64,000 bases of DNA. Source: Balneolales bacterium (GTDB lineage: Bacteria; Bacteroidota; Rhodothermia; Balneolales; Natronogracilivirgulaceae). The notes under the pieces were generated by a model. That model had not been told where the DNA came from. It was given only the letters and a program-made list of their open reading frames with translations, and ran no database searches. The stretch spans positions 1 to 64,000 of the forward strand of contig SLNO01000095.1 of NCBI GenBank assembly GCA_007132975.1, in the 5' to 3' direction. Made by a program: the position numbers and the translations under genes. Below are positions 1 to 64,000 of the stretch, in pieces (the first letter of the stretch is position 1; every line of letters begins with the position of its first letter).

Positions 1-137
1 ACTCCGTCAACAACGGTTCAAGCTGGGGGACCGTTGGCGTGTCGGAAAACATCATCGAGGCCAGCTGGCAGGCACTTATGGAAAGCATGGCCTACTATCT
101 CCAGCAGCAAAAAATCACAACGGAAAACCACTCATAG
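1..137 (+). CDS. cimA: Citramalate synthase, 3' end only
   Basis: Only the last 44 codons lie in the window (frame begins at base 3, stop TAG at 135-137). The visible tail, [18 protein letters not shown], matches the conserved end of the CimA-type citramalate/isopropylmalate synthases, which condense pyruvate with acetyl-CoA to feed isoleucine synthesis. The stop is two bases before the leuA ATG, so the two genes are very likely cotranscribed and translationally coupled. A LeuA-type regulatory tail is the alternative, but a full leuA follows at once and the motif fits CimA better. The catalytic domain is outside the window, so the assignment rests on the tail and the neighbours. Confidence 0.75.
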
Positions 138-139
138 TT

Positions 140-1417
140 ATGAAGAAACGAATCCAAATCTTCGATACGACCCTCCGCGATGGCGAACAGGCACCAGGAT
201 TCAGCATGAATCTGCAGGAAAAAGTCCGATTGGCGCGCCAGCTGGAGCTACTGGGGGCCGATGTCATAGAGGCCGGTTTTCCGATTTCTTCCGAGGGTGA
301 CTTCCAGGCCGTGCGCGCCATAGCCAAGCAGACCAGGAAGGCCACTGTGGCGGGGCTCTCCCGTGCCAAGAAAGGCGATATCGACCGTGCGTGGGAAGCG
401 CTGCAGCATGCCCGCCATCCGCGCATCCACACATTCATCGCCACGTCCGACATCCATATGGAGCACAAGCTCAAGAAGACACGAGCCGAAGTGCTGGCCG
501 ACACCCGGATGGCCGTGGAATATGCCCGCAGCCTCTGTCCGGAGGTGGAGTTTTCCGCCGAAGACGCCACACGCAGCGACGTGGACTTCCTCTGCCAGGT
601 GGTCGAAACGGCCATCGACGCCGGCGCCGCCGTCATCAACATTCCCGATACGGTTGGATACAGCATGCCATGGGAGTTCGGTGAGCTGATCCGCACGCTC
701 CGCGAGCGCGTCCCCAACATGCACAAGGCCATTCTGAGCGTCCACTGCCACAACGACCTCGGCGTGGGAACGGCCAACTCGCTGATGGCTGTGCGCAACG
801 GTGCCCAGCAGATCGAATGCACCATGAACGGCATCGGTGAGCGCGCCGGCAACGCCGCCCTCGAAGAGGTCATCATGGCCCTGCATACACGCAACGCGGA
901 ATTTGAGGTGGAAACGTCCATCGATACCACACAGATCTATCCCACCAGCCGTATGCTCACCGAGATCACCGGCATGGATGTGCAGGTCAACAAGTCCATC
1001 GTCGGACGCAACGCTTTCTCACACGAAGCGGGTATCCATCAGGACGGCATGCTCAAAAATCCACAGACCTACGAGATCATGACCCCGGCTTCTGTCGGAG
1101 TCGCATCCAGCAGCATTGTCCTGGGCAAGCACTCCGGACGCCGCGCACTTGGAGCTCGCCTTCAGAGACTCGGTTTTGAACTCAGCCGCGAAGAAATGGA
1201 CGATGCCTACGAGGCGTTCATCGTGATCGCCGACCGGAAGAAAGAGGTGGTGGATGAAGATCTCCTCGGAATGGCCGCCAACGGTTTCCGTAAAAACGGG
1301 AAGCACAACACCAGACGGGCTTCCGCCCCTTCCACTTCTACCCCTTCCAACGGAGTATCCCAAATGAACACCTCGTTCACCCAGGACTCACTCTACGAGT
1401 ATTTCAACAGACCCTGA
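140..1417 (+). CDS. leuA: 2-isopropylmalate synthase, short form without regulatory domain
   Basis: This is the first committed step of leucine synthesis: acetyl-CoA plus 2-ketoisovalerate gives 2-isopropylmalate. The HMGL-like TIM barrel runs from about residue 4 to 270. The metal and substrate motif F-D-T-T-L-R-D-G-E-Q-A-P is at residues 8-19, H-C-H-N-D-L-G near 202-208 and N-G-I-G-E-R-A-G near 232-239. The subdomain after the barrel continues to about residue 380. The protein then ends after a roughly 40-residue Ser/Thr-rich tail. Full LeuA proteins are about 500-560 residues and carry a C-terminal leucine-binding domain; that domain is absent here, so leucine feedback inhibition is probably lost. 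Start is the ATG two bases after the cimA stop. Confidence 0.92.
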   Translation: MKKRIQIFDTTLRDGEQAPGFSMNLQEKVRLARQLELLGADVIEAGFPISSEGDFQAVRAIAKQTRKATVAGLSRAKKGDIDRAWEALQHARHPRIHTFIATSDIHMEHKLKKTRAEVLADTRMAVEYARSLCPEVEFSAEDATRSDVDFLCQVVETAIDAGAAVINIPDTVGYSMPWEFGELIRTLRERVPNMHKAILSVHCHNDLGVGTANSLMAVRNGAQQIECTMNGIGERAGNAALEEVIMALHTRNAEFEVETSIDTTQIYPTSRMLTEITGMDVQVNKSIVGRNAFSHEAGIHQDGMLKNPQTYEIMTPASVGVASSSIVLGKHSGRRALGARLQRLGFELSREEMDDAYEAFIVIADRKKEVVDEDLLGMAANGFRKNGKHNTRRASAPSTSTPSNGVSQMNTSFTQDSLYEYFNRP

Positions 1418-1454
1418 AAATCCGAAATCCAAAAAGCAACAATAGCAAGCAGTT

Positions 1455-2774
1455 ATGTCAATGACCTTAACCGAGAAGATCCTGGCCAAAGCAGCCGGTC
1501 GCACCCACGTCGACGCTGGAGAAACAGTGTGGGTAAACGTTGATATCCTGATGACACACGACGTCTGCGGTCCGCCCACCATAGGCATCTTCAAACGTGA
1601 ATTCGGTGAAAACGCCCGCGTATGGGACAAAAACAAGGTAGTCATCATCCCCGATCACTACATCTTCACCAACGACAAGTACGCCAATCGCAACATCGAC
1701 ATCCTGCGCGCATTTGCAGCCGATCAGGACCTCCCCCACTACTATGACGTGGGCACCGAACGATACAAAGGCGTCTGCCACGTGGCCATGCCCGAGGAAG
1801 GCTTCACGCGTCCGGGCGACGTGCTATTCGGCACCGACTCGCACACCTGCACCGCCGGCGCTTTCGGCCAGTTCGCCACCGGTATCGGCAACACCGACGC
1901 CGGGTTCATCCTGGGCACCGGCAAACTCTGGGTCAAGGTCCCCGAAACCATGAAGTTCATCTTCGAGGGCGAGATCCCGCCGTACATCATGGCCAAGGAC
2001 CTCATCCTCCAGATCATCGGAGATATCGGGGTGGATGGGGCTACGTACCGTGCCATGGAATTCGCCGGGGATGGCGTCATGAACATGGACATGGAGGGCC
2101 GCATGACCCTGACCAACATGGTGATCGAGGGCGGCGGCAAGAACGGCGTGATCGAACCGGATGAAGTCACCTTCGATTACGTGCGCAAGCGCACCGATTA
2201 CGATTTCACACCGCTCTACAACGACCCGAATCCCAAATACCACAGTGTCCGCCGCTACAAAAGCGCCGATCTGCAGCCGATGGTGGCCAAGCCGCACTCG
2301 CCCGACAACAAGGCGACCGTCACGGAAGTGCGCGGCACGCGCCTCACGCGCGCCTACATCGGTTCCTGCACAGGCGGCAAGATCTCCGATTTCGAAGCCG
2401 CGGCAAAGATCATCAAAGGACACCAGGTGGGCGTCGAGACATACGTTGTACCCGCCACTACGCTGGTCCGCGAGCAGCTCAAGACCACCTATTACGATGG
2501 CGAGACGCTCTGGAACATCTTCGTACAGGCCGGCGCGCACATGGGCGAAGCATCGTGCGCGGCATGCCTTGGCGGACCGTCTGACACTTTCGGACGCCTG
2601 CAGCATGAGGAAATCTGCATCTCGACCACCAACCGGAATTTCCCCGGACGTATGGGCTCCAAGAAGGCGCAAGTCTATCTGGCTTCCCCCTACACCGTGG
2701 CAGCATCGGCCATTACCGGTAAAATCACCGATCCGCGTGAATACCTGCCCGTCGAAGAAAATGTCTCTGCCTGA
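1455..2774 (+). CDS. leuC: 3-isopropylmalate dehydratase, large subunit
   Basis: This is the aconitase-family large subunit that, with LeuD, isomerises 2- to 3-isopropylmalate. At 439 residues it has the expected length. The three ligands of the [4Fe-4S] cluster are visible as Cys305 (in I-G-S-C-T-G-G) and Cys368/Cys371 (in C-A-A-C-L-G-G). The substrate motif G-T-D-S-H-T-C lies near residue 125. The overall pattern is nearer the archaeal/homoaconitase-like LeuC branch than the E. coli type, so some breadth of substrate (for example citramalate in the isoleucine branch, given cimA upstream) is plausible. It lies 37 bp after leuA and 38 bp before leuD. Confidence 0.95.
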   Translation: MSMTLTEKILAKAAGRTHVDAGETVWVNVDILMTHDVCGPPTIGIFKREFGENARVWDKNKVVIIPDHYIFTNDKYANRNIDILRAFAADQDLPHYYDVGTERYKGVCHVAMPEEGFTRPGDVLFGTDSHTCTAGAFGQFATGIGNTDAGFILGTGKLWVKVPETMKFIFEGEIPPYIMAKDLILQIIGDIGVDGATYRAMEFAGDGVMNMDMEGRMTLTNMVIEGGGKNGVIEPDEVTFDYVRKRTDYDFTPLYNDPNPKYHSVRRYKSADLQPMVAKPHSPDNKATVTEVRGTRLTRAYIGSCTGGKISDFEAAAKIIKGHQVGVETYVVPATTLVREQLKTTYYDGETLWNIFVQAGAHMGEASCAACLGGPSDTFGRLQHEEICISTTNRNFPGRMGSKKAQVYLASPYTVAASAITGKITDPREYLPVEENVSA

Positions 2775-2812
2775 GGAGCGCCGTAACACCGAATCAATTT
2801 GATATCCAAGCA

Positions 2813-3370
2813 ATGAACAAGACCATCAAAGGAAAAGCATTTGTTGTCGGCAACGACATCGATACAGACCAGATCATCCCCGCAGAACACCTTGTCTACA
2901 GCCTCGACGATCCCGAAGAACGCCAGTTTTATGGCCGTTATGCACTTTCCGGAGTGCCGGAGAAAGAGTCCGGGCTGCCTCAGGGAGGCATTCCCTTCAC
3001 GCCACAGGACAAATTCCGCTCGGAGTACAAGGTGATCATTGGCGGCAAGAATTTCGGCTGCGGCTCCTCCCGTGAACATGCACCGTTTTCCCTCCAGGAA
3101 GCGGGCGCCGAAGCGGTGGTGGCCACCGGCTACGCCCGCATCTTCTACCGCAATGCCGTCGACGGCGGGTTCATAATCCCCTACGAAAGCCACGACGACC
3201 TGGTCGGCAGCATCTCCACCGGCGATGAGGTGGAAATCGACGGGGAACTCAACATCATTAAAAACCATACTACCGGCAAAAGCTTCCCGCTTAAAAAGCT
3301 CGGGGATGTTATTGACATTGTGGAAGCCGGTGGTATTTTCAAATATGCAGCAAAACACGGGATGATCTGA
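2813..3370 (+). CDS. leuD: 3-isopropylmalate dehydratase, small subunit
   Basis: This 185-residue swivel subunit partners LeuC and completes its active site. The N-terminal motif N-D-I-D-T-D-Q-I-I-P and the central G-G-K-N-F-G-C-G-S-S-R-E-H-A-P are diagnostic of LeuD. Length is normal for the family. It follows leuC in the same operon. The 146 bp to leuB contain a stable hairpin (annotated separately), so the mRNA may be processed or attenuated after this gene. Confidence 0.95.
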   Translation: MNKTIKGKAFVVGNDIDTDQIIPAEHLVYSLDDPEERQFYGRYALSGVPEKESGLPQGGIPFTPQDKFRSEYKVIIGGKNFGCGSSREHAPFSLQEAGAEAVVATGYARIFYRNAVDGGFIIPYESHDDLVGSISTGDEVEIDGELNIIKNHTTGKSFPLKKLGDVIDIVEAGGIFKYAAKHGMI

Positions 3371-3399
3371 GCAGAATGCAGATACCAGATGGGTCGTGA

Positions 3400-3427
3400 G
3401 TCCGGACCCTCAGTAATGGGCCCGGAC
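3400..3427 (+). other. GC-rich hairpin between leuD and leuB
   Basis: GTCCGGACCC and GGGCCCGGAC form an imperfect stem (6 + 3 bp with a single A-C mismatch) around an 8-base loop. No T-run follows, so it is not a textbook intrinsic terminator. Processing, mRNA stabilisation or partial attenuation between leuD and leuB are possible roles. It abuts one copy of the window-wide 12-mer CCGCATCCACCC (3428-3439). Confidence 0.5.
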
Positions 3428-3516
3428 CCGCATCCACCCGGATTTTGAACTTTACGAACAACCGCTGCGCCGGAATGACCGTCCCGTCATCAGAAAAACC
3501 TGTTTAAGAACCTTAC

Positions 3517-4605
3517 ATGAGCAAATACATTGTGCTGCTTCCCGGCGATGGCATCGGCGTGGAAGTGGTCGGAGAAGCGAAAAAAATCATTGATTATCTT
3601 TCGGAGCGATATGGCATGGGCATCCGTACCGGCACGTACCTGGTCGGAGGCGCCAGCCTGGACAGCTGCAACGAACCGGTGAAAGACGAAGTGGTCGAGG
3701 CTTGTCTCAAGGCCGACGCCGTGCTGCTGGGGGCAGTGGGCGGACCCAAATGGGACAACAATCCCGCCGACAAGCGCCCGGAAAAAGCCCTGCTGCGCTT
3801 GCGCAAGGAACTCGGACTGTACAACAACCTGCGTCCGGTCACGGTTTTCGATTCGCTCAAAGACGCTTCCCCCCTGCGTCCCGAGGTGGTAGATGGCGTG
3901 GACCTGCTGGTGGTGCGCGAGCTCACCGGCGGCCTTTATTTCGGCCAGCCGAAGGAAATCTATGAGGAAGACGGCGTGGAAGTGGGCGTCGACACCATGC
4001 GCTACTCGGTCCCCGAGATTGAGCGTATTGCAAGGGCAGCGTTTGAAGCCGCCATGGGACGCCGCCGGAAAGTGACCTCGGTGGACAAGGCCAATATCCT
4101 GGCCAGCTCCCAGCTGTGGCGTAAAACCGTGGAGCGCATCGCCGCCGGGTACCCTGATGTGACCCTGGAGCACATGCTGGTAGACAACTGCGCCATGCAG
4201 CTGATCCGCAATCCTTCCCAATTCGATGTGATCCTCACCGAGAACATGTTCGGGGACATCCTCAGCGACGAGGCCGCCATGCTTACCGGCTCCATCGGCA
4301 TGCTGCCATCAGCAAGTCTGGGTGACGGTCCCGGCATGTACGAACCCGTGCACGGCTCGGCGCCCGACATCGCCGGTCAGGACATTGCCAACCCTCTGGC
4401 AACACTTGCTTCCGTAGCCCTCATGTTCCGCTACTCGCTCGGCCACGAAGAGGCGGCCCGGGACATTGAGACGGCCATCAGCCAGGTCCTTGACGATGGC
4501 TACAACTGCAAGGACATGAGCCGCCATGCCCGCAAGGTGCTTTCGACCACTGAAATGGGCGACCAGGTCCTCAAGACCATAAAAAAACTCCACACCTCTG
4601 CCTGA
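3517..4605 (+). CDS. leuB: 3-isopropylmalate dehydrogenase
   Basis: NAD-dependent oxidative decarboxylation of 3-isopropylmalate to 2-ketoisocaproate, the third leucine step. The 362-residue protein begins with [10 protein letters not shown] and contains the substrate-binding R-x-x-x-G-L-Y-x-N-x-R-P segment (about residues 98-109), the V-R-E-L-T-G-G-x-Y-F-G-Q-P loop (about 133-145), the Y-R-K/L-I-D-K equivalents in the middle and the M-F-G-D-I-L-S-D-E metal motif near residue 243. G-S-A-P-D-I-A-G (about 281-288) is the NAD-side motif. Length and motifs are typical. It ends nine bases before proC. Confidence 0.96.
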
Positions 4606-4614
4606 CACACCGCC

Positions 4615-5430
4615 ATGCTCAAAGGAAAGAAAATCGCCATCATCGGCGCCGGTAAAATGGGCGAAACGCTGGTCACCCGTTTTCTATCGACCGGTACACT
4701 CAAAAAGGAACAGCTCTTCGTCACAGCCAAACACGATTCCCGTGTCGCCTATTTTAACGAAAAATTCGGGGTGCAAGGCTCAACAGACAATGCTGATGCG
4801 GCCCGTGACGCCGATATCATCCTGCTCTGCGTGAAACCCCAGATCGCCCCGAAAGTAATCGGATCCATACGCGAGGCCATTCATGCCGATCAGCTTGTGA
4901 TCTCCATCATGGCCGGTTTCACGATTGCGCAGCTTCAGAAAGCGCTGGTGCTTCCGGTGCCGGTGATCCGCGCCATGCCCAATACGCCCTGCGAGATCGG
5001 GGCCGGCATGACGGTGCTGGCATCCGGAAACAAGACCAACGGCGATCAGATCCGCTTTGCCGAGGCCCTGTTCGGCGCGGTCGGCAAAACCATGGTCCTC
5101 GACGAAAAATACTTCGACGCGGTGACCGGACTGAGCGCCAGCGGTCCGGCGTTCATCTATGTCGTAATCGAAGCACTCGCCGAAGGCGGTGTAAAGTGTG
5201 GTCTTCCGCGCGATGTTTCCACTGCCCTTGTGGCTCATGCCTGCCTCGGGGCGGCACGCATGGTCGCAGAGACCAACCAGCATCCAGCCATTCTCAAGGA
5301 CCATGTGACCACGCCGGCCGGATGTACCATCGACGGCCTGCTCAAGCTTGAGGAAGGCGGCATCCGTGTGACCATGATCAAAGCAGTGGATGAGGCCGCG
5401 CGCAAGGCCAAGGTGCTTGGCGCCGATTAA
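4615..5430 (+). CDS. proC: Pyrroline-5-carboxylate reductase
   Basis: Catalyses the last step of proline synthesis, NAD(P)H-dependent reduction of pyrroline-5-carboxylate. The 271-residue protein has the N-terminal Rossmann motif I-G-A-G-K-M-G (residues 10-16), the C-V-K-P-Q motif near residue 70, R-A-M-P-N-T-P near 121-127 and the C-terminal dimer signature around residues 175-250 (G-L-S-A-S-G-P-A-F then T-T-P-A-G-C-T-I-D-G-L). It sits nine bases behind leuB, so proline and leucine synthesis are probably on one transcript. A strong terminator follows about 200 bp downstream. Confidence 0.95.
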   Translation: MLKGKKIAIIGAGKMGETLVTRFLSTGTLKKEQLFVTAKHDSRVAYFNEKFGVQGSTDNADAARDADIILLCVKPQIAPKVIGSIREAIHADQLVISIMAGFTIAQLQKALVLPVPVIRAMPNTPCEIGAGMTVLASGNKTNGDQIRFAEALFGAVGKTMVLDEKYFDAVTGLSASGPAFIYVVIEALAEGGVKCGLPRDVSTALVAHACLGAARMVAETNQHPAILKDHVTTPAGCTIDGLLKLEEGGIRVTMIKAVDEAARKAKVLGAD

Positions 5431-5632
5431 CAGGTCAGTCCAGGCAAAAAAAATCGCATATCCCGGAAACATTTTACAGCCGCCGGACTGCCGCCGTACA
5501 CCCTGATCCGAATGAATGTATACAAAACGGTATTTTTTTGTAACAATTAGCCGTTTACCTGCTCCTGTTAATAGTAGTACCTCACGTAAGAGCAATAGTA
5601 TACTTCACCAAAGCTTCTACTGCTCATGAACT

Positions 5633-5681
5633 AAAGCAACCAGGTTTGGCCGGTCACCTTTCCTGGTTGCTTTTTTTTTTT
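5633..5681 (+). terminator. Strong intrinsic terminator after the leu-proC operon
   Basis: AAAGCAACCAGG (5633-5644) and CCTGGTTGCTTT (5662-5673) form a perfect 12-bp stem around a 17-base loop, followed by an uninterrupted T-run to 5681. It lies between proC (plus) and the convergent MFS gene. The T-run is on the plus-strand side; for the minus-strand gene the tail is much weaker, so it mainly ends the leu-proC transcript. Confidence 0.92.
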
Positions 5682-5688
5682 CCCATCC

Positions 5689-6990
5689 TCAGGTCCCGGG
5701 CCCAACGGCATGCTCACGCCCCCACTCACGGCGCAGTGCCTGCATATTGCGAAGCCGGTTCCACCGCGACTCCCTCCTACCAACCACGAATACCCATGTG
5801 GATCCGGCCCCGACCAGACCGGCCGCATAGATCCAGATAGCCTGCTGCAAGGTCAGCAGGTTGTATTCCATGAGAAGCGATGCAATGGTGACCGATGTGG
5901 CATGGGACATGGTGAACAGCAGCCACTCCGAGCTGAAGATGCGCCCGCGAAAGGCATCCGGTGAACGCTTCTGCAGCAATACGGTGCTCATCACCCAGTT
6001 GGCGCCGGTTGCCGTGTGTGCGACAAAAACCAGGATCAGCATCAGCCAGATCACCTCCAGCGCACCGATCACCAGATACAGGGAACCTGCCGTTATCATG
6101 GCCAGGCCCATCATCATGACCCAGCGGCGCTCGTCGCTGAAATACCGCCGGATGAGGACAGGTCCCACGGCCGTGCCGAATCCCCTTGCGGCGTAGAGCA
6201 GTCCCAGGCCTATGCTGCCCATCATCAGGATCTCTTCGGACACAAGGATGAGCATGTAGACCAACCCACCCAGGAAAAAGGTGATGGTCCCCTTTGCCAG
6301 GGCCGGACGCAGGATGTGCGTGTTGGAGAAGAGATAGCGGTATCCGTCGATGATGCCGCGCACAGGGTTGCGCAGTGACTGCATCGTCTCCTCATCGCGG
6401 GCGTGCGGTATGGTAGCGCGGAAAATGAACCATGTGGAGAGAATGTAGCCCGTGCCATTGATCACAAACACGGCATCAGTCCCCAGCCAGGCCGTTGCGA
6501 GCCCGCCTATACCCATGCCCGTTGTGAAAATGACGCTCCACGACAGGTTGGATATGATGTTGGCCTTCACCAGATCGTCGCCGGTCGTGATGTTGGGAAT
6601 GGATGCCTGCTTGGCCGGCTCAAAAACAGCGGCAAAACCCATCTGCATGGCCGTCAGAAGGTAGACCAGCCACAACAAGGAGGGATCCCGCACAAAAAGG
6701 AAACTGAGCACCACGGCACCCCGGCCGAAATCACACAGCAGCATCAGCACCCGGCGGTCAAAGCGGTCGGCCACATAGCCCGCAAACGGCGATACCGCCG
6801 CAAAGGCCACAAATTTGATGACGATCACAAGTCCAAGAAGGAATTCCGAATCGGAGTAATTCAGGATGATTGTGAATACAGCGATGACCCCAAACCAGTC
6901 ACCGAAGTTGGAGATGATCTGGCTCAGCCAGACCCTGCGGAACTGATGGTTCTCTTTAAGCAGGGTCAGATATGGTGCCAGTCTGTTCAA
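5689..6990 (-). CDS. MFS transporter, EntS/MFS_3-like exporter
   Basis: A 433-residue integral membrane protein with about 12 hydrophobic segments. It has a major facilitator loop motif at [10 protein letters not shown] (about residues 71-80), the hallmark between the second and third helices. Overall resemblance is to the EntS-like MFS_3 group, which exports small molecules such as siderophores or drugs; the substrate cannot be read from sequence. The Arg-rich C-terminus is cytoplasmic. The start overlaps the end of dut by four bases, making it the last gene of the ArsC-DUF3108-dut operon. Nothing nearby indicates siderophore synthesis, so a general efflux role is equally likely. Confidence 0.8.
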
Positions 6991-7439
6991 TGCGTACCTG
7001 TACTGCCGAATCCACCTTCGCCACGATCTGAACCGGGGAGCTCTGCCACGCCATGGACAACGGCCCGCGTCACGGGAGCGATCACCATCTGGGCAATACG
7101 GTCGCCGTGCCTGATCTCAAAAGGCTCCTCACCCAGGTTCACGGCCAGCACCTTGACCTCTCCCCGGTAGTCGGCGTCAATAGTTCCCGGCGTGTTGAGC
7201 ATGGTTATGCCGTGCTTGTATGCCAGTCCGCTCCTCGGACGTATCTGGGCTTCATAACCCGGAGGCAAAGCCATTTGCAGCCCGGTGGGCACCAGGGTGC
7301 GCCGTCCCGGTTCCAGGACCATCGGCTCACCAAGGGCGGCCCTCAAATCAAGGCCCGCCGAGTCAGGCGTGGCATAAGCCGGCAGTTCAAGATCACCGGC
7401 ATGAGGGAGTTTTTTGAAATAGATCTTAAGGGAATTCAT
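6987..7439 (-). CDS. dut: dUTP diphosphatase, trimeric type
   Basis: Hydrolyses dUTP to dUMP and pyrophosphate, keeping uracil out of DNA and supplying dUMP for thymidylate. All five trimeric dUTPase motifs are visible in 150 residues: D-S-A-G-L-D-L (motif 1), P-R-S-G-L-A (motif 2), the uracil-binding [13 protein letters not shown] (motif 3), G-D-R-I-A-Q-M-V (motif 4) and the C-terminal [10 protein letters not shown] (motif 5). Its ATG touches the stop of the DUF3108 gene and its end overlaps the MFS start. A long-form dCTP deaminase at 19-20.3 kb makes the substrate of this enzyme. Confidence 0.96.
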
Positions 7440-8246
7440 TCAATTCAGACGTTCATATTCTGTTAGCCGGACACGCACGCTGCCCACCCAGATAGAGACC
7501 CGCGCCTCCAGTGGGATCCGCATCTCATCATCCTTGAAAAAACCTGCAAAGTTTCCGGAGAATCCGAATGGACCATCAAAACCGGCATAGCCATCCATGA
7601 TGTAAGCCCTGATCCGCTCATCCGGAAACGCAGGAGAACTGTATGACACCGTTTCCGAGGAAAAATTCATCTGGATTTCCGACTGTTCGTTGTCTATAAA
7701 GATCGGGTAGTGCCGCGTCTGGTCCGTTCCGGCAAAAAGCCTTGAATAATACATCACCGCCGGACCGCCATCCGATGGCTGATCCAGGTCGAGCGTATCC
7801 AGCGGTTCACCGTCTTCAAAACTGTACACAACACCCGCCTCATAATCGAAGTCAAAAAGATAGCGTTCCATCTGGTTGTTGTGGATGGAGTTCTGCCAGA
7901 ACCGAAGACCGAAGGGAATGGAGTCGTTGATCGCCATGAAATTGTGGTAATGGACCTCCCGGTGGCCGACCAGTGGTATCCTCCTGTTGGAAACCATTTC
8001 GGTGACCATGTGGACGGCTGGCGTGTCGCGGTGAACCGTGTCGCGTTTCAGGTAGACATGCACATCCCCCAGACGCAGGAACCCGTAGCGCACCTCGTAG
8101 GTCAAGCGTTCATTGGCATCGATGAGTTGCCGGATGTCCGGGTTGGATGTGGACCCTGAGCGGGTGGCCGCCATCTCCGCAGCGGCCGCAATCAGTACAA
8201 GCAGCGCTGCCGGAATCAGGATTCCGATCAGAACATTGCTGCGCAT
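7440..8246 (-). CDS. DUF3108 exported protein
   Basis: A 268-residue protein with an N-terminal hydrophobic segment (about residues 5-23), so exported and possibly anchored. The body matches the DUF3108 pattern: an early E-V-R-Y-G-F-L-R-L-G-D segment, a beta-rich middle and a late G-x-V-x-V-R-L-T-E-Y. DUF3108 proteins are envelope proteins of unknown function found next to very diverse genes. The start codon overlaps the last base of the upstream ArsC-like gene and the stop touches dut, so the four genes are one operon. No catalytic residues can be proposed. Confidence 0.75.
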   Translation of the reverse strand: MRSNVLIGILIPAALLVLIAAAAEMAATRSGSTSNPDIRQLIDANERLTYEVRYGFLRLGDVHVYLKRDTVHRDTPAVHMVTEMVSNRRIPLVGHREVHYHNFMAINDSIPFGLRFWQNSIHNNQMERYLFDFDYEAGVVYSFEDGEPLDTLDLDQPSDGGPAVMYYSRLFAGTDQTRHYPIFIDNEQSEIQMNFSSETVSYSSPAFPDERIRAYIMDGYAGFDGPFGFSGNFAGFFKDDEMRIPLEARVSIWVGSVRVRLTEYERLN

Positions 8247-8596
8247 CAGGCCTCCTCTTCCGCGAACTCTTGCAGTGCGTCCTCATCAAAACCGACCATC
8301 ACGGCCTCACCGCGTCGCAACACGGGCCTCTTGATCATGGTCTGATGCTCCAGGAGCACCTCAAACAGATCATTATCTGTCAGTTCCTTGTCCGCCAGTC
8401 CGAGCATCTTCCATTTTCGCCCCCTGCGGTTGACAAGGGTATCGAGTCCCGCCCGCATGACCAGTTCCGCGAGCTCATTGGGACCGAGCGGATCCTTTTT
8501 CACATCCCTGAACGAGTAGGCAATCCCCTGGTCTGACAGCCAATCTTTTGTTTTTTTGATGGTATTGCAGTTAGTAATGCCAATTACTTCGAGCAT
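8246..8596 (-). CDS. ArsC/Spx-family thioredoxin-fold protein
   Basis: A 116-residue member of the ArsC/YffB/Spx family. The thioredoxin-fold motif begins at G-I-T-N-C-N-T-I-K-K-T (Cys near residue 10) and continues with the family's F-R-D-V-K-K-D segment and R-R-G-R-K-W. Only one Cys sits at the active site, followed by N-T, as in YffB-type proteins; the Arg-rich arsenate pocket is not obvious. I therefore call it a family member rather than an arsenate reductase. It is the first gene of the minus-strand operon and is divergent from the lipoprotein at 8714. Confidence 0.8.
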   Translation of the reverse strand: MLEVIGITNCNTIKKTKDWLSDQGIAYSFRDVKKDPLGPNELAELVMRAGLDTLVNRRGRKWKMLGLADKELTDNDLFEVLLEHQTMIKRPVLRRGEAVMVGFDEDALQEFAEEEA

Positions 8597-8713
8597 AATT
8601 CGTTATTTTAACGTTTGATAGTATTCCGGATTTAGGCCGGAATGTAGAAATTACATATTAATTCACGAAAAAGGAGAAGAAAAGGTTCCCGAAAGGGCAA
8701 ACCGGAAGTGATT

Positions 8714-9310
8714 ATGGAGTCCGATCGAGACAAAAGCAGACTGGCCATACTACCAGCCGGTCCCGGACGGGGCGGCAAACGCCTGTCGCCGGGCCGAATC
8801 CTGCTCGCAGCTGTTGCCGTTATGCTGGTCATTGTTGCCGCATGCGGCCGAAGCCAGGATCAGATTGAATTCGAGCAGCAGGCCTTCCGCACGCCGGAGA
8901 ACTACACCGAGACCACTCCAAACGGCGAGGTGATCCGCCGTGACGAGGACGACTGGCGCATCGGGCCCATGTTTCAGGGCTATGTCGAGGTCCAGGTGCC
9001 GCCCTTTCCAAACCCTACCCGGGGTGAGCCGGTCCAGATAGAGCTCCTCGTCACCGGTGTGGGATCCGTAAACGGTTTGCAGGCCGTGGCTTACTACGAC
9101 ATCTTCGACGAGCGTTCGATGCGTATCCTCTACCGGCACAACCGGAGTCCGCTTGAATTCGGATTGCTTGTCTTCAGTATCTTCCCCGCGGAATTCGATC
9201 CCGGCAACAACTACAGCGCCGCTCGCAGCAGGAATGACGGCCTGCACCGGCTGTTTATCTACGATAACCGCTGGAACCTGATCACTTATGGCGACATCAA
9301 ACTCAAATAA
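8714..9310 (+). CDS. Uncharacterised lipoprotein
   Basis: I chose ATG 8714 because GGAAG lies five bases upstream; a GTG at 8708 is in frame. The predicted 198-residue protein has a long basic N-terminal region, a hydrophobic stretch (about residues 29-43) and a lipobox V-A-A-C with Cys44, so it is probably a membrane lipoprotein. The mature part looks beta-rich and has no motif I recognise. The 44-residue pre-sequence is long for a lipoprotein; a start nearer residue 25 cannot be excluded. It is followed after 14 bp by the small winged-helix gene, so they may work together, but no function can be assigned. Confidence 0.65.
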   Translation: MESDRDKSRLAILPAGPGRGGKRLSPGRILLAAVAVMLVIVAACGRSQDQIEFEQQAFRTPENYTETTPNGEVIRRDEDDWRIGPMFQGYVEVQVPPFPNPTRGEPVQIELLVTGVGSVNGLQAVAYYDIFDERSMRILYRHNRSPLEFGLLVFSIFPAEFDPGNNYSAARSRNDGLHRLFIYDNRWNLITYGDIKLK

Positions 9311-9324
9311 CAAACTCCCGAGAT

Positions 9325-9588
9325 ATGTCCAAAATTACCGAAAGCCAGCTCCGGATCCTTCGTCTGCTGATCTTCACGGAATCATATGACCATATCCGTA
9401 GTGAGACCGGGCTCTCCCCCGGGGAGGTCCGTGATGACCTGATCACCCTCATGCACAAGAACATGATCGAAGTGTTTGAGAACCAGGGCGGTGCGGTCGG
9501 CACCAAAGTACGCCATTTCGACAACGACCATCCCGAATACTTCTTCTACAGGGCCACAAAATCTGGCCTGGGCGCCATGAGAAGCTGA
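9325..9588 (+). CDS. Small winged-helix-like protein
   Basis: An 87-residue protein starting M-S-K-I-T-E-S-Q-L-R-I-L-R-L-L. The alternation of short helices and the pattern Y-D-H-I-R-S-E-T-G-L-S-P-G-E-V-R-D-D-L-I-T-L-M suggest a helix-turn-helix of the MarR/winged type, followed by a short beta wing around residues 45-70. It lacks any effector domain. It could be a DNA-binding regulator or a small structural protein. It is likely cotranscribed with the upstream lipoprotein and lies 70 bp before murA. Confidence 0.6.
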   Translation: MSKITESQLRILRLLIFTESYDHIRSETGLSPGEVRDDLITLMHKNMIEVFENQGGAVGTKVRHFDNDHPEYFFYRATKSGLGAMRS

Positions 9589-9658
9589 TCTGCTGGCGGA
9601 TCAGCGTTCCGGCACCACCTGTTAACACAACATTCCATATCAAAAACCCAAGCAACCA

Positions 9659-10927
9659 TTGGACAAATTTCTGATCGAGGGCGGAACCTCCCTCAACGGC
9701 ACCATTCCCATAAGTGGATCCAAAAACGCCGCGCTGCCCCTGATGGCCGCAGCACTTCTGGCCGACGGCCCCGTAACCATCACCAACGTACCCGTCCTCA
9801 ATGACATCTTCACTTTCAACAAGGTCATTGCGGAAACAGGGGCTAAGGTCGCCTACAACAAGGACGCCAAAGAGCTGACCATCGACCCCGTCTCCATGGA
9901 CAACTTTGTGGCGCCCTATGATCTGGTACGAAAGATGCGCGCCTCATTTTACATGACCGGAGCATTGCTCGGTGCGGCAGGCCAGGCGCGGGTTTCCCTG
10001 CCGGGTGGATGCGCGTGGGGACCCAGACCCGTAAATCTGCACCTCGAAGGCTTCCGTGCCATGGGCGCGGAGATTGAGATGGATGGTGGATATGTGGTTG
10101 CCCGGGCCCCGAATGGACGTTTGCCTGGCGGCGCCTTCACCATGTCGCCCAGCAGTGTCGGGGCAACCGTGAACCTGGTGCTGGCAGCCGTAAAGGCCAA
10201 AGGCCGCACCGTCATCCGAAACGCCGCCATGGAGCCCGATGTGGTCAATTTGTGTGATAACCTGGCCGCACTAGGAGCGCGTATATCCGGTTCGGGGACC
10301 CCGGTGCTCACCATCGACGGGACAGACCACATCAGCGCGGGCACCATGAACAACACGCCGGACCGAATCGAAACCGGGACGTTCATGATTGCAGCAGCCA
10401 TGCTGCCGGGTTCTGACGTCACACTGACCAATACCCTGGAAAGCGATCTCGGTTCATTTGCAGATACCTTCCGGAAACTGCGCACCGGGTTGGAATTCAC
10501 CGATTCCACTATCCGTGTTCGATCGACGGACAGGATCCCACCGGTTTCCATCGAGACAGCCATCTATCCAGGCTTTCCCACGGACCTGCAGGCGCAATGG
10601 GCAACCATGATGGCCCTGGCTGACGGTAAAAGTTCGGTAACCGATCACATCTATCCGGACCGCTTCAGCTACGTCCCCGAACTGGTTCGGCTTGGAGCCA
10701 ATATGGAAAGGCGGGACAATACCGTTTTCATACGCGGATGTTCGGTGCTTACGGGAGCGTCAGTGATGAGTACCGATCTGCGCGCCAGCGTCAGCCTTGT
10801 CATGGCAGGCCTGGCCGCGCGGAGTGAAACCGAAGTGCTCCGAGTGTACCATCTGGACCGCGGCTACGAAACGCTGGAAGAAAAACTCAACGCCGTGGGC
10901 GCACGGATCAGGCGCATTTCAGAGTAG
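9659..10927 (+). CDS. murA: UDP-N-acetylglucosamine 1-carboxyvinyltransferase
   Basis: First committed step of peptidoglycan synthesis: transfer of enolpyruvate from PEP to UDP-GlcNAc. The 422-residue protein starts at TTG 9659 (M-D-K-F-L-I-E-G-G), which is required because no ATG precedes the conserved S-G-S-K-N-A-A-L-P motif (residues 20-28). The active-site loop reads G-G-C-A-W-G-P-R-P-V-N-L-H with the catalytic Cys118 present, so the enzyme should be fosfomycin-sensitive (known for Cys-type MurA). The C-terminal D-R-G-Y-E-T-L-E-E-K-L motif is typical. No strong ribosome-binding site is visible before the TTG. Confidence 0.96.
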   Translation: MDKFLIEGGTSLNGTIPISGSKNAALPLMAAALLADGPVTITNVPVLNDIFTFNKVIAETGAKVAYNKDAKELTIDPVSMDNFVAPYDLVRKMRASFYMTGALLGAAGQARVSLPGGCAWGPRPVNLHLEGFRAMGAEIEMDGGYVVARAPNGRLPGGAFTMSPSSVGATVNLVLAAVKAKGRTVIRNAAMEPDVVNLCDNLAALGARISGSGTPVLTIDGTDHISAGTMNNTPDRIETGTFMIAAAMLPGSDVTLTNTLESDLGSFADTFRKLRTGLEFTDSTIRVRSTDRIPPVSIETAIYPGFPTDLQAQWATMMALADGKSSVTDHIYPDRFSYVPELVRLGANMERRDNTVFIRGCSVLTGASVMSTDLRASVSLVMAGLAARSETEVLRVYHLDRGYETLEEKLNAVGARIRRISE

Positions 10928-11484
10928 CCGGCCTCTCTCCCCTGGCGCTCAATTTGCCGCAATTCCCATTTATCGTAAAAACAGATTATTACAGGCAGTT
11001 CAAAGGAAGCATCAGGTCTGCTTCCAGGTGTGGCATGCCGCCAAATTGGGCTGTCATTATTCTCTTTTTTGCATTATATTGCATACCGAAGTATCGGCTG
11101 AAACAAATCAGTGCTCACCGCCGGATTGCCCGTTTGATACGGCAGTTACAGAACTCCGGCGCAATGCCCTTCCGATACCTGGCGTCAAACATAAGGCGCT
11201 TCACCCTTAATACAGACAGTCGCACCTTCGTTTGTCTCTGATCGAACGATTTGCTTTGGTGGTCCGGCGGGGTTTACAATTCGCAGCCACTCACAAATTT
11301 TTGAGAAGGTGTATTCAGTACTGTTATCGATTTTCACAAAAAGTTTTTTTTTGGCAGAACAGGATGTACGAGTCAAATAACAACACATTTTCGACATTTT
11401 CCATGATCAGAAATTCATCGGTTTCCCCAATCAGAGATTTGGTTTTTGATTCCTGCATCGCCTGTGCCACAACCCGGAATCCAC
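10928..11484 (+). other. 557 bp gap between murA and rng; probable long rng leader
   Basis: No gene that I can support lies here; the short open frames have no family features. A perfect 7-bp hairpin (GGAAGCA / TGCTTCC, 11005-11025) follows murA but has no T-run. The stretch becomes AT-rich toward rng. Genes for RNase E/G often have long 5' leaders through which the enzyme controls its own mRNA (known for E. coli rne), so a regulatory leader is possible. That last point is inference. Confidence 0.4.
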
Positions 11485-13812
11485 ATGAAAAACCAAATCA
11501 TAATCCACGGGGCGGCCAACCAGACCCGCGTAGCCCTGATTGAAAATGGTGAATTAGCCCAGTTATTTATAGAATCCCCGGAAAACCAACGCACCGTTGG
11601 CAACATCTACCTCGCTGAGGTACACAAGGTCATGGCGGGCATCCGAGCCGCGTTCATTGACATGGGTACCCAGAAAGATGCCTTCCTCCATTTCTCTGAC
11701 ACAGGCGAACACCTCGAGAACTACCTGATCATGCTTAACGGCGAGGACGCCATCCCAAAAAAGGCCCTCGATGAGAACCGTAAGCAAAAAGAAAATGGCA
11801 ACGGTTCCGTTACCGAAGAGCAAAACCGGACAGGATCCCTTCTCGCCCCCAAACAGAAGGTGCTGGTGCAGATCGTCAAGGAGCCGATCGGCTCCAAGGG
11901 TCCGCGCGTATCCACCAATATCACGGTAGCCGGGCGTTTTCTCGTACTCATTCCCATGGGCGAGTACGTGGCCGTATCCAAACGCATACGCAGCCACAAG
12001 GAGCGCCGGCGCCTGCGCTCGTGCATCTCCTCGGTGTTGCCCGACGGCTTCGGCGTGATCGTGCGCACCCTGGCCGAGGGCCAGTCCGACGAAGCGCTGC
12101 ATGAGGACCTCAAGGACGTTCTCGACAAATGGCAGGGTATCCTTGACAAGCTCAAGGAAGCCAAACCTCCTGCCCTTCTGCATCAGGACATGGACATGAC
12201 CGAGAGCCTCGTGCGCGACCTTTTCGCCAAGGATTACAGCCGTATCCTTATCGATGATGCCAAGATACACCGGTCCATCAAGTCGTACGTATCTCGCGTG
12301 GCACCCAACATGGTGCCCAACATTGAGCTCTACAAGGGTTCGGAGCACATTTTTGACTACATGAAAATATCGCGGGATGTGGATTCGGTGTTCAGTCCGC
12401 GCGTTAAAATGCCAAGCGGCGGTTACCTCATCTTCGAGCAGACCGAAGCCATGTACGTGGTGGATGTGAACTCCGGACGCTACGCCGCCAAGCGCGACCA
12501 GGAAGATAATTCCCTCAGGACGAACCTGGAATCGGCCCGGGAAATCGCCAAGCAGCTTCGCCTGCGTGACATCGGCGGGATCATCGTTGTGGATTTCATC
12601 GACCTGCGGGACGATGCCAACCGCAAGAAAGTTTATGACGAGCTGAAGAGGGAGTTCCGGAAAGATCGTGCCAAGACCAATCTGCTGCCCATGAGTGATT
12701 TTGGCCTGGTTCAGATCACCCGGCAGCGGATCCGTCCGAGCGTTGTCAAATCCGTCTCAAAAGTTTGCCCCATGTGCGGGGGATCCGGCAGTATCGTCTC
12801 ACAGGACACCGTTGTGGCCGATATCGAGAGCTGGCTGACCAAATTCAAGTACAACTATAACAGCCATTTCACCCTGGACCTGCACCTGAACCCGTATCTG
12901 CGATCCATGATCCAGCGCGGATGGATCAGCCAGCGTCTCAAGTGGCTGCTGAGATACCGTCTGAACATACACATCATGGCGGACGATACGCTGTCGATGA
13001 ATGATTTCAAGTTCATGCTGCCCAACTCCGAGATCGATATTACCGATGTGGTGCTGAACGACCAACCCATTGAGAAGGCAATCAGTGAGGCCGATCTGCG
13101 CGGTCCAGGTGAATCCAGGAAAAAAGCCGACGATCCTGGCCTGGACTACTTCAAGAAGGACTCCCGCCGGGGAAGTGGCAAGGAGCAGGACGGGGACGGA
13201 CGTGGACAGGCACTCGGGGATGGACACAGTGACGGCAGAAGTGGCGGTGGCGGCGGCCGCGGAGGATCCCGCGGATCGCAGCAGCGCGGCAAACCACAGT
13301 CCAGAAAAGGACAGGATGCACAGCCGGAAAAAAAGCAGAGCGGCGCGCAGAAGGCGCAGAAAACAGGCCGCGATGATGACAAGACGGCCGCCGCTGATAC
13401 CCGCAAGGATAAAGCGGCAGCAAAACAGCAGCAGCCAGATCAAAAAGCTCCGGCTGAAACGGATACAAAAGCAGATCCCAAAGAAACCAAAAAGGATACT
13501 CCAAAAAAACCTGCCGCAGCCAAACCCAACCCCAAGGCCAAGTACTACAAGTCCTCAAGGGATAAAGATGACGACCAGGGCGGCCAAAGCGGCGCCGAAA
13601 AAAGCACCGGGAAGAGCAAAGAGGCCTCCGCGGATAAACCCACCAAAGACCAGGGCCAACCCAGCGACGATCAGTCATCATCCAACGAGGATCGCGAGCA
13701 ATCGGAGCGCAAGAATGGGGACAAGGAGGACAATGCCCACCTCCCCTCGGCCATTGAGGTGGCGCGGCAGCACCGGATAGAAAAGGAAGAGAAAGAAAAA
13801 AAGGAGAACTGA
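11485..13812 (+). CDS. rng: Ribonuclease G/E family endoribonuclease with long charged tail
   Basis: Endoribonuclease for rRNA processing and mRNA decay. I use ATG 11485 (M-K-N-Q-I-I-I-H-G); an in-frame TTG at 11446 would add 13 unlikely residues. The S1 RNA-binding domain covers about residues 38-130. The catalytic metal ligands are Asp327 (V-V-D-V-N-S-G) and Asp370 (V-V-D-F-I-D-L), 43 apart as in E. coli RNase E (D303/D346). The zinc-link C-P-M-C-G-G-S-G has Cys428 and Cys431. After about residue 550 comes a roughly 220-residue disordered tail rich in Gly, Lys, Asp, Gln and Ser, ending in a short charged coiled-coil-like [10 protein letters not shown]. RNase G lacks such a tail; RNase E uses one as degradosome scaffold. 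Confidence 0.9.
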
Positions 13813-13819
13813 GACGCTT

Positions 13820-14362
13820 ATGACATTCCAGCTTGAAGCAACCACGGTACTCGGGATCATCCACGAGGGCAAAGCCTGTATTGGCGGCGACGGACAGGCC
13901 ACCCTGGACAAGGTGGTCATGAAGGCCAACGTCCAGAAAGTGCGCCATCTCTACAACCGGCAGGTTCTGGCCGGTTTTGCCGGCTCCACGGCCGATGCCT
14001 TCACCTTGTTTGAGCGCTTTGAGGACAAGCTCAACCAGTACAATGGCACAATAGAACGTGCCGCGGTGGAACTGGCCAAGGACTGGCGAAGCGACCGCTA
14101 TCTGCGCCGCCTTGAGGCGCTGCTCGTTGTGATGAACCGCGAGCGGGGCTTGCTGATTTCCGGCCAGGGCGATGTCATTGAACCCGACGACCACATCCTG
14201 GCGATCGGAAGCGGCGGTTCGTTTGCACTGGCGGCGGCCCGCGCACTGAAGCAGAACGCCTCCACCCTTTCAGCCCGCGAGATGGTGGAGCAGTCACTGA
14301 ACATCGCTGCGGATATCTGCATCTACACCAACCACAATTTAACCCTGCTTGACATTGAGTGA
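13820..14362 (+). CDS. hslV: ATP-dependent protease subunit HslV
   Basis: Proteasome-like peptidase that forms a double hexamer capped by HslU. The 180-residue protein starts [13 protein letters not shown]: the first Thr of the T-T-V motif (Thr8) becomes the N-terminal nucleophile once the seven-residue propeptide is removed. G-G-D-G-Q-A-T and the conserved [11 protein letters not shown] segment around residues 50-60 are present, as is A-I-G-S-G-G-S-F-A. It lies eight bases after rng and overlaps hslU, so the pair is translationally coupled. Confidence 0.95.
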
Positions 14363-15782
14363 TAAGCCCCAACTTTTAAAAGACACTAACCTCACCCCGA
14401 GGCAGATCGTTGAAGCACTGGACACCTACATTATCGGACAGGGCGCGGCCAAGAAATCTGTGTCCATTGCACTGCGCAACCGCTGGCGTCGGCTGAACTC
14501 CGATGAGTCCATCCGCGACGAAATCGTCCCTAATAACATCATCCTCATCGGTCCTACCGGTGTTGGAAAGACTGAAATCGCCCGTCGGCTGGCCAAACTC
14601 GCCCGTGCGCCTTTTGTGAAGGTGGAAGCATCAAAATACACCGAGGTGGGATACGTGGGGCGCGATGTGGAATCGATGATCCGCGACCTGACGGATATCG
14701 CCGTATCCATGGTCAAGTCCGAGATGCAGCAGCGGGTGGCACAGAAGGCCGCCGAACAGGTGGAAGAGCGCCTGCTTGATCTGCTCATTCCGCCCATGCG
14801 CAAAACCCCGGCTGACCGTCGCACTACGGGTTTTCAGTCCACGGACACCTCTTTCGATCCGGAAACCGCATCCGACCAGGAACTCAACCACCGTACACGC
14901 GAGAAATTCCGGGAAAAGCTTCGCAATGGCGAGCTTGAAGAGCGTAATGTGGAGATCAACGTACAGCCAAACACCGGCAACCCGATGATGCAGATCTTCG
15001 GTCCCGGCGGAATGGAGGAGATGGGGCTGAACCTGCAGGATATGCTGGGCAACCTTACCCGCGGCCGCACGAAAAAACGCCAGATGAAGATCCGCGACGC
15101 ACGGCCCATCCTTCTGGCTGAAGAGACCGAAAAACTGATCGACCAGGACGCCGCAACACAGGAGGCCATCGACCGGGTGCAGAATTCGGGCATCGTTTTC
15201 ATCGACGAAATCGACAAAATTGCCGGCGGAACGTCTGGTGATGGCCGGGGCGGACCCGACGTGAGCCGCCAGGGCGTGCAGCGAGATATGCTCCCCATTG
15301 TCGAGGGCTCAAACGTATCCACAAAATACGGCATGGTCAAAACCGACCATATACTCTTCATTGCCTCGGGAGCCTTCCATACGGCCAAGCCATCGGATCT
15401 GATTCCTGAGCTGCAGGGACGATTCCCGATTCGGGTGGAAATGGACTCGCTGACCGAAGAAGATTTCTACAACATCCTGACTCGGCCAAAAAACGCGCTC
15501 ACCAAGCAGTACACGGCCATGTTCAAAAGCGAGGGTGTGGATCTGGAGTTCACCGACGATGCCATCCGCGAGATCGCCAAAGTGGCCGCCGAAGTCAACT
15601 CCTCGATTGAGAATATCGGCGCCCGGCGGCTTCAGACCATCCTTTCGACCGTTCTGGAGGAACTTCAGTTCGCCATTCCGGATGATATCAGCAGCGGCAA
15701 GGTCACCATCGACAAGGCATACGTCGACCGGATGCTCGAGCAACTCATCCGTAACAAGGATCTGAGCCAGTACATCCTGTAA
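14349..15782 (+). CDS. hslU: ATP-dependent protease ATPase subunit HslU
   Basis: AAA+ unfoldase that feeds substrates to HslV. About 475 residues. Walker A G-P-T-G-V-G-K-T is near residues 68-75 and Walker [11 protein letters not shown] near 282-291, with the intermediate (I) domain between them and the G-A-R-R-L sensor 2 motif near residue 422. The start must be a TTG: either 14349 or 14355, both inside the end of hslV; no ATG occurs before the conserved T-P-R-Q-I-V-E motif. The overlap implies coupled translation, giving matched subunits. The C-terminus ends D-L-S-Q-Y-I-L, close to the family's usual tail that inserts into HslV. Confidence 0.95.
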
Positions 15783-16116
15783 TCTGCCGATTCTACCTTT
15801 GATTACCCGGCTCTGACTGAAAAGGGAATTATTTGAGTAAAAAACCGCTTGATTTCCGTAGGTGGTCTTGTTTTATTACCGTTTTGGTTGATTCCTGATC
15901 ATCTATACGGTTGGTGCCAACGGCACGTCTTCTTGATCCCTGAACATTTTGATCATTTTGGTCGTATCAGTAAGTGACAGCTTTTCCGTCGACACAAAGT
16001 AAGAATGCCGACGCTCTTTGCGTTAGGATTGTGTATTTTGCCGCGTTCCTGTACCGGCAACTTATATCCGTCGACAGCTAAATACCCAAACACGTTATCT
16101 ATCAACAAACGGAATA
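15783..16116 (+). other. 334 bp intergenic region before the S41 protease
   Basis: No gene, RNA motif or clear terminator is visible here. The first third is AT-rich with short T-runs (for example around 15865-15885) but without a stable preceding stem. It presumably contains the end of the hslVU transcript and the promoter of the S41 protease gene; I cannot place either with confidence. Confidence 0.4.
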
Positions 16117-18021
16117 ATGAGTCTGAAACGCTATCTGACCCCATCCCTGATCTCCGTCATCCTGCTGACTCTTCTGTATGTATCCGGCATTGACCGCGTT
16201 CTGGCCGGCAGTAATACACACGAGACCAATCTCAAAAAGTTTGCGGAAGTCCAGCAGAAGATCATTGAGAATCATGTCGACGAGATCAGCATCGCCGACC
16301 TGTATAAAAACAGTCTCAGGGGTTTTGTCCGCAGGCTCAGCGACACCACCCTCACCATAGAAGGAACCCCGCTCGACACCACCTTTGCCGATCTGAACGT
16401 TACGTCACTTCGCCAGTCGTTCACCAATTTCGAGCGGGCCTACCTCTTCCTTGCCAACAACACCACCGTGGAAGAAAATATGGACGAGCGCGTGGAGGAT
16501 GCGATCACAGCCATGTTCCGTCCGCTCGATCCCCACTCGGTCTACATCAAACCGGAGACCAGCGAGCGCATCCAGGATGAGTTCACCGGCAGATTTGAAG
16601 GTATTGGCATCCAGTTTCAGGTTATCGACGACACCATAACCGTCATTTCGGCCATCTCCAACGGTCCTAGCGACCAGCTCGGGATCCGATCAGGCGACCG
16701 CATCGTTGAAATAGATGGGGAGACCTCGGTCGGCTTCAGCGAACAGGACGTGGTTCGCAGTCTGCGCGGACCCAAAGGCACGAAAGTGACCGTTGGCATC
16801 CTGCGTCCTGGCAGCAGCCAGAAACAAGATTTTGAGATCATCCGCGATGAAATTCCCATTTACACGGTCGACAGCTCTTATATGCTCGACGAAAAGACCG
16901 GCTACATCCGCGTGAACCGATTTGCCGCCACTACGCATGAGGAGTTCACCCGCGCCATGAGGGAGCTGCGGCGCCAGAACATGGAGCGATTGGTTCTGGA
17001 CCTGCGCGGCAATCCCGGCGGATACCTCGAGCAGGCCGTACGCATGGCCAACGACTTTTTCCCACGCGGTACAACGCTCGTTGCCACCGAAAGCCGCCAC
17101 GCGCGCTTCACCTCCGAATATCGTGCCCGCTACAACGGGCCCTATCGCGACATCCCGCTGATTGTTCTTGTGGATGAGGGGTCGGCATCAGGCAGCGAGA
17201 TTGTCAGCGGCGCCATTCAGGATCACGACCGAGGGCTGGTGGTCGGCCGCCGCACCTTCGGCAAAGGGCTTGTCCAGCAGCAGTACGAGCTGCCCGACAA
17301 AAGCAACATCCGTATCACCATTTCGCGCTATCTGACCCCGAGCGGACGCGAAATCCAGAAACCTTACAAGGACGGACGCGAGAAATACGCCTACGAGATC
17401 TACACACGCGATGAAAGCGCAAGCGGCGATATCAGTGAGTTCATCAGCAATGTTCCCGATTCCCTTCGCTTCCGCACAACGGCCGGGAGGGAAGTCTTTG
17501 GCGGCGGAGGGGTTGTCCCAGACCATATTGTTGATATGGACATCGCCAGTGAAGCATTCGTGCTTATGCGCCGCAACAACATCGGTACCTCCTTCGTGCG
17601 CGATTTCATTGACCGCAGGGGAACGGAATTCCGTGAGCAGTGGGAGGACCGTTTCCAGGACTTCCGCACCGATTTTTACTGGTCGGATAGCGAAAGGGAT
17701 GCCTTCCTCGAAAGGATGTTCGAAAACGGCCTGGTCGTTTCCGACACCGTCTCTGCAGTGCACTTTGACGACGATAACAACCTCTTTGTCAATCCGGTAG
17801 ATTTGGAAGAACAGCTTGGCAGCCCGCTGGGATTCATGAAAGCCGACCTGGCACGCCAGATCTGGGGCAGCGAATATTACTATCCTGTGATCAACGACGA
17901 AGTGGACCCGATGGTAAACATCGCTCTGACACTCTGGGACGAGGTAAGAAATCTCAAGGCCATGCGTGAAGAGGCGTTATCGCGTGACGGAATGGTCGAG
18001 GATATCATGCGCAACTACTGA
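16117..18021 (+). CDS. S41 family C-terminal processing peptidase
   Basis: Periplasmic serine protease of the CtpA/tail-specific family, which trims C-termini of exported proteins. It is 634 residues, starting with an export signal (hydrophobic residues 10-27, ending near V-L-A-G-S). A PDZ domain covers about residues 165-250 (G-I-R-S-G-D-R-I-V-E-I-D-G). The S41 core follows, with the catalytic pair Ser358 (in G-S-A-S-G-S-E) and Lys383 (in R-T-F-G-K-G), 25 apart exactly as in the S372/K397 pair of the plant enzyme, and Glu361. The last 200 residues are an extra C-terminal domain of unknown role. It stands alone, and the convergent rsmE follows. Confidence 0.9.
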   Translation: MSLKRYLTPSLISVILLTLLYVSGIDRVLAGSNTHETNLKKFAEVQQKIIENHVDEISIADLYKNSLRGFVRRLSDTTLTIEGTPLDTTFADLNVTSLRQSFTNFERAYLFLANNTTVEENMDERVEDAITAMFRPLDPHSVYIKPETSERIQDEFTGRFEGIGIQFQVIDDTITVISAISNGPSDQLGIRSGDRIVEIDGETSVGFSEQDVVRSLRGPKGTKVTVGILRPGSSQKQDFEIIRDEIPIYTVDSSYMLDEKTGYIRVNRFAATTHEEFTRAMRELRRQNMERLVLDLRGNPGGYLEQAVRMANDFFPRGTTLVATESRHARFTSEYRARYNGPYRDIPLIVLVDEGSASGSEIVSGAIQDHDRGLVVGRRTFGKGLVQQQYELPDKSNIRITISRYLTPSGREIQKPYKDGREKYAYEIYTRDESASGDISEFISNVPDSLRFRTTAGREVFGGGGVVPDHIVDMDIASEAFVLMRRNNIGTSFVRDFIDRRGTEFREQWEDRFQDFRTDFYWSDSERDAFLERMFENGLVVSDTVSAVHFDDDNNLFVNPVDLEEQLGSPLGFMKADLARQIWGSEYYYPVINDEVDPMVNIALTLWDEVRNLKAMREEALSRDGMVEDIMRNY

Positions 18022-18058
18022 CCTTCTGCTGATTTTACTGCTTGGCAGCCCCCTCTCC

Positions 18059-18098
18059 TGCGGCGCAGCTGACTTTTCTGCGGCGCAGCTGCCTTTTC
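18059..18098 (+). repeat. 20 bp direct repeat, two copies, after the S41 gene
   Basis: Two adjacent 20-base units (18059-18078 and 18079-18098) differ at one position. Each contains TGCGGCGCAGCTG followed by a CTTTTC run, so each unit also folds as a small CTGC-GGC-GCAG hairpin and the two CAGCTG cores can pair with each other. Position between convergent genes suggests a duplicated terminator-like element, but the T-runs are short. Confidence 0.6.
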
Positions 18099-18181
18099 TT
18101 GTAAGCAACACCCTTTCGAGACAGTCAGGGATTACGTTGCTGCCAACCCAACCGTGCAAGCCCGGCCAGATCTGCCGTTAA

Positions 18182-18883
18182 TTACCGGCTCAGATTGGCT
18201 AGCGAAAGTATAGCGCATACGGCCGTCTCCGTTCGCAGCCGCTTCTGTCCAAGACTGATCATCTTAACCCCTGAAGCCACAGCTTGCTCCACCTCCTTCG
18301 GTGAAAAGCCGCCTTCCGGCCCAACCAGAAGCAGCATGGGGGAATCGTCTCCCTTCCATTCGTACGTCCCCTCCACATCCGGGTGCGCCATGACCACCTC
18401 CCGGCTTTCACGGTATTCTGCCAGCACATCATAGAAGCTGTCGCGCTCCTCCCAGGCCGGCAGCCAAGGCCGTCGGCTCTGCTTCATGGCGGAAATGATG
18501 GTTTTCTCCACGCGTTTGGGCTTGACCTCCATCCTTCCGGCATGTTCAGAGTGCACCAGCACGATCTTCGTCACCCCCAGCTCAACGGCCTTCTCGATGG
18601 CAAACTCAAGGCGCTCGCGCTGACGGATCACACCCATGGCCAGTATGCGGTCCGGCTCGGCCGGGGTATTGTACGTGGCCGTCACCTCCCCCGCCACCTT
18701 CTTCTTGTCCACCACGATCAGGCGCACATCCATCGTATTGCCGACGCCGTCAGTGACCTGGACAATATCGCCCGGCTGCTTGCGAAGCACCTTGGCAATG
18801 TGATGCGCCTCGTCTTCGGAAAACTGGAGCCGGTCGTGTTTGATCAGTTCCGGCGGGACATAGAATAGGAAATGTTCATCCAT
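18182..18883 (-). CDS. rsmE: 16S rRNA (uracil-1498-N3)-methyltransferase
   Basis: SPOUT-class SAM-dependent methyltransferase that modifies U1498 of 16S rRNA. It is 233 residues: an N-terminal PUA-like domain (about 1-70, with E-A-H-H-I-A-K-V-L-R) and a C-terminal trefoil-knot domain. Knot motifs L-V-G-P-E-G-G-F-S (about 190-198) and L-G-Q-K-R-L-R-T-E-T-A (about 213-223) are diagnostic. It is the last gene of the minus-strand run. The 185 bp upstream carry a 15-bp minisatellite. Confidence 0.95.
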   Translation of the reverse strand: MDEHFLFYVPPELIKHDRLQFSEDEAHHIAKVLRKQPGDIVQVTDGVGNTMDVRLIVVDKKKVAGEVTATYNTPAEPDRILAMGVIRQRERLEFAIEKAVELGVTKIVLVHSEHAGRMEVKPKRVEKTIISAMKQSRRPWLPAWEERDSFYDVLAEYRESREVVMAHPDVEGTYEWKGDDSPMLLLVGPEGGFSPKEVEQAVASGVKMISLGQKRLRTETAVCAILSLANLSR

Positions 18884-18884
18884 G

Positions 18885-18975
18885 ATCTGGTTGGGTTTGA
18901 TTGAGTTGGATTTGGTTGAGTTGGATTTGGTTGAGTCGGGTTTGGTTGGTTTGGTTTTGATTGGGATTGGTGTGG
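18885..18975. repeat. Degenerate tandem repeat, 15 bp period
   Basis: On the plus strand the unit TTGAGTTGGATTTGG is repeated about twice exactly and then decays into TTGAGTCGGGTTTGG, TTGG and TTTGG variants. It sits just upstream of rsmE and outside any supported gene. It has no interspersed unique spacers, so it is not a CRISPR array. Slippage during replication is the simplest origin. Confidence 0.8.
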
Positions 18976-19068
18976 CGGATCGGGTTGGATTTTCAGTTGT
19001 AATGTAACCTGGTCGGGCAGGTATGGGTGGATGGGGACTTTGCCGATCCCGGCGGTTTGCCCCGGCAT

Positions 19069-20280
19069 TCAGGGATCCTGGAAATGCTTTCCAAGTTTAA
19101 GAGACTGTCCCTGATAGTTGCTTTTCAGGTCTTCGCCGTACACAAAATCGGGTGCGGCCGTGTTCGGCTCAAAAACCATCCGGAAGAAGGTCTGCCCGTC
19201 CTCCACCAGGAATGGCACATCATGCGAACGCACTTCCAGCACCGCCTGCGCCCCGGCGTCGGCCACATCCCCCCCGAAACCGCTGTCAAAAAAACCGGCG
19301 TAATGGGTGCGCAGCTCGCCCGATCCGGTATCGTATGGCACCATCTCCGCTGCAAGATGTTTCGGGATGCGGCACCGCTCCCGGGATGCAAAAATGTAGA
19401 ACGCCTCGGGCTCCAGGATCATGTAGTCGTCTTTCTGGGCGTAAATAGGGTCCCAGAAGGCCTGGACGCGGTAGTGGCCGATCTTATCCAGATCGATAAG
19501 GTCGCGGTGCTTCTTGGCCTTGTAACCAACGATCTCCCCCTCCTCGCCATGGAGTCCCACCCGCATGAACAGTCCGTCATTGACGTTGAGCTCATCAAGC
19601 GGCAGGGGCTTTCCACTTTCATCGAACAGAATGGGATCCTGAAGGTGGGTATGGAGGATGTCCTGGTCGGAGAGCTGCGCGTTTCCGTGCCGGATGCGAA
19701 GCTGGTTGAGCCGCTGGCCTGTGCGCACGCGTACCGGGAACGACTTGGGGACTACCTCCAGGTAAAGACGGCCCTGGTAGCCCGGGGCAATCTCCTCGAA
19801 CCGGTGCGAATAATCCGTGATCAGCCGTGTGAAAATATCCAGCCGGCCGGTGCTGCTCTTGGGGTTGGCCTTGGCCGAAAGCGGCTCTTCGGTCTGCAGG
19901 GTTAGCTCGGCGGCCTGGGCAGGGATCATGCGCCCGGTCATTGGCAGGTTAAGCTCCTCAAGCAGCGGGATCAGATAGGTGCAGTTCTGCTCCAGTACGG
20001 CTCCTTCGCGGATGTCGATGGTATGCTGGCACAACCGCTCGAGCTTGCTTTCGACCGTCTCGTTCTCCGGAAGGAAACTGCAGCGCACACGGTAGGCCGT
20101 GGTGCCCAGGCGCAGGTCCACAGAGTTCGGCTGGAACTGGTCGTCCCGCACCGGGTACTCCTGCGACGCGCGAAGAATGCCACCGTCACGCAACATTTTC
20201 AGATGCTGGATGGGCAGGATGCCGCGCGTGCGTATCAGCAGTTTCCCGCCTTGGTTGTTTTCTTTCGCATTTTTATTCAT
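19069..20280 (-). CDS. dcd: 2'-deoxycytidine 5'-triphosphate deaminase, long form
   Basis: Deaminates dCTP to dUTP, the substrate of Dut (encoded at 7 kb). The 403-residue protein is about twice the length of classical Dcd and matches the long-form family, in which two dUTPase-like folds are joined. Visible pieces are Q-P-N-S-V-D-L-R-L-G (about residues 50-59), a P-K-S-S-T-G-R-L-D segment near 140 (the dUTPase motif 2 equivalent) and H-Y-A-G-F-F-D-S-G-F-G near 327-337 in the second half. Its start overlaps the EVE gene stop by four bases (ATGA), so the two are coupled. Confidence 0.85.
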   Translation of the reverse strand: MNKNAKENNQGGKLLIRTRGILPIQHLKMLRDGGILRASQEYPVRDDQFQPNSVDLRLGTTAYRVRCSFLPENETVESKLERLCQHTIDIREGAVLEQNCTYLIPLLEELNLPMTGRMIPAQAAELTLQTEEPLSAKANPKSSTGRLDIFTRLITDYSHRFEEIAPGYQGRLYLEVVPKSFPVRVRTGQRLNQLRIRHGNAQLSDQDILHTHLQDPILFDESGKPLPLDELNVNDGLFMRVGLHGEEGEIVGYKAKKHRDLIDLDKIGHYRVQAFWDPIYAQKDDYMILEPEAFYIFASRERCRIPKHLAAEMVPYDTGSGELRTHYAGFFDSGFGGDVADAGAQAVLEVRSHDVPFLVEDGQTFFRMVFEPNTAAPDFVYGEDLKSNYQGQSLKLGKHFQDP

Positions 20281-20756
20281 TTCGGATCCACCCCCGCCAT
20301 TTCATGGATGATCTTCCACTCCTGTTCGGTGACCGGCTGGATAGACAAGCGGCTGCCTTTTTTGAGAAGCAGCAAATCCTCAAGGCCGGGGGTTTCGCGC
20401 AGCGTGTCCCGGAGAACGGGCGGATCAAATTTTTCCGTGAACTGCACATCCACCTGCATCCAGCGCGGATTTTCTTTTGTGCTTTTAGGATCGAAGTATT
20501 TCGAATCCGGATCGAATTGGGTGGGATCCGGATATGGCTCACTGGCAACGTTCATGGTACCGACTATGGCCAGCGGATTGGCGTTCGAATGGTAGAAGAG
20601 GACCCCGTCACCGACCTGCATCTCGTCACGCATGAAATTGCGCGCCTGATAGTTGCGTACGCCGTCCCATCCGGCGGTTTTGTTCTCGGAGCCGATGAGG
20701 TCGTCAATGCTGAATGCGTCGGGCTCTGATTTCATGAGCCAGTATTTTCTTGCCAT
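20277..20756 (-). CDS. EVE domain protein
   Basis: A 159-residue single-domain EVE protein, related to thymocyte nuclear protein 1 and in fold to YTH/PUA domains, which bind modified bases. Characteristic segments are W-L-M-K-S-E-P-D-A-F-S (residues 6-16), G-V-R-N-Y-Q-A-R-N-F-M (about 32-42), G-V-L-F-Y-H-S-N (about 50-57) and W-x-x-V-D-V near 98. Members are implicated in recognising modified DNA or RNA bases. It overlaps the dCTP deaminase gene, linking it to nucleotide metabolism here; the biological partner is unknown. Confidence 0.9.
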   Translation of the reverse strand: MARKYWLMKSEPDAFSIDDLIGSENKTAGWDGVRNYQARNFMRDEMQVGDGVLFYHSNANPLAIVGTMNVASEPYPDPTQFDPDSKYFDPKSTKENPRWMQVDVQFTEKFDPPVLRDTLRETPGLEDLLLLKKGSRLSIQPVTEQEWKIIHEMAGVDPK

Positions 20757-20897
20757 GCCGCTGTTTGGTTTCTCTGAAGGTTGTCGGTTTATGTGATTAT
20801 CTGATGTTGGTGCCGGAGTGCTTTTTGGATGCCAACTGGTTCAGCCTGCGGGTTCTTGATTCGTCATAGGCGGGCTCTCCGATTGGTCGCCTGCAGG

Positions 20898-21899
20898 TCA
20901 TGCACCATAGCGTTGGATATACCACGCAATGGTCTCACGAAGCTGCTGCTCGAATTTCATTTCGGGCACCCATCCGATTTCGGTCTGGATCTTGGCCGGA
21001 TCAATGGCATAACGGAGATCGTGTCCCGCCCGGTCGGTTACGAAGGAGATCAGGTTTTTGTAGTCGCCCTCCGGACCCTTGCCCGCCAGATCGTTCAGTA
21101 TGTCGCACATCTGACGCACCAGGTCGATGTTCCGCCATTCGTTATGTCCGCCAACGATATACGTTTCGCCGCTGCGTCCTTTTTCAAATACGCTCAGAAT
21201 GGCGTTACAGTGGTCAGTGACATAGAGCCAGTCGCGCACGTTTTCCCCCTTGCCATATACCGGGATTGGTTCGTGAGCAAGCGCCTTGCGAATGACTGTC
21301 GGGATCAGCTTCTCATCATGCTGATGCGGGCCGAAGTTGTTGGAGCAGTTGGTTGTAACCACATTCATCTTGAATGTTTTAAAGTACGATCTCACCAGGA
21401 AGTCACTGCCGGCCTTGGTGGCCGAGTAGGGAGAGTTGGGCGCGTAAGGGGTTTTCTCCGTGAACGCCCCTTCCTTCCCGAGCGAACCGTAGACTTCGTC
21501 CGTGGAGACGTGCAGGAACCGCTTGTCGGCGTACCCGTTGGGATCCTCCAGCCAGAGCTGGCGGCACTCCTCGAGGATGTTGAAAGTGCCTGCAACATTT
21601 GACATGACGAACGGTTCGGGACCGGTGATCGAATTGTCGACATGCGATTCAGCCGCCAGGTGCATCACGCCGTCCGGTTGAAACTCACGGACGATGTCTC
21701 GCACGGCACTGCGGTCGACCAGGTCGGCCTGGACAAAGCGGTACCGCGGGTCATCGGCAACCGGCTTCAGATAGCTCAGGTCAGAGGCGTAGGTCAGCTT
21801 GTCCAGATTCAGGATGGTGATATCCTTCCGCCGTTCTAATAGAAAAAGTATCAGATTGGAGCCTATAAATCCTGCTCCACCAGTGATTAGTAATTTCAT
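20898..21899 (-). CDS. rfbB: dTDP-glucose 4,6-dehydratase
   Basis: Second step of dTDP-L-rhamnose synthesis. The 333-residue extended SDR protein has the NAD motif T-G-G-A-G-F-I-G-S-N (residues 6-15), catalytic S-T-D-E-V-Y-G (about 131-137) and Y-S-A-T-K (Tyr/Lys near 158-162), and the D-N-S-I loop after A-A-E-S-H-V. It lies last in the rfbA-rfbD-rfbC-rfbB order on the minus strand. All four genes of the pathway are present and contiguous, so the cluster is complete for making dTDP-rhamnose, but no glycosyltransferase is next to it. Confidence 0.96.
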   Translation of the reverse strand: MKLLITGGAGFIGSNLILFLLERRKDITILNLDKLTYASDLSYLKPVADDPRYRFVQADLVDRSAVRDIVREFQPDGVMHLAAESHVDNSITGPEPFVMSNVAGTFNILEECRQLWLEDPNGYADKRFLHVSTDEVYGSLGKEGAFTEKTPYAPNSPYSATKAGSDFLVRSYFKTFKMNVVTTNCSNNFGPHQHDEKLIPTVIRKALAHEPIPVYGKGENVRDWLYVTDHCNAILSVFEKGRSGETYIVGGHNEWRNIDLVRQMCDILNDLAGKGPEGDYKNLISFVTDRAGHDLRYAIDPAKIQTEIGWVPEMKFEQQLRETIAWYIQRYGA

Positions 21900-22002
21900 T
21901 TCAATGATGCTTATAAATAGATGTCAGATAATGTTCGCCGGCTGGCCTGTCCGGTCATTCCATGCAACCACAGCAGCCAGCCCGGTTTGGACAGGCCCTC
22001 GG

Positions 22003-22551
22003 TCACGACGGAATGTCCGCATCCTCCAGCTCCTCAAGGGTTGGCAGGTTGCTGTCCTTCTCCGACAGGATCGGGTCCTGAACAGGCCACTCAATACCGA
22101 TCCGGGGATCGTTCCATCGGATGCCGCGCTCCCCGGCCGGATTGTAATAGTCCGTGCACTTGTACAGGAACGTTACCCGATCTGAAAGTACGAAAAAACC
22201 ATGCGCGAAACCTTCCGGAATGTAGAGCATCTCCTTGTTCTCCTCCGACAGACGGCGGCTCACGTACCGGCCGAAATTGGGCGAGTTCCGCCGCAGATCC
22301 ACGGCCACATCCAGGATCTCACCCTCGGTGACCATGACCAGCTTGGCCTGTGGGTTGACAACCTGGTAGTGCAACCCGCGCAGAGTGCCTTTGACCGATT
22401 GCGATAAATTGTCCTGTACGAATGGTTTGCGGATGCCCGCCTTATGAAACTTCTCAAGTCGGAAGGTCTCGGTGAAGAAGCCCCTTTTATCCTGAAATAT
22501 CATGGGCCGGACGATGATTACATCCTCCAGTTCGGTCGGGATGAATTCCAT
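22003..22551 (-). CDS. rfbC: dTDP-4-dehydrorhamnose 3,5-epimerase
   Basis: Third enzyme of dTDP-rhamnose synthesis. The 182-residue cupin begins with the D-V-I-I-V-R-P-M-I-F-Q-D-K-R-G-F-F-T-E-T-F pattern typical of RmlC. L-R-G-L-H-Y-Q (about residues 58-64) carries the catalytic His, D-L-R-R-N-S-P-N-F-G follows near 86-95, and P-E-G-F-A-H-G-F follows near 111-118. Length is normal. It lies 103 bp before rfbB. Confidence 0.96.
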   Translation of the reverse strand: MEFIPTELEDVIIVRPMIFQDKRGFFTETFRLEKFHKAGIRKPFVQDNLSQSVKGTLRGLHYQVVNPQAKLVMVTEGEILDVAVDLRRNSPNFGRYVSRRLSEENKEMLYIPEGFAHGFFVLSDRVTFLYKCTDYYNPAGERGIRWNDPRIGIEWPVQDPILSEKDSNLPTLEELEDADIPS

Positions 22552-22684
22552 AATGCGATTTGAACTGCTAAAATTTTTTGGTTGAATAATGGTTCAGAGC
22601 TGCAGTCAGTCTGGCGGCGGCTTGCCATCCGCTTGCCACTGGCCCGGAATCGGCTATCTGGCACAGCGCTGCGTTCATGCAAGC

Positions 22685-23677
22685 TTACGGTAGATCAGAC
22701 AGGAAACACTCCAGCTCATCCTGCCATGGTAAAATACGTGTTCCCGGGACTCCGGCCAATTGCCGGATGTCCAGCCGCGACCATGCCGGACGACGCGCAA
22801 GTGTCGGATAGCCGGATGTGGGGATGGGCTCCAAGGCGACATCCACGCCTCGCAAACGGAAAATCTCACGGGCGAAGTCATACCACGAAGTGACGCCTCC
22901 GGAGCTCAGGTGGACCGTGCCCCTGACCCCTTTTTCGACGAGCACACGTGTATTGAAAACGGCCGGTCCGGCAAATGTCGGACAACCGAACTGGTCGTTG
23001 ACTACTTTCAGGCGGTCACGCTCAGCGGCCAGGCGCAGCATAGTGCCGATGAAGTTGTTACCGTATCGACCGCACAACCAGGACACCCTGACAATGAGAT
23101 GTGGTCCGTTTTGTGCCCGGATCTGCTGCTCTCCCAGCCATTTTGTGCGGCCGTAAGCGTTGACCGGATCGGGTGGATACGATTCCGGGTATCCGTCGGG
23201 CAGCTCGCGCCGGTGCTCCGGCAAGCCCGGAAACACATAGTCTGTGGAATATTGCACCATCAGCGCACCGGTCGCAGCGGCGGCACGTGCAATGATCTCG
23301 GGGGCAAGGGTGTTGACCGCCTCGGCCTGTCCGGTTTCGATTTCGGCCTGATCCACTTTGGTGTATGCCGCACAGTTGATGATGATATCCGGGGCAATTT
23401 GTGTCACGGCCTGCTGCACCTCATCGGCTTGTGTAATGTCCAGATCGCGTCGCGACAGGCCGGCCACATCCACCCCGTCTTTTTCCAGCGCCAGGACCCA
23501 CTCGCGCCCAAGCTGTCCGGCCGCCCCGAGAACAAGCCATTTCAGGTCCTTTCCGCCAGATCCTGTGCCTCCTCCCCCGCCCAAGCTGCTTTCACTGCCC
23601 CTGGAAACCGGGCCGCCATCATCCGCATTCGATTTTTTTCCTTGCGTTCCTGTTGCCATCGATACCTTTTCAGCCAT
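22685..23677 (-). CDS. rfbD: dTDP-4-dehydrorhamnose reductase with Gly-rich N-terminal extension
   Basis: Last step of dTDP-rhamnose synthesis. The SDR core begins near residue 46 (W-L-V-L-G-A-A-G-Q-L-G) and shows Y-S-T-D-Y-V-F (about 143-149) and the active-site Y-G-R-T-K (about 175-179). The 45 residues before the core are Gly/Ser-rich (including a run of Gly) and unlike the family, whose proteins start directly at the Rossmann strand. The ATG at 23677 overlaps the rfbA stop by eight bases, which favours this start; an in-frame ATG lies 18 bp further in. The extension looks disordered, matching other low-complexity additions in this window. Confidence 0.92.
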   Translation of the reverse strand: MAEKVSMATGTQGKKSNADDGGPVSRGSESSLGGGGGTGSGGKDLKWLVLGAAGQLGREWVLALEKDGVDVAGLSRRDLDITQADEVQQAVTQIAPDIIINCAAYTKVDQAEIETGQAEAVNTLAPEIIARAAAATGALMVQYSTDYVFPGLPEHRRELPDGYPESYPPDPVNAYGRTKWLGEQQIRAQNGPHLIVRVSWLCGRYGNNFIGTMLRLAAERDRLKVVNDQFGCPTFAGPAVFNTRVLVEKGVRGTVHLSSGGVTSWYDFAREIFRLRGVDVALEPIPTSGYPTLARRPAWSRLDIRQLAGVPGTRILPWQDELECFLSDLP

Positions 23678-24383
23678 CCTCCTTCAGATGCATCAGCTCG
23701 TTGGCCTTGCGCAGCGACTCAAATGTCCCCGCATCGGTCCACCACCCTTGCATCACGCTGAACTGCATCTTGCCCTCGCGGATGTAGTGGTTGTTGACGT
23801 CGGTGATCTCCAGTTCACCGCGGCCGGACGGTTTCAGTGTACGTATGTAGTCAAAAACCTGCGCGTCGTACATGTAGACACCCGTCACGCACAGGTTCGA
23901 CTTGGGATTTGCCGGCTTTTCCTCGATGCCGACGATCTTGTTGCCATCCAGTTCGGCCACTCCGTAGCGCGTAGGATCCTCCACCTCCTTGAGCATGATC
24001 GATGCGCCCTCGCCGGGGTAATCCGCGACCGCATCGTCCAGATCATCCTCGAAGACGTTGTCGCCCAGGATCACGGTCATGGTGTCGCCGCCCACGAAAT
24101 TCTCCGCCAGCCCGAGCGCCTGGGCAATACCGCCGGCCTCATCCTGCACCTTGTAGGTGAAACGGCACCCGAAATCCTTCCCGGACCCCAGCAGGCTGAC
24201 CACATCGCCCATGTGCTCGGTGCCGGTGACGATCAGTATCTCCTGGATGCCTGCGCCGGTCAGTTTTTCAATGGGATAGCTGATCATGGGTCTGGTTCCG
24301 ACCGGAAGCAGGTGCTTGTTGGTCACTTTGGTGAGCGGATAGAGCCGCGAGCCGGTCCCCCCGGCAAGTACAATACCTTTCAT
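23670..24383 (-). CDS. rfbA: Glucose-1-phosphate thymidylyltransferase, short type
   Basis: First step of dTDP-rhamnose synthesis: glucose-1-phosphate plus dTTP gives dTDP-glucose. The 237-residue protein has the nucleotidyltransferase start G-I-V-L-A-G-G-T-G-S-R-L-Y-P-L-T, then K-H-L-L-P-V-G, a L-G-D-N-V-F-E-D-D motif (about 106-114) and W-T-D-A-G-T (about 217-222). It is about 50 residues shorter than the E. coli enzyme and belongs to the short form seen in archaea and many Gram-positives, lacking the C-terminal helices of the allosteric site. Its start codon is inside the first unit of a 97-bp tandem duplication. Confidence 0.94.
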   Translation of the reverse strand: MKGIVLAGGTGSRLYPLTKVTNKHLLPVGTRPMISYPIEKLTGAGIQEILIVTGTEHMGDVVSLLGSGKDFGCRFTYKVQDEAGGIAQALGLAENFVGGDTMTVILGDNVFEDDLDDAVADYPGEGASIMLKEVEDPTRYGVAELDGNKIVGIEEKPANPKSNLCVTGVYMYDAQVFDYIRTLKPSGRGELEITDVNNHYIREGKMQFSVMQGWWTDAGTFESLRKANELMHLKEDG

Positions 24384-24577
24384 GTGTTTAAAATTTTTGG
24401 ATTCATATCGTCACATAGAATGACCAGGACACTTTTAATCATGCTCTTGTGTGACCGGGCTACAGTCATGGTCATTTCATGTGTTTAAAATTTTTGGATT
24501 CATATCGTCACATAGAATGACCAGGACACTTTTAATCATGCTCTTGTGTGACCGGGCTACAGTCATGGTCATTTCAT
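24378..24577. repeat. Perfect 97 bp tandem duplication over the rfbA start region
   Basis: Two exact copies (24378-24474 and 24475-24571, with identity continuing to 24577). Copy 1 contains the rfbA start codon (ATG = 24383-24381 on the minus strand) and its immediate leader; copy 2 repeats the leader upstream, where its ATG is followed directly by AAA TGA. Inside each unit are two nested inverted repeats: AATGACCA / TGGTCATT and GTCACA / TGTGAC. A weaker look-alike (ATTTAGATTCGTATGGTCA) follows near 24590. The duplication doubles any regulatory site in the leader. Confidence 0.95.
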
Positions 24578-24736
24578 CAGCAAATATGAATTTAGATTCG
24601 TATGGTCAAAATGATCTCACATGTCGCGATAAAACCAGTCCTGCGTGACAGCCGGATTCTACCGCCGGATTTCCCGCATAATAGGACATTCGGGGGAATA
24701 CCTAAAGGGCGGATGTGACAAATGATGGCGGCGAAA
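24578..24736. other. Remainder of the rfbA / methyltransferase intergenic region
   Basis: This stretch lies between the tandem duplication and the end of the methyltransferase gene. It holds the weak third copy of the repeat start (about 24590-24610) and otherwise no gene or clear terminator. Together with the duplication it makes a gap of about 350 bp without coding sequence. Confidence 0.5.
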
Positions 24737-26221
24737 TCAGCCTGCCCGGTCGGTCACAATGAGCACCTTCTGTCCGTCGCCCGCAAGCGTTGCGAAAAGG
24801 TGCGCCTCCTCCCCCATCCGGCAACCCAGCTTGCTGTACAGCTGATAGACAGTCAGCGGAAATCCGCGCTGGTGGATGTGGACGCGCGTGAGACCGTTAT
24901 CCGCCAGCCACTTGCGAAGGGCGCGCGGCTTGAAAGGCAAAGAATGCCGGATGTGGAAGACTTTGCCGGGAAAGCTTTCAGGGGCAGCGTCCGCACCGGT
25001 CAGATAACCAATTTGCGGGTGGATGCGGACCAGGCCATAGCGGCGGGCGGCCTCGTCGATCAGGCGCATTTTGAACAGTGCGGGATCGGGTTCGAAGAGC
25101 AGTGAGCCGGGTTGGAGAGTGGACTGGCCGCTGGACGGGGCAGATTCTGACTCCGGGTTTTGGCGTAGAACCGATGATCCTGAATGTACCCCGGACCCGT
25201 CTTCAGAGTGTTCACTGCTGAACCGGAATAGCTCATTTCCATGGGAATCCAGCATCACAGCATGGAAAATCGGCGATGACCGGCGAACAGCGGAAGCATT
25301 TTCCTGCACGGGGATGCAGTCGGCCAGCAGCTCCTTGAGTTCGCCATCCACGGAGACGGCATATATGGCAGCACAGTCTTCCAGTGACCGGGCCGCATCC
25401 ACCGGATCCATCATGGGCGATAGCTTGATCAGGCAGCGACGAGCGGCGGAGCGGATCAGCGCGAGGTGCCGTGTGACGTCGGGTTCGCTGTCCTGCAGCG
25501 AGTGGACGCGCCTGCCGCCCTGGCGGCGCGACGGGTCGATGTAGATAAGGTCCAGTTCCGCGGCTTCCGGATAGCTGCCCTCTTGCCGGCTTGCCGTACG
25601 TCCGGTTGCCTTTTCACCGGTTGCCACTTTGCGAGTTGCCATTTGGCGAGTTGATGGTTGCCGAGTTGTCGATTGCCGGGTCGACTTCGTCAGACTTCCC
25701 TCCTGCTGCAGTGACTCCAGCCACTCCATGCCATCGCCGGTATGCCATTGAATGCGCGTCTCCAGGCCGTGCAGTTCGTGATTGTGCCGTGCAATAGCCG
25801 CAAGAACCGGGGTGCGCTCGCAATAGTCCACCCGGGCCCCTGCAAGGGCAAAGGCGGCAGAATCAATCCCCAGCCCGCCGGTCAGATCGGCAATCCGCAG
25901 GGGGCCAGATGGTTCGGCTTCGTCAGAATGGTCAGACCGCAACCTATCACGTGCCCCAATCCAGTTCCTGGCCCGCCAGGCCGCCGCCGCGTACCCGGAC
26001 GCCTGTTCGAGCGCCTCCCGCTGATAGATCATGCCGGGACGGTGCAGCGGTCCCAGTTTTGCCTCGGCGCGCGGATAGCAGTGCATCTGTTCGGCGATTT
26101 CACGTACCGGCCAATCGCTGCGACCAGTAAACTGCAACGCAAATTCGGATGCATCCAGCTTCTGGTGGCGCAGCATCACATCCAGCCACCCAGGGGCGTG
26201 CAGCAGCGGATAGTCCGGCAT
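24737..26221 (-). CDS. THUMP-like class I SAM methyltransferase with repeat insert
   Basis: A 494-residue protein of the PG_1098/THUMP-like methyltransferase family. The SAM-binding motif is I-A-D-L-T-G-G-L-G-I-D (about residues 108-118) followed by A-G-A-R-V-D-Y-C-E-R. The catalytic-type motif Y-I-D-P-S-R-R lies near 227-233, and the ferredoxin-like THUMP-like domain is at the C-terminus (P-Q-I-G-Y-L-T-G onwards, then W-L-A-D-N and H-I-H-Q-R-G). Between them, about residues 180-210, sits a run of five-residue repeats (x-A/S-T-R-Q/K) encoded by a 15-bp tandem repeat, absent from the usual fold. Target is probably RNA, unproven. Start is one base after the upstream gene's stop. Confidence 0.8.
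   Translation of the reverse strand: MPDYPLLHAPGWLDVMLRHQKLDASEFALQFTGRSDWPVREIAEQMHCYPRAEAKLGPLHRPGMIYQREALEQASGYAAAAWRARNWIGARDRLRSDHSDEAEPSGPLRIADLTGGLGIDSAAFALAGARVDYCERTPVLAAIARHNHELHGLETRIQWHTGDGMEWLESLQQEGSLTKSTRQSTTRQPSTRQMATRKVATGEKATGRTASRQEGSYPEAAELDLIYIDPSRRQGGRRVHSLQDSEPDVTRHLALIRSAARRCLIKLSPMMDPVDAARSLEDCAAIYAVSVDGELKELLADCIPVQENASAVRRSSPIFHAVMLDSHGNELFRFSSEHSEDGSGVHSGSSVLRQNPESESAPSSGQSTLQPGSLLFEPDPALFKMRLIDEAARRYGLVRIHPQIGYLTGADAAPESFPGKVFHIRHSLPFKPRALRKWLADNGLTRVHIHQRGFPLTVYQLYSKLGCRMGEEAHLFATLAGDGQKVLIVTDRAG
25590..25690. repeat. In-frame 15 bp tandem repeat inside the methyltransferase gene
   Basis: Five to seven degenerate units near TTGCCATTTGGCGAG (plus-strand reading) lie head to tail. 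Because 15 is a multiple of three the frame is kept, and the minus-strand gene reads S-T-R-Q, S-T-T-R-Q, P-S-T-R-Q, M-A-T-R-K, V-A-T-G-E, K-A-T-G-R. The position is the loop between the SAM-binding half and the D-P-S-R-R motif. Confidence 0.85.
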
Positions 26222-26222
26222 G

Positions 26223-27449
26223 CTATTCCGCAGGTATCAGCCGGTAGATGACGCCCGGGTTCTCGGTAGCCACGTACAGGTAGCCGTCCGGGGCCAGGCG
26301 CACATCGCGGACCCTGCCGATGCCGGGGAGCAGCTCCTCCTGGGCCACCACGCGCTCACCGTCCAGCTCGACCCGGTGCAGGTAGCGCGGGGCCAGCGTA
26401 CCGACCATGAGACTGTTCTTCCATCCGGGATAGCGGTCGCCGGTGACAAAAGCCATGCCTGAAGGCGCAATGGACGGCGTCCAGTGCAGAAGCGGCTGCT
26501 CCATGCCATCGCGAGCCGTATCCCGCGTGATAATGCTGCCATCATAGTTGATCCCGTGCGTGATCTTCGGCCAGCCGTAGTTCAGGCCGGCGCGGATGAT
26601 ATTGATCTCGTCGCCGCCGCGCGGACCGTGTTCGTGTGACCACAACTCACGCGTTTCCGGATGCAGTTGCATACCCTGGATATTCCGGGATCCGTAGACA
26701 TAGATCTCCGGACGCGCCTCAGTTTGTCCCTCGGGCAGGTTGGCTGAATCCACAAAGGGATTGTCAGACGGCACCCTGCCATCGTCGTAAAGACGGATCA
26801 CCACGCCGTCATGGCTGGACAAGTCCTGCGCCGAATCCATTACCCCGCGGTCACCGATCGAGAAATAGACATATCCATTATCATCAAAAACGATGCGGCT
26901 TCCGAAATGGTGACGCCTGCTGGAGGTGGGCTCACCGGAAAAAAGCAGCTCCACATCGGTAAAGGCGTATCCGTCGAGGCGCATGCGTGAAAGCGCTGTG
27001 TTGGAGCCGCCGCTGCCGTCGGGACGCGAATAGGTGATGTAAATCCATCCGTTGTATTCGTAGTCAGGATGAAGGGCAATGTCGAGCAACCCACCTTGTC
27101 CGTGCGCATGCACTTCCGGAACGTTGTCAAGAGGTTGTTCGCGCAGCTGCCCGTTTTCGACGATATGGATGCGGCCGGCGCGTTCAGTAATCAGCACACG
27201 ATCATCAGGGAGGAATGCCATCCCCCACGGCACGCTGAGCCCCTCGAGTACGGTCTGGACATAAAAGTCCTGTACATCAGATGAGATACGTTCCAGGTCG
27301 TGTTCCGGCCCGGGGAAATAACGGGCATCGACACCGGGCGGGGTCTCGGGCTCTCCACCCGTTCTGGAATCATTGGAAGCGTTGCACGATGTGGTAAGAG
27401 TTGTTGCAAGCAACAACATGGCACTGGTGACTAGCACTTGAAGTTTCAT
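26223..27449 (-). CDS. PQQ-dependent aldose sugar dehydrogenase-like lipoprotein
   Basis: A 408-residue six-bladed beta-propeller of the soluble glucose dehydrogenase/YliI (Asd) family, which oxidises aldoses to lactones with PQQ in the periplasm. It has a lipoprotein signal with L-T-T-S-C (Cys22). Family marks include V-P-W-G-M-A-F-L-P-D (about 72-81), G-Q-G-G-L-L-D-I-A-L-H-P (about 117-128, with the conserved His), Y-G-S-R-N-I-Q-G (about 251-258) and S-H-E-H-G-P-R-G-G-D-E (about 269-279). PQQ synthesis genes are not in the window. One base separates its stop from the methyltransferase start, so the two are coupled. A gluconolactonase-like protein (48 kb) could act on its product. Confidence 0.88.
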   Translation of the reverse strand: MKLQVLVTSAMLLLATTLTTSCNASNDSRTGGEPETPPGVDARYFPGPEHDLERISSDVQDFYVQTVLEGLSVPWGMAFLPDDRVLITERAGRIHIVENGQLREQPLDNVPEVHAHGQGGLLDIALHPDYEYNGWIYITYSRPDGSGGSNTALSRMRLDGYAFTDVELLFSGEPTSSRRHHFGSRIVFDDNGYVYFSIGDRGVMDSAQDLSSHDGVVIRLYDDGRVPSDNPFVDSANLPEGQTEARPEIYVYGSRNIQGMQLHPETRELWSHEHGPRGGDEINIIRAGLNYGWPKITHGINYDGSIITRDTARDGMEQPLLHWTPSIAPSGMAFVTGDRYPGWKNSLMVGTLAPRYLHRVELDGERVVAQEELLPGIGRVRDVRLAPDGYLYVATENPGVIYRLIPAE

Positions 27450-27794
27450 TATACGAGGTTTCTGAGTGGTAATTAGGTTTTATTCGCTTGCCTGTCAGTA
27501 CGTTTGCGGTTACGAAAGAAACAGCGATTCTCTTAAATTCTCAACAACCACACCTTATCAATAAATCCGCGCCATCCCATTTATTTGCATCTTTTTACGC
27601 TTTGAGGGCAACTTGCAGGTGGATGCAAACGTTTTTTCTTCGTATTCTCTGCATATGGTAAGTAAAATTTGTAACTTACCTGTTATTATTTCCGGACTGT
27701 CGCATTTCTGTTGCCGTCACTTCGGTTGGTTCCTTGATCCTCGATCGGGTTGTTTTGTTACTACTGATCCATATTTGAAAGTTATTTTGTTGCT
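27450..27794. other. 345 bp divergent intergenic region
   Basis: AT-rich region between the sugar dehydrogenase (minus) and the 602-residue protein (plus), so it should hold two promoters. A TTG, about 17 bases, then CATATTTG (27768-27775) resembles the Bacteroidota pattern TTTG-N19-TAnnTTTG but with a poor first base and a very short leader. No RNA motif or gene is visible. Confidence 0.4.
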
Positions 27795-29603
27795 ATGACA
27801 ACACTTGCACACACCTTCCATATTCCGGTCATGGGTACCGGGCACTCCATCGACACTCCAATCCGCGTGGCGCCGTTCGGTATCGATTCGGTGATCTCCA
27901 TTGTCGACGACCTGCTGGTCGAGCGGATCCGAAAATACTACGCCGGTGAATACGGCCTCCCGTTTGAAAGCATTCCGAGAAGCGCTGAGGATGGACGCGC
28001 CAAACGTATCACCGCTTATCTTAACACTGTGGACGAGATCGTCCGCCATAAATTCGAGACCCTCCGAAACGAGCCGTTCTTCTCGGAGAACGACAAGGCC
28101 AAGTACTTCGAAATGCTGCCGGACTCATCCACCCTGAAAAACGCGTGGGAGCAGCTCAAGGCCATGGCGCCTTCCGTTGACCGGGAAGCGATGGAGCAGA
28201 AACTTTCGGCCATGATGCGGCCAGGGGCTATCGACGTGAACATCATGACCAAGCTGGACCGTCTCCTCAACGGCAGCGGGGGGCAGCCCATGAGCGCCGA
28301 GTTCAGTGACGCCAATGCCGCCTTCCGTGGCTTCGCCATGAGTACAGTTCGCGGTTCTGTGGTACTTTCAGCCGGTTTCAATCCGCGCCTGTTCGGCTAC
28401 ATGGGCGAGTTCCGCGATTTTTATCGCGACGCTGCCGGCGATCTGAAGAAAAAGATCATCCTTAAAGTGAGCGACTTCCGCTCCGCACTCATCCAGGGCA
28501 AGTTTTTGGCCAAGAAAGGGATTGAGATCTCCGAGTTCCGTATCGAGTCGGGGCTGAACTGCGGTGGACATGCGTTTGCCTCCGACGGACAGCTCCTGCC
28601 GTACATTCTGCGCGAGTTCCACGAGAAGAAGGAGCAGCTCACCAGCACGTTCCAGCCGCTCATCGACTCCTTTTACGACAGCATGGGCTGGGAGTATCCC
28701 GAACCGGCCCGCAGCGAGCAGCCGCTGGTAACGGTGCAGGGCGGAATCGGCACACCTGGCGAAAACGAACGTATGCTCAAAGAGTACGGCATGGACCGTA
28801 CCGGATGGGGCACCCCATTCCTGCTGGTACCCGAAGCCACGCCTGTCGACGCGCCCACCCTTGAGCTGCTGAAAAAAGCTGGAGAGGAAGATCTTTACCT
28901 CAGCGGGGCCTCGCCTCTTGGTGTACCTTTCAACAATATTCGCGGCTCCGGTTCTCAAGAATGGATGAAAGAGCAGGCCGCCAAGGGCAAACCCGGTTCC
29001 AAATGCCCGAAAGGCTTCCTTCAGTTCAATACCGAATTCACTGAGGATCCGATCTGCACCGCCTCCGCCGAATACCAGGTGCTCAAACTGGCTGAAATTG
29101 ATCGTTCCGGCCTGGATGAGGCCGAGCGCCACAAAAGTCGCGGCGAGGTTCTGGAAAAGGCGTGCCTGTGCAGCCACTTGGGCAACGGATCGCTGATTGC
29201 GCTGGGTATCATAGAGGAAGGACGCGGGCCGCAAGCCATCTGCCCGGGGCCGAACCTTGCCTGGTTTGACCGTACCTACAGCTTGCGCGAAATGGTGGAT
29301 CATATCTACGGTCGCGGCCCATCGCTGGTGCCCGCACACCGTCCGCATATGTTCGCCAAGGAGATGTCCATGTACGTGGATTACATCGCCCAGCAGATGA
29401 CCATTACCGATCCCGACGATCCGAAAGCCGTCAAGCGCATCCGCACCCTGCGTGACAATCTGATCGAAAGCATGGATTACTGCGCGGAAATTGCTGCAGG
29501 AAAGGCGTACGGCGACGAAAATCTCGCCTCGCTGGCCGAAGCAGTGAAGACCGAGCGGGCCCGGCTGGATGCACTCTTTGCCTCGGAATCTGAACTGGCG
29601 TAG
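27795..29603 (+). CDS. Large conserved-looking protein of unknown function
   Basis: I do not recognise this 602-residue protein. It starts M-T-T-L-A-H-T-F-H-I-P-V-M-G-T-G-H-S with no signal peptide or membrane segment, so it is cytoplasmic. G-I-G-T-P-G-E (about residues 313-319) and T-P-F-L-L-V-P-E-A-T-P-V-D (about 335-347) look like loops of a TIM-barrel flavoenzyme or nitronate monooxygenase-like fold, but this is a weak resemblance. Seven Cys residues (256, 404, 421, 457, 459, 483, 563) are present, four of them clustered with a C-L-C motif, suggesting a bound metal or Fe-S cluster. It stands alone between divergent and convergent neighbours, with a good in-phase codon pattern throughout. 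An enzyme role is inferred only. Confidence 0.7.
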   Translation: MTTLAHTFHIPVMGTGHSIDTPIRVAPFGIDSVISIVDDLLVERIRKYYAGEYGLPFESIPRSAEDGRAKRITAYLNTVDEIVRHKFETLRNEPFFSENDKAKYFEMLPDSSTLKNAWEQLKAMAPSVDREAMEQKLSAMMRPGAIDVNIMTKLDRLLNGSGGQPMSAEFSDANAAFRGFAMSTVRGSVVLSAGFNPRLFGYMGEFRDFYRDAAGDLKKKIILKVSDFRSALIQGKFLAKKGIEISEFRIESGLNCGGHAFASDGQLLPYILREFHEKKEQLTSTFQPLIDSFYDSMGWEYPEPARSEQPLVTVQGGIGTPGENERMLKEYGMDRTGWGTPFLLVPEATPVDAPTLELLKKAGEEDLYLSGASPLGVPFNNIRGSGSQEWMKEQAAKGKPGSKCPKGFLQFNTEFTEDPICTASAEYQVLKLAEIDRSGLDEAERHKSRGEVLEKACLCSHLGNGSLIALGIIEEGRGPQAICPGPNLAWFDRTYSLREMVDHIYGRGPSLVPAHRPHMFAKEMSMYVDYIAQQMTITDPDDPKAVKRIRTLRDNLIESMDYCAEIAAGKAYGDENLASLAEAVKTERARLDALFASESELA

Positions 29604-29604
29604 G

Positions 29605-29642
29605 AATCTGTAAACACAGTAGAAACCTGCAAACACAGGTGA
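29605..29642 (+). other. Two short tandem hairpins after the unknown gene
   Basis: CTGTaaacACAG and ACCTGcaaacaCAGGT follow each other directly and are near-repeats of one another (period about 19). Neither is followed by a T-run, so termination is uncertain; 3'-end protection of the mRNA is an alternative. Confidence 0.45.
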
Positions 29643-29780
29643 TCTGGCGGATGCTCTCTTGCAGGACACCGCCTGCTCAGCCTCTGCGGTTTGTCCACTC
29701 GGTCTCCTCGGTCTCCGCGAAGCGTATCAAGCCTCTCGGTTTTGCCACTCAAGACGGCAAAACGGATGGCACCACTCCTT

Positions 29781-30554
29781 TCAGAATCCCCACGGCGGAG
29801 GCGGCGGCTCCACGCTCCGGCTCAGATCGAAATCCACACGGAATGTCCATTCGTCATCGCGCATTGTTCCGTAAGTGAAGCGCTCATTCGGGTGGATTTC
29901 CACGCGCCAGCCCATGAAAACGCCCATCTCTTCGGTGCGGGGCGGATAGACGAACCGCTGCCAGTACGGCCCGCCCTCGATGGCATCCCCGCCATACCAG
30001 GTGTTCTCCTCTTCGGAACCGTCCTGATGGCGGTGATCATGCCGAAGCTCCAGTCCGTCGGCGCCATGGTTGAAAAACACCCAGGTCCGCGAGCGGTCCC
30101 AGGCATCGGGACCTTCCTCTATATGGAATGGCAGGCGCGTCTCAAAATCCGAGCAGCTCCGGAAGTGCACGATCACCCGCTCGGTGCCGTCCAACAGGTC
30201 AAAGCCCGGGGCGGCCGTGACCAGGCGACCCTCGAACGCCTCGCCGCAATGTTCATGCAGGCGGGACCAAAACATGGCCTGATCCTCAGGTTCTGCAGGA
30301 CCGGTTTGACCGTCCGGTGACGCCGTATCAGTGGGATCACCTTGCCTGTCAGGAGACACCATATCCGCAGATTGGGCAGGGCTTTCGGATTCCTGCGTTG
30401 CGGCCGGTTCTCCGGGTCCGGCGGAAGAGGCGGCATCGCGATCATCGCTCTGGCCGGATCCGCATCCACCCGTAACCAATACAGACAACAGGAAGGCTGC
30501 CACTGAAAATGCTGTAACTGCGTTATTTCCAGGCCGGATGTCCGCTAAGCGCAT
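29781..30554 (-). CDS. Uncharacterised lipoprotein with acidic linker
   Basis: A 257-residue protein with a lipoprotein signal (hydrophobic residues about 15-27, lipobox V-T-G-G-C, Cys31). Residues 32-92 are a disordered Ser/Asp/Pro/Gln-rich linker with imperfect repeats (S-P-D-R-Q-G-D-P-T-D-T-A, S-P-D-G-Q-T-G-P). The globular part (about 93-250) contains conserved-looking Trp/His/Cys residues (H-C-G-E-A-F-E-G, R-S-C-S-D-F-E-T-R, H-D-H-R-H) and ends P-P-P-P-P-W-G-F. It may be a calycin- or metal-binding-like envelope protein; no family is certain. It is probably in the same minus-strand run as the LEA-type lipoprotein upstream (26 bp away). Confidence 0.65.
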   Translation of the reverse strand: MRLADIRPGNNAVTAFSVAAFLLSVLVTGGCGSGQSDDRDAASSAGPGEPAATQESESPAQSADMVSPDRQGDPTDTASPDGQTGPAEPEDQAMFWSRLHEHCGEAFEGRLVTAAPGFDLLDGTERVIVHFRSCSDFETRLPFHIEEGPDAWDRSRTWVFFNHGADGLELRHDHRHQDGSEEENTWYGGDAIEGGPYWQRFVYPPRTEEMGVFMGWRVEIHPNERFTYGTMRDDEWTFRVDFDLSRSVEPPPPPWGF

Positions 30555-30580
30555 ATGACTTGCGTATTTACTGTTTTTGT

Positions 30581-31435
30581 TCAGTTTCCGATGCGATAAT
30601 CACCGATCAGGTGGAACGGGAGGCGTTTGATGTCACGGAAGGCCGGGTGGTCCAGCTCCACCAGCCCGTCGCCCTTCACCTCGTAGCTGAAGTCACGGTT
30701 GCCGCGCAGCATATCGATCAGGGTACCGCCAATGCCGCTGAGCCCCATGCTCAGGCGCACCGGAACATTGAGGTTCTCCCCGGAACCCACGGCGAGATCG
30801 GCGACATCGATGCCGCCCAGGTCATAACCGCCGATAGACGCGGCCAGGTTCAGGTCCGACAGCTTCATGCCCATGGGATTCGGATTTCTGATGTTCAGGG
30901 TCAGGGTCATATCCACCCCGGAAAACGAGAACGAATTCACATCGAAGCCGACAAAATCGACCTGGGGCATCCGCAGGCGCGGCAGAGTCCCCTCCACTGT
31001 CACCGGTATCATGGCCTTGCCGTAGACCGGGATGTTCACCCCGACCTCGGTGTTGAGCTGGTAGCCGAAACTGTCGGCCTGCGCCACCGACGATATCGAT
31101 TCATACAGCTCGCGGTAGGAGAGCGTGAGCGGCAGGGCAATGGTGCCGGAGCCGCGCGAGGCGATCTCAAGCTGCTCGCTGTGCGACCCGGAAAGGAAAC
31201 TGTACTCGTTAATGAGCAGGCTGTAGGCGTATTCTTCGAGGGTGACGCCCACGCGATTGGGGTTGTCGACTTCGAAATGGAATTTCAGGTCGATCTGCTC
31301 CAGCGAGATGCCTTCGATACTCATATCGGTGTAGCGGACGTCCGGCTCCTGGTAGCCGACGATGCGCTGGACGGTGCTGCAACCGCCCGCAAAAATGAGC
31401 AGAAGCAGCACAGCGAGGGGAAAGGTTTTATTCAT
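30581..31435 (-). CDS. LEA type 2 (WHy domain) lipoprotein
   Basis: A 284-residue lipoprotein (lipobox F-A-G-G-C, Cys19) with two consecutive LEA_2/WHy-type immunoglobulin-like domains, about residues 35-145 and 150-270. Each has the D/N-x-P-N-R/P signature: V-D-N-P-N-R-V-G-V (about 57-65) and I-R-N-P-N-P-M-G-M (about 181-189). Such proteins are linked to desiccation or salt stress and to envelope stability. It starts six bases after the FmdB-type gene stop, so the pair is cotranscribed. Confidence 0.85.
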   Translation of the reverse strand: MNKTFPLAVLLLLIFAGGCSTVQRIVGYQEPDVRYTDMSIEGISLEQIDLKFHFEVDNPNRVGVTLEEYAYSLLINEYSFLSGSHSEQLEIASRGSGTIALPLTLSYRELYESISSVAQADSFGYQLNTEVGVNIPVYGKAMIPVTVEGTLPRLRMPQVDFVGFDVNSFSFSGVDMTLTLNIRNPNPMGMKLSDLNLAASIGGYDLGGIDVADLAVGSGENLNVPVRLSMGLSGIGGTLIDMLRGNRDFSYEVKGDGLVELDHPAFRDIKRLPFHLIGDYRIGN

Positions 31436-31441
31436 ATTGGG

Positions 31442-31666
31442 TTATTGCAGATTGCACATCCCGCCGGGACAACCTCCCATGGGCGGTGTGGATGATGATT
31501 TTTTTGTGTCCTGGGCCACGGCGAAGCCGCTGAAGACCTGTGTGAAATTGCCGGATCCGCATGATCCGCAACTGAGCGAGGCGGCCATCTCCTCTTTGGC
31601 GGCCATGGAGGAGCGGAATTCGACCACTTCGCCGCATTCTTTGCATCGGTATTCGTAAACGGGCAT
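31442..31666 (-). CDS. FmdB-family zinc ribbon protein
   Basis: I use ATG 31666, which gives M-P-V-Y-E-Y-R-C-K-E-C-G-E, the universal start of FmdB/CxxC-CxxC-SSSS putative regulatory proteins; the longer frame upstream (to 31723) is not conserved-looking. The 74-residue protein has two CxxC pairs, C-K-E-C (residues 8-11) and C-G-S-C near 33-36, forming a zinc ribbon, then a short linker and a Gly/Cys-rich end with C-P-G-G-M-C. A regulatory role is named in the family but not demonstrated. Confidence 0.85.
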   Translation of the reverse strand: MPVYEYRCKECGEVVEFRSSMAAKEEMAASLSCGSCGSGNFTQVFSGFAVAQDTKKSSSTPPMGGCPGGMCNLQ

Positions 31667-31841
31667 AATAAGGATTTTTCGGGTGGATGGATAATGGTTG
31701 GTTGCCACACATATGTTGGACATGCAAACGCAAATTTCCGCAGTGGCAATTACGTATATAGATTTCTATATAAGTTAAGAAACACGGGTCTTTGCGTCAA
31801 GAGGAAAATCCGGGGCCGAGAGGTATTTATTTTTTTCGGCG

Positions 31842-33209
31842 TCAGGGCGATGCATACCGGCGCATGGCGCGGCTGATCTGGCGGACGGCCTGGCGGATGC
31901 GGTGGGTGTTTTCCACCAGGCTCATTCTGACATACCCCTCACCCGCCTCGCCGAAACCCGTGCCCGGGGTCACCAGCACCTCGGCCTCATCGAGCAGCCA
32001 CTCGGCGAAACGGTAGGATCCCATGTGGCGCCAGGGCTCCGGGACCGGCGCCCACACAAACATGGCGCCGCGCTGGGGCGGGATCTGCCAGCCGGCACGC
32101 GCAAGTCCATCCAAAAGCACATCCCTCCTGCTCTCGTACTTTTTGGCCACCTTCCGTACTTCACTGGCGTCCTTGCGCAGCGATATGATGGCGGCCACCT
32201 GGATGGGTGTGAACATCCCGTAGTCGAAAAAGGCCTTGATGCGTGACAGCAGCGCAATAATTTTGGCATTGCCCGCGCAGAAACCGCAGCGCCATCCCGC
32301 CATGTTGAAAGATTTGCTCATGGTGAAGAACTCAACCGCGACCTCCTTCGCCCCCGGGACCTGGAGCACGCTTGGGGCCCGGTAATCGCCGAAAGTGATG
32401 TCCTTGTAGGCGAAATCGTGGATCAGGATCACCGAATTGCGGCGGCACCAGTCCACCATCTCCTCGAAAAAGGAGAGGTCGACCGTCATGCCGGTCGGGT
32501 TGTGCGGGTAGTTCAGGTAGAGGATTTTGGGCGGAGCATGTGGAACAGTTGGAGCATGTGGCGCAGTTGGAGCGGATGGAACGTGTGACGAGGGTGAAGC
32601 AGGTGACGCGGCTGGATCTGGCTTAGTGGACTGTCCGGTGTTCCCGCCTTGTGCCATACTCGCCTCCAGGTTGCGGAGCATGGCGCCGGCGTCATCGGTC
32701 ACCGGCACGGTGGTCACCTCGGCACCGGCAATGACGGCGCTCCACATGTGGACCGGGAAATAGGGTTCGGGGACGATGCACCGGTCGCCCGGGCCCAGCA
32801 GCGCCAGCGAAAGGTGCGACAGCCCCTCCTTGCTTCCGATGGTGGAAATGATCTCGGTTTCCGAGTCCAGATCCACCCCGTAAAGAGATTTGTAGTGATC
32901 GGCCGCGGCGAGCAGAAGATGCGGGATGCCGGTGGCGCGCGAGTAGCGGTGCGCCTTCTCGTCGTCCAGCACCTGGCGGATCTTCTCCACCGCATCGGGC
33001 GATGCCGGCATGTCCGGGTTGCCCATTCCGAAGTCAATGATATCGACCCCGGCGGCGCGGCGGCGCTGTTTTTCAGCGTTCAGGCGTCCAAAAACGTATT
33101 CGGGAAGCAGCTCCATACGCTTGGCTGGACGGATGGGGATCCCGTCGGTATCCGGGGCGGACTGCGGTCCGGCTGTCTGCTTTTCCGTCTGGTGGATTTT
33201 TTCACTCAT
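31842..33209 (-). CDS. Class I/II aminotransferase of the lysine operon, with repeat insert
   Basis: PLP-dependent fold type I aminotransferase, 455 residues from ATG 33209. That start overlaps the dapD stop as ATGA and is preferred to the longer frame to 33308. Motifs are G-M-G-N-P-D (about 61-66), L-N-Y-P-H-N-P-T-G (about 230-238) and the PLP lysine in T-M-S-K-S-F-N-M-A-G. It resembles AlaC/LL-diaminopimelate aminotransferase-type proteins. Next to dapD it most likely supplies the N-succinyl-diaminopimelate aminotransferase step (DapC role); direct DapL activity is the alternative. A roughly 40-residue Pro/Ala/His/Ser-rich insert precedes L-N-Y-P-H-N, encoded by an 18-bp tandem repeat. Confidence 0.82.
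   Translation of the reverse strand: MSEKIHQTEKQTAGPQSAPDTDGIPIRPAKRMELLPEYVFGRLNAEKQRRRAAGVDIIDFGMGNPDMPASPDAVEKIRQVLDDEKAHRYSRATGIPHLLLAAADHYKSLYGVDLDSETEIISTIGSKEGLSHLSLALLGPGDRCIVPEPYFPVHMWSAVIAGAEVTTVPVTDDAGAMLRNLEASMAQGGNTGQSTKPDPAASPASPSSHVPSAPTAPHAPTVPHAPPKILYLNYPHNPTGMTVDLSFFEEMVDWCRRNSVILIHDFAYKDITFGDYRAPSVLQVPGAKEVAVEFFTMSKSFNMAGWRCGFCAGNAKIIALLSRIKAFFDYGMFTPIQVAAIISLRKDASEVRKVAKKYESRRDVLLDGLARAGWQIPPQRGAMFVWAPVPEPWRHMGSYRFAEWLLDEAEVLVTPGTGFGEAGEGYVRMSLVENTHRIRQAVRQISRAMRRYASP
32530..32590. repeat. In-frame 18 bp tandem repeat inside the aminotransferase gene
   Basis: Three units near GGAGCATGTGGAACAGTT (plus-strand reading) lie head to tail, the third diverged. On the minus strand they encode six-residue repeats (P-T-V-P-H-A, P-T-A-P-H-A, P-S-A-P). 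The frame is preserved and the insert lies in a loop before the cofactor-contacting N-Y-P-H-N motif. Confidence 0.8.
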
Positions 33210-33994
33210 CGAAGTGCGTCCTCCAGTTCCAGTGAAGCGTTGCTCTTTTCGTCGCGGTATTTGATGATCAGGGCACAGGAGATCTGCAAGTTGTGCCGGC
33301 GGGCCCAAGCAAGGTTATCCGAGGCCGGCCTGCTTCCCGGGACCACCACCGCATCCTCTGGAATCGGCTCGCCCGGATCCAGGCGCCGCTCGTTAACGCA
33401 GTCGTAGACCGGCACGCTGCGCGAGAGTTTCACCCCGGGAGCGATGACAGCCCGTCGGGATACCTGCACGCCCTCCACCAGCACCGAACCGGCGCCTATG
33501 AAAGCGTCATCCTCCACAATGACCGGGGCCTCATTTACCGGCTCCAGCACGCCGCCGATCTGCACGCCGGCCGATAGGTGCACACGTTTCCCGATCTGCG
33601 CGCACGAACCGACCAGCACGTGCGAATCGATCATTGTCTCCTCATCCACATACGCGCCGATATTGACATACGACGGTGGCATGATAATAACACCAGGTGC
33701 AATGTAGGAGCCGCAGCGCACCGATGTGCCGCCCGGCACCACCCTTACGTTCCGGTCCAGCGTGAATTGCTGCGGAAGCAGGTTGTGTTTGTCGACAAAC
33801 GCTCCGTGCTCGGTCATTTTGCCGGCCCGGAATGCCTCAAGGATGGCCAGTTTGACCTCCGTATTGGCCACCCAGCGCCCGTTTGTCTTCGCGGCACTGC
33901 GCACTTTTCCGGTCTCCAGGTCGCGGATGGTCTGTTCCCAGCCGGTGGTTTTTGTTTCGTGGTCGATCAATTCAGTGCTGTTTCTACGGTCCAT
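33206..33994 (-). CDS. dapD: Tetrahydrodipicolinate N-succinyltransferase
   Basis: Succinyl-CoA-dependent acylation step of the diaminopimelate pathway. The 262-residue protein carries the left-handed beta-helix hexapeptide repeats (about residues 90-200: G-S-Y-I-A-P-G-V-I-I-M-P-P-S-Y-V-N-I-G-A, then I-D-S-H-V-L-V-G-S-C-A-Q-I-G) and the G-G-V-L-E-P segment with the conserved Glu. Its presence says that lysine is made by the succinylase route. It overlaps the downstream aminotransferase start by four bases and lies 41 bp after dapA. Confidence 0.95.
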   Translation of the reverse strand: MDRRNSTELIDHETKTTGWEQTIRDLETGKVRSAAKTNGRWVANTEVKLAILEAFRAGKMTEHGAFVDKHNLLPQQFTLDRNVRVVPGGTSVRCGSYIAPGVIIMPPSYVNIGAYVDEETMIDSHVLVGSCAQIGKRVHLSAGVQIGGVLEPVNEAPVIVEDDAFIGAGSVLVEGVQVSRRAVIAPGVKLSRSVPVYDCVNERRLDPGEPIPEDAVVVPGSRPASDNLAWARRHNLQISCALIIKYRDEKSNASLELEDALR

Positions 33995-34035
33995 GGTAAT
34001 GCTAAAATAATTATAAAATGTTGGATTTTTCAGTT

Positions 34036-35034
34036 CTATCTGCGGGATGGCGCCTCAGCCTGTCCGGCAGCATGATCCGCATGTTCGGCGGCGCGTCCTG
34101 TTCCCCCGAAAGTGGAATCCGCACGCTGATGTCCGGAATCCGATGCCTGCGTCCGGTACCACTCCCCGATCTCTTCGGAACAGCGGCGGACCAAATCCAT
34201 CGAGGTCATGTCGTTCCTGTGAAGCGGCAGTTTGACTTCCGGGGTGCGGATGCGTCCCTCCGCAGCAAGCACGGCTTTGGCTGGCACGGGATTGGATGCG
34301 ACAAACAGCGATCCGGCAGCACGCCGCCACAGGGCAATGTCGTCATCCGTAAGGCTTCCCGCAACTGCCATTTCACAGTAAAGCCGGGTTGCGTGAGGCC
34401 AGACATTCGCGGCCACTGAGACTACGCCCGCTGCGCCATGTGCGGCAAAATCGGGCAGCATCACATCGTCGCCACTGTACATTACGGCGCCATTCGATGC
34501 CTGGCGGTATTCCAGATAGTCGTCGACCGACCCGCTGGCCTCTTTGATGGACCAGAAATTGCGGTGTTCACTCAGCCGCTGCACGGTCTCCAGATTGAGC
34601 GGCGCTCCGGTGCGGCCGGGAATGTTGTAGAGCATGACGGGACGGCTGACAAAACCCATCAGTGTCGAGAACCAGTGGAATTGTCCCTCCCTGCCCGGCT
34701 TGGAATACAGCGGAGTGACCATGAGATACGCGTCAATGGGGCGCGTCTCCAGATAACTCAGCCATGAGATGATGTCAGGCAGATGGTGTCCACCCACGCC
34801 CGCCATCACGGGCACTTGCAGGTCCAGTGAGGTGGTGAATTCCACGATCAGCCGCCGCTCTTCGGGCGACAGGTTCAGCGCTTCGCCGGTGCTTCCCAGG
34901 ATCAGGACACCGTTGCCGGCCTCCTCCTGCTCGCGGAGAAGCCGTTCGAAGCTGGTCATGTCCGGCTGGCCGGTGGCTGTAAGCGGGGTGACCAGGGCGG
35001 TCCATACAGGTTGGTTCAGGTTTTGTTGTGACAT
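34036..35034 (-). CDS. dapA: 4-hydroxy-tetrahydrodipicolinate synthase
   Basis: Condenses pyruvate with aspartate semialdehyde, entering the lysine/diaminopimelate branch. It is 332 residues; the TIM barrel covers about 8-290. G-S-T-G-E-A-L-N-L-S (about 47-56) and Y-N-I-P-G-R-T-G (about 135-142) are diagnostic, and the Schiff-base lysine is in I-K-E-A-S-G (about 163-168). The last roughly 40 residues (from about 295) are a Gly/His/Ala-rich tail not seen in normal DapA (about 290-300 residues). Feedback inhibition by lysine in this family is variable; here control is more likely through the riboswitches in the leader. Confidence 0.95.
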   Translation of the reverse strand: MSQQNLNQPVWTALVTPLTATGQPDMTSFERLLREQEEAGNGVLILGSTGEALNLSPEERRLIVEFTTSLDLQVPVMAGVGGHHLPDIISWLSYLETRPIDAYLMVTPLYSKPGREGQFHWFSTLMGFVSRPVMLYNIPGRTGAPLNLETVQRLSEHRNFWSIKEASGSVDDYLEYRQASNGAVMYSGDDVMLPDFAAHGAAGVVSVAANVWPHATRLYCEMAVAGSLTDDDIALWRRAAGSLFVASNPVPAKAVLAAEGRIRTPEVKLPLHRNDMTSMDLVRRCSEEIGEWYRTQASDSGHQRADSTFGGTGRAAEHADHAAGQAEAPSRR

Positions 35035-35067
35035 ATCGTTTTCTTTATTTGGGGTTGGTCGGTTTTA

Positions 35068-35790
35068 CTAATTTGGAGTGCTTCGGCGATAGCCGTTCTG
35101 TGCGCGCAGGCCTGCAAGTACAAGCTGCTGGAAGTCATGAAGCCCCGGTCCCGGCAGCAGATCGGCGTGGAGCACCTGCCGGGCAGCCCACAACGCGCCG
35201 GACGCGAAAAGCTTCCGGTCACGTGCAGAATGGTGGATGCGGATCTGCTCGAACGGTGTGTTTAGCGTGAGGGAATGTTCGCCGACCACATCGCCGGTGC
35301 GTTCCGATGTGACCTCGGCCGGCGCTCCCAGCCAGCGTTGCCACGACAATGCCGTGCCACTCGGGGCATCCTTCTTGTTTTTATGGTGGACTTCGTGGAT
35401 GGCAAAGCTGTGCTCATCGTAGAGTGTTCCGGCCATGCCCAGGATCTGGATCATCTCGTGGACCAGGCTCATTCCCAGGCTGAAATTACTGGCGTGCAGC
35501 CACTGTAGTCCGTTTTCCGAGAGACTGCTGGAAAACGCCTCGCGTCCTTCAGGCCACTTAAAACCCGTAGAGCCGGTCACGACGGGAATGCGGCTGGCAA
35601 TCAGTTCGGGGATGCAGGAAAGGAAAGCGGGGCCGGGCAAAAAGCTGATGATGACATCATGTCCGGACAGTGCCTGGCGTTCAGGCGGACGACTGGTGTT
35701 GAAGATGGATACGGACATTCCGGGGGTGGATGAGGCGAGCGCATGCACATGCTGGCCTGTTTTGCCGTTTCCAAGTAGTGCGATATTCAT
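35068..35790 (-). CDS. dapB: 4-hydroxy-tetrahydrodipicolinate reductase
   Basis: NAD(P)H-dependent reductase after DapA. The 240-residue protein has the Rossmann start M-N-I-A-L-L-G-N-G-K-T-G, the T-G-S-T-G-F loop (about 71-76), A-S-N-F-S-L-G-M (about 99-106) and the catalytic H-E-V-H-H-K-N-K-K-D-A-P-S-G-T-A (about 130-145). It is the first gene of the lysine operon, 120 bp downstream of the proximal lysine riboswitch. The sequence before the ATG is AT-rich with no strong Shine-Dalgarno. Confidence 0.95.
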   Translation of the reverse strand: MNIALLGNGKTGQHVHALASSTPGMSVSIFNTSRPPERQALSGHDVIISFLPGPAFLSCIPELIASRIPVVTGSTGFKWPEGREAFSSSLSENGLQWLHASNFSLGMSLVHEMIQILGMAGTLYDEHSFAIHEVHHKNKKDAPSGTALSWQRWLGAPAEVTSERTGDVVGEHSLTLNTPFEQIRIHHSARDRKLFASGALWAARQVLHADLLPGPGLHDFQQLVLAGLRAQNGYRRSTPN

Positions 35791-35910
35791 TTTTATGTGA
35801 TCTTACGGTGATTCGGGATGATAAAAACCCGGGAGGCGTCACTTCAGACCACTCAGCGATATCGTAAAAGGCGGGCAGGCGGCGAATCGCTGTTTCGATA
35901 GGATTCACTT

Positions 35911-36107
35911 CCTAAAGCGCTCCACGATACCCGCAAGCGGGACTTCGTGACAGTTCCAGGGATTCAGCCACTGGACCCAGCACCGTGGAACGCCGCAGTT
36001 CCACAATACTTCGGCAGATCGTCCCATCACCATCGGTCATCGGCTCTGCGGCTTTCGGCCGCATACGGCACCTCACGATGGCTGCCTGACGTCTGCACCT
36101 CTTCAGG
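35911..36107 (-). promoter_or_regulatory. Lysine riboswitch aptamer, proximal copy
   Basis: Read on the minus strand, this about 197-nt element has the conserved lysine (L-box) signatures: AGAGGTGC (36102-36095), GCCGAAG (36015-36009) and CTGTCA (35953-35948). The closing P1 stem is CCTGAAG (36107-36101) with CTTTAGG (35917-35911), seven pairs including one G-U. After CTGTCA comes the expected P5 hairpin (CCCGC / GCGGG inside CACGA / TCGTG). A 7-bp GTGGAAC / GTTCCAC hairpin is also present. It lies in front of dapB-dapA-dapD-aminotransferase, so lysine should reduce expression of its own pathway. The expression platform is not clear: no intrinsic terminator is obvious before dapB. Confidence 0.92.
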
Positions 36108-36142
36108 TTACAGTTAATAAAGAACAAGTCCGGTACTGGCCA

Positions 36143-36168
36143 AAAAACCAGGCCGTAAACGGGCCTGC
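36143..36168 (-). terminator. Intrinsic terminator between the two lysine riboswitches
   Basis: On the minus strand CAGGCC-cgtttac-GGCCTG is followed by GTTTTTTGG, a 6-bp GC-rich stem with a six-T run. It lies about 35 nt before the proximal aptamer and about 365 nt after the distal one. It could end transcripts started upstream of the distal aptamer, which would make the proximal copy depend on its own promoter or on read-through. Confidence 0.6.
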
Positions 36169-36289
36169 CACAGCATAATAGATCCGGTCGCCGGGAAAAC
36201 ACCCGATCATCAGCTCCCCTCAAAGCTTCGATACATGGTGAAATCTTTCCGGCCGACCGGATATTTTTTGCCGCAGCAAACAAATAAGT

Positions 36290-36329
36290 GCGATTGCCAG
36301 GTCCCCGGGCGGGGTTGCCCGGCAATCGC
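36290..36329 (-). other. Long stable hairpin between the riboswitches
   Basis: On the minus strand GCGATTGCC pairs perfectly with GGCAATCGC (9 bp), and the loop itself contains CCCCG / CGGGG. The following ACTTATTTGTTTG is only moderately T-rich. It may be a second terminator or a structured spacer in the lysine operon leader. Confidence 0.5.
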
Positions 36330-36511
36330 CAAACCGAAGCAAACAAGATCGGGGGATTTCAGCAGGTTTGCATCCGGTATGTTGTCATAATGTCAAATGT
36401 CTGCCACCGAAGCCCGTCGGCTATGCAACCCGGACGGACCATTACGGCAGACCGCAATCCTGTCAGAGAAGGAATATGTCACCGGAAGTCAGATAGGCCG
36501 CTCAAAAGCTA

Positions 36512-36537
36512 AAAGTCCGGTTTTCAGAAAGGACCTT
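36512..36537 (-). other. Hairpin overlapping P1 of the distal riboswitch
   Basis: On the minus strand AAGGTCC-tttctgaaaacc-GGACTTT can form seven pairs (one G-U) and is followed by TAGCTTTT. Its 5' arm uses the same bases as the 3' arm of P1 of the distal aptamer, so the two structures exclude each other. That is what an expression platform does, but the polarity (P1 formation would break this hairpin) is opposite to a simple lysine-off terminator. Confidence 0.45.
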
Positions 36538-36734
36538 AAGCGCTCCACAGCCAATTCCATCTGGAAATTGAGTGACAGTCCCCGGGATTCAGCCCGAAGT
36601 CCCAGCACATCGGAAAGCCGTTTTCCCGGTATGCTTCGGCAAATTGCCCCCTGGCTGTCGGTCATCGGCTGTGCGGCAGTTTGCCACACCCGGCACCTCG
36701 CAACAGTTACCTGGCATCTGCACCTCTTCAAGGT
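36533..36734 (-). promoter_or_regulatory. Lysine riboswitch aptamer, distal copy
   Basis: Second L-box on the minus strand, about 430 nt upstream of the first and only about two-thirds identical to it. Signatures are AGAGGTGC (36727-36720), GCCGAAG (36640-36634) and CTGTCA (36578-36573). P1 is ACCTTGA (36734-36728) with TTAAGGT (36539-36533), seven pairs with one G-U. P5 is CAATTTCC / GGAATTG. Relative to the proximal copy several stems keep pairing through double changes: the P5 inner stem CCCGC/GCGGG becomes TTCCA/TGGAA, and GGAAC/GTTCC becomes GGAAA/TTTCC. The element precedes the lysine operon and follows the GNAT gene. Confidence 0.92.
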
Positions 36735-36904
36735 AATCAATAACATAGCGACATTATCCTCAAAATCAAAATGTTTTTAATAAAAAAACGGGACGGTACG
36801 TGCTTCGCCGGAAATAATCCATTTTTGTTTTGGAAAAGCCCTTACATTTTCGCTGGCCGGCGCAGGATTGGACCGATTTTTTTACTGAACGGGTGGATAC
36901 GGCC

Positions 36905-37534
36905 TCAGTCCAGCCACTTCCCCATGGTCAGTTCCTCGACGTACCGATCGCCCAGGCGCATGGATGCCGGATGCCTTCCCTCCACTTCATAACCCATTTT
37001 GCGATAGAGCCCTGCCGCAGCTTTGTTCTCGGTTATCAGGGTCAGGTACAACCTCCTTATCCCGTGCCGCCGCGCCCATTTTTCGGTCTCCTCCATCAGG
37101 CGGGTGCCTATCCCCTGTCCGCCATACCGCTTCAGGATCCCGATGACCAGGTACGCACGATGCCGGACCCGCTTCCAGGGCAGGCAGCGCACCTCGAGGT
37201 AACCCGCGAATTCCGAACCGCTATCCGAATAAGGTTGTGCGGCGTCTGGATCCCGTTTAGAGGCAGCTGGTTCCGAGATTGTGGTGGTTTGTTTGGGCGA
37301 ACCAGTGTCATTATCGGCAAGGACGCCAGAATCAACTGGCCTTTCAGCTTCAGCGACAAAGAAAGTGCCGAACCGCGGAGGCTCCAGTTTCCGGATCTGC
37401 TCCCGCATAGCATCCTCATCCATCGGACGCTCCCCCGGCTCAAATAGCAGATAATCGGCCTCGTGGTCCAGTTCCTGCATCAGCTGCAGCAACCGTCCGG
37501 CATCCTCCCCGGTAATTTCCCTGATACGGATCAT
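36905..37534 (-). CDS. GNAT N-acetyltransferase with disordered insert
   Basis: A 209-residue acetyltransferase starting at ATG 37534 (M-I-R-I-R-E-I-T), chosen over the longer frame to 37600 because the GNAT fold begins here. The acetyl-CoA motif A is R-Y-G-G-Q-G-I-G-T-R-L-M (about 138-149), followed by L-Y-L-T-L-I-T-E-N and A-A-G-L-Y-R-K-M-G-Y. Between strands near residues 67-110 there is a roughly 40-residue Ser/Asp/Pro/Thr-rich insert not typical of the family. The acceptor is unknown. Its stop lies about 170 bp before the distal lysine riboswitch; both are on the minus strand. Confidence 0.82.
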   Translation of the reverse strand: MIRIREITGEDAGRLLQLMQELDHEADYLLFEPGERPMDEDAMREQIRKLEPPRFGTFFVAEAERPVDSGVLADNDTGSPKQTTTISEPAASKRDPDAAQPYSDSGSEFAGYLEVRCLPWKRVRHRAYLVIGILKRYGGQGIGTRLMEETEKWARRHGIRRLYLTLITENKAAAGLYRKMGYEVEGRHPASMRLGDRYVEELTMGKWLD

Positions 37535-37615
37535 AATTTTCGCTGTGTGTTGGTATTCTGTTCGCTCATTGGTATTCTTGAATGCCCAAAATAACAACAA
37601 ATCCGCATTTCCCCG

Positions 37616-38221
37616 ATGGCATCCCGCTCCGGACTGCTGCTTATGTCGCTCGCCTCGGCCGTGATCTACGTGTCACTGGCACTGGTGATCGTGCACTTTT
37701 TTCACGATGAGCCGCTCGTCCACCTGTTTTCCCACGGATTCGGAACCGTCGCACAGCTCCTCATCGGCGCCGTTTTCGGGGTCCTGGCCGCGGCCGGGAT
37801 CGGGTTCGTGATCTGGCGCACACCCGTATCCGGAATCCTGCAGGATTATGCCATTGTGGATATGGTCATGGGCATGCGATTTACGCGGTTCGACCGTATC
37901 CAGATCTCCTTTTTTGCCGGCACGGGCGAAGAGCTGCTGTTCCGCGGCGCCATGCAGCCGGTGCTGGGCATCTGGCTGACATCGCTGATATTTGTCGGCA
38001 TGCACGGCTATTTCAAGTTCCGCTCGCCGAAGCATATCCTTTTCGGGGCGATGATGTTCGCCCTGAGCATGGGCCTGGGACTGCTGTACGAGTGGGCCGG
38101 ACTCATCGCCGCCATGACCGCCCACGCCGTCTACGACCTGGTCATGCTCGAACTCACTCACCGTCTTCCGGCTCCGTGGAGTCATGAAACCCCGGTGGAA
38201 TCCGGCGGTGATGCTCCGTGA
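37616..38221 (+). CDS. CPBP family intramembrane metalloprotease
   Basis: A 201-residue membrane protein of the CAAX-protease/bacteriocin-processing (CPBP, Abi) family. It has about six hydrophobic segments. The three motifs are E-E-L-L-F-R-G (about residues 103-109, the EExxxR site), F-V-G-M-H-G (about 125-130, FxxxH) and H-A-V-Y-D (about 169-173). Roles range from prenyl-protein processing to peptide immunity; the substrate here is unknown. Its last 68 bp overlap the end of the convergent amidase gene. Confidence 0.85.
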   Translation: MASRSGLLLMSLASAVIYVSLALVIVHFFHDEPLVHLFSHGFGTVAQLLIGAVFGVLAAAGIGFVIWRTPVSGILQDYAIVDMVMGMRFTRFDRIQISFFAGTGEELLFRGAMQPVLGIWLTSLIFVGMHGYFKFRSPKHILFGAMMFALSMGLGLLYEWAGLIAAMTAHAVYDLVMLELTHRLPAPWSHETPVESGGDAP

Positions 38222-39971
38222 CGGACTGGTAGGCACGCGCCAGGGCCAGCACCGTGCCCTCGTCGAACAGGTGCCCGTTAAAGGTGATGCTCGCCGGAAG
38301 CCCCGACTCCGGATCGAACCCGGTGGGCACTACGACTGACGGATGCCCGGTGAGGTTTGTGATCAGCAGGTTGCCCCCGGCAAATGACGGCGAGACGTAC
38401 ACATCCACTCCGCTGATGGCCTCTTCCATCTGCTCCATCAGCAGCGTGCGGATGCGGTTGGCCTGGATGTACTCCACGGCGGGCACAAATCGGGACGTCC
38501 GGAACACGTTCGGCCAGGCGTTTTTGATCTGCCGCACCATCATGGTGTCGCGGCCCGAGCGCGTGATCTCGTCGAACGCCGCCGCCGCTTCCACGCTCAG
38601 GATGAACCGGATGGCCGCCGCCGGGATGTCCGGCAGCTCGATCGGCACCAGCTGCGCGCCAAGGGACTCGAGCACCTCCAGCACCGCCCTGTCATACTCC
38701 CGGTAGCCGTAATCGGCCTCAAACGCCGACTTCACGTAGCCGATTCTGAGGTTTTCGAAGTCGAAATCGGGATCGTAGTTGAACGGCAGGTCAAACACAC
38801 CCGTTTTCCGGTGGATGAGGACTGGGTCGGCTGCGGCGGTCCCGGCCACAGTTTCGCGCCTGTCCGATCCGGCGCCGACGGTTTCCCGGGGGCGTTCGGC
38901 CGGACCGTGGATGGCGGCGAAGACCAGCGCGGCGTCGTGAGCCGAGCGGGTGATCGGGCCGATTTTATCCATGCTCCAGCTCAGTGCCATGGCACCGTGG
39001 CGGCTCACACGATCGTAGGTGGGACGCAGGCCGGTGACGCCGTTGCGGGTGGATGGGGACACGATCGAGCCCAGCGTCTCGGAGCCGATGGCGAAGGCCA
39101 TGAGTCCGGCCGCCGTGGCGGATGCCGACCCCGCACTGGAGCCGCTGCTTCCGAATTCGGTGTTCCAGGGCGAGCGGGTCATCCCGCCGAACCAGACATC
39201 GCCCCAGGCCAGTTCGCCGAGCGACAGTTTGGCCAGGTGCACCGCTCCGGCATCGTCAAGCTTGCGGATGACGGCGGCGGTTTCGGTCGGGGCCTGGTCC
39301 TTGTAGATGGCCGATCCCCAGGTGGACGGGTACCCGGCCAGGTCCAGCAAGTCTTTTGAGCCGTAAGGAATGCCGTGCAGCGGTCCGCGCCAGAGGCCGC
39401 TGGCCAGTTCTTCGTCGGCCTGGCGGGCCTGCCGTCGGGCCAGGTCGGGCGTGAGGGTGACGACCGTCTTAAGCTCGTCGTTATAGCGCGCGATGCGATC
39501 CAGGTAAAGTTCGGTGAGTTCCAGCGAGGTGATCTGCCGCTCGCGGATCAGTACGGCCAGTTTTTCGACGGGATAGAACGCCAGTTCCTCGCGGTTTTCG
39601 GGCGGGGTGACCACTTCGGGCAGCTTCCAGTCAATGGGCCGCTGCTCCAGGGCGGGCAGGCGTCCGGCAGCCAGCACGTTGAACTGCATCGCGGGCGGCA
39701 CGTGGTTGGGCAGGTCGATCCCGCGCATGGCCTCGTACGCTTCCAGGTTGGCGCGGAGCCCGTCCATCATGGAATCGCGCTGCGCTTCGTCGAAGTGCAG
39801 GCCAGAAAGCTGCTGGGCGCGGGCGACGTCCTGCGTGTCGAACAGCGATTCGTCGATGCCGGCCGGGTCCGCATCCACCCCGGCAAAACGGCTGCCGAAA
39901 CCGATGATCATCGCGGTTGCCACGGCAGCCCCTGCCATGAACCAGCTTATTTGCTTCATTCCATATCCCAT
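38154..39971 (-). CDS. Amidase-signature family hydrolase, exported
   Basis: A 605-residue amidase. An N-terminal hydrophobic segment (about 8-25) suggests export or membrane anchoring. The Ser-cisSer-Lys triad is visible: Lys in Y-G-S-K-D-L-L (about 203-209), the G-S-S-G-S-S-A-G-S-A-S-A glycine-serine stretch (about 274-285) and the nucleophile region G-S-E-T-L-G-S-I-V-S-P-S (about 297-308). It has an extra N-terminal part of about 120 residues before the core. Such proteins hydrolyse aliphatic or aryl amides; the substrate is not known. It stands alone and overlaps the convergent CPBP gene at its 3' end. Confidence 0.88.
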   Translation of the reverse strand: MGYGMKQISWFMAGAAVATAMIIGFGSRFAGVDADPAGIDESLFDTQDVARAQQLSGLHFDEAQRDSMMDGLRANLEAYEAMRGIDLPNHVPPAMQFNVLAAGRLPALEQRPIDWKLPEVVTPPENREELAFYPVEKLAVLIRERQITSLELTELYLDRIARYNDELKTVVTLTPDLARRQARQADEELASGLWRGPLHGIPYGSKDLLDLAGYPSTWGSAIYKDQAPTETAAVIRKLDDAGAVHLAKLSLGELAWGDVWFGGMTRSPWNTEFGSSGSSAGSASATAAGLMAFAIGSETLGSIVSPSTRNGVTGLRPTYDRVSRHGAMALSWSMDKIGPITRSAHDAALVFAAIHGPAERPRETVGAGSDRRETVAGTAAADPVLIHRKTGVFDLPFNYDPDFDFENLRIGYVKSAFEADYGYREYDRAVLEVLESLGAQLVPIELPDIPAAAIRFILSVEAAAAFDEITRSGRDTMMVRQIKNAWPNVFRTSRFVPAVEYIQANRIRTLLMEQMEEAISGVDVYVSPSFAGGNLLITNLTGHPSVVVPTGFDPESGLPASITFNGHLFDEGTVLALARAYQSVTEHHRRIPPGFHDSTEPEDGE

Positions 39972-40079
39972 GGTGCTCCTCCCGGTTTGTGGTCCTTTTA
40001 GTGAATGCTAATATAGCTTTTCAGGCCAATTATCCGAACGGCGATTGAGGCTGGATCACCCCGGGATGCATCCTGAGCT

Positions 40080-42704
40080 TCACCCCTCGGCGCGCAGCAC
40101 CTCAAGCGGCTTGCTGCGCAGTACGCCGCGGAAATTCAGGAAACCGACGGCCAGAGTGAGGGCGATGACAACCAGCGAGGCCGCCGCGAGTGCCGCCACA
40201 TTCGGTACGAAGACCAGATCGAAGAAGAACCACGCCAGTAGCCATCCGGCAACGAAGGCGAGCAGGAGCCCGGTGAGACAGGCCAGCGTCCCGAGCCAGA
40301 GGTATTCCACGAACTGGATGCCGGTGATCTGCCGGCGCGAGGCGCCGATGGTGCGGAGCAGGACGGACTCGCGGATGCGCTGGAACCGGCTGATGGCAAT
40401 GGCACTTGCCAGCACGATCAGCCCCGTCAGGATGCTGAACAGAGCCATGAATTGAACGGCCATAGCCACCTTGTCGAGGAAGGACTGCACGCTTTCGAGT
40501 ACGAGTCCGACGTCGATGGCGGAGACGTTGGGATGGGCGCGCACCACTTCCTGCTGGATACGCGCAGTGGTTTCGGCATCGGGGACGCGCAGGGTCATGG
40601 CGTAAAACTGGGGCGCCGGTTCCAGTACTCCCGCCGGGAAAAGCAGGAAGAAGTTGGGCTGCGGGCGCTGGAAATCTACCTCCCGGATGGAAGCCAGCCG
40701 CGTCTCGATTGGGACGCCCTGCACGTCGAACGTGAGCCGGTCATCGAGGCCCACACCAAGGTCATCGGCAAGGCGGTAATCCATCGAGACCGGTACCGTG
40801 ACACCCGATCCGATCCCCTCTGAACGCCCGATCCATTCTCCCTCACGGATCTTTTCGGCCTCGTTGAGCTCCTCACGGTAGGTTACCCGGTACTCCCAGG
40901 TGAGCGCCCGGATGCTGGCAGCTCGGGCCGTATCCTCCCGGATCTCACGAATGGTACGGTCGTTTACATGCGTCAGGCGCATCGACACGATCGGGACGCT
41001 CTCGATCACCCGCGCTCCCTCCTTTTCGGATATCTCCCTGACCGGATCGTGCTGGTCGGTCTGGATGTCGTAAAACACCAGATTCGGCTGATTTTCGCCC
41101 GTCTGCAGGTTGATGCGTTGCAGGATCATCTCCTGCGAAAGGTACATTGAGCCGATCAGGAGCATTCCCATGCCCAGGGTTGTCACCAGGATGGCGGTCT
41201 GGTTGTTGGGCCGGAACATGTTGGCGATGCCCTGACGCCAGACGTAGGAGAAAGTGGAAAGCCGGAGCGCGCGGGCCAGCCGGACCAGCAACATGGAGGT
41301 GGCCAGAAGGATCAGGATGGATGCGATCAGCGCCGCGATGAAGACGGCCGCCGCCGCCAGGCTCTCCAGCAGAAGGGCCAGCACCAAGACCAGCAAAGCG
41401 ATAATGCCGGCGCCGACGGCCATTTTTATCCGCTTCTGCACATGCGCCAGCGGTGAGAAGTCCGTGGCTCTTATGGTCAGCAGCGGCGGAATGCTGTTGA
41501 TGCTCAACAGGGGCAGCAGAGCCAGGGCAAAGCTGATGGCCACGCCGGTCAGGAATCCGAGAAGCAGCGCCGGGACCGACACCTGCTGGATCAGCTCAAA
41601 TGGCAGGAAGTCCGTGAAAAGGACCGGCAAAAAACGCTGCACAAGCAGACCGAAAAGCGAACCGATTACGGCGCCGGCCAGTCCGAGTCCGGCCACCTGG
41701 AGCCCGAAAATATGTACGGTCTGGCGGGAGGAAGCCCCCAGGCAGCGAAGCGTGGCCACCACCGCGCTCTTGCGCTTGATGTAGACGTAGACGGCGCTGG
41801 CGACGCCTAGCGCGCCGAGCATGAGGGCAATAAAACCGACCATGCCAAGGAACCTGGTCATCAGGTCCACAACCTGGGAAAATTCCTCTTTGCGTGACGC
41901 CACGGTCGCGACATTGATGCGGCGTTCGGCGGCCGTTTCACGGATGCGCTCGGCGATGGATTCGATTCTCGCCTCGTCAAGGCTTAGGCCGGAGCCGGCC
42001 GCCCATGAGGCGGACGCATCATCGAACTGGATCCAGGTCCGGTACTGCACCCGGCTCCCGCGGTCGAGCAGATTCGTGCCTTCCACCACATCACGCGGTA
42101 TGATCACGCGCGGACCTATCAATGAAAATGCGGCCGATTCCCCCGGCACCTCAAAAATCTTTCCCGAAATGACCAGCCACTCGTTGCCTATGCGGATGGA
42201 ATCGCCGACCTGCAGGCCAAGCTCGTTCATCACGGGACGGTCCACCAGTGCGGTCCGGTGCTGCTGATAGCGCCTGGCGGCTTCCGGAGGATCGGTTTTA
42301 ATCTGTCCGTAGAACGGAAACCCTCCATCTATGGCCCGGATCTGTGAAAGCCGGGTCTCGTCGCGGTAATCGTCTGGCTGGGTTTCTGATCCACCCGGCA
42401 CACGATACAGCACCATGGATGAAAATTCTATGGAGCGCGATTGCTCACCTCCAATCGAATCGATTATTGCGATCAGATCCTCACCATAGGGCTCGTTACG
42501 GGTAATTTCCAGATCGGCCCCGAGCAGTTCCCTGGCCTGGTCATCAACGGTCAGCAATACATCGCTGCGGAACGAGAGGATGGCCACAAGCGCTGCTACC
42601 CCGGCGACAATGCCGCCGCAATATAGAAGCAGGCTCCGAAGCTGCGACCGGGCATCCCGCCACGCGGTTTTGATGCTGAATAGATCCGGCAGGAACTGTC
42701 TCAT
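40080..42704 (-). CDS. ABC transporter permease, FtsX/YbbP type
   Basis: An 874-residue permease with one helix near the N-terminus, a large periplasmic domain (about 45-270), then two FtsX-like helical blocks (about 275-480 and 745-870) separated by a second periplasmic domain. This ten-helix arrangement matches YbbP, partner of YbbA, thought to handle lipids or lipoproteins or to act mechanically across the envelope. It overlaps the ATPase gene by four bases (ATGA). In E. coli ybbA-ybbP is divergent from tesA; the same order is kept here with a TesA-like esterase across the gap. Confidence 0.88.
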   Translation of the reverse strand: MRQFLPDLFSIKTAWRDARSQLRSLLLYCGGIVAGVAALVAILSFRSDVLLTVDDQARELLGADLEITRNEPYGEDLIAIIDSIGGEQSRSIEFSSMVLYRVPGGSETQPDDYRDETRLSQIRAIDGGFPFYGQIKTDPPEAARRYQQHRTALVDRPVMNELGLQVGDSIRIGNEWLVISGKIFEVPGESAAFSLIGPRVIIPRDVVEGTNLLDRGSRVQYRTWIQFDDASASWAAGSGLSLDEARIESIAERIRETAAERRINVATVASRKEEFSQVVDLMTRFLGMVGFIALMLGALGVASAVYVYIKRKSAVVATLRCLGASSRQTVHIFGLQVAGLGLAGAVIGSLFGLLVQRFLPVLFTDFLPFELIQQVSVPALLLGFLTGVAISFALALLPLLSINSIPPLLTIRATDFSPLAHVQKRIKMAVGAGIIALLVLVLALLLESLAAAAVFIAALIASILILLATSMLLVRLARALRLSTFSYVWRQGIANMFRPNNQTAILVTTLGMGMLLIGSMYLSQEMILQRINLQTGENQPNLVFYDIQTDQHDPVREISEKEGARVIESVPIVSMRLTHVNDRTIREIREDTARAASIRALTWEYRVTYREELNEAEKIREGEWIGRSEGIGSGVTVPVSMDYRLADDLGVGLDDRLTFDVQGVPIETRLASIREVDFQRPQPNFFLLFPAGVLEPAPQFYAMTLRVPDAETTARIQQEVVRAHPNVSAIDVGLVLESVQSFLDKVAMAVQFMALFSILTGLIVLASAIAISRFQRIRESVLLRTIGASRRQITGIQFVEYLWLGTLACLTGLLLAFVAGWLLAWFFFDLVFVPNVAALAAASLVVIALTLAVGFLNFRGVLRSKPLEVLRAEG

Positions 42705-43465
42705 TGCGCCACCCGGTCTGCCACCTTATCGCCAACGGAATCCGAGCCGGTGGATCTGTTGATAGTGCCCGCGGCACTGCCAGCGGTATTTTCGGCACAG
42801 TCTGATGCGATCACGCCGCCCTTGAGACGAATCACACGGTCGCACCGGGACGCCAGTTCGGTGTCATGGGTCACGATAACCAGCGTGGTCCCCTCCTTGC
42901 GGTTGAGTTCGAACAGAATATCCTCAATCTGCTCCCCGGTCTCGGAATCAAGATTCCCCGTTGGTTCGTCGGCAAAAAGGATATCGGGCTTGTGGATGAA
43001 GGCCCGGGCAATGGCGACGCGCTGCTGCTCCCCGCCGGAGAGCTGGGAGGGATAGTGGTCCACGCGTCCCTCGAGCCCCACCTCCGAGAGAAGCCGCCGC
43101 GCCTCGCCGGCCACATAGTCATAGGACACACCCCGCAATTCCACCGGGACCATCACGTTCTCAAGCGCCGTAAGAGTCGGGATGAGCTGGAACGACTGGA
43201 AAATAAATCCGATGTGCCGGTTTCGCAGCACGGCCAGCTCGTCCTCATCCAGCTGGTGAAGGGCGTGGTCCTTGAGCCAAACTTCACCTGAAGAGGCGCG
43301 GTCCAGACCGGCAGCCAGACCAAGCAGGGTGGTTTTCCCACTTCCGGATGGCCCCACGATGGCGCACGTGGTGCCCGGCTCGATCTCAAATGAGACGCGG
43401 TCCAGTACGGTGAGCGGGCGGTCGCCGCTTTTATAAGTCTTGGTAAGTTGTTCAACACGAAGCAT
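42701..43465 (-). CDS. ABC transporter ATP-binding protein, YbbA/LolD type
   Basis: A 254-residue ATPase for the adjacent permease. Walker A G-P-S-G-S-G-K-T-T (about 39-47), Q-loop F-Q-S-F-Q-L-I-P (about 88-95), signature L-S-G-G-E-Q-Q-R (about 142-149), Walker B I-L-F-A-D-E-P-T-G-N-L-D (about 161-172) and switch H-D (V-T-H-D) are all present. The last roughly 30 residues are a Ser/Gly/Asp-rich tail beyond the core domain. It is the first gene of the pair. Confidence 0.93.
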   Translation of the reverse strand: MLRVEQLTKTYKSGDRPLTVLDRVSFEIEPGTTCAIVGPSGSGKTTLLGLAAGLDRASSGEVWLKDHALHQLDEDELAVLRNRHIGFIFQSFQLIPTLTALENVMVPVELRGVSYDYVAGEARRLLSEVGLEGRVDHYPSQLSGGEQQRVAIARAFIHKPDILFADEPTGNLDSETGEQIEDILFELNRKEGTTLVIVTHDTELASRCDRVIRLKGGVIASDCAENTAGSAAGTINRSTGSDSVGDKVADRVAQ

Positions 43466-43666
43466 AGCTGCAGGGGAGCATTAAGGAATTTGACGGGTAG
43501 TTATACAATCCACTAAACTTATTCTACGTAAAAATCGTTGTCAGAGTTGGTAAATAAACGGCGCATTATTGTGCTTGCATATAGATTGAGATGCATTGCC
43601 CCCATCCAAACAATCATTAATCAGCTTTCAACCTGCCGGCGTATGTCATTCAGGTTGTTTCTTTCG

Positions 43667-43705
43667 TTGAAATTGTAGCACAGTTGAACTACATTTGTAA
43701 CAAAT
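43667..43705 (+). promoter_or_regulatory. Bacteroidota-type promoter and operator of the toxin-antitoxin module
   Basis: TTG at 43667-43669 is followed after 20 bases by TACATTTG (43690-43697), a full match to the Bacteroidota -7 element TAnnTTTG. A perfect palindrome ATTTGT-A-ACAAAT (43693-43705) overlaps the -7 box and the expected start point, and a second inverted repeat TGTAG / CTACA spans 43674-43693. Palindromes in this place fit autorepression by the ribbon-helix-helix antitoxin. Confidence 0.6.
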
Positions 43706-43724
43706 CACATGCAATCCAACGATC

Positions 43725-43988
43725 ATGCCCAGGAAAACTGCAACAGTTCGAGCCCGGTTGGAACCAGATCTCAAAAAAGAGACGGAGGATATTCTGGATG
43801 AGCTTGGTCTGAACACGACCGAAGCGATTCGGATTTTCTTCAAGCAGGTGAAGTTGCAGCATGGTCTTCCCTTTGAGATCAAAATTCCCAACGAAACTAC
43901 GCATCAGGCGATTGCCGAGGCCAAAGCGGGCAAGAACCTGAAAGAATTTGACACAGCGAAAAAGCTTTTTGAAGACCTGGATATCTGA
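43725..43988 (+). CDS. RelB/DinJ-family antitoxin
   Basis: An 87-residue protein whose N-terminus (T-A-T-V-R-A-R-L-E-P-D-L-K-K-E-T) is the ribbon strand of a ribbon-helix-helix DNA-binding domain, followed by L-G-L-N-T-T-E-A-I-R-I-F-F-K-Q and G-L-P-F-E-I, the DinJ/RelB pattern. The C-terminal part (about 55-87) should wrap the toxin. The stop codon shares a base with the toxin's ATG (TGATG), so expression is coupled. It probably represses its own promoter through the palindrome at 43693-43705. Confidence 0.9.
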   Translation: MPRKTATVRARLEPDLKKETEDILDELGLNTTEAIRIFFKQVKLQHGLPFEIKIPNETTHQAIAEAKAGKNLKEFDTAKKLFEDLDI

Positions 43989-44257
43989 TGAAAAGGATCT
44001 CCCGAACCGGCAGGTTCAAGAAAGATGTCAAGCTGATGAAGAAGCGTGGAAAGTCATTTGATGTTTTCAAAGAGGTCATTCAGCAACTGGTGCAGAGTGA
44101 GCCACTTGATAAGAAATTCCGGGATCACAAATTGACAGGAAATTACGCAGGATTGCGGGAATGCCACATCGAACCCGACTGGTTGCTGATATATGAAGAT
44201 CTTGATGGGTTGCTGATACTGGTTCGCACAGGCACACATTCAGATCTATTTGGATGA
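43988..44257 (+). CDS. YafQ-family mRNA interferase toxin
   Basis: An 89-residue RelE-superfamily endoribonuclease toxin. The residues shown to matter in E. coli YafQ (H50, H63, D67, H87, F91) align without gaps to His47, His60, Asp64, His84 and Phe88 here, so the active site looks complete. The core reads D-H-K-L-T-G-N-Y-A-G-L-R-E-C-H-I-E-P-D-W. YafQ-type toxins cut mRNA at AAA codons on the ribosome. The module sits alone between the divergent ybbA-like and tesA-like genes. Confidence 0.92.
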   Translation: MKRISRTGRFKKDVKLMKKRGKSFDVFKEVIQQLVQSEPLDKKFRDHKLTGNYAGLRECHIEPDWLLIYEDLDGLLILVRTGTHSDLFG

Positions 44258-44302
44258 AAAACTGCAATAGAACAGACTATCAATTAGTAATTATTTTCAT
44301 AC

Positions 44303-44926
44303 ATGACCACCGCCATCGCCGCGATCTCCCTTTTAGCCTTTCTCTCCGCCACTGCAAACACAGGCGGGGAGAAAATCACCATCCTTTTCTTCGGTGACAG
44401 CATTACGGCCGGATACGGACTGGATCCCGACCAGGCGTTTCCCGCGCTCATCCAGGACCGGGCCGATTCGCTCGGGCTCCCCGTTGAGGCGGTCAATGCC
44501 GGAGTCAGCGGAGAGACTTCGGCCGGCGGGCTGCGACGCGTCGACTGGGTCCTGCAGCGCCCATTCAACATCTTTGTGCTGGGACTGGGCGGCAACGACG
44601 GCCTGCGCGGACTCGATCCCGACCACACCCGCGAGAACCTGCAGAAGATCATGGACAAGGTCCGCGAAAACCGTCCCGGCGTCAAAATAGTACTCGCCGG
44701 CATGGAAGCCCCGCCGAACATGGGCGAGGAGTACACACGCCGTTTCCGGCAGGTTTTCCAGGCTCTGGCCGATGCCAACGACGTCGTATTCATGCCGTTC
44801 CTTCTTGAGGATGTGGCCGGCATCCCGGAACGCAACATGTCCGATGGAATCCATCCCACCGCCGGCGGCCACCGGATTATTGCCGGCAATGTCTGGAAGG
44901 TGCTCGAACCGATCATCACACCCTGA
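44303..44926 (+). CDS. TesA-like arylesterase/lysophospholipase (GDSL/SGNH)
   Basis: A 207-residue periplasmic SGNH hydrolase. It has a short signal peptide (residues 1-20, A-T-A-N). SGNH blocks: block I F-F-G-D-S-I-T-A-G-Y-G (Ser near residue 33), the Gly of block II in N-A-G-V-S-G-E-T, block III G-L-G-G-N-D-G and block V D-G-I-H-P-T-A-G-G with the catalytic Asp and His. Closest to E. coli TesA (thioesterase I/protease I/lysophospholipase L1). It is divergent from the YbbA/YbbP-type transporter as in E. coli and lies 45 bp after the toxin gene, so it might receive toxin-operon read-through. Confidence 0.9.
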   Translation: MTTAIAAISLLAFLSATANTGGEKITILFFGDSITAGYGLDPDQAFPALIQDRADSLGLPVEAVNAGVSGETSAGGLRRVDWVLQRPFNIFVLGLGGNDGLRGLDPDHTRENLQKIMDKVRENRPGVKIVLAGMEAPPNMGEEYTRRFRQVFQALADANDVVFMPFLLEDVAGIPERNMSDGIHPTAGGHRIIAGNVWKVLEPIITP

Positions 44927-44931
44927 ACGCC

Positions 44932-45144
44932 ATGGCACGCTGGATCATCCTCACAGGTGTCATTTTCATCATCGTAGGCATCATCCTGCAGATGTTCCCG
45001 GGGCTGATGAACTGGCTGGGACGGCTGCCAGGCGACATCCGGTACGAGTCCGGTTCCACCCGCGTCTACATCCCCATCACCACTATGCTGCTGCTCAGCA
45101 TCCTGCTGACAATCGCCGTGAACCTGCTGCGCCGGCTATTATGA
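44932..45144 (+). CDS. DUF2905 small membrane protein
   Basis: A 70-residue protein with two transmembrane helices (about 4-24 and 48-66) joined by the DUF2905 signature L-G-R-L-P-G-D-I-R (about 29-37). Function is unknown in all organisms. It begins five bases after the esterase stop, so it is cotranscribed with the TesA-like gene. Confidence 0.88.
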   Translation: MARWIILTGVIFIIVGIILQMFPGLMNWLGRLPGDIRYESGSTRVYIPITTMLLLSILLTIAVNLLRRLL

Positions 45145-45295
45145 GTATACGCCGGCTTCTTTGAGAATGCATGCACCGGCTTCTCTGAGCATGCAGCAAT
45201 GCTTATGAATGAGTAGCCAGGTTTGACTTTCGCGGGTTACCACAGTAAATTGGAATTCAGAGGTTTGCGTTTTTTTACACCCGATCCCCGCGGCC

Positions 45296-47887
45296 ATGAA
45301 AACGTTGCTCACATTACACTCCCTCCTGCTTTGCGCACTGCTGTTTTCCATTCCCTCCCCCGCGCAGCAAGGTCCCGATTTTGACCTTGAAGCATACCAG
45401 CAATTCCTGGAACAGCATCAGAATCTCTCCTATGATGGAATTCTGGAACTCTACCCGGTCGACGATCTCCCGGAGAAATCCACCGTCCGGTTCCATGAAG
45501 CGCTGTACGCCGATACCGTCCAGCGGTTCTACCGGCTGAACGACCGCGAGCTGGAGATGCTCGAGCGACACCGTTTTCTGGTCACCGACCGCATCCGTTA
45601 CGAAAGTTTCGGGGAGGCGTTTTTCACGATCTACAAGCGCGATCTGCCCGTATTCCTCTCCAGCGATGCCATCCTGCATGCATGGCACATGTCCTACTCG
45701 GAAATCCTGCAGAACCTCGAGCATCACGTGCTGCTGCCGCGCCTGGAACACCTGCTTGGAGAACTGCACGGCCAGCTGGAGGCGCTTGACCGGCGTTACG
45801 GTGACAACCGGATCATGAGACAGAGCCTGCGGGACATGGATCTGTACCTGACCATCCCGCTGCGGCTGCTCGGAAAGCCGACCGACCCGTTCTATGAAGA
45901 CAACAGGGAGCAGGTCGGGGAGCTTATGGATGCGATCGAAGCCCGCACCATGGCCGAACTTCTGCTGTTCGCAGAGATTCCCCGCACCCTTGATTTCAGC
46001 CAGTTCACCCCCCGCGGGCACTACAACAAATCCAACCAACTCACCCGCTATTTCCAGGCCATGATATGGCTGGGCCGAACCGAGCTCTACCTGATCGTGC
46101 CTAAATCCGACCGATACAATCACCTGTCGCAAGAAGAGCGCGACCAGATTGCCCGGCGGCAGACCATCACATCCTACCTGATCCACGAAGCCCTGGCGCA
46201 GCCGGATGCGCGGCGTACACTCAACAGCATCGACCGCATGATCACATTTCTCGTCGGTGACTCCGACAACGTGACGCCGGACCATCTGGAAATGCTCAAA
46301 GAACGCACCGGGTTTGAAAATGCGCAGTCGCTGGCGAATATGGACGTCTACCGGGAGTTCCGGAGTGTGCTTGAGGATGCGCCCTTTGCCTCACAGCGCA
46401 TCCTGTCGCAAATCCTGAGCACCGATCCCTCATCGCCCGACAAAGTGGAACCGGCATCCGCCTTCCTCCTGCTCGGTCAACGGTTCATCATCGACTCGTT
46501 CGCAATGGGCAATGTGGTCTACGACAAGGTTGCAAACCCGAACCGCATGCTCCCCAGGGGCGCGGACGTGCTCTTTTCCCTGGGTAATAACGATGCGCTC
46601 GAAGTACTTCGCAAAGAGCTGGAATACTACCGGTACATGCGCCAATTGGCGGCACAGCGCTACCTGATCGACACCTATGACGATTCCTTCTGGGAGAGTT
46701 CGCTGTTCAACCTGTGGCTCAATGCCATCAGACAGCTCAATCCCCGGCAGGACCGCATTACCCACTTCGGCACGCCATCCAACCGCTTTGAACAGCCGCT
46801 GCGAACCGAACTGCCGGAGTTCATGCAAACCCGGGCCTGGAGCCGCAAGACCATGACCACGCAGCTGGCATCCTGGGCACAGCTGCGGCATGACAACCTG
46901 CTCTACGGCAAGCAATCCTATTCCGTCGGGCCCGTCTGCGAGTATCCGCACACTTATGTTGAGCCGGTCCCTCAGTTCTTCCGGGCTATGAAACTGCTCT
47001 CGAGAGTCTCTCAAGACAAATTTGGCAACTTGCTCGATGACGGATGGATGCGAAACTGGATACTGCGTTATTTCCGGAACCTGGAGGAGATCATGGACAA
47101 GCTTGGTCCCATCGCTCAGAAACACATTGATGGTGTGGACACATCGCAGGATGAAAAGGCGTTCCTGCAGGAAATGCTGCATGAGTCATATGATTGCGGC
47201 ATCGAGATCACAGGATGGTACAAGGATCTCTATTTCACGGGGGATGAGGGGGCTCTTGAAAAAGATTACGTGGTTGCCGACGTGCATACCTCTCCTTTCG
47301 ACGAGATGGGCAATCAGGTAGGATGGGTCTTCCATGTGGGCACCGGTCCGCTCAATCTGGCGGTACTTGCTGCCGAACTGGGTGACGGCAACACCTACAC
47401 CTTCGTGGGTCCGGTCATGAGCTACTATGAGCACACAAGCGTCAATTTCAAACGCCTGACCGATGAGGAGTGGGTGGCGATGTTCGAGGACCGTCCGGCC
47501 ATGCGTCCGGAGTTCACGGAAGCCTACCTCTTTGATTCCGGGGAGTATTATTACGATCATCGCGGCTATGTCGTATCGGCGGATCCGGATGATAATCAGG
47601 CGTCGGCGAACGTCCCCGGCTCAATAGAACTCCACCAGAACTATCCCAATCCGTTCAACAGCGGCACAACCATTGCCTTCCGGATACCGGAGGCGCTGGC
47701 TCACAGTCCGGTGACCCTGTCCGTGTACAATGTGCAGGGACAGCTGGTCCAGACGCTGCTTGACCAGCCGATGCCTGCCGGCAATTACACGGTGCGCTGG
47801 GAAGCTCATGCAGCCAGCGGCACATACTATTTTCGACTGGAAGCGGGGGGACAGAAAAAAACTGGCCAGATGACACTCGTGAAATAG
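45296..47887 (+). CDS. DUF3160 protein with type IX secretion sorting domain
   Basis: An 863-residue exported protein. Signal peptide residues 1-24 (ending S-P-A-Q). The DUF3160 region fills about residues 50-750 (V-F-L-S-S-D-A-I-L-H-A-W-H near 119-131 is the family's conserved start). The last about 85 residues are a Por-secretion sorting domain beginning L-H-Q-N-Y-P-N-P-F-N-S-G-T-T-I and ending with the usual beta strand and Lys. Such cargo is exported through the outer membrane by the type IX system. DUF3160 function is unknown. The domain is good evidence that the organism has a type IX system, although none of its components are in this window. Confidence 0.88.
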   Translation: MKTLLTLHSLLLCALLFSIPSPAQQGPDFDLEAYQQFLEQHQNLSYDGILELYPVDDLPEKSTVRFHEALYADTVQRFYRLNDRELEMLERHRFLVTDRIRYESFGEAFFTIYKRDLPVFLSSDAILHAWHMSYSEILQNLEHHVLLPRLEHLLGELHGQLEALDRRYGDNRIMRQSLRDMDLYLTIPLRLLGKPTDPFYEDNREQVGELMDAIEARTMAELLLFAEIPRTLDFSQFTPRGHYNKSNQLTRYFQAMIWLGRTELYLIVPKSDRYNHLSQEERDQIARRQTITSYLIHEALAQPDARRTLNSIDRMITFLVGDSDNVTPDHLEMLKERTGFENAQSLANMDVYREFRSVLEDAPFASQRILSQILSTDPSSPDKVEPASAFLLLGQRFIIDSFAMGNVVYDKVANPNRMLPRGADVLFSLGNNDALEVLRKELEYYRYMRQLAAQRYLIDTYDDSFWESSLFNLWLNAIRQLNPRQDRITHFGTPSNRFEQPLRTELPEFMQTRAWSRKTMTTQLASWAQLRHDNLLYGKQSYSVGPVCEYPHTYVEPVPQFFRAMKLLSRVSQDKFGNLLDDGWMRNWILRYFRNLEEIMDKLGPIAQKHIDGVDTSQDEKAFLQEMLHESYDCGIEITGWYKDLYFTGDEGALEKDYVVADVHTSPFDEMGNQVGWVFHVGTGPLNLAVLAAELGDGNTYTFVGPVMSYYEHTSVNFKRLTDEEWVAMFEDRPAMRPEFTEAYLFDSGEYYYDHRGYVVSADPDDNQASANVPGSIELHQNYPNPFNSGTTIAFRIPEALAHSPVTLSVYNVQGQLVQTLLDQPMPAGNYTVRWEAHAASGTYYFRLEAGGQKKTGQMTLVK

Positions 47888-48046
47888 CGTGGCTAGAAAT
47901 TATTTCTTATATAGCTCATAAGCACTACTTCCCTGGAAGCCGCCAGATTGCACACCTGATGGCATTTGGATTGATGCAAGCCATGACTACCAGACAGGTG
48001 GAATATTGGATGGCTCTAATCCCTCCACATATTCAATTAAGCTATT

Positions 48047-49075
48047 ATGGAAAGGGCTTCAATGATACTGGCAATTGCGCTGATACTGACCGCTTTGAAT
48101 GTTTACAGTAAAGCGACGCAGAAAAATGATCAGAGTGAACACACTGTTGAAAGGCTTGGCTACATCGAAAAACATGATGAAGAACTCGATACTATTCTGA
48201 ATCCCGCCAATGTGCCGGAAATTATTGGTGAAGGTTTTTCATGGTCAGAGGGTCCAATATGGGTGGATGAACATGAGTTTCTTTTATTCTCTGATGTTCC
48301 GATGAACATAATCTATAAATGGTCGATGGAAGAAGGTGTTGTTCCATATCTGCAGCCATCAGGCTACACAGGTTCGGAAGAAAGAGGCGGTGGGCTTGGC
48401 TCAAACGGGCTCATCATCGGTTTGAATGGAGAGCTTATCCTGTGCCAGCACGGAGATCGGAGGATTGCCAGAATGGATGCCCCTCTTGACGAACCGCTAC
48501 CGGAGTTTTCAACAATTGCCGGGTCCTTTGGGGACAAGCGGTTCAACAGTCCCAATGACCTTGTCCAGCACAGCAGCGGCAGCATCTATTTCACCGATCC
48601 ACCGTATGGCCTTGAGGGATATGTGAACGACCCGGCCAGAGAGCTGGATTTCCATGGTGTTTTCCGGGCTGATCCGGATGGTTCCGTAACACTGCTTACG
48701 GATGAGCTGAGCAGGCCAAACGGGCTGGCATTTTCACCGGATGAAAGCATGCTTTACGTGGCCAATTCGGATCGGGGACGTGCCATCTGGATGGTTTATG
48801 ACGTGCTTGATAATGGTGACATTGCCAACGGGCGTCTATTTTACGACGTTACAGAGTATGTCGGTAAAGAGCCCGGATTGCCAGACGGCATGAAAGTGAA
48901 CCGTAACGGAGTAATTTTTGCGACTGGTCCGGGCGGTGTGTGGATTTTTAAACCGGATGCCACAGTGTTGGGTATCGTCAAAACCGGAGAGTTCATTTCA
49001 AACCTTGCTTTCGACACGGACGAATCCACCCTTTACATGACTGCCGATTCCTATCTGCTGCGGTTGCGATTGTGA
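48047..49075 (+). CDS. SMP-30/gluconolactonase-like exported protein
   Basis: A 342-residue six-bladed beta-propeller of the SMP-30/gluconolactonase family with an N-terminal signal (about residues 6-20). Metal and catalytic positions are visible: E-G-P-I-W (about 68-72), N-S-P-N-D-L-V (about 167-173), F-T-D-P-P-Y-G-L (about 181-188) and L-P-D-G-M-K-V (about 280-286). The family hydrolyses sugar lactones, so it could act after the PQQ sugar dehydrogenase at 26-27 kb, turning the lactone to the acid in the periplasm; that link is inference. Confidence 0.88.
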   Translation: MERASMILAIALILTALNVYSKATQKNDQSEHTVERLGYIEKHDEELDTILNPANVPEIIGEGFSWSEGPIWVDEHEFLLFSDVPMNIIYKWSMEEGVVPYLQPSGYTGSEERGGGLGSNGLIIGLNGELILCQHGDRRIARMDAPLDEPLPEFSTIAGSFGDKRFNSPNDLVQHSSGSIYFTDPPYGLEGYVNDPARELDFHGVFRADPDGSVTLLTDELSRPNGLAFSPDESMLYVANSDRGRAIWMVYDVLDNGDIANGRLFYDVTEYVGKEPGLPDGMKVNRNGVIFATGPGGVWIFKPDATVLGIVKTGEFISNLAFDTDESTLYMTADSYLLRLRL

Positions 49076-49094
49076 TTAAAAAAAGGATAGACAG

Positions 49095-49910
49095 ATGAAC
49101 CTGCGATGGTTTGTGTTACTGGCCGTATTTTCCGGGTTAACCCTTGCCGGATATTATTTTCTTAACCAGGAAAAAGGGTATGAACCGACGGAACTCGAAA
49201 AGCGGAATCTGGTAGTTTCGCAGTCGACGGTACAGGGGATGTTGAATGCCACCTATTTGTACGAGGACGGCACGTTTCTGATCATCAACGAATTTCCAGG
49301 CTTATCCGACCGGGAGCCATCGCAATGCTTTGAAGGTGAAATTACCATCGATGCCTATGATTCCTTCATCGGCTATCTGGCATCTAAAAACTTCATGGAC
49401 CTGGTAATGTCACAGAATAATGACAATGATCTTCTCTGTGAGGGCACCTACAGCGTGAATGCCGTTATTGATAATATGAGTAACTCACTGAGCATGCCGT
49501 GTGCCGCGACGTATGATGAATCAACGGCAAGGGTACTTTCCGTGATGGACAACATTTCCCGTGAGCTGAATGAAATCACAACTGCCTCGAGGCAGGTATG
49601 CCGTCCCGGAAACTACCTGATCACATATTACATGGGAAATTGTTCTGCATTGGAAAGAGATCATAAACGGTATCATGACTCCGGGCTGGATTACGCGACA
49701 AGCGAGTTCGCCGAACTGGACCCTGTCCTGCAAGAAAGCCTGCTGTATGAGCGAGCCTATGTGTATGCAACTCCGCTGGATGAAACTGCGGAGTCCGTTC
49801 ACAGGAGGTATTATGCCATATCAGGATCCTGCTATCTTGTCATGGCATCGCAATTTGACGGCGAGTATTTCCGGTCGTACGATTCTTTACTGCGGGATAG
49901 AAACCAGTGA
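49095..49910 (+). CDS. Membrane-anchored protein of unknown function
   Basis: I do not recognise this 271-residue protein. A single N-terminal transmembrane segment (about residues 5-23) leaves the rest outside the cytoplasm. The soluble part has several Cys residues (for example S-Q-C-F-E-G, L-L-C-E-G, S-M-P-C-A-A, R-Q-V-C-R-P, G-N-C-S-A, G-S-C-Y) that could form disulfides. It begins 19 bp after the gluconolactonase-like gene, so the two may be cotranscribed. No catalytic motif is visible. Confidence 0.65.
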   Translation: MNLRWFVLLAVFSGLTLAGYYFLNQEKGYEPTELEKRNLVVSQSTVQGMLNATYLYEDGTFLIINEFPGLSDREPSQCFEGEITIDAYDSFIGYLASKNFMDLVMSQNNDNDLLCEGTYSVNAVIDNMSNSLSMPCAATYDESTARVLSVMDNISRELNEITTASRQVCRPGNYLITYYMGNCSALERDHKRYHDSGLDYATSEFAELDPVLQESLLYERAYVYATPLDETAESVHRRYYAISGSCYLVMASQFDGEYFRSYDSLLRDRNQ

Positions 49911-49924
49911 CGGAGGGCTCCGTT

Positions 49925-50566
49925 ATGGATTATGACGCAGAGACAATCAGTTCCGTAGCCCGTGTGATGGCTGAAAGTTTCATGGAAGACCCCATGAACC
50001 GGGCTGTCCTGGAAGGACTTGAGAGAGCCGACAAGCTTATGGACGCGCACAGCCGCATCCATACGCGGCATGCGATCCGAACGGGCATGCTTCAGCTGCT
50101 CGAAGGCAACAATCCCGGTGCATTTCTCATCGGTCTGGACAGCCGGGATGCAAGCCGTCTGGACGACTGGAGGCTGATCGTCAGCATCTATGCGGCCTCA
50201 ATTCGTGTGCTCGGGTTCCGCGACATCCGCCGGCTCTTTTCCAACAGCCGAAAAACCGGCAGCGTGCTGAGTTTCAGCTGGGAGAAGGAATTCATCAAGG
50301 GGCGGTATTACCGCATCAAGATCGTGGCGGTAGACAAAAGCATGCGGGGACAGGGCGCTTTCCGGAGGATGGTCACGCCGTTGATCGAATTCTCCGACAC
50401 CGAGAAGGTGCCGCTCATCATCGAGACCCACAACGAGGACAACGTGGAGCTGTACCGGAAGTTCGGGTTTGAACTTGTCAAAACCATTACTTCCTCCCGG
50501 ACCGACATCCAACAGTACTGCATGATCCGTTGGCCGGAATCCCAGGCGACGGGCGAAACTGGCTGA
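49925..50566 (+). CDS. GNAT N-acetyltransferase
   Basis: A 213-residue protein from ATG 49925, preceded by GGAGGG at good spacing; a GTG at 49907 is in frame but overlaps the upstream gene. The acetyl-CoA binding motif A is seen as I-V-A-V-D-K-S-M-R-G-Q-G-A-F-R-R-M (about 132-148), with I-E-T-H-N-E-D-N-V-E-L-Y-R-K-F-G-F after it, typical of this superfamily. The N-terminal half is helical (about 1-110). Acceptor unknown. Its stop directly abuts the stop of the convergent symporter gene (TGATCA). Confidence 0.82.
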   Translation: MDYDAETISSVARVMAESFMEDPMNRAVLEGLERADKLMDAHSRIHTRHAIRTGMLQLLEGNNPGAFLIGLDSRDASRLDDWRLIVSIYAASIRVLGFRDIRRLFSNSRKTGSVLSFSWEKEFIKGRYYRIKIVAVDKSMRGQGAFRRMVTPLIEFSDTEKVPLIIETHNEDNVELYRKFGFELVKTITSSRTDIQQYCMIRWPESQATGETG

Positions 50567-52045
50567 TCACGTCTTGTCCGGATCCGTTTTTGCGGATACA
50601 TCCGTGATCACATTCTGACGCCCGCGCAGCCGGCCGTAAGTGTTGCCGATCAGGATGAACAGCACTCCAGCTCCCAGGGCGGCGTAGGTGTGTTCGAGCG
50701 ACGGGAACCCGGCCCATGAGAGCAGGATGTTGGCCAGCAGTGCCACCGTGCCGCCGACAAAGGCGAAACGCACCCCCTCCACCCGTATCCATCCGCGAAG
50801 GTAGATACCCATGATAATGACTACCGCACCGATGGCGCGCACACCGTAGGAGATGTAGGCGGTATCCAGGATGGCGCCGGTGCCGTACCAGGCCAGCGGG
50901 ATGGTCACGGCGTTGACCAGCAGCACCAGCCGGCGGGCGGTGACGATCAGGTCGGCATCGGGGGCGGTTTTGTTGATGAGTCCGTGGTAGATATCCTTGG
51001 TGGCGATGGTGACCACGGCGAAGTTGACGGGTCCGACGGTGGAGAGGATTGCCGCCAGGATGCCCGCCAGCGCGATTCCACCGAGAAGCGGGTGGATGAA
51101 TTCGGGGGTGGTCATGAGCGTCGGCAGCACCATTTTCATCATCTGGGGATCCTGCAGGTAGGGCTGCGGATCGAAGTAGCGGCCGGTGCGGGCCGTGAGT
51201 CCGAGCAGGGCCACCAGGATGCCGAAAGGCGCGATGATCAGCGCCGACAGCACGGCGGCCTTGCGCGCCACCGATGCCGACCGGGCGGCGAAGATCGGCT
51301 GGATGCTGGCCTGTCCCGCCATGCCGCCTAGCACCCCGCCGAGGATCAGGCTCCAGGCGAACCGGATCCCACCGCTGAACGGGTTGTAGAGGTTTTCGGG
51401 GGCGCCCAAAGTGATGAGCTCGGTGCGAAGCGCGCCCGGTCCGCCCACATCCACCAGTCCGATACCCGCGGCCACGCCGACCCCCAGGAACATGACGGCA
51501 ACGTGGATGATCCCGGTCAGGGCGAGGGCGTGCATGCCGCCGTAGTAGGTGTAGACGGTGATCACGAGGGCCGATAGCAGGATGGCGCTGCCCCAGGTGA
51601 GTCCAAATATGGCCGAGAGCACGCTGGCGCAAGTCTGCAGCTGCACAAAGGCCAGGGTGACGTAGGCCAGCAGGAAAGCCACGGCCGATATGGCCCGGGC
51701 GCGGGCGCCGAAAAGCATCTCCAGCATCTCGCTGACGGTGTGCACCTGGTTACGGCGGTAGTGCCTGGCCACCGTGAAGCCGATGATGACCATCCCGAGC
51801 GCCGTGGAGATGTTGTAGAGCACCGGCTGCATGGTCGCGGTGCCGAAGGCCAGCTCGCTTACCCCGATGGTGCTCATGCCGCCCAGCCACTCCGAGGCCA
51901 CCACCACGGCGCAGGCCACCACGCCAAGGTTGCGACCGGCAATGAGGTAGTCTGCGGCCGAGCGGGCCGCCAGTTTTTTTGTCAGGGTTGCAAGCAGTGT
52001 GATCAGCAGGAAATAGCCCGCAACCACAATGAAATAGATGTTCAT
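50567..52045 (-). CDS. Sodium:solute symporter family protein
   Basis: A 492-residue membrane protein with about 13 hydrophobic segments. I use ATG 52045 (M-N-I-Y-F-I-V-V-A-G-Y-F); the frame continues upstream to 52255 through repeat-rich sequence that is not membrane-like. Motifs of the SSS family include A-D-Y-L-I-A-G-R-N-L-G (about 35-45), G-G-M-S-T-I-G (about 58-64), and the sodium-site region near L-A-A-I-L-S-T-V-G-P-V-N (about 340-351). Substrate is not predictable. It converges with the GNAT gene with zero spacing, so no terminator separates them. Confidence 0.85.
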   Translation of the reverse strand: MNIYFIVVAGYFLLITLLATLTKKLAARSAADYLIAGRNLGVVACAVVVASEWLGGMSTIGVSELAFGTATMQPVLYNISTALGMVIIGFTVARHYRRNQVHTVSEMLEMLFGARARAISAVAFLLAYVTLAFVQLQTCASVLSAIFGLTWGSAILLSALVITVYTYYGGMHALALTGIIHVAVMFLGVGVAAGIGLVDVGGPGALRTELITLGAPENLYNPFSGGIRFAWSLILGGVLGGMAGQASIQPIFAARSASVARKAAVLSALIIAPFGILVALLGLTARTGRYFDPQPYLQDPQMMKMVLPTLMTTPEFIHPLLGGIALAGILAAILSTVGPVNFAVVTIATKDIYHGLINKTAPDADLIVTARRLVLLVNAVTIPLAWYGTGAILDTAYISYGVRAIGAVVIIMGIYLRGWIRVEGVRFAFVGGTVALLANILLSWAGFPSLEHTYAALGAGVLFILIGNTYGRLRGRQNVITDVSAKTDPDKT

Positions 52046-52272
52046 CGGACGAGATGCTTGTCGGATGTGATGCCAGAAGTAAATGCCACGCACTTGGTGC
52101 CGGGCGCCCGGTGCCGGATGCAAATGCCGTACAGTGGTTGCCGGGCGCCAGTTGCCGGACTCCGGGCACCGGATGCCATGTTCCGGAATTGCAATGATAC
52201 ACATTATTGTTATTCCGGACACACACTGCGGAGACAGATCCATGAAACCCGGCAAAACACCTTTCTGAAACC
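52046..52272. other. Repeat-rich spacer upstream of the symporter and Smr genes
   Basis: About 225 bp between divergent genes. Around 52090-52190 GC-rich words such as GGTGCCGG, TTGCCGG, GGGCGCC and CCGGATGC recur with imperfect 20-26 bp spacing and can pair with one another. There is no spacer regularity of CRISPR type. The two divergent promoters must lie in the more AT-rich flanks. Confidence 0.5.
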
Positions 52273-52527
52273 ATGGCCAAACTGAAAGTTGATCTGCACG
52301 ACATCTACAACAAGGGGCACCTGATCGACCAGGAGTTGGAGAAAGTCATTGAGGAAGCGGTCGACAGAGGGATCAAGATCGTGGAGATCATCCCCGGCAA
52401 AGGCAGCGGGCAGCTCAAGAAACGGGTGCTGCGCTTCCTCGACCGGCCGGACATCAAGCAGAAGTATGACCGCGTCAAGAAAGACAGCAAAAACTTCGGA
52501 CGGATTTTCGTCTACTTCAAGAAGTAG
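52273..52527 (+). CDS. Smr domain protein
   Basis: An 84-residue stand-alone small MutS-related (Smr) domain. It starts K-V-D-L-H-D, the family's first motif, and has I-P-G-K-G-S-G-Q-L-K-K-R-V near residues 41-53 (the HGxGxGxLR-type loop, with Pro in place of His), then a final R-I-F-V-Y-F. Smr domains nick DNA or RNA; the variant loop may alter activity. It stands alone. Confidence 0.82.
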   Translation: MAKLKVDLHDIYNKGHLIDQELEKVIEEAVDRGIKIVEIIPGKGSGQLKKRVLRFLDRPDIKQKYDRVKKDSKNFGRIFVYFKK

Positions 52528-52679
52528 CGGTTGCGGGACGCAAGACAGGGACGGGCACGGTTCGGGCATTGTATGGACCGAACTGTGGATCAGGCAACGT
52601 CAGGAGTCCAGACCAGAAAGAGGGCCCTGGTGCGAAGACCGAACTGATTAATGCCAACTGATGGACTCCCCTCCTGCCG

Positions 52680-54041
52680 CTACGGCTGCAGCTCGCGGAT
52701 CTCTCCCAGCGCCGATTTCAGGTCGGCCTCGGTGAACTGATGGTCTGACAGCGCCCCGGCGAAGTAATCCTCGTAGGCCTTCATGTCCACAAAGCCGTGT
52801 CCGCACATATTGAACAGGATCGTCTTCTGCGTGCCTTCCTTCTTGGCCTGCTCCGCCTCGCGGATCACCTGGGCAATGGCGTGCGTCGCCTCGGGCGCCG
52901 CAATAATCCCTTCGGACCGGGCAAATGTCACTCCCGCCTGGAAACACTCAAGCTGTTGCAGCGCCACCGCCTCGATCAGGTTGTCTTTGAGCAGCTGGCT
53001 GCACAGCACACTCGCTCCGTGGTAGCGCAGCCCGCCGGCGTGGATGGCAGCCGGACGGAAATTGTGGCCCAGCGTGTACATCGGCAACAGCGGTGTATAG
53101 CCGGCTGTATCCCCGAAATCGTAAAGGAATTCGCCTTGCGTCAGCTTCGGGCAGGATGCCGGCTCCACGGCAATGCAGCGCGTTTTCTTGCCCTCGGTGA
53201 TATTCTTGCCGATGAACGGAAACGATATCCCGGCAAAATTGGACCCGCCACCCAGCGGTGCGATGATAATGTCCGGATAATCCCCGGCCATCTCCAGCTG
53301 CTTCTCGGCCTCCTGACCGATCACCGTCTGGTGCAGCAGCACGTGGTTTAGCACCGATCCCAGCGAGTACTTGTGCGACTCGTCCCGCACCGCCATCTCG
53401 ATGGCCTCCGAAATGGCAATGCCCAGGCTTCCGCTTGAGCCCGGATCTTCGGCAAGGATGTTGCGTCCGGCCTGTGTGCGGTCGCTCGGCGAGGGATACA
53501 CATCCGCCCCGAACGTATTCATCATGATCTTGCGGTACGGCTTCTGATCGTAGCTGATGCGCACCATGTACACCTCGCACTGCATATCAAACTGCGCGCA
53601 CGCGAACGCCAGCGCCGTGCCCCACTGTCCGGCCCCCGTCTCGGTCACGATCTTCTTCACCCCCTCCTGCTTGTTGTAATAGGCCTGCGCCACGGCGGTG
53701 TTGGGCTTGTGCGACCCGCTCGGACTCACCCCCTCGTACTTGTAATAGATCTTCACGGGCGCATCCAGAGCCTTCTCCAGCCCGCGCGCACGGTACAGCG
53801 GCGAGGGCCGCCAGATGTTGTAGATATCCTGCACCTGGTCGGGTATCTCGATATACTTCTCGGCAGAAACCTCCTGCATGATCAGCCCCATAGGGAAGAT
53901 CGGCGCCAGGTCTTCCGGTCCCACCGGCTGCTTTGTCTTGGGGTTGAGCGGCGGCTGGGGCTTGTTGGGCATATCGGCCGCGATGTTGTACCAGTGTGTG
54001 GGCTTTTCCGATTCGTTCAGGAATATCTTTCTCTTTTCCAT
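52680..54041 (-). CDS. TrpB2-type PLP-dependent tryptophan synthase beta-like enzyme
   Basis: A 453-residue TrpB2. I use ATG 54041 ([10 protein letters not shown]). The PLP lysine is in G-S-H-K-P-N-T-A (about 111-118), with E-T-G-A-G-Q-W-G after it (about 134-141) and the phosphate-binding G-G-G-S-N (about 263-267). R-P-S-P-L-Y-R-A marks the TrpB2 branch. TrpB2 enzymes make tryptophan from indole and serine or phosphoserine without needing TrpA. No other trp gene is nearby, so the role may be indole salvage. Confidence 0.93.
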
Positions 54042-54220
54042 GCTGTTCAGTCCGTTATTTGAGAGTAAAGTTGCGTGACAGAATAACACAAAATCCAAAA
54101 AAAATCCTGCAAAAAATCCGGGTGGATGCGGCTGGGCGTTTTATTACGGAGAAACGTATTTTCAGGGTGAACAATTCAGAAAAAAGCATCCATCCACCAT
54201 CCACCAGAAACCCGTTACCA

Positions 54221-54673
54221 ATGAACTGGAGTATTTACCTTGCCGGAGAGATCCACTCCGACTGGAGGACGCAGCTCATCGATTCCATCAACCAGCGCAA
54301 CCTGCCCGTGCTTTGCACCGGTCCGGTCATCGACCACGATGCCAGCGACAATTGCGGTGTGGCGATCCTGGGCGAAGAGGTGTCGCCGTTCTGGAAAGAT
54401 CGCAAGGGGGCCGGCGTCAATGCCATCCGTACCCGCACGCTGATCCGCCAGGCCGATGTGGTGGTGGTCAAGTTCGGTGAAATGTACAAGCAGTGGAATG
54501 CCGCTTTTGATGCCGGATACGCGGCCGCGCTGGGCAAGCCGCTGATCATCGTGCATCCGGAGGAGTACGACCACGCCCTCAAGGAGGTGGACGAGGCGGC
54601 GCAGGCCGTGGCGCGAACGCCCGAACAGGTGGTCGATATCATGCAGTATGTGCTGAGCGGGAAATTGCCGTAA
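54221..54673 (+). CDS. YtoQ family protein
   Basis: A 150-residue protein. The ATG at 54221 gives M-N-W-S-I-Y-L-A-G-E-I-H-S-D-W-R; the longer frame to 53996 overlaps the divergent trpB2 start and is not plausible. The pattern A-G-E-I-H, D-H-D-A-S-D-N-C-G, R-T-R-T-L-I-R-Q-A-D-V-V-V-V-K-F-G and D-A-G-Y-A-A-A-L-G-K-P-L-I matches YtoQ, a family with a nucleoside 2-deoxyribosyltransferase-like fold. Biochemical role unknown. Confidence 0.85.
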   Translation: MNWSIYLAGEIHSDWRTQLIDSINQRNLPVLCTGPVIDHDASDNCGVAILGEEVSPFWKDRKGAGVNAIRTRTLIRQADVVVVKFGEMYKQWNAAFDAGYAAALGKPLIIVHPEEYDHALKEVDEAAQAVARTPEQVVDIMQYVLSGKLP

Positions 54674-55009
54674 TGACCGGTCGTGAGCGAACATCCCTGT
54701 GCAATAGAGAGAGGCCGGCAGGGACAATTATTGGGCCCCGCAAGGGTAATTGCGGGAGACTTGCCGGGACAACCGTCATCCGCACCAACCGCCTGGATTC
54801 TGCAAAGCGTCACTTTTTACATGTCATGCGTAACTTTTACAGGCAAATCCGCTACTTTTCTGAATCTTTTCCGGGTAAACGAACGTTTAAACCGTTCAAT
54901 CGTAGTGTATAGTCATTGAAGAGGTGCTCCGGCACCGTATAACATTCCTAACATTTCAGTCCGGTTGTAGAGGATGACATCCTGTGCCGGATAATCAAAT
55001 CCATCCAAA
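54674..55009 (+). other. 336 bp intergenic region before the M13 peptidase
   Basis: No gene I can support. The palindrome-like GAACG-TTTAAAC-CGTTC (about 54881-54897) sits in an AT-rich stretch and could be a regulatory site of the downstream gene. No intrinsic terminator is clear. Confidence 0.35.
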
Positions 55010-57106
55010 ATGATCAAGTCTTTTTTATGGCCCATACCGGCACTTATGCTGGCGGCCCTCCTTCTGATTTCCGCCGGCGCATGTTCCCCGGATTCTGCTG
55101 AACCAATGCGCGCCGCTGAGGCTGTATCCGCATCCCCCCTGGAAACCGGGATCGTTATGGGGTCTGGTATTGAACTGGAAAACATGGACATCTCCGTTCG
55201 ACCGCAGGACAACTTCTACCGCTTTGTAAACGGCACATGGCTTGAGGTGACGGAAATACCGTCCGACCGCGCCCGTTGGGGCAGCTTTGACGAGCTGCGT
55301 GAACAGTCGCAGGAGCACGTCCTGGAGATCATCCTGGAGCTGGCGGAAGAAGAGCATGAATTCGGATCCGACGCGCAGAAGATCGGCGACATGTTCCGTT
55401 CGTTCATGGACACGCTTACCATTGAGGAGTTGGGGCTGAACCCGATCGAGGCCGATGTGGCCCGGATCGATGCCCTGGAGAGCCATGACGAACTGCCGGC
55501 GCTTTGGGGATACATGCAGAGGTACCGTTTCGGCTCGCCGGTAAGCGTATTCGTGGGGCTGGACCTGATGCAATCCGACCAGTATATCACCTCCGGCAAT
55601 CAGTCCGGGCTGGGCCTGCCCGACCGGGATTTCTACCTGCGTGACGACGAGCGCAGCCTGCAGCTGCTCGACGGTTACCGCACATACATCACCCGCCTGT
55701 GGGATGCGGCCGAATGGGGTGATGGTGAGGATGCGGCCGAACGGATCATAGCGCTGGAAACCGCGATTGCTGAAAACCATTGGACCCGCGTGGAGAACCG
55801 CGACCGCCAGGCGACCTACAACAAAATGACAATCGGCGAGCTGGCCGAAGCGGCTCCCGGATTTGACTGGATCCGGATGCTGGAATATGCCGATTTGGGT
55901 GATATTGAGGAGATTGTGATCCGCCAGCCCTCTTATTTTGAGGCGTTCGCCGGAATGTGGCAGGATGTGGCTATGGACGACTGGAAGACATACCTGCGTT
56001 TCCATCTGCTTCGCAGCAACGCATCAAGCCTGAGCAGCACCTTCGCTGATATCCATTTCGATTTTTACGGAAGGGTCCTGAGCGGCGTCGAGGAGCAGCG
56101 CAGCCGTGAGCGCCGTGCCGTATCGAATACCGAAGGCGTGCTTGGCTTCATGGTGGGCAAGAAATACGTGGAGCGGCACTATCCGCAGGAGGCCGCCGAC
56201 CGCATGGCCGACATGATCGCCAACCTGAAGGTGGCCTTCGACCAGTCGATCCGCGAGCTGGAGTGGATGTCCGACGATACCAAGATAGAAGCGCTCGCCA
56301 AGCTGGCCAATTTCAACGCCAAGATCGGATACCCGGAAGTGTGGCGCGATTATGACTGCCTGGAGATCCATCCGGACGACCTGCTCGGCAACCTGCGGCG
56401 CGCATCGCTCTGTGAATACGAGCGGAACATCAGCCGGCTCGGACAAGAAGTGGACCGTGAGGAATGGGGCATGACGCCGCAGACGGTCAATGCCTATTAC
56501 AATGTAGCGCTGAATGAGATCGTCTTCCCCGCTGCCATCCTGCAGCCTCCGTTTTTCAATGTGGAAGCCGACGACGCGGTCAACTACGGCGGTATCGGCG
56601 CGGTGATCGGCCATGAGATTTCGCACGGCTTTGACGATCAGGGCCGGCGCTCCGACGGCGACGGCAACCTGCGTGACTGGTGGACCGAGGAGGATGAGGC
56701 GCAGTTCCAGGCACTGGCGCAACTCATGATCGAGCAGTACAACGCCTTCAACCCGATCGATGACATGCACATCAACGGCGCGCTTGCCTTGGGCGAAAAC
56801 ATCGCCGACCTGGGCGGTATGAACGTGGCGCTGCGGGCGTGGCGCAATTCACTGGATGGTGAGGAATCACCAATCCTCGACGGCTTCACCGGCGAGCAGC
56901 GCTTCTTCATGGGCTGGGGCCAGATCTGGCGCATCAAGTTCCGCGACGAGGCCCTGCGCCAGCAACTCGTCACCGGTCCCCACTCCCCTGGCAAGTACCG
57001 TGTGCTTGGCATACTCTCCAACATGCCGGAATTCTACGAGGCCTTTGACGTGCAGCCCGGCGACCCGATGTACCGGGAGGAGGACGTGCGCGTGCGGATC
57101 TGGTAA
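55010..57106 (+). CDS. M13 family zinc metallopeptidase (neprilysin/PepO-like) lipoprotein
   Basis: A 698-residue peptidase with a lipoprotein signal (L-L-I-S-A-G-A-C, Cys25), so it is anchored outside the cytoplasm. The zinc site is H-E-I-S-H (His535, His539) with Glu596 in G-E-N-I-A-D, a spacing close to neprilysin. N-A-Y-Y-N (about 491-495) is the substrate-binding motif. M13 enzymes cut oligopeptides of limited length. The C-terminus ends V-R-I-W, as usual for this family. It is complete and ends two bases before the convergent symporter gene. Confidence 0.95.
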   Translation: MIKSFLWPIPALMLAALLLISAGACSPDSAEPMRAAEAVSASPLETGIVMGSGIELENMDISVRPQDNFYRFVNGTWLEVTEIPSDRARWGSFDELREQSQEHVLEIILELAEEEHEFGSDAQKIGDMFRSFMDTLTIEELGLNPIEADVARIDALESHDELPALWGYMQRYRFGSPVSVFVGLDLMQSDQYITSGNQSGLGLPDRDFYLRDDERSLQLLDGYRTYITRLWDAAEWGDGEDAAERIIALETAIAENHWTRVENRDRQATYNKMTIGELAEAAPGFDWIRMLEYADLGDIEEIVIRQPSYFEAFAGMWQDVAMDDWKTYLRFHLLRSNASSLSSTFADIHFDFYGRVLSGVEEQRSRERRAVSNTEGVLGFMVGKKYVERHYPQEAADRMADMIANLKVAFDQSIRELEWMSDDTKIEALAKLANFNAKIGYPEVWRDYDCLEIHPDDLLGNLRRASLCEYERNISRLGQEVDREEWGMTPQTVNAYYNVALNEIVFPAAILQPPFFNVEADDAVNYGGIGAVIGHEISHGFDDQGRRSDGDGNLRDWWTEEDEAQFQALAQLMIEQYNAFNPIDDMHINGALALGENIADLGGMNVALRAWRNSLDGEESPILDGFTGEQRFFMGWGQIWRIKFRDEALRQQLVTGPHSPGKYRVLGILSNMPEFYEAFDVQPGDPMYREEDVRVRIW

Positions 57107-57108
57107 CC

Positions 57109-58707
57109 CTACCGGAACCAGAACACGATGAGCAACGTGGCGACAAGCAGCAAAATCGAGTGGATGCGGTAGTTACTGTACCACGGGATCTGCCGCAGTT
57201 CGCGGGTGTCCTGATGCCACAGGTCCGGCTGCCAGGTGAACGGTGCGATGGCACCGGGATCGGGCCGGTCACCGGCCAGGCTCCACCCTGCCGTCACGGC
57301 CAGTGAGGTGACCAGGATGATCGGCGCGACGTATAAAAAGTGCAGGTCGATCGCGCCGAAAACAATTATGGACAGGAACAGGGCCAGCGACATCAGGTGC
57401 CCGGCTATGAGTCCGGCCAGCGCCCCGTGCCGGTTCATCCGCGTGGTGAAGATGCCGAGCAGCACCACGGCCACGAACGGCGGACTCTGATAGGCCAACA
57501 CCGACTGCAGGTACTCCCAGAGCGTCGGGAAGCGGGTGATCACCGGCGCCCAGGCCGCGGCGACGATCATGAACAGGAACGTGGTGACGCGTCCGGCCAC
57601 CACAAGCTGCCGCTGGTCCCACCCCGGCCGCAGCGGCTTCGCGAAATCCATGGTCACCAGCGTGGATGCCGAGTTGAGCGTGGAGTCGATGCTGGACATG
57701 ATGGCGGCGATGAGCGCGATCAGGATGATGCCGCGCAGACCGACCGGCAACAGGTCGAACAGCAGCACCGGAAACACCATATCCGGCGAAAAATCATCCA
57801 TGGCCGTCAGTTCCGGGTACAGGTGCAGCGCAAAAATGCCCGGCAGCACCATGATGAACAGCGCGGGAAGCTTGAGCAGGCCGGCGAAGATGGCCCCGCG
57901 CCGGCCATGGTCCACCGACCGGGCGCCCAGCACGCGCTGCACCATGAACTGGTTGGTGCACCAGAAATAGAAGCCCAGCAGCGGTACCCCGACGATCAGT
58001 CCCGGCCAGGGCAGGAAGGAATCATCGGCCGGCTGGATAAGGCTGAGCATCTGCGGATCGGTCTGCTCGCGCACCGTCTGCCACGAGCCGATCTCCCCCA
58101 GTGCCAGCACGCTCACCAGCAGGCATCCGAAAAGCAGCAGCACCGCCTGGATGGTATCGGTGTAGACCACGGCGCGGAGCCCGCCCGCCACGGTGTACAG
58201 CCCCGCCAGCACCGCCAGGATCACCACCGACACGGTAAACGGCACTTCGGGGTACAGCAGCGAGATCACCAGCGCCCCGGCGTACAGCGCGCCGGCCGTA
58301 TCAATGAAAATGTTGCCGAAGATGGTGAACGCCGAGAAATAGTAGCGCGACCGGAAATCGAACCGCCGCTCCAGGAATTCCGGCATGGTGAAGATGCGGT
58401 TGCGCAGGTAGACCGGCACGATGAACAGCGCGAAAAGCACCATCAGCACCGCGGCCATCCACTCGTAATTATACACGGAGATGCCCGTATTAAAGGCGCT
58501 GCCGGCCATGCCGATGATGCTGGTGCTGGACATGTTCGACGCCAGCAGCGAAAAGCCGATCAGCGACCACGTGAGCGACCGGCCCGCCAGGAAATAGTCG
58601 GCCGAATCGCTGACGCGCCGCGCCACATAGAACCCGATGGCGATGATCACCGCCAGGTAAATGCCGATGCTGACCAGGTCCAGTGCGTGCAGCGAGAAAT
58701 CGGGCAT
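57109..58707 (-). CDS. Sodium:solute symporter, SGLT-like
   Basis: A 532-residue membrane protein with about 14 helices. ATG 58707 (M-P-D-F-S-L-H-A-L-D-L-V) is chosen over the longer frame to 58899. SSS signatures: A-D-Y-F-L-A-G-R-S-L-T-W (about 36-47), G-M-A-G-S-A-F (about 67-73), and the sodium-site helix I-A-A-I-M-S-S-I-D-S-T-L-N-S-A-S-T (about 327-343). The pattern is nearest the sugar/SGLT-type branch. Substrate not determined. This is the second symporter in the window. Confidence 0.88.
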   Translation of the reverse strand: MPDFSLHALDLVSIGIYLAVIIAIGFYVARRVSDSADYFLAGRSLTWSLIGFSLLASNMSSTSIIGMAGSAFNTGISVYNYEWMAAVLMVLFALFIVPVYLRNRIFTMPEFLERRFDFRSRYYFSAFTIFGNIFIDTAGALYAGALVISLLYPEVPFTVSVVILAVLAGLYTVAGGLRAVVYTDTIQAVLLLFGCLLVSVLALGEIGSWQTVREQTDPQMLSLIQPADDSFLPWPGLIVGVPLLGFYFWCTNQFMVQRVLGARSVDHGRRGAIFAGLLKLPALFIMVLPGIFALHLYPELTAMDDFSPDMVFPVLLFDLLPVGLRGIILIALIAAIMSSIDSTLNSASTLVTMDFAKPLRPGWDQRQLVVAGRVTTFLFMIVAAAWAPVITRFPTLWEYLQSVLAYQSPPFVAVVLLGIFTTRMNRHGALAGLIAGHLMSLALFLSIIVFGAIDLHFLYVAPIILVTSLAVTAGWSLAGDRPDPGAIAPFTWQPDLWHQDTRELRQIPWYSNYRIHSILLLVATLLIVFWFR

Positions 58708-59030
58708 GGCTGTTCCGTTCCGGGTGGATGTGTTTCGTGCCGCAACCGGGCGCAGTAAAACAGTATCTATCGCCCTGGCGCGATCGCACAGGTACAGTCG
58801 CCCGGGCGCGGTCGTCGCCAGGACGCCGGCCGCATCCACCCATTTCAACTTTTTCTGCGATTCCGGAGTTAATATGGTAAAAATGGTGTTACTTCTCAAA
58901 AGAAGGTTTCACTCCGGAAGATTTCACACCGAAAGGTTTCACATCGCAAAACGTCAACGGAACAGTCAGAGGTCACAGTCAGGTACCATTATCGACCGGA
59001 CGCCACTTCGCATTAACATCTGGAAAAGAC
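58708..59030. other. 323 bp divergent intergenic region with 15 bp repeat
   Basis: Lies between the SGLT-like symporter (minus) and the DUF2237 gene (plus). It holds a 12-mer copy (58830-58841) and, at 58906-58950, three 15-bp units GTTTCACTCCGGAAG, ATTTCACACCGAAAG and GTTTCACATCGCAAA head to tail. No gene is supported. Both promoters must be here but I cannot place them. Confidence 0.55.
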
Positions 59031-59405
59031 ATGTACAAAGGAATAAACATTTTCGGAGAACCGCTGAAAACATGCAGCATGGACCCGAAAACCGGGTTTT
59101 TCCGCGACGGATGCTGCAATACCGACGAGCAGGATTTTGGGTTGCACACCGTTTGCGCGGTGATGACCGAGGAGTTCCTGGCGTTCAGCAAGGAGCGCGG
59201 CAATGACCTGTCCACCCCGCGTCCGCAGTGGAATTTTCCGGGATTGAAAGAAGGTGACCGCTGGTGCCTGTGCGCCGGACGCTGGCTGGAGGCGTGGCAG
59301 GCGGGCAAGGCGCCGCTGGTGGATCTGGAAGCCACGCATGAAGAGACGCTGCGGGTGGTGCCCATCGACATCCTGATCAAATGCGCGGTGCAGAAAACGA
59401 AATGA
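59031..59405 (+). CDS. DUF2237 family protein
   Basis: A 124-residue protein that fits DUF2237 along its full length: N-I-F-G-E-P-L-K-T-C-S (residues 6-16), T-G-F-F-R-D-G-C-C-N-T (about 21-31), H-T-V-C-A-V-M-T-E-E-F-L (about 39-50), G-N-D-L-S-T-P (about 57-63) and G-D-R-W-C-L-C-A (about 75-82). The conserved Cys residues suggest metal binding or redox chemistry. Function is unknown throughout the family. It stands alone. Confidence 0.92.
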   Translation: MYKGINIFGEPLKTCSMDPKTGFFRDGCCNTDEQDFGLHTVCAVMTEEFLAFSKERGNDLSTPRPQWNFPGLKEGDRWCLCAGRWLEAWQAGKAPLVDLEATHEETLRVVPIDILIKCAVQKTK

Positions 59406-59706
59406 CGGGCGGATTCTGCTGTGTAGCTTGATTATGTGACTAGCGGATGAGGTGACTGGATGTACGAAGTGACTGGTCGGCTGAGGTGACTAGATGGAAT
59501 GACCAGCCCGACAAAATTCTGATTGGACGATAAAGATGCCAGGCGACTAGTCGGACCTGTCCGAATCCCCCCCTTTCAGCACGCTATTTTTTCGGTGGTG
59601 TGTCCCGAGTTTTTATATTTTAGGGTAGCGGGCTTCCGAAGCCGGAAATCCAACAGGTTCTTTCCCATATAAGATATTCCACGACGTCAACCTACTATTT
59701 CCTCCC
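59406..59706. other. 301 bp intergenic region with degenerate GTGACT repeats
   Basis: At about 59438-59510 four units of 16-17 bp begin GTGACT (GTGACTAGCGGATGAG, GTGACTGGATGTACGAA, GTGACTGGTCGGCTGAG, GTGACTAGATGG). The remainder before kbl is AT-richer and should hold its promoter; no terminator or RNA gene is visible. Confidence 0.6.
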
Positions 59707-60894
<1,188 letters not shown>

Positions 60895-61041
60895 GGAACC
60901 GGCCGGGTGTGATATGATCAACCGAAGGTCCCGGCATATGAATTAGCTCGTTTGGCAAGCGGCGGCCCGGGCGGAAATCCGTACTCAAGTTCAAGACCAT
61001 TCAATCGTCAAAATTTTCAAGCTACAAATACAGGATCGCAC

Positions 61042-61986
61042 GTGAGCAATACCGAAAGAATTCTGATCACCGGGGCATCCGGACAACTGGGGGTGGAACT
61101 GACCATGCATTTGCGCGCGCGGCACGGGGCGGATAACGTGATCGCCACCGATGTCCGCGACAACAAGGCGGTATCGGGGACAGGTCCGTTCGAGCAGCTC
61201 GACGTGCTGGACAGTGACAGTCTGGCCGCGATGGTACGGCGTCACCGGATCGGGACCATCTACCATCTGGCCGCCATCTTGTCCGCCAAGGGCGAGGCCG
61301 ACATCCGCTGGACCTGGAAGCTGAACATGGACGGCCTGCTGAATGTGCTGGAGTTGGCGCGCGATGAGGGCGCGGCCGCATCCACCCGAATGGAAATCTT
61401 CTGGCCAAGCTCCATTGCGGTTTTCGGTCCGGATCTGCCGCGCGAAAACACCCCGCAGGAGTGTCCGCTCAACCCGACCACTGTGTACGGCATCACCAAG
61501 CTCGCCGGCGAGCAGCTTTGCGCGTACTACCATCGAAAGTTCGGGGTGGATGTGCGCAGTCTGCGTTTTCCAGGGCTGATCGGGAACAAATCGGAACCCG
61601 GCGGCGGCACGACCGATTACTCGGTGGACATGCTGCGCGCGGCGGCGGCCGGGGAGTCGTTTGTGTGTCCGGTCCGGCCTGAAACGCGCCTGCCGATGAT
61701 GTACATGGACGATGCGGTGCGGGCGGCCACGGATCTGATGGATGCGGACGGTTCGAAGTTGCGTGTGCGGTCGAGCTACAACATAACTGCCATGAGCTTT
61801 TCACCGAAGGAGCTGCTGGATGCGATCAGGGCGCATGTCAACGGGTTTGATGTGGCGTACCGGCCGGACCATCGGGCGGAGATCGCCTCCAGCTGGCCCG
61901 ACAGCATCGACGATTCCGCTGCACGGCGAGACTGGGGCTGGGAGCCGAAATTCGACCTGCCGGACATGGTGAGGGAGATGCTTTAA
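61042..61986 (+). CDS. tdh: L-threonine 3-dehydrogenase, SDR type
   Basis: NAD-dependent oxidation of threonine to 2-amino-3-ketobutyrate, substrate of Kbl. I use GTG 61042 (M-S-N-T-E-R-I-L-I-T-G-A-S-G-Q-L-G); the 30 codons upstream in the frame are not SDR-like. The protein is 314 residues, with the NAD motif T-G-A-S-G-Q-L-G, H-L-A-A-I-L-S-A-K-G-E (about 77-87), catalytic Ser near W-P-S-S-I-A-V-F-G and Y-G-I-T-K (about 149-153). These match the GalE-like threonine dehydrogenases found in Bacteroidota rather than the zinc-dependent E. coli Tdh. A different sugar epimerase is unlikely given kbl next door. Confidence 0.9.
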   Translation: MSNTERILITGASGQLGVELTMHLRARHGADNVIATDVRDNKAVSGTGPFEQLDVLDSDSLAAMVRRHRIGTIYHLAAILSAKGEADIRWTWKLNMDGLLNVLELARDEGAAASTRMEIFWPSSIAVFGPDLPRENTPQECPLNPTTVYGITKLAGEQLCAYYHRKFGVDVRSLRFPGLIGNKSEPGGGTTDYSVDMLRAAAAGESFVCPVRPETRLPMMYMDDAVRAATDLMDADGSKLRVRSSYNITAMSFSPKELLDAIRAHVNGFDVAYRPDHRAEIASSWPDSIDDSAARRDWGWEPKFDLPDMVREML

Positions 61987-62368
61987 CACTGACACTCGGT
62001 GACAATTCTTACGAGCCATCATCTGTCGGCCCGATCACAAATGTGGCTCAAATATTCTTGAGACGTTGAGATGAATCCAAATACTACATTTCTACCTTTC
62101 AATGCCCTGGATGAGAACTCATAAGGGCCTGTAAATTCATAAATTATGGAGACTTATAAATATTAGAATTTTTTAATAATATTGATTTGTGATTACTTTA
62201 GTTCAATATTTGGGAGGTCTAAAATGGGTAAAAAAAAGTAAGTAAAAAGCAGTTATTCAATACCGGACAGACTGCAAATCAGTTACAAGAGAAATGCTGA
62301 GTCTGAACCGGTTTGTGAGGTACAAACCAGACCAAAAAACACCTTAATCTAATCTGAAGGTGATTACT
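61987..62368 (+). other. 382 bp AT-rich region before the surface lipoprotein
   Basis: Base composition drops sharply here compared with the preceding 60 kb. The only coding signal is a five-codon frame, ATG GGT AAA AAA AAG TAA (62224-62241), behind the good ribosome-binding site GGGAGG. No RNA motif or terminator for the kbl-tdh transcript is clear. Confidence 0.45.
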
Positions 62369-63559
62369 ATGAGAATTCAAGAAATACCGAGAAAAGTGTA
62401 TGCGGGGCTTCTTGTAGTCCTGCTGATGTTCGCCGTTTCCTGTGACGGTATCGTTGACAATCAACAGCAATCCGATCCATCAATCGACTCCATCGTTTCT
62501 CTTGGCAAGCAGAATGGAGGTTTGCTTGCCTTGGGAGAGGAAACCATCACCCTCTTTGCAGGGCAGAACATTCCTGTGGGAACGGTCAATGTGTCCAATG
62601 ATGGTGATAACCTTTTCGTGGAATACTTGTTGGATGCTGATGCCATTGTCAAGGGATGGTGCATTACGGAAACACATGCCCACGTTGGCGGCAGCCTTAA
62701 AGATTTCCCTCTGAGGGGGCGTTGGAATAATCCGGCACCGGGGCAGTTTGATTACAAGGGAAAGCATCACCCCTGTGTTACAGATTTTTCCTATGAAATA
62801 CCTATTGACACTGATTGGGGAGATGATATCCTGATAGCGACACACGCTGTTGTTAAGAGAATTTGTCCCGAACCACTGCCTGATGTAGTAAGTTTTAACA
62901 TCAGCAACTGGGCAAATGCCCGCAGCGCCTGGGATATTTTGGTCGATGGAACGGAACCCACTCGTGCCGGCTGGTGCGGTGATGTGGCCACAAGGATTCC
63001 GTATGCAGGGGACCGGGTCGGCAGTGATGGCAATTATGATAATGCCTTCGTTTATGAGAGCATTTCCCTGCCGAGTGACGCACCGTCTTGCGTGGCTGTT
63101 TTGCCCTGGGGAAGCATCAACTGGATCCTGAACAACTGGAAAGACCTTGGTTACAGCTCAGGGGACGCACAGGTAGCAATGTGGGGACTGATCCACAACT
63201 ACGATTTCAGTGTTTTCCCAAGAGAAAGGTTCCAAGGTATTGAATGGACTCAGGCCAATGTCGATGAGCTTGAAAAAATGGCCAGAAAAAATGCAGATTT
63301 CAAGCCTGGATATGATGATTTTTATGCCATAATTCTTTTGGTAGACAATAAGTGTCCGGATTACAACTTCCCGTTTGATGTACCTGACCCTCTTGAGATC
63401 ATCAACAGACACCCGATAAAACAAATGGTCTATATTGATTGGCCAAAATGCAAGGGTCAGAAAGAGACCGCCTGGGGTGCTCATGATGTCGGCCTGATCC
63501 GGTTCAGCCCTGGCCGCCAGGGTAACTGGGCAACCTACTTTGAATATACCCTTGATTAG
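62369..63559 (+). CDS. Secreted lipoprotein with thioester-domain-like segment
   Basis: A 396-residue exported protein; ATG 62369 has GAAGGTG upstream (a GTG at 62360 is in frame). Lipobox F-A-V-S-C gives Cys25, followed by Asp. The first part (about 60-160) has V-G-T-V-N-V-S-N-D-G-D-N-L-F-V-E-Y, G-W-C-I-T-E-T-H-A-H-V and P-G-Q-F-D-Y-K-G-K-H, a pattern recalling repeats in bacterial and archaeal surface proteins. The second part (about 180-280) with R-A-G-W-C-G-D, I-N-W-I-L-N-N-W and S-G-D-A-Q-V-A-M-W-G-L-I resembles the thioester (TQXA) domain of Gram-positive adhesins. An adhesive surface protein is the best guess. GC content is lower than upstream genes, compatible with transfer. Confidence 0.7.
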   Translation: MRIQEIPRKVYAGLLVVLLMFAVSCDGIVDNQQQSDPSIDSIVSLGKQNGGLLALGEETITLFAGQNIPVGTVNVSNDGDNLFVEYLLDADAIVKGWCITETHAHVGGSLKDFPLRGRWNNPAPGQFDYKGKHHPCVTDFSYEIPIDTDWGDDILIATHAVVKRICPEPLPDVVSFNISNWANARSAWDILVDGTEPTRAGWCGDVATRIPYAGDRVGSDGNYDNAFVYESISLPSDAPSCVAVLPWGSINWILNNWKDLGYSSGDAQVAMWGLIHNYDFSVFPRERFQGIEWTQANVDELEKMARKNADFKPGYDDFYAIILLVDNKCPDYNFPFDVPDPLEIINRHPIKQMVYIDWPKCKGQKETAWGAHDVGLIRFSPGRQGNWATYFEYTLD

Positions 63560-63604
63560 GAGTCCTGCGTCGAAGTTGACTTTTTCAGGTAATTACGTAG
63601 TTGT

Positions 63605-63640
63605 AAAAGGGAGGTCACTAATTTGTGATCTCCCTTTTTT
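63605..63640 (+). terminator. Strong intrinsic terminator after the surface lipoprotein
   Basis: AAAAGGGAGGTCAC and GTGATCTCCCTTTT form a stem of about 13-14 pairs (one G-T wobble) with a six-base loop, ending in a T-run (63635-63640). It lies 45 bp after the lipoprotein stop and is the clearest terminator in this half of the window. Confidence 0.93.
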
Positions 63641-64000
63641 ATTTCGTGTCGACTGGGCCATCGGCAATACTAAATCTGAAAATAAGCCATAAGTTTATAT
63701 GCAGCATATTCCGTTTTGTGATCTTAATTATTAAAAAATCATAAGATTGTTGTTGAAAAAATATCTCTTTATTAATGACTTCATATAATGAAGCATTCAA
63801 ATTCACATCATTTTATCGTCCATGTTAGAATGCATTAATTAATTTGGCATCAGGGCATTTTGTACTCATATTTGCAGTGAGTGATGGTTCTTGAAACAAT
63901 CATCGCAGACTACCTACCCAAACCTATGTGCAGCGATAAGAGAGAGACAAGCTTGGGCGTTGAAAGCAGCTTTCTGCAAAAACCCTGACCCGCCGGTCAG
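63641..64000. other. AT-rich end of the window without a gene
   Basis: About 360 bp with many short A/T runs and no open frame, RNA gene or repeat that I can support. The last 16 bases are an inverted repeat, CTGACC-cgcc-GGTCAG (63985-64000), which could be the start of a terminator or operator cut by the window edge. Confidence 0.45.

Follow-up and report, generated by a model that had tools for sequence, protein, structure and literature searches.

Fourteen double lysine riboswitches were listed by Sherlock and colleagues, who classed them as pseudo-cooperative and according to whom they appear to use terminator stems (PMC9481103). Gaps of more than 300 nt between aptamers were dropped from that survey, so that most tandem cases of the bacterial family studied here would fall outside it, and a literature search for the lysine riboswitch together with Balneolales gave no match. 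The window analyzed here, a stretch of 64,000 nucleotides of contig SLNO01000095.1, stems from a soda-lake bacterium of the order Balneolales and contains, on its minus strand, two lysine riboswitch aptamers upstream of dapB-dapA-dapD-aminotransferase genes. Double lysine riboswitches are already known as a kind, and the tandem itself is real and its duplication old; a new kind of element could lie in the structured spacer.

Two lysine aptamers upstream of a dap operon

An earlier note on this DNA had claimed two lysine riboswitches in series and had named an Infernal search with RF00168 as a check. When cmscan was run on the whole window, only two matches above threshold were obtained, both to RF00168, and both copies span the full model with scores above the gathering score of 30 (see the table). 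The span of 35911-36734 given in the note proved correct within a few bases and its spacing of about 430 nt is a fair estimate of the measured gap of 418 nt, while its two-thirds identity between the copies agrees with the 67% determined over the aligned bases of aptamers 1 and 2.

Both copies carry all of the strongly conserved stretches of RF00168, namely AGAGGUGC, GCCGAA, UGG, CUGUCA and GUGGAG-GCU, and also the pocket bases listed for the lysine riboswitch (PMC3764141), that is GAGGUGC at P1/P2, GCCGA in J2-3, GAA in L4, and CUGUCA. The kissing contact between L2 and L3, a tertiary feature beyond the stems compared in the note, reads GCCG/CGGC in both copies of the window. Among 20 aptamers of the order Balneolales, this contact was paired in 77 of 80 cells, compared to partner shuffling, which gave 63.5 paired cells on average and at most 71 across 5000 trials, and the pair types observed (G-C, A-U, U-A, and G-U) include compensatory change. 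It adds to the covarying stems from which the note had concluded that both copies are conserved as RNA, and this conclusion holds. In the internal loops of P2, which correspond to the region of the kink-turn and the loop-E motif, both copies deviate from the Rfam consensus as judged by eye; the lysine riboswitch of T. maritima is also without a kink-turn (PMC3764141). Both aptamers look functional, and we infer that they bind lysine.

Profile matches for the four downstream genes agree with the lysine operon dapB-dapA-dapD-aminotransferase claimed in the note, with dapB and the aminotransferase partly below cut-off; in the case of the aminotransferase, the fourth gene of the operon, this applies to the best NCBIfam matches. 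The DapB protein is short (240 aa), lies under the curated TIGR00036 cut-off and represents a divergent DapB subgroup. Within the aminotransferase, a Pro/Ala/Ser-rich insert PAASPASPSSHVPSAPTAPHAPTVPHAPP breaks the family match into two stretches.

Table. Features of the dap leader and operon, with positions in the window and the evidence for each.
Feature	Positions	Strand	Evidence or remark
Promoter-like TTTG-N19-TATGTTAT, Bacteroidetes -33/-7 type	36740..36770	(-)	fixed-offset motif
Lysine riboswitch aptamer 1	36530..36736	(-)	RF00168, 60.2 bits, E 3.1e-13, model 1-182
Conserved spacer RNA H0-H1-H2, ~208 nt	36174..36381	(-)	shared minimum-energy fold, z-scores, compensatory pairs; no Rfam match
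Hairpin H0; loop CCCGATC at 36353-36347	36333..36378	(-)	12 pairs in G000; compensatory re-pairing in G001 and G011
Hairpin H1 (GCGATTGCC...GGCAATCGC)	36290..36329	(-)	several compensatory pairs, alignment A3
Hairpin H2; invariant GCTTTGAGGGGAGC at 36226-36213, GATCGGG at 36208-36202	36183..36261	(-)	14-nt core kept in 6/6
Terminator-like hairpin CAGGCC...GGCCTG-GTTTTTT	36142..36167	(-)	between the aptamers, two scans; separate hairpin after H2 in G000
Lysine riboswitch aptamer 2	35907..36111	(-)	RF00168, 80.0 bits, E 2.8e-19, model 1-182
Alternative hairpins GTGAATC / AGCGATTCGC / ATCGCT	35855..35908	(-)	kept in most host-family genomes; covariation judged by eye
Stem GTGGTCT/AGATCAC, ending 6 nt before dapB start	35797..35852	(-)	covarying in relatives
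dapB (4-hydroxy-tetrahydrodipicolinate reductase, divergent)	35068..35790	(-)	PF05173 (DapB_C) above cut-off; TIGR00036 below cut-off
dapA	34036..35034	(-)	TIGR00674, 249 bits, over cut-off
dapD (tetrahydrodipicolinate N-succinyltransferase)	33206..33994	(-)	NF008808, 286.8 bits, over cut-off
Alanine / LL-diaminopimelate aminotransferase-like protein	31842..33308	(-)	PF00155, NF006033, NF006604; true start uncertain

History of the tandem and position of the promoter

RF00168 is present in 9 of 20 genomes of the host family, six of which harbor the tandem (G000, G001, G007, G009, G011, and G013, with G007 counted as tandem and its first aptamer cut by the contig end) and three a single lysine aptamer (G012, G014, and G017). 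In the relatives, the gaps between the aptamers amount to 437, 410, 429, 292, and 94 nt. At the level of the class, RF00168 was found in 15 of 245 genomes, being confined within the order to three families, and in a sample of the phylum it was found in 13 of 396 genomes. Every match outside the host family, in both the class and the phylum genomes, is single. The tandem arrangement is unusual, as had been claimed; the broader statement that lysine riboswitches normally occur singly is valid within the phylum sample of Bacteroidota, but double lysine riboswitches have already been published (PMC9481103).

A maximum-likelihood tree was built from 25 aptamers, and in it one side of a branch with a support of 92/92 is made up of the five aptamer-1 copies, which come from three genera. 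The aptamer-2 copies are scattered among the single aptamers in the same tree, where one aptamer-2 clade was not rejected. The earlier note had left the choice between an old duplication and separate acquisition; because the tree unites the aptamer-1 copies from three genera, the former is favored over the latter. The tree suggests, as its simplest reading, one duplication before the three genera split, followed by losses. The closest DapB proteins outside the order were encountered in Bacteriovoracaceae and Bdellovibrionales, whose dap loci (L022-L026) also bear one lysine riboswitch, and an old transfer of operon and riboswitch is suggested by these loci.

The promoter consensus of Bacteroidetes is TTTG/TANNTTTG (PMC6847099), and a promoter-like sequence of this type is located in the window such that transcription is predicted to start at about position 36735, within the first bases of aptamer 1. 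The motif TTTG-N19/20-TAnnTTTG was scored out of 10 at one fixed distance before the aptamer, an offset that was picked after the data had been seen and within which the shuffles were allowed equal freedom. Upstream of first or single aptamers the motif is present in 14/14 cases, with a mean of 8.64/10 compared to 5.55 for the shuffles, and 0/1000 shuffles reached a value as high. In contrast, at the same offset before six second aptamers it was found in 0/6 cases, with a mean of 5.67 that does not stand out from the shuffles, of which 108/1000 were as high. These data argue against the two promoters that the note had considered, and an internal promoter before aptamer 2 was rejected as a candidate since no TTTG/TANNTTTG exists where all first or single aptamers have one. 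As a promoter occurs only before first aptamers, transcription most likely proceeds by read-through into aptamer 2 and the dap operon, on what would be a single leader transcript. An internal promoter of another type between the aptamers is possible.

The RNA between the aptamers and the region before dapB

A structured RNA between the two aptamers had been overlooked in the earlier note. When the spacers of relatives were aligned, a conserved block with the invariant GCTTTGAGGGGAGCT was obtained, and within the spacer RNA there is an invariant GCUUUGAGGGGAGCU hairpin. The minimum-energy folds of five genomes, each folded alone, agree in three hairpins (H0, H1, and H2), and the 14-nt core of H2 is identical in all six genomes bearing the spacer RNA. 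Compared to dinucleotide shuffles, its fold has a z-score of -4.76 in the window and of -4.38 in G004, and RNAalifold analysis of four sequences revealed 13 pairs with compensatory change, to which the hand-aligned H0 adds more. H2 contains GATCGGG, the complement of the H0 loop sequence CCCGATC; G007 is without H0 and H1, and its GATCGGG is altered to TTCTGGG. Besides the window (36381-36174, minus strand), the spacer RNA occurs at loci L018, L017, L016, and L044. Everywhere except in G004 it is flanked by lysine aptamers on both sides, in two genera, and G013 has tandem aptamers without it.

A T-run follows H2 in G001, G004, G007, and G011, and most tandem genomes show terminator-like hairpins or T-runs in their spacers, with weak signals in G009 and G013. 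The terminator-like hairpin of the window is weak on its own because two such sites were found when 1.3 were expected. The 418-nt spacer far exceeds the usual length of an expression platform, and no conserved pairing linking P1 of aptamer 1 to a terminator in the spacer was found.

A search of the spacer against Rfam, up to E 10, gave no family apart from one meaningless match, and a known RNA was rejected. With a covariance model, the spacer RNA was seen only in the host family; wider matches were weak and not credible, the best being a tRNA cluster. A leader peptide was also considered, as GAGGGGAGCTGATG resembles a ribosome site and start in G000 and G009, and was rejected, the ATG missing in G007 and G011. 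A housekeeping RNA or a mobile repeat was rejected as well, since the element is single copy and missing from near-complete members of the family. The spacer may be an undescribed structured RNA and a possible third regulatory part.

G004 is a sister genome of the same genus that has lost both the dap operon and aptamer 2 (L044, G004:C192 1240-1600) and in which aptamer 1 is shortened to about 38 nt with a changed core. The promoter and the intact three-hairpin RNA (H0-H1-H2), together with a T6 tail, are kept between genes for GNAT and FmdB. In G010 (L065), the GNAT and FmdB genes adjoin, without dap operon and without spacer RNA. As dapB was not found in the genomes of G004 (88% complete) and G010 (67% complete), these bacteria are possibly lysine auxotrophs or users of other genes. 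The remnant in G004 may indicate that the spacer RNA works alone or merely that the operon loss was recent. Selection on the spacer RNA after the operon loss was not demonstrable with the 24 sites available for comparison, 2/85 conserved sites being changed in the element versus 1/24 in the aptamer remnant.

On the 3' side of aptamer 2, a candidate expression platform consists of three strands with mutually exclusive pairing, in which AGCGATTCGC pairs with GTGAATC or with ATCGCT. Closer to dapB, four genomes keep a stem whose end lies 5-7 nt upstream of the start, reading GTGATCT/AGATCAC in G007 and G009 and GTGATACTT/AAGTATCAC in G001. When the leader was folded with the P1 strand of aptamer 2 free or occupied, the predicted access to the dapB start was unchanged, and translational switching at aptamer 2 through P1 release was rejected on the grounds that folding gave no difference. 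No clear terminator was seen after aptamer 2.

A proposed series of switches and its relation to known systems

At the sequence level, the leader possesses two intact aptamers of old, vertical descent, a promoter at one conserved position and a spacer of conserved structure. With confidence only just better than even, we favor a series of two lysine OFF-switches with a structured spacer between them, served by one promoter. Transcription would start at a single promoter just 5' of aptamer 1, and the transcript would cross aptamer 1 and the spacer, with H0-H1-H2 and the terminator-like hairpins, before passing through aptamer 2 into the dap genes. Lysine would be bound by both aptamers; on aptamer 1 it would favor a transcription stop within the spacer and on aptamer 2 it would lower expression again, nearer dapB. 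Two such OFF-switches in series would lead to a steeper or wider lysine response. In favor of this model are the full-length aptamer matches with their pocket bases and kissing contact, the retention of the tandem in six genomes, the grouping of the aptamer-1 copies, the restriction of the promoter to first aptamers, the terminator-like signals in most spacers and the apparent terminators of the published double lysine riboswitches. Against it stand the great length of the spacer, the weak terminator signals of G009 and G013, the absence of a conserved pairing from P1 of aptamer 1 to a spacer terminator, the unchanged access to the dapB start on folding and the possible internal promoter of another type.

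The retention in G004 of promoter, intact H0-H1-H2 and T6 tail after the loss of operon and aptamer 2, together with the ability of the spacer RNA to fold by itself (z -4.8 and -4.4) and its invariant 14-nt hairpin, might point to a different organization. In that case, aptamer 1 would control a separate trans-acting small RNA (promoter-aptamer 1-H0-H1-H2-terminator) and aptamer 2 alone would control the dap operon from an unrecognized promoter. We consider this unlikely, as there is no conserved promoter before aptamer 2, as the spacer RNA outside G004 is always enclosed by a pair of lysine aptamers (in two genera) and as G007 is without H0 and H1; its persistence in G004 may reflect just a recent loss, the changes at 2/85 and 1/24 sites showing no difference. 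That the spacer RNA serves as a third sensor, or as a leader element bound by a protein, with the operon integrating lysine and a second signal, would fit its complex conserved fold and invariant loop sequences and seems to us quite improbable. The possible pairing of the H0 loop with H2 (CCCGATC-GATCGGG) would agree with it, G007 having lost H0 and H1 and changed the partner; however, among only six sequences this co-loss could equally be drift, the candidate sensor has no known ligand or protein, and G013 has the tandem without the spacer RNA. Taken more generally, the idea that the spacer specifies a novel class of structured regulatory RNA with one lysine riboswitch on each side, whether as a small RNA under lysine control or as a third sensor, and that this RNA is able to outlive its operon, is a tentative one that we regard as possible and short of probable.

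Very improbable in our opinion is that one aptamer is a decaying relic and that the other copy does the work, since the pocket bases and the kissing pairs have been preserved in each copy across three genera. Such decay would be compatible with the fact that a single aptamer suffices in G012, G014, and G017, with the higher score of aptamer 2 over aptamer 1 in 4/5 tandem genomes in which both copies were scored whole, and with the long branch of aptamer 1 from G011.

The two aptamers resemble the lysine riboswitch (L box, RF00168) in their match to the covariance model, their pocket bases, their kissing loop and their target, a lysine biosynthesis operon, and differ in occurring in Balneolales and in being without a clear terminator after aptamer 2. 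As in the tandem glycine riboswitch, two homologous amino-acid aptamers are present in one leader; however, the glycine aptamers lie next to each other with a common expression platform, whereas the lysine aptamers described here are far apart. Riboswitch-controlled small RNAs exist, such as those of the cobalamin/EutX and Rli55 type. An aptamer 5' of a structured RNA and a terminator would match that layout, but here the ligand would be lysine, and a short transcript with a trans function is hypothetical. With the pseudo-cooperative double lysine riboswitches (PMC9481103), the locus shares two same-ligand aptamers before one operon. In contrast to these, its gap of 418 nt does not pass the filter of ≤300 nt used in the survey, and its spacer contains a conserved structured RNA, whereas the published cases were described only with apparent terminator stems. 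A pseudo-cooperative tandem lies on one transcript, and for the two aptamers studied here, which have a promoter only before the first, such a common transcript is predicted; with regard to each aptamer having its own terminator, terminator-like sites are present in the spacer and none is clear after aptamer 2. Our analysis extends the known double lysine riboswitches by a lineage of Balneolales in which they are conserved and of the wide-gap sort that was filtered out by the published survey. If the spacer RNA were controlled by lysine or sensed something else, this would be a composite leader in which at least three RNA parts serve one biosynthetic operon.
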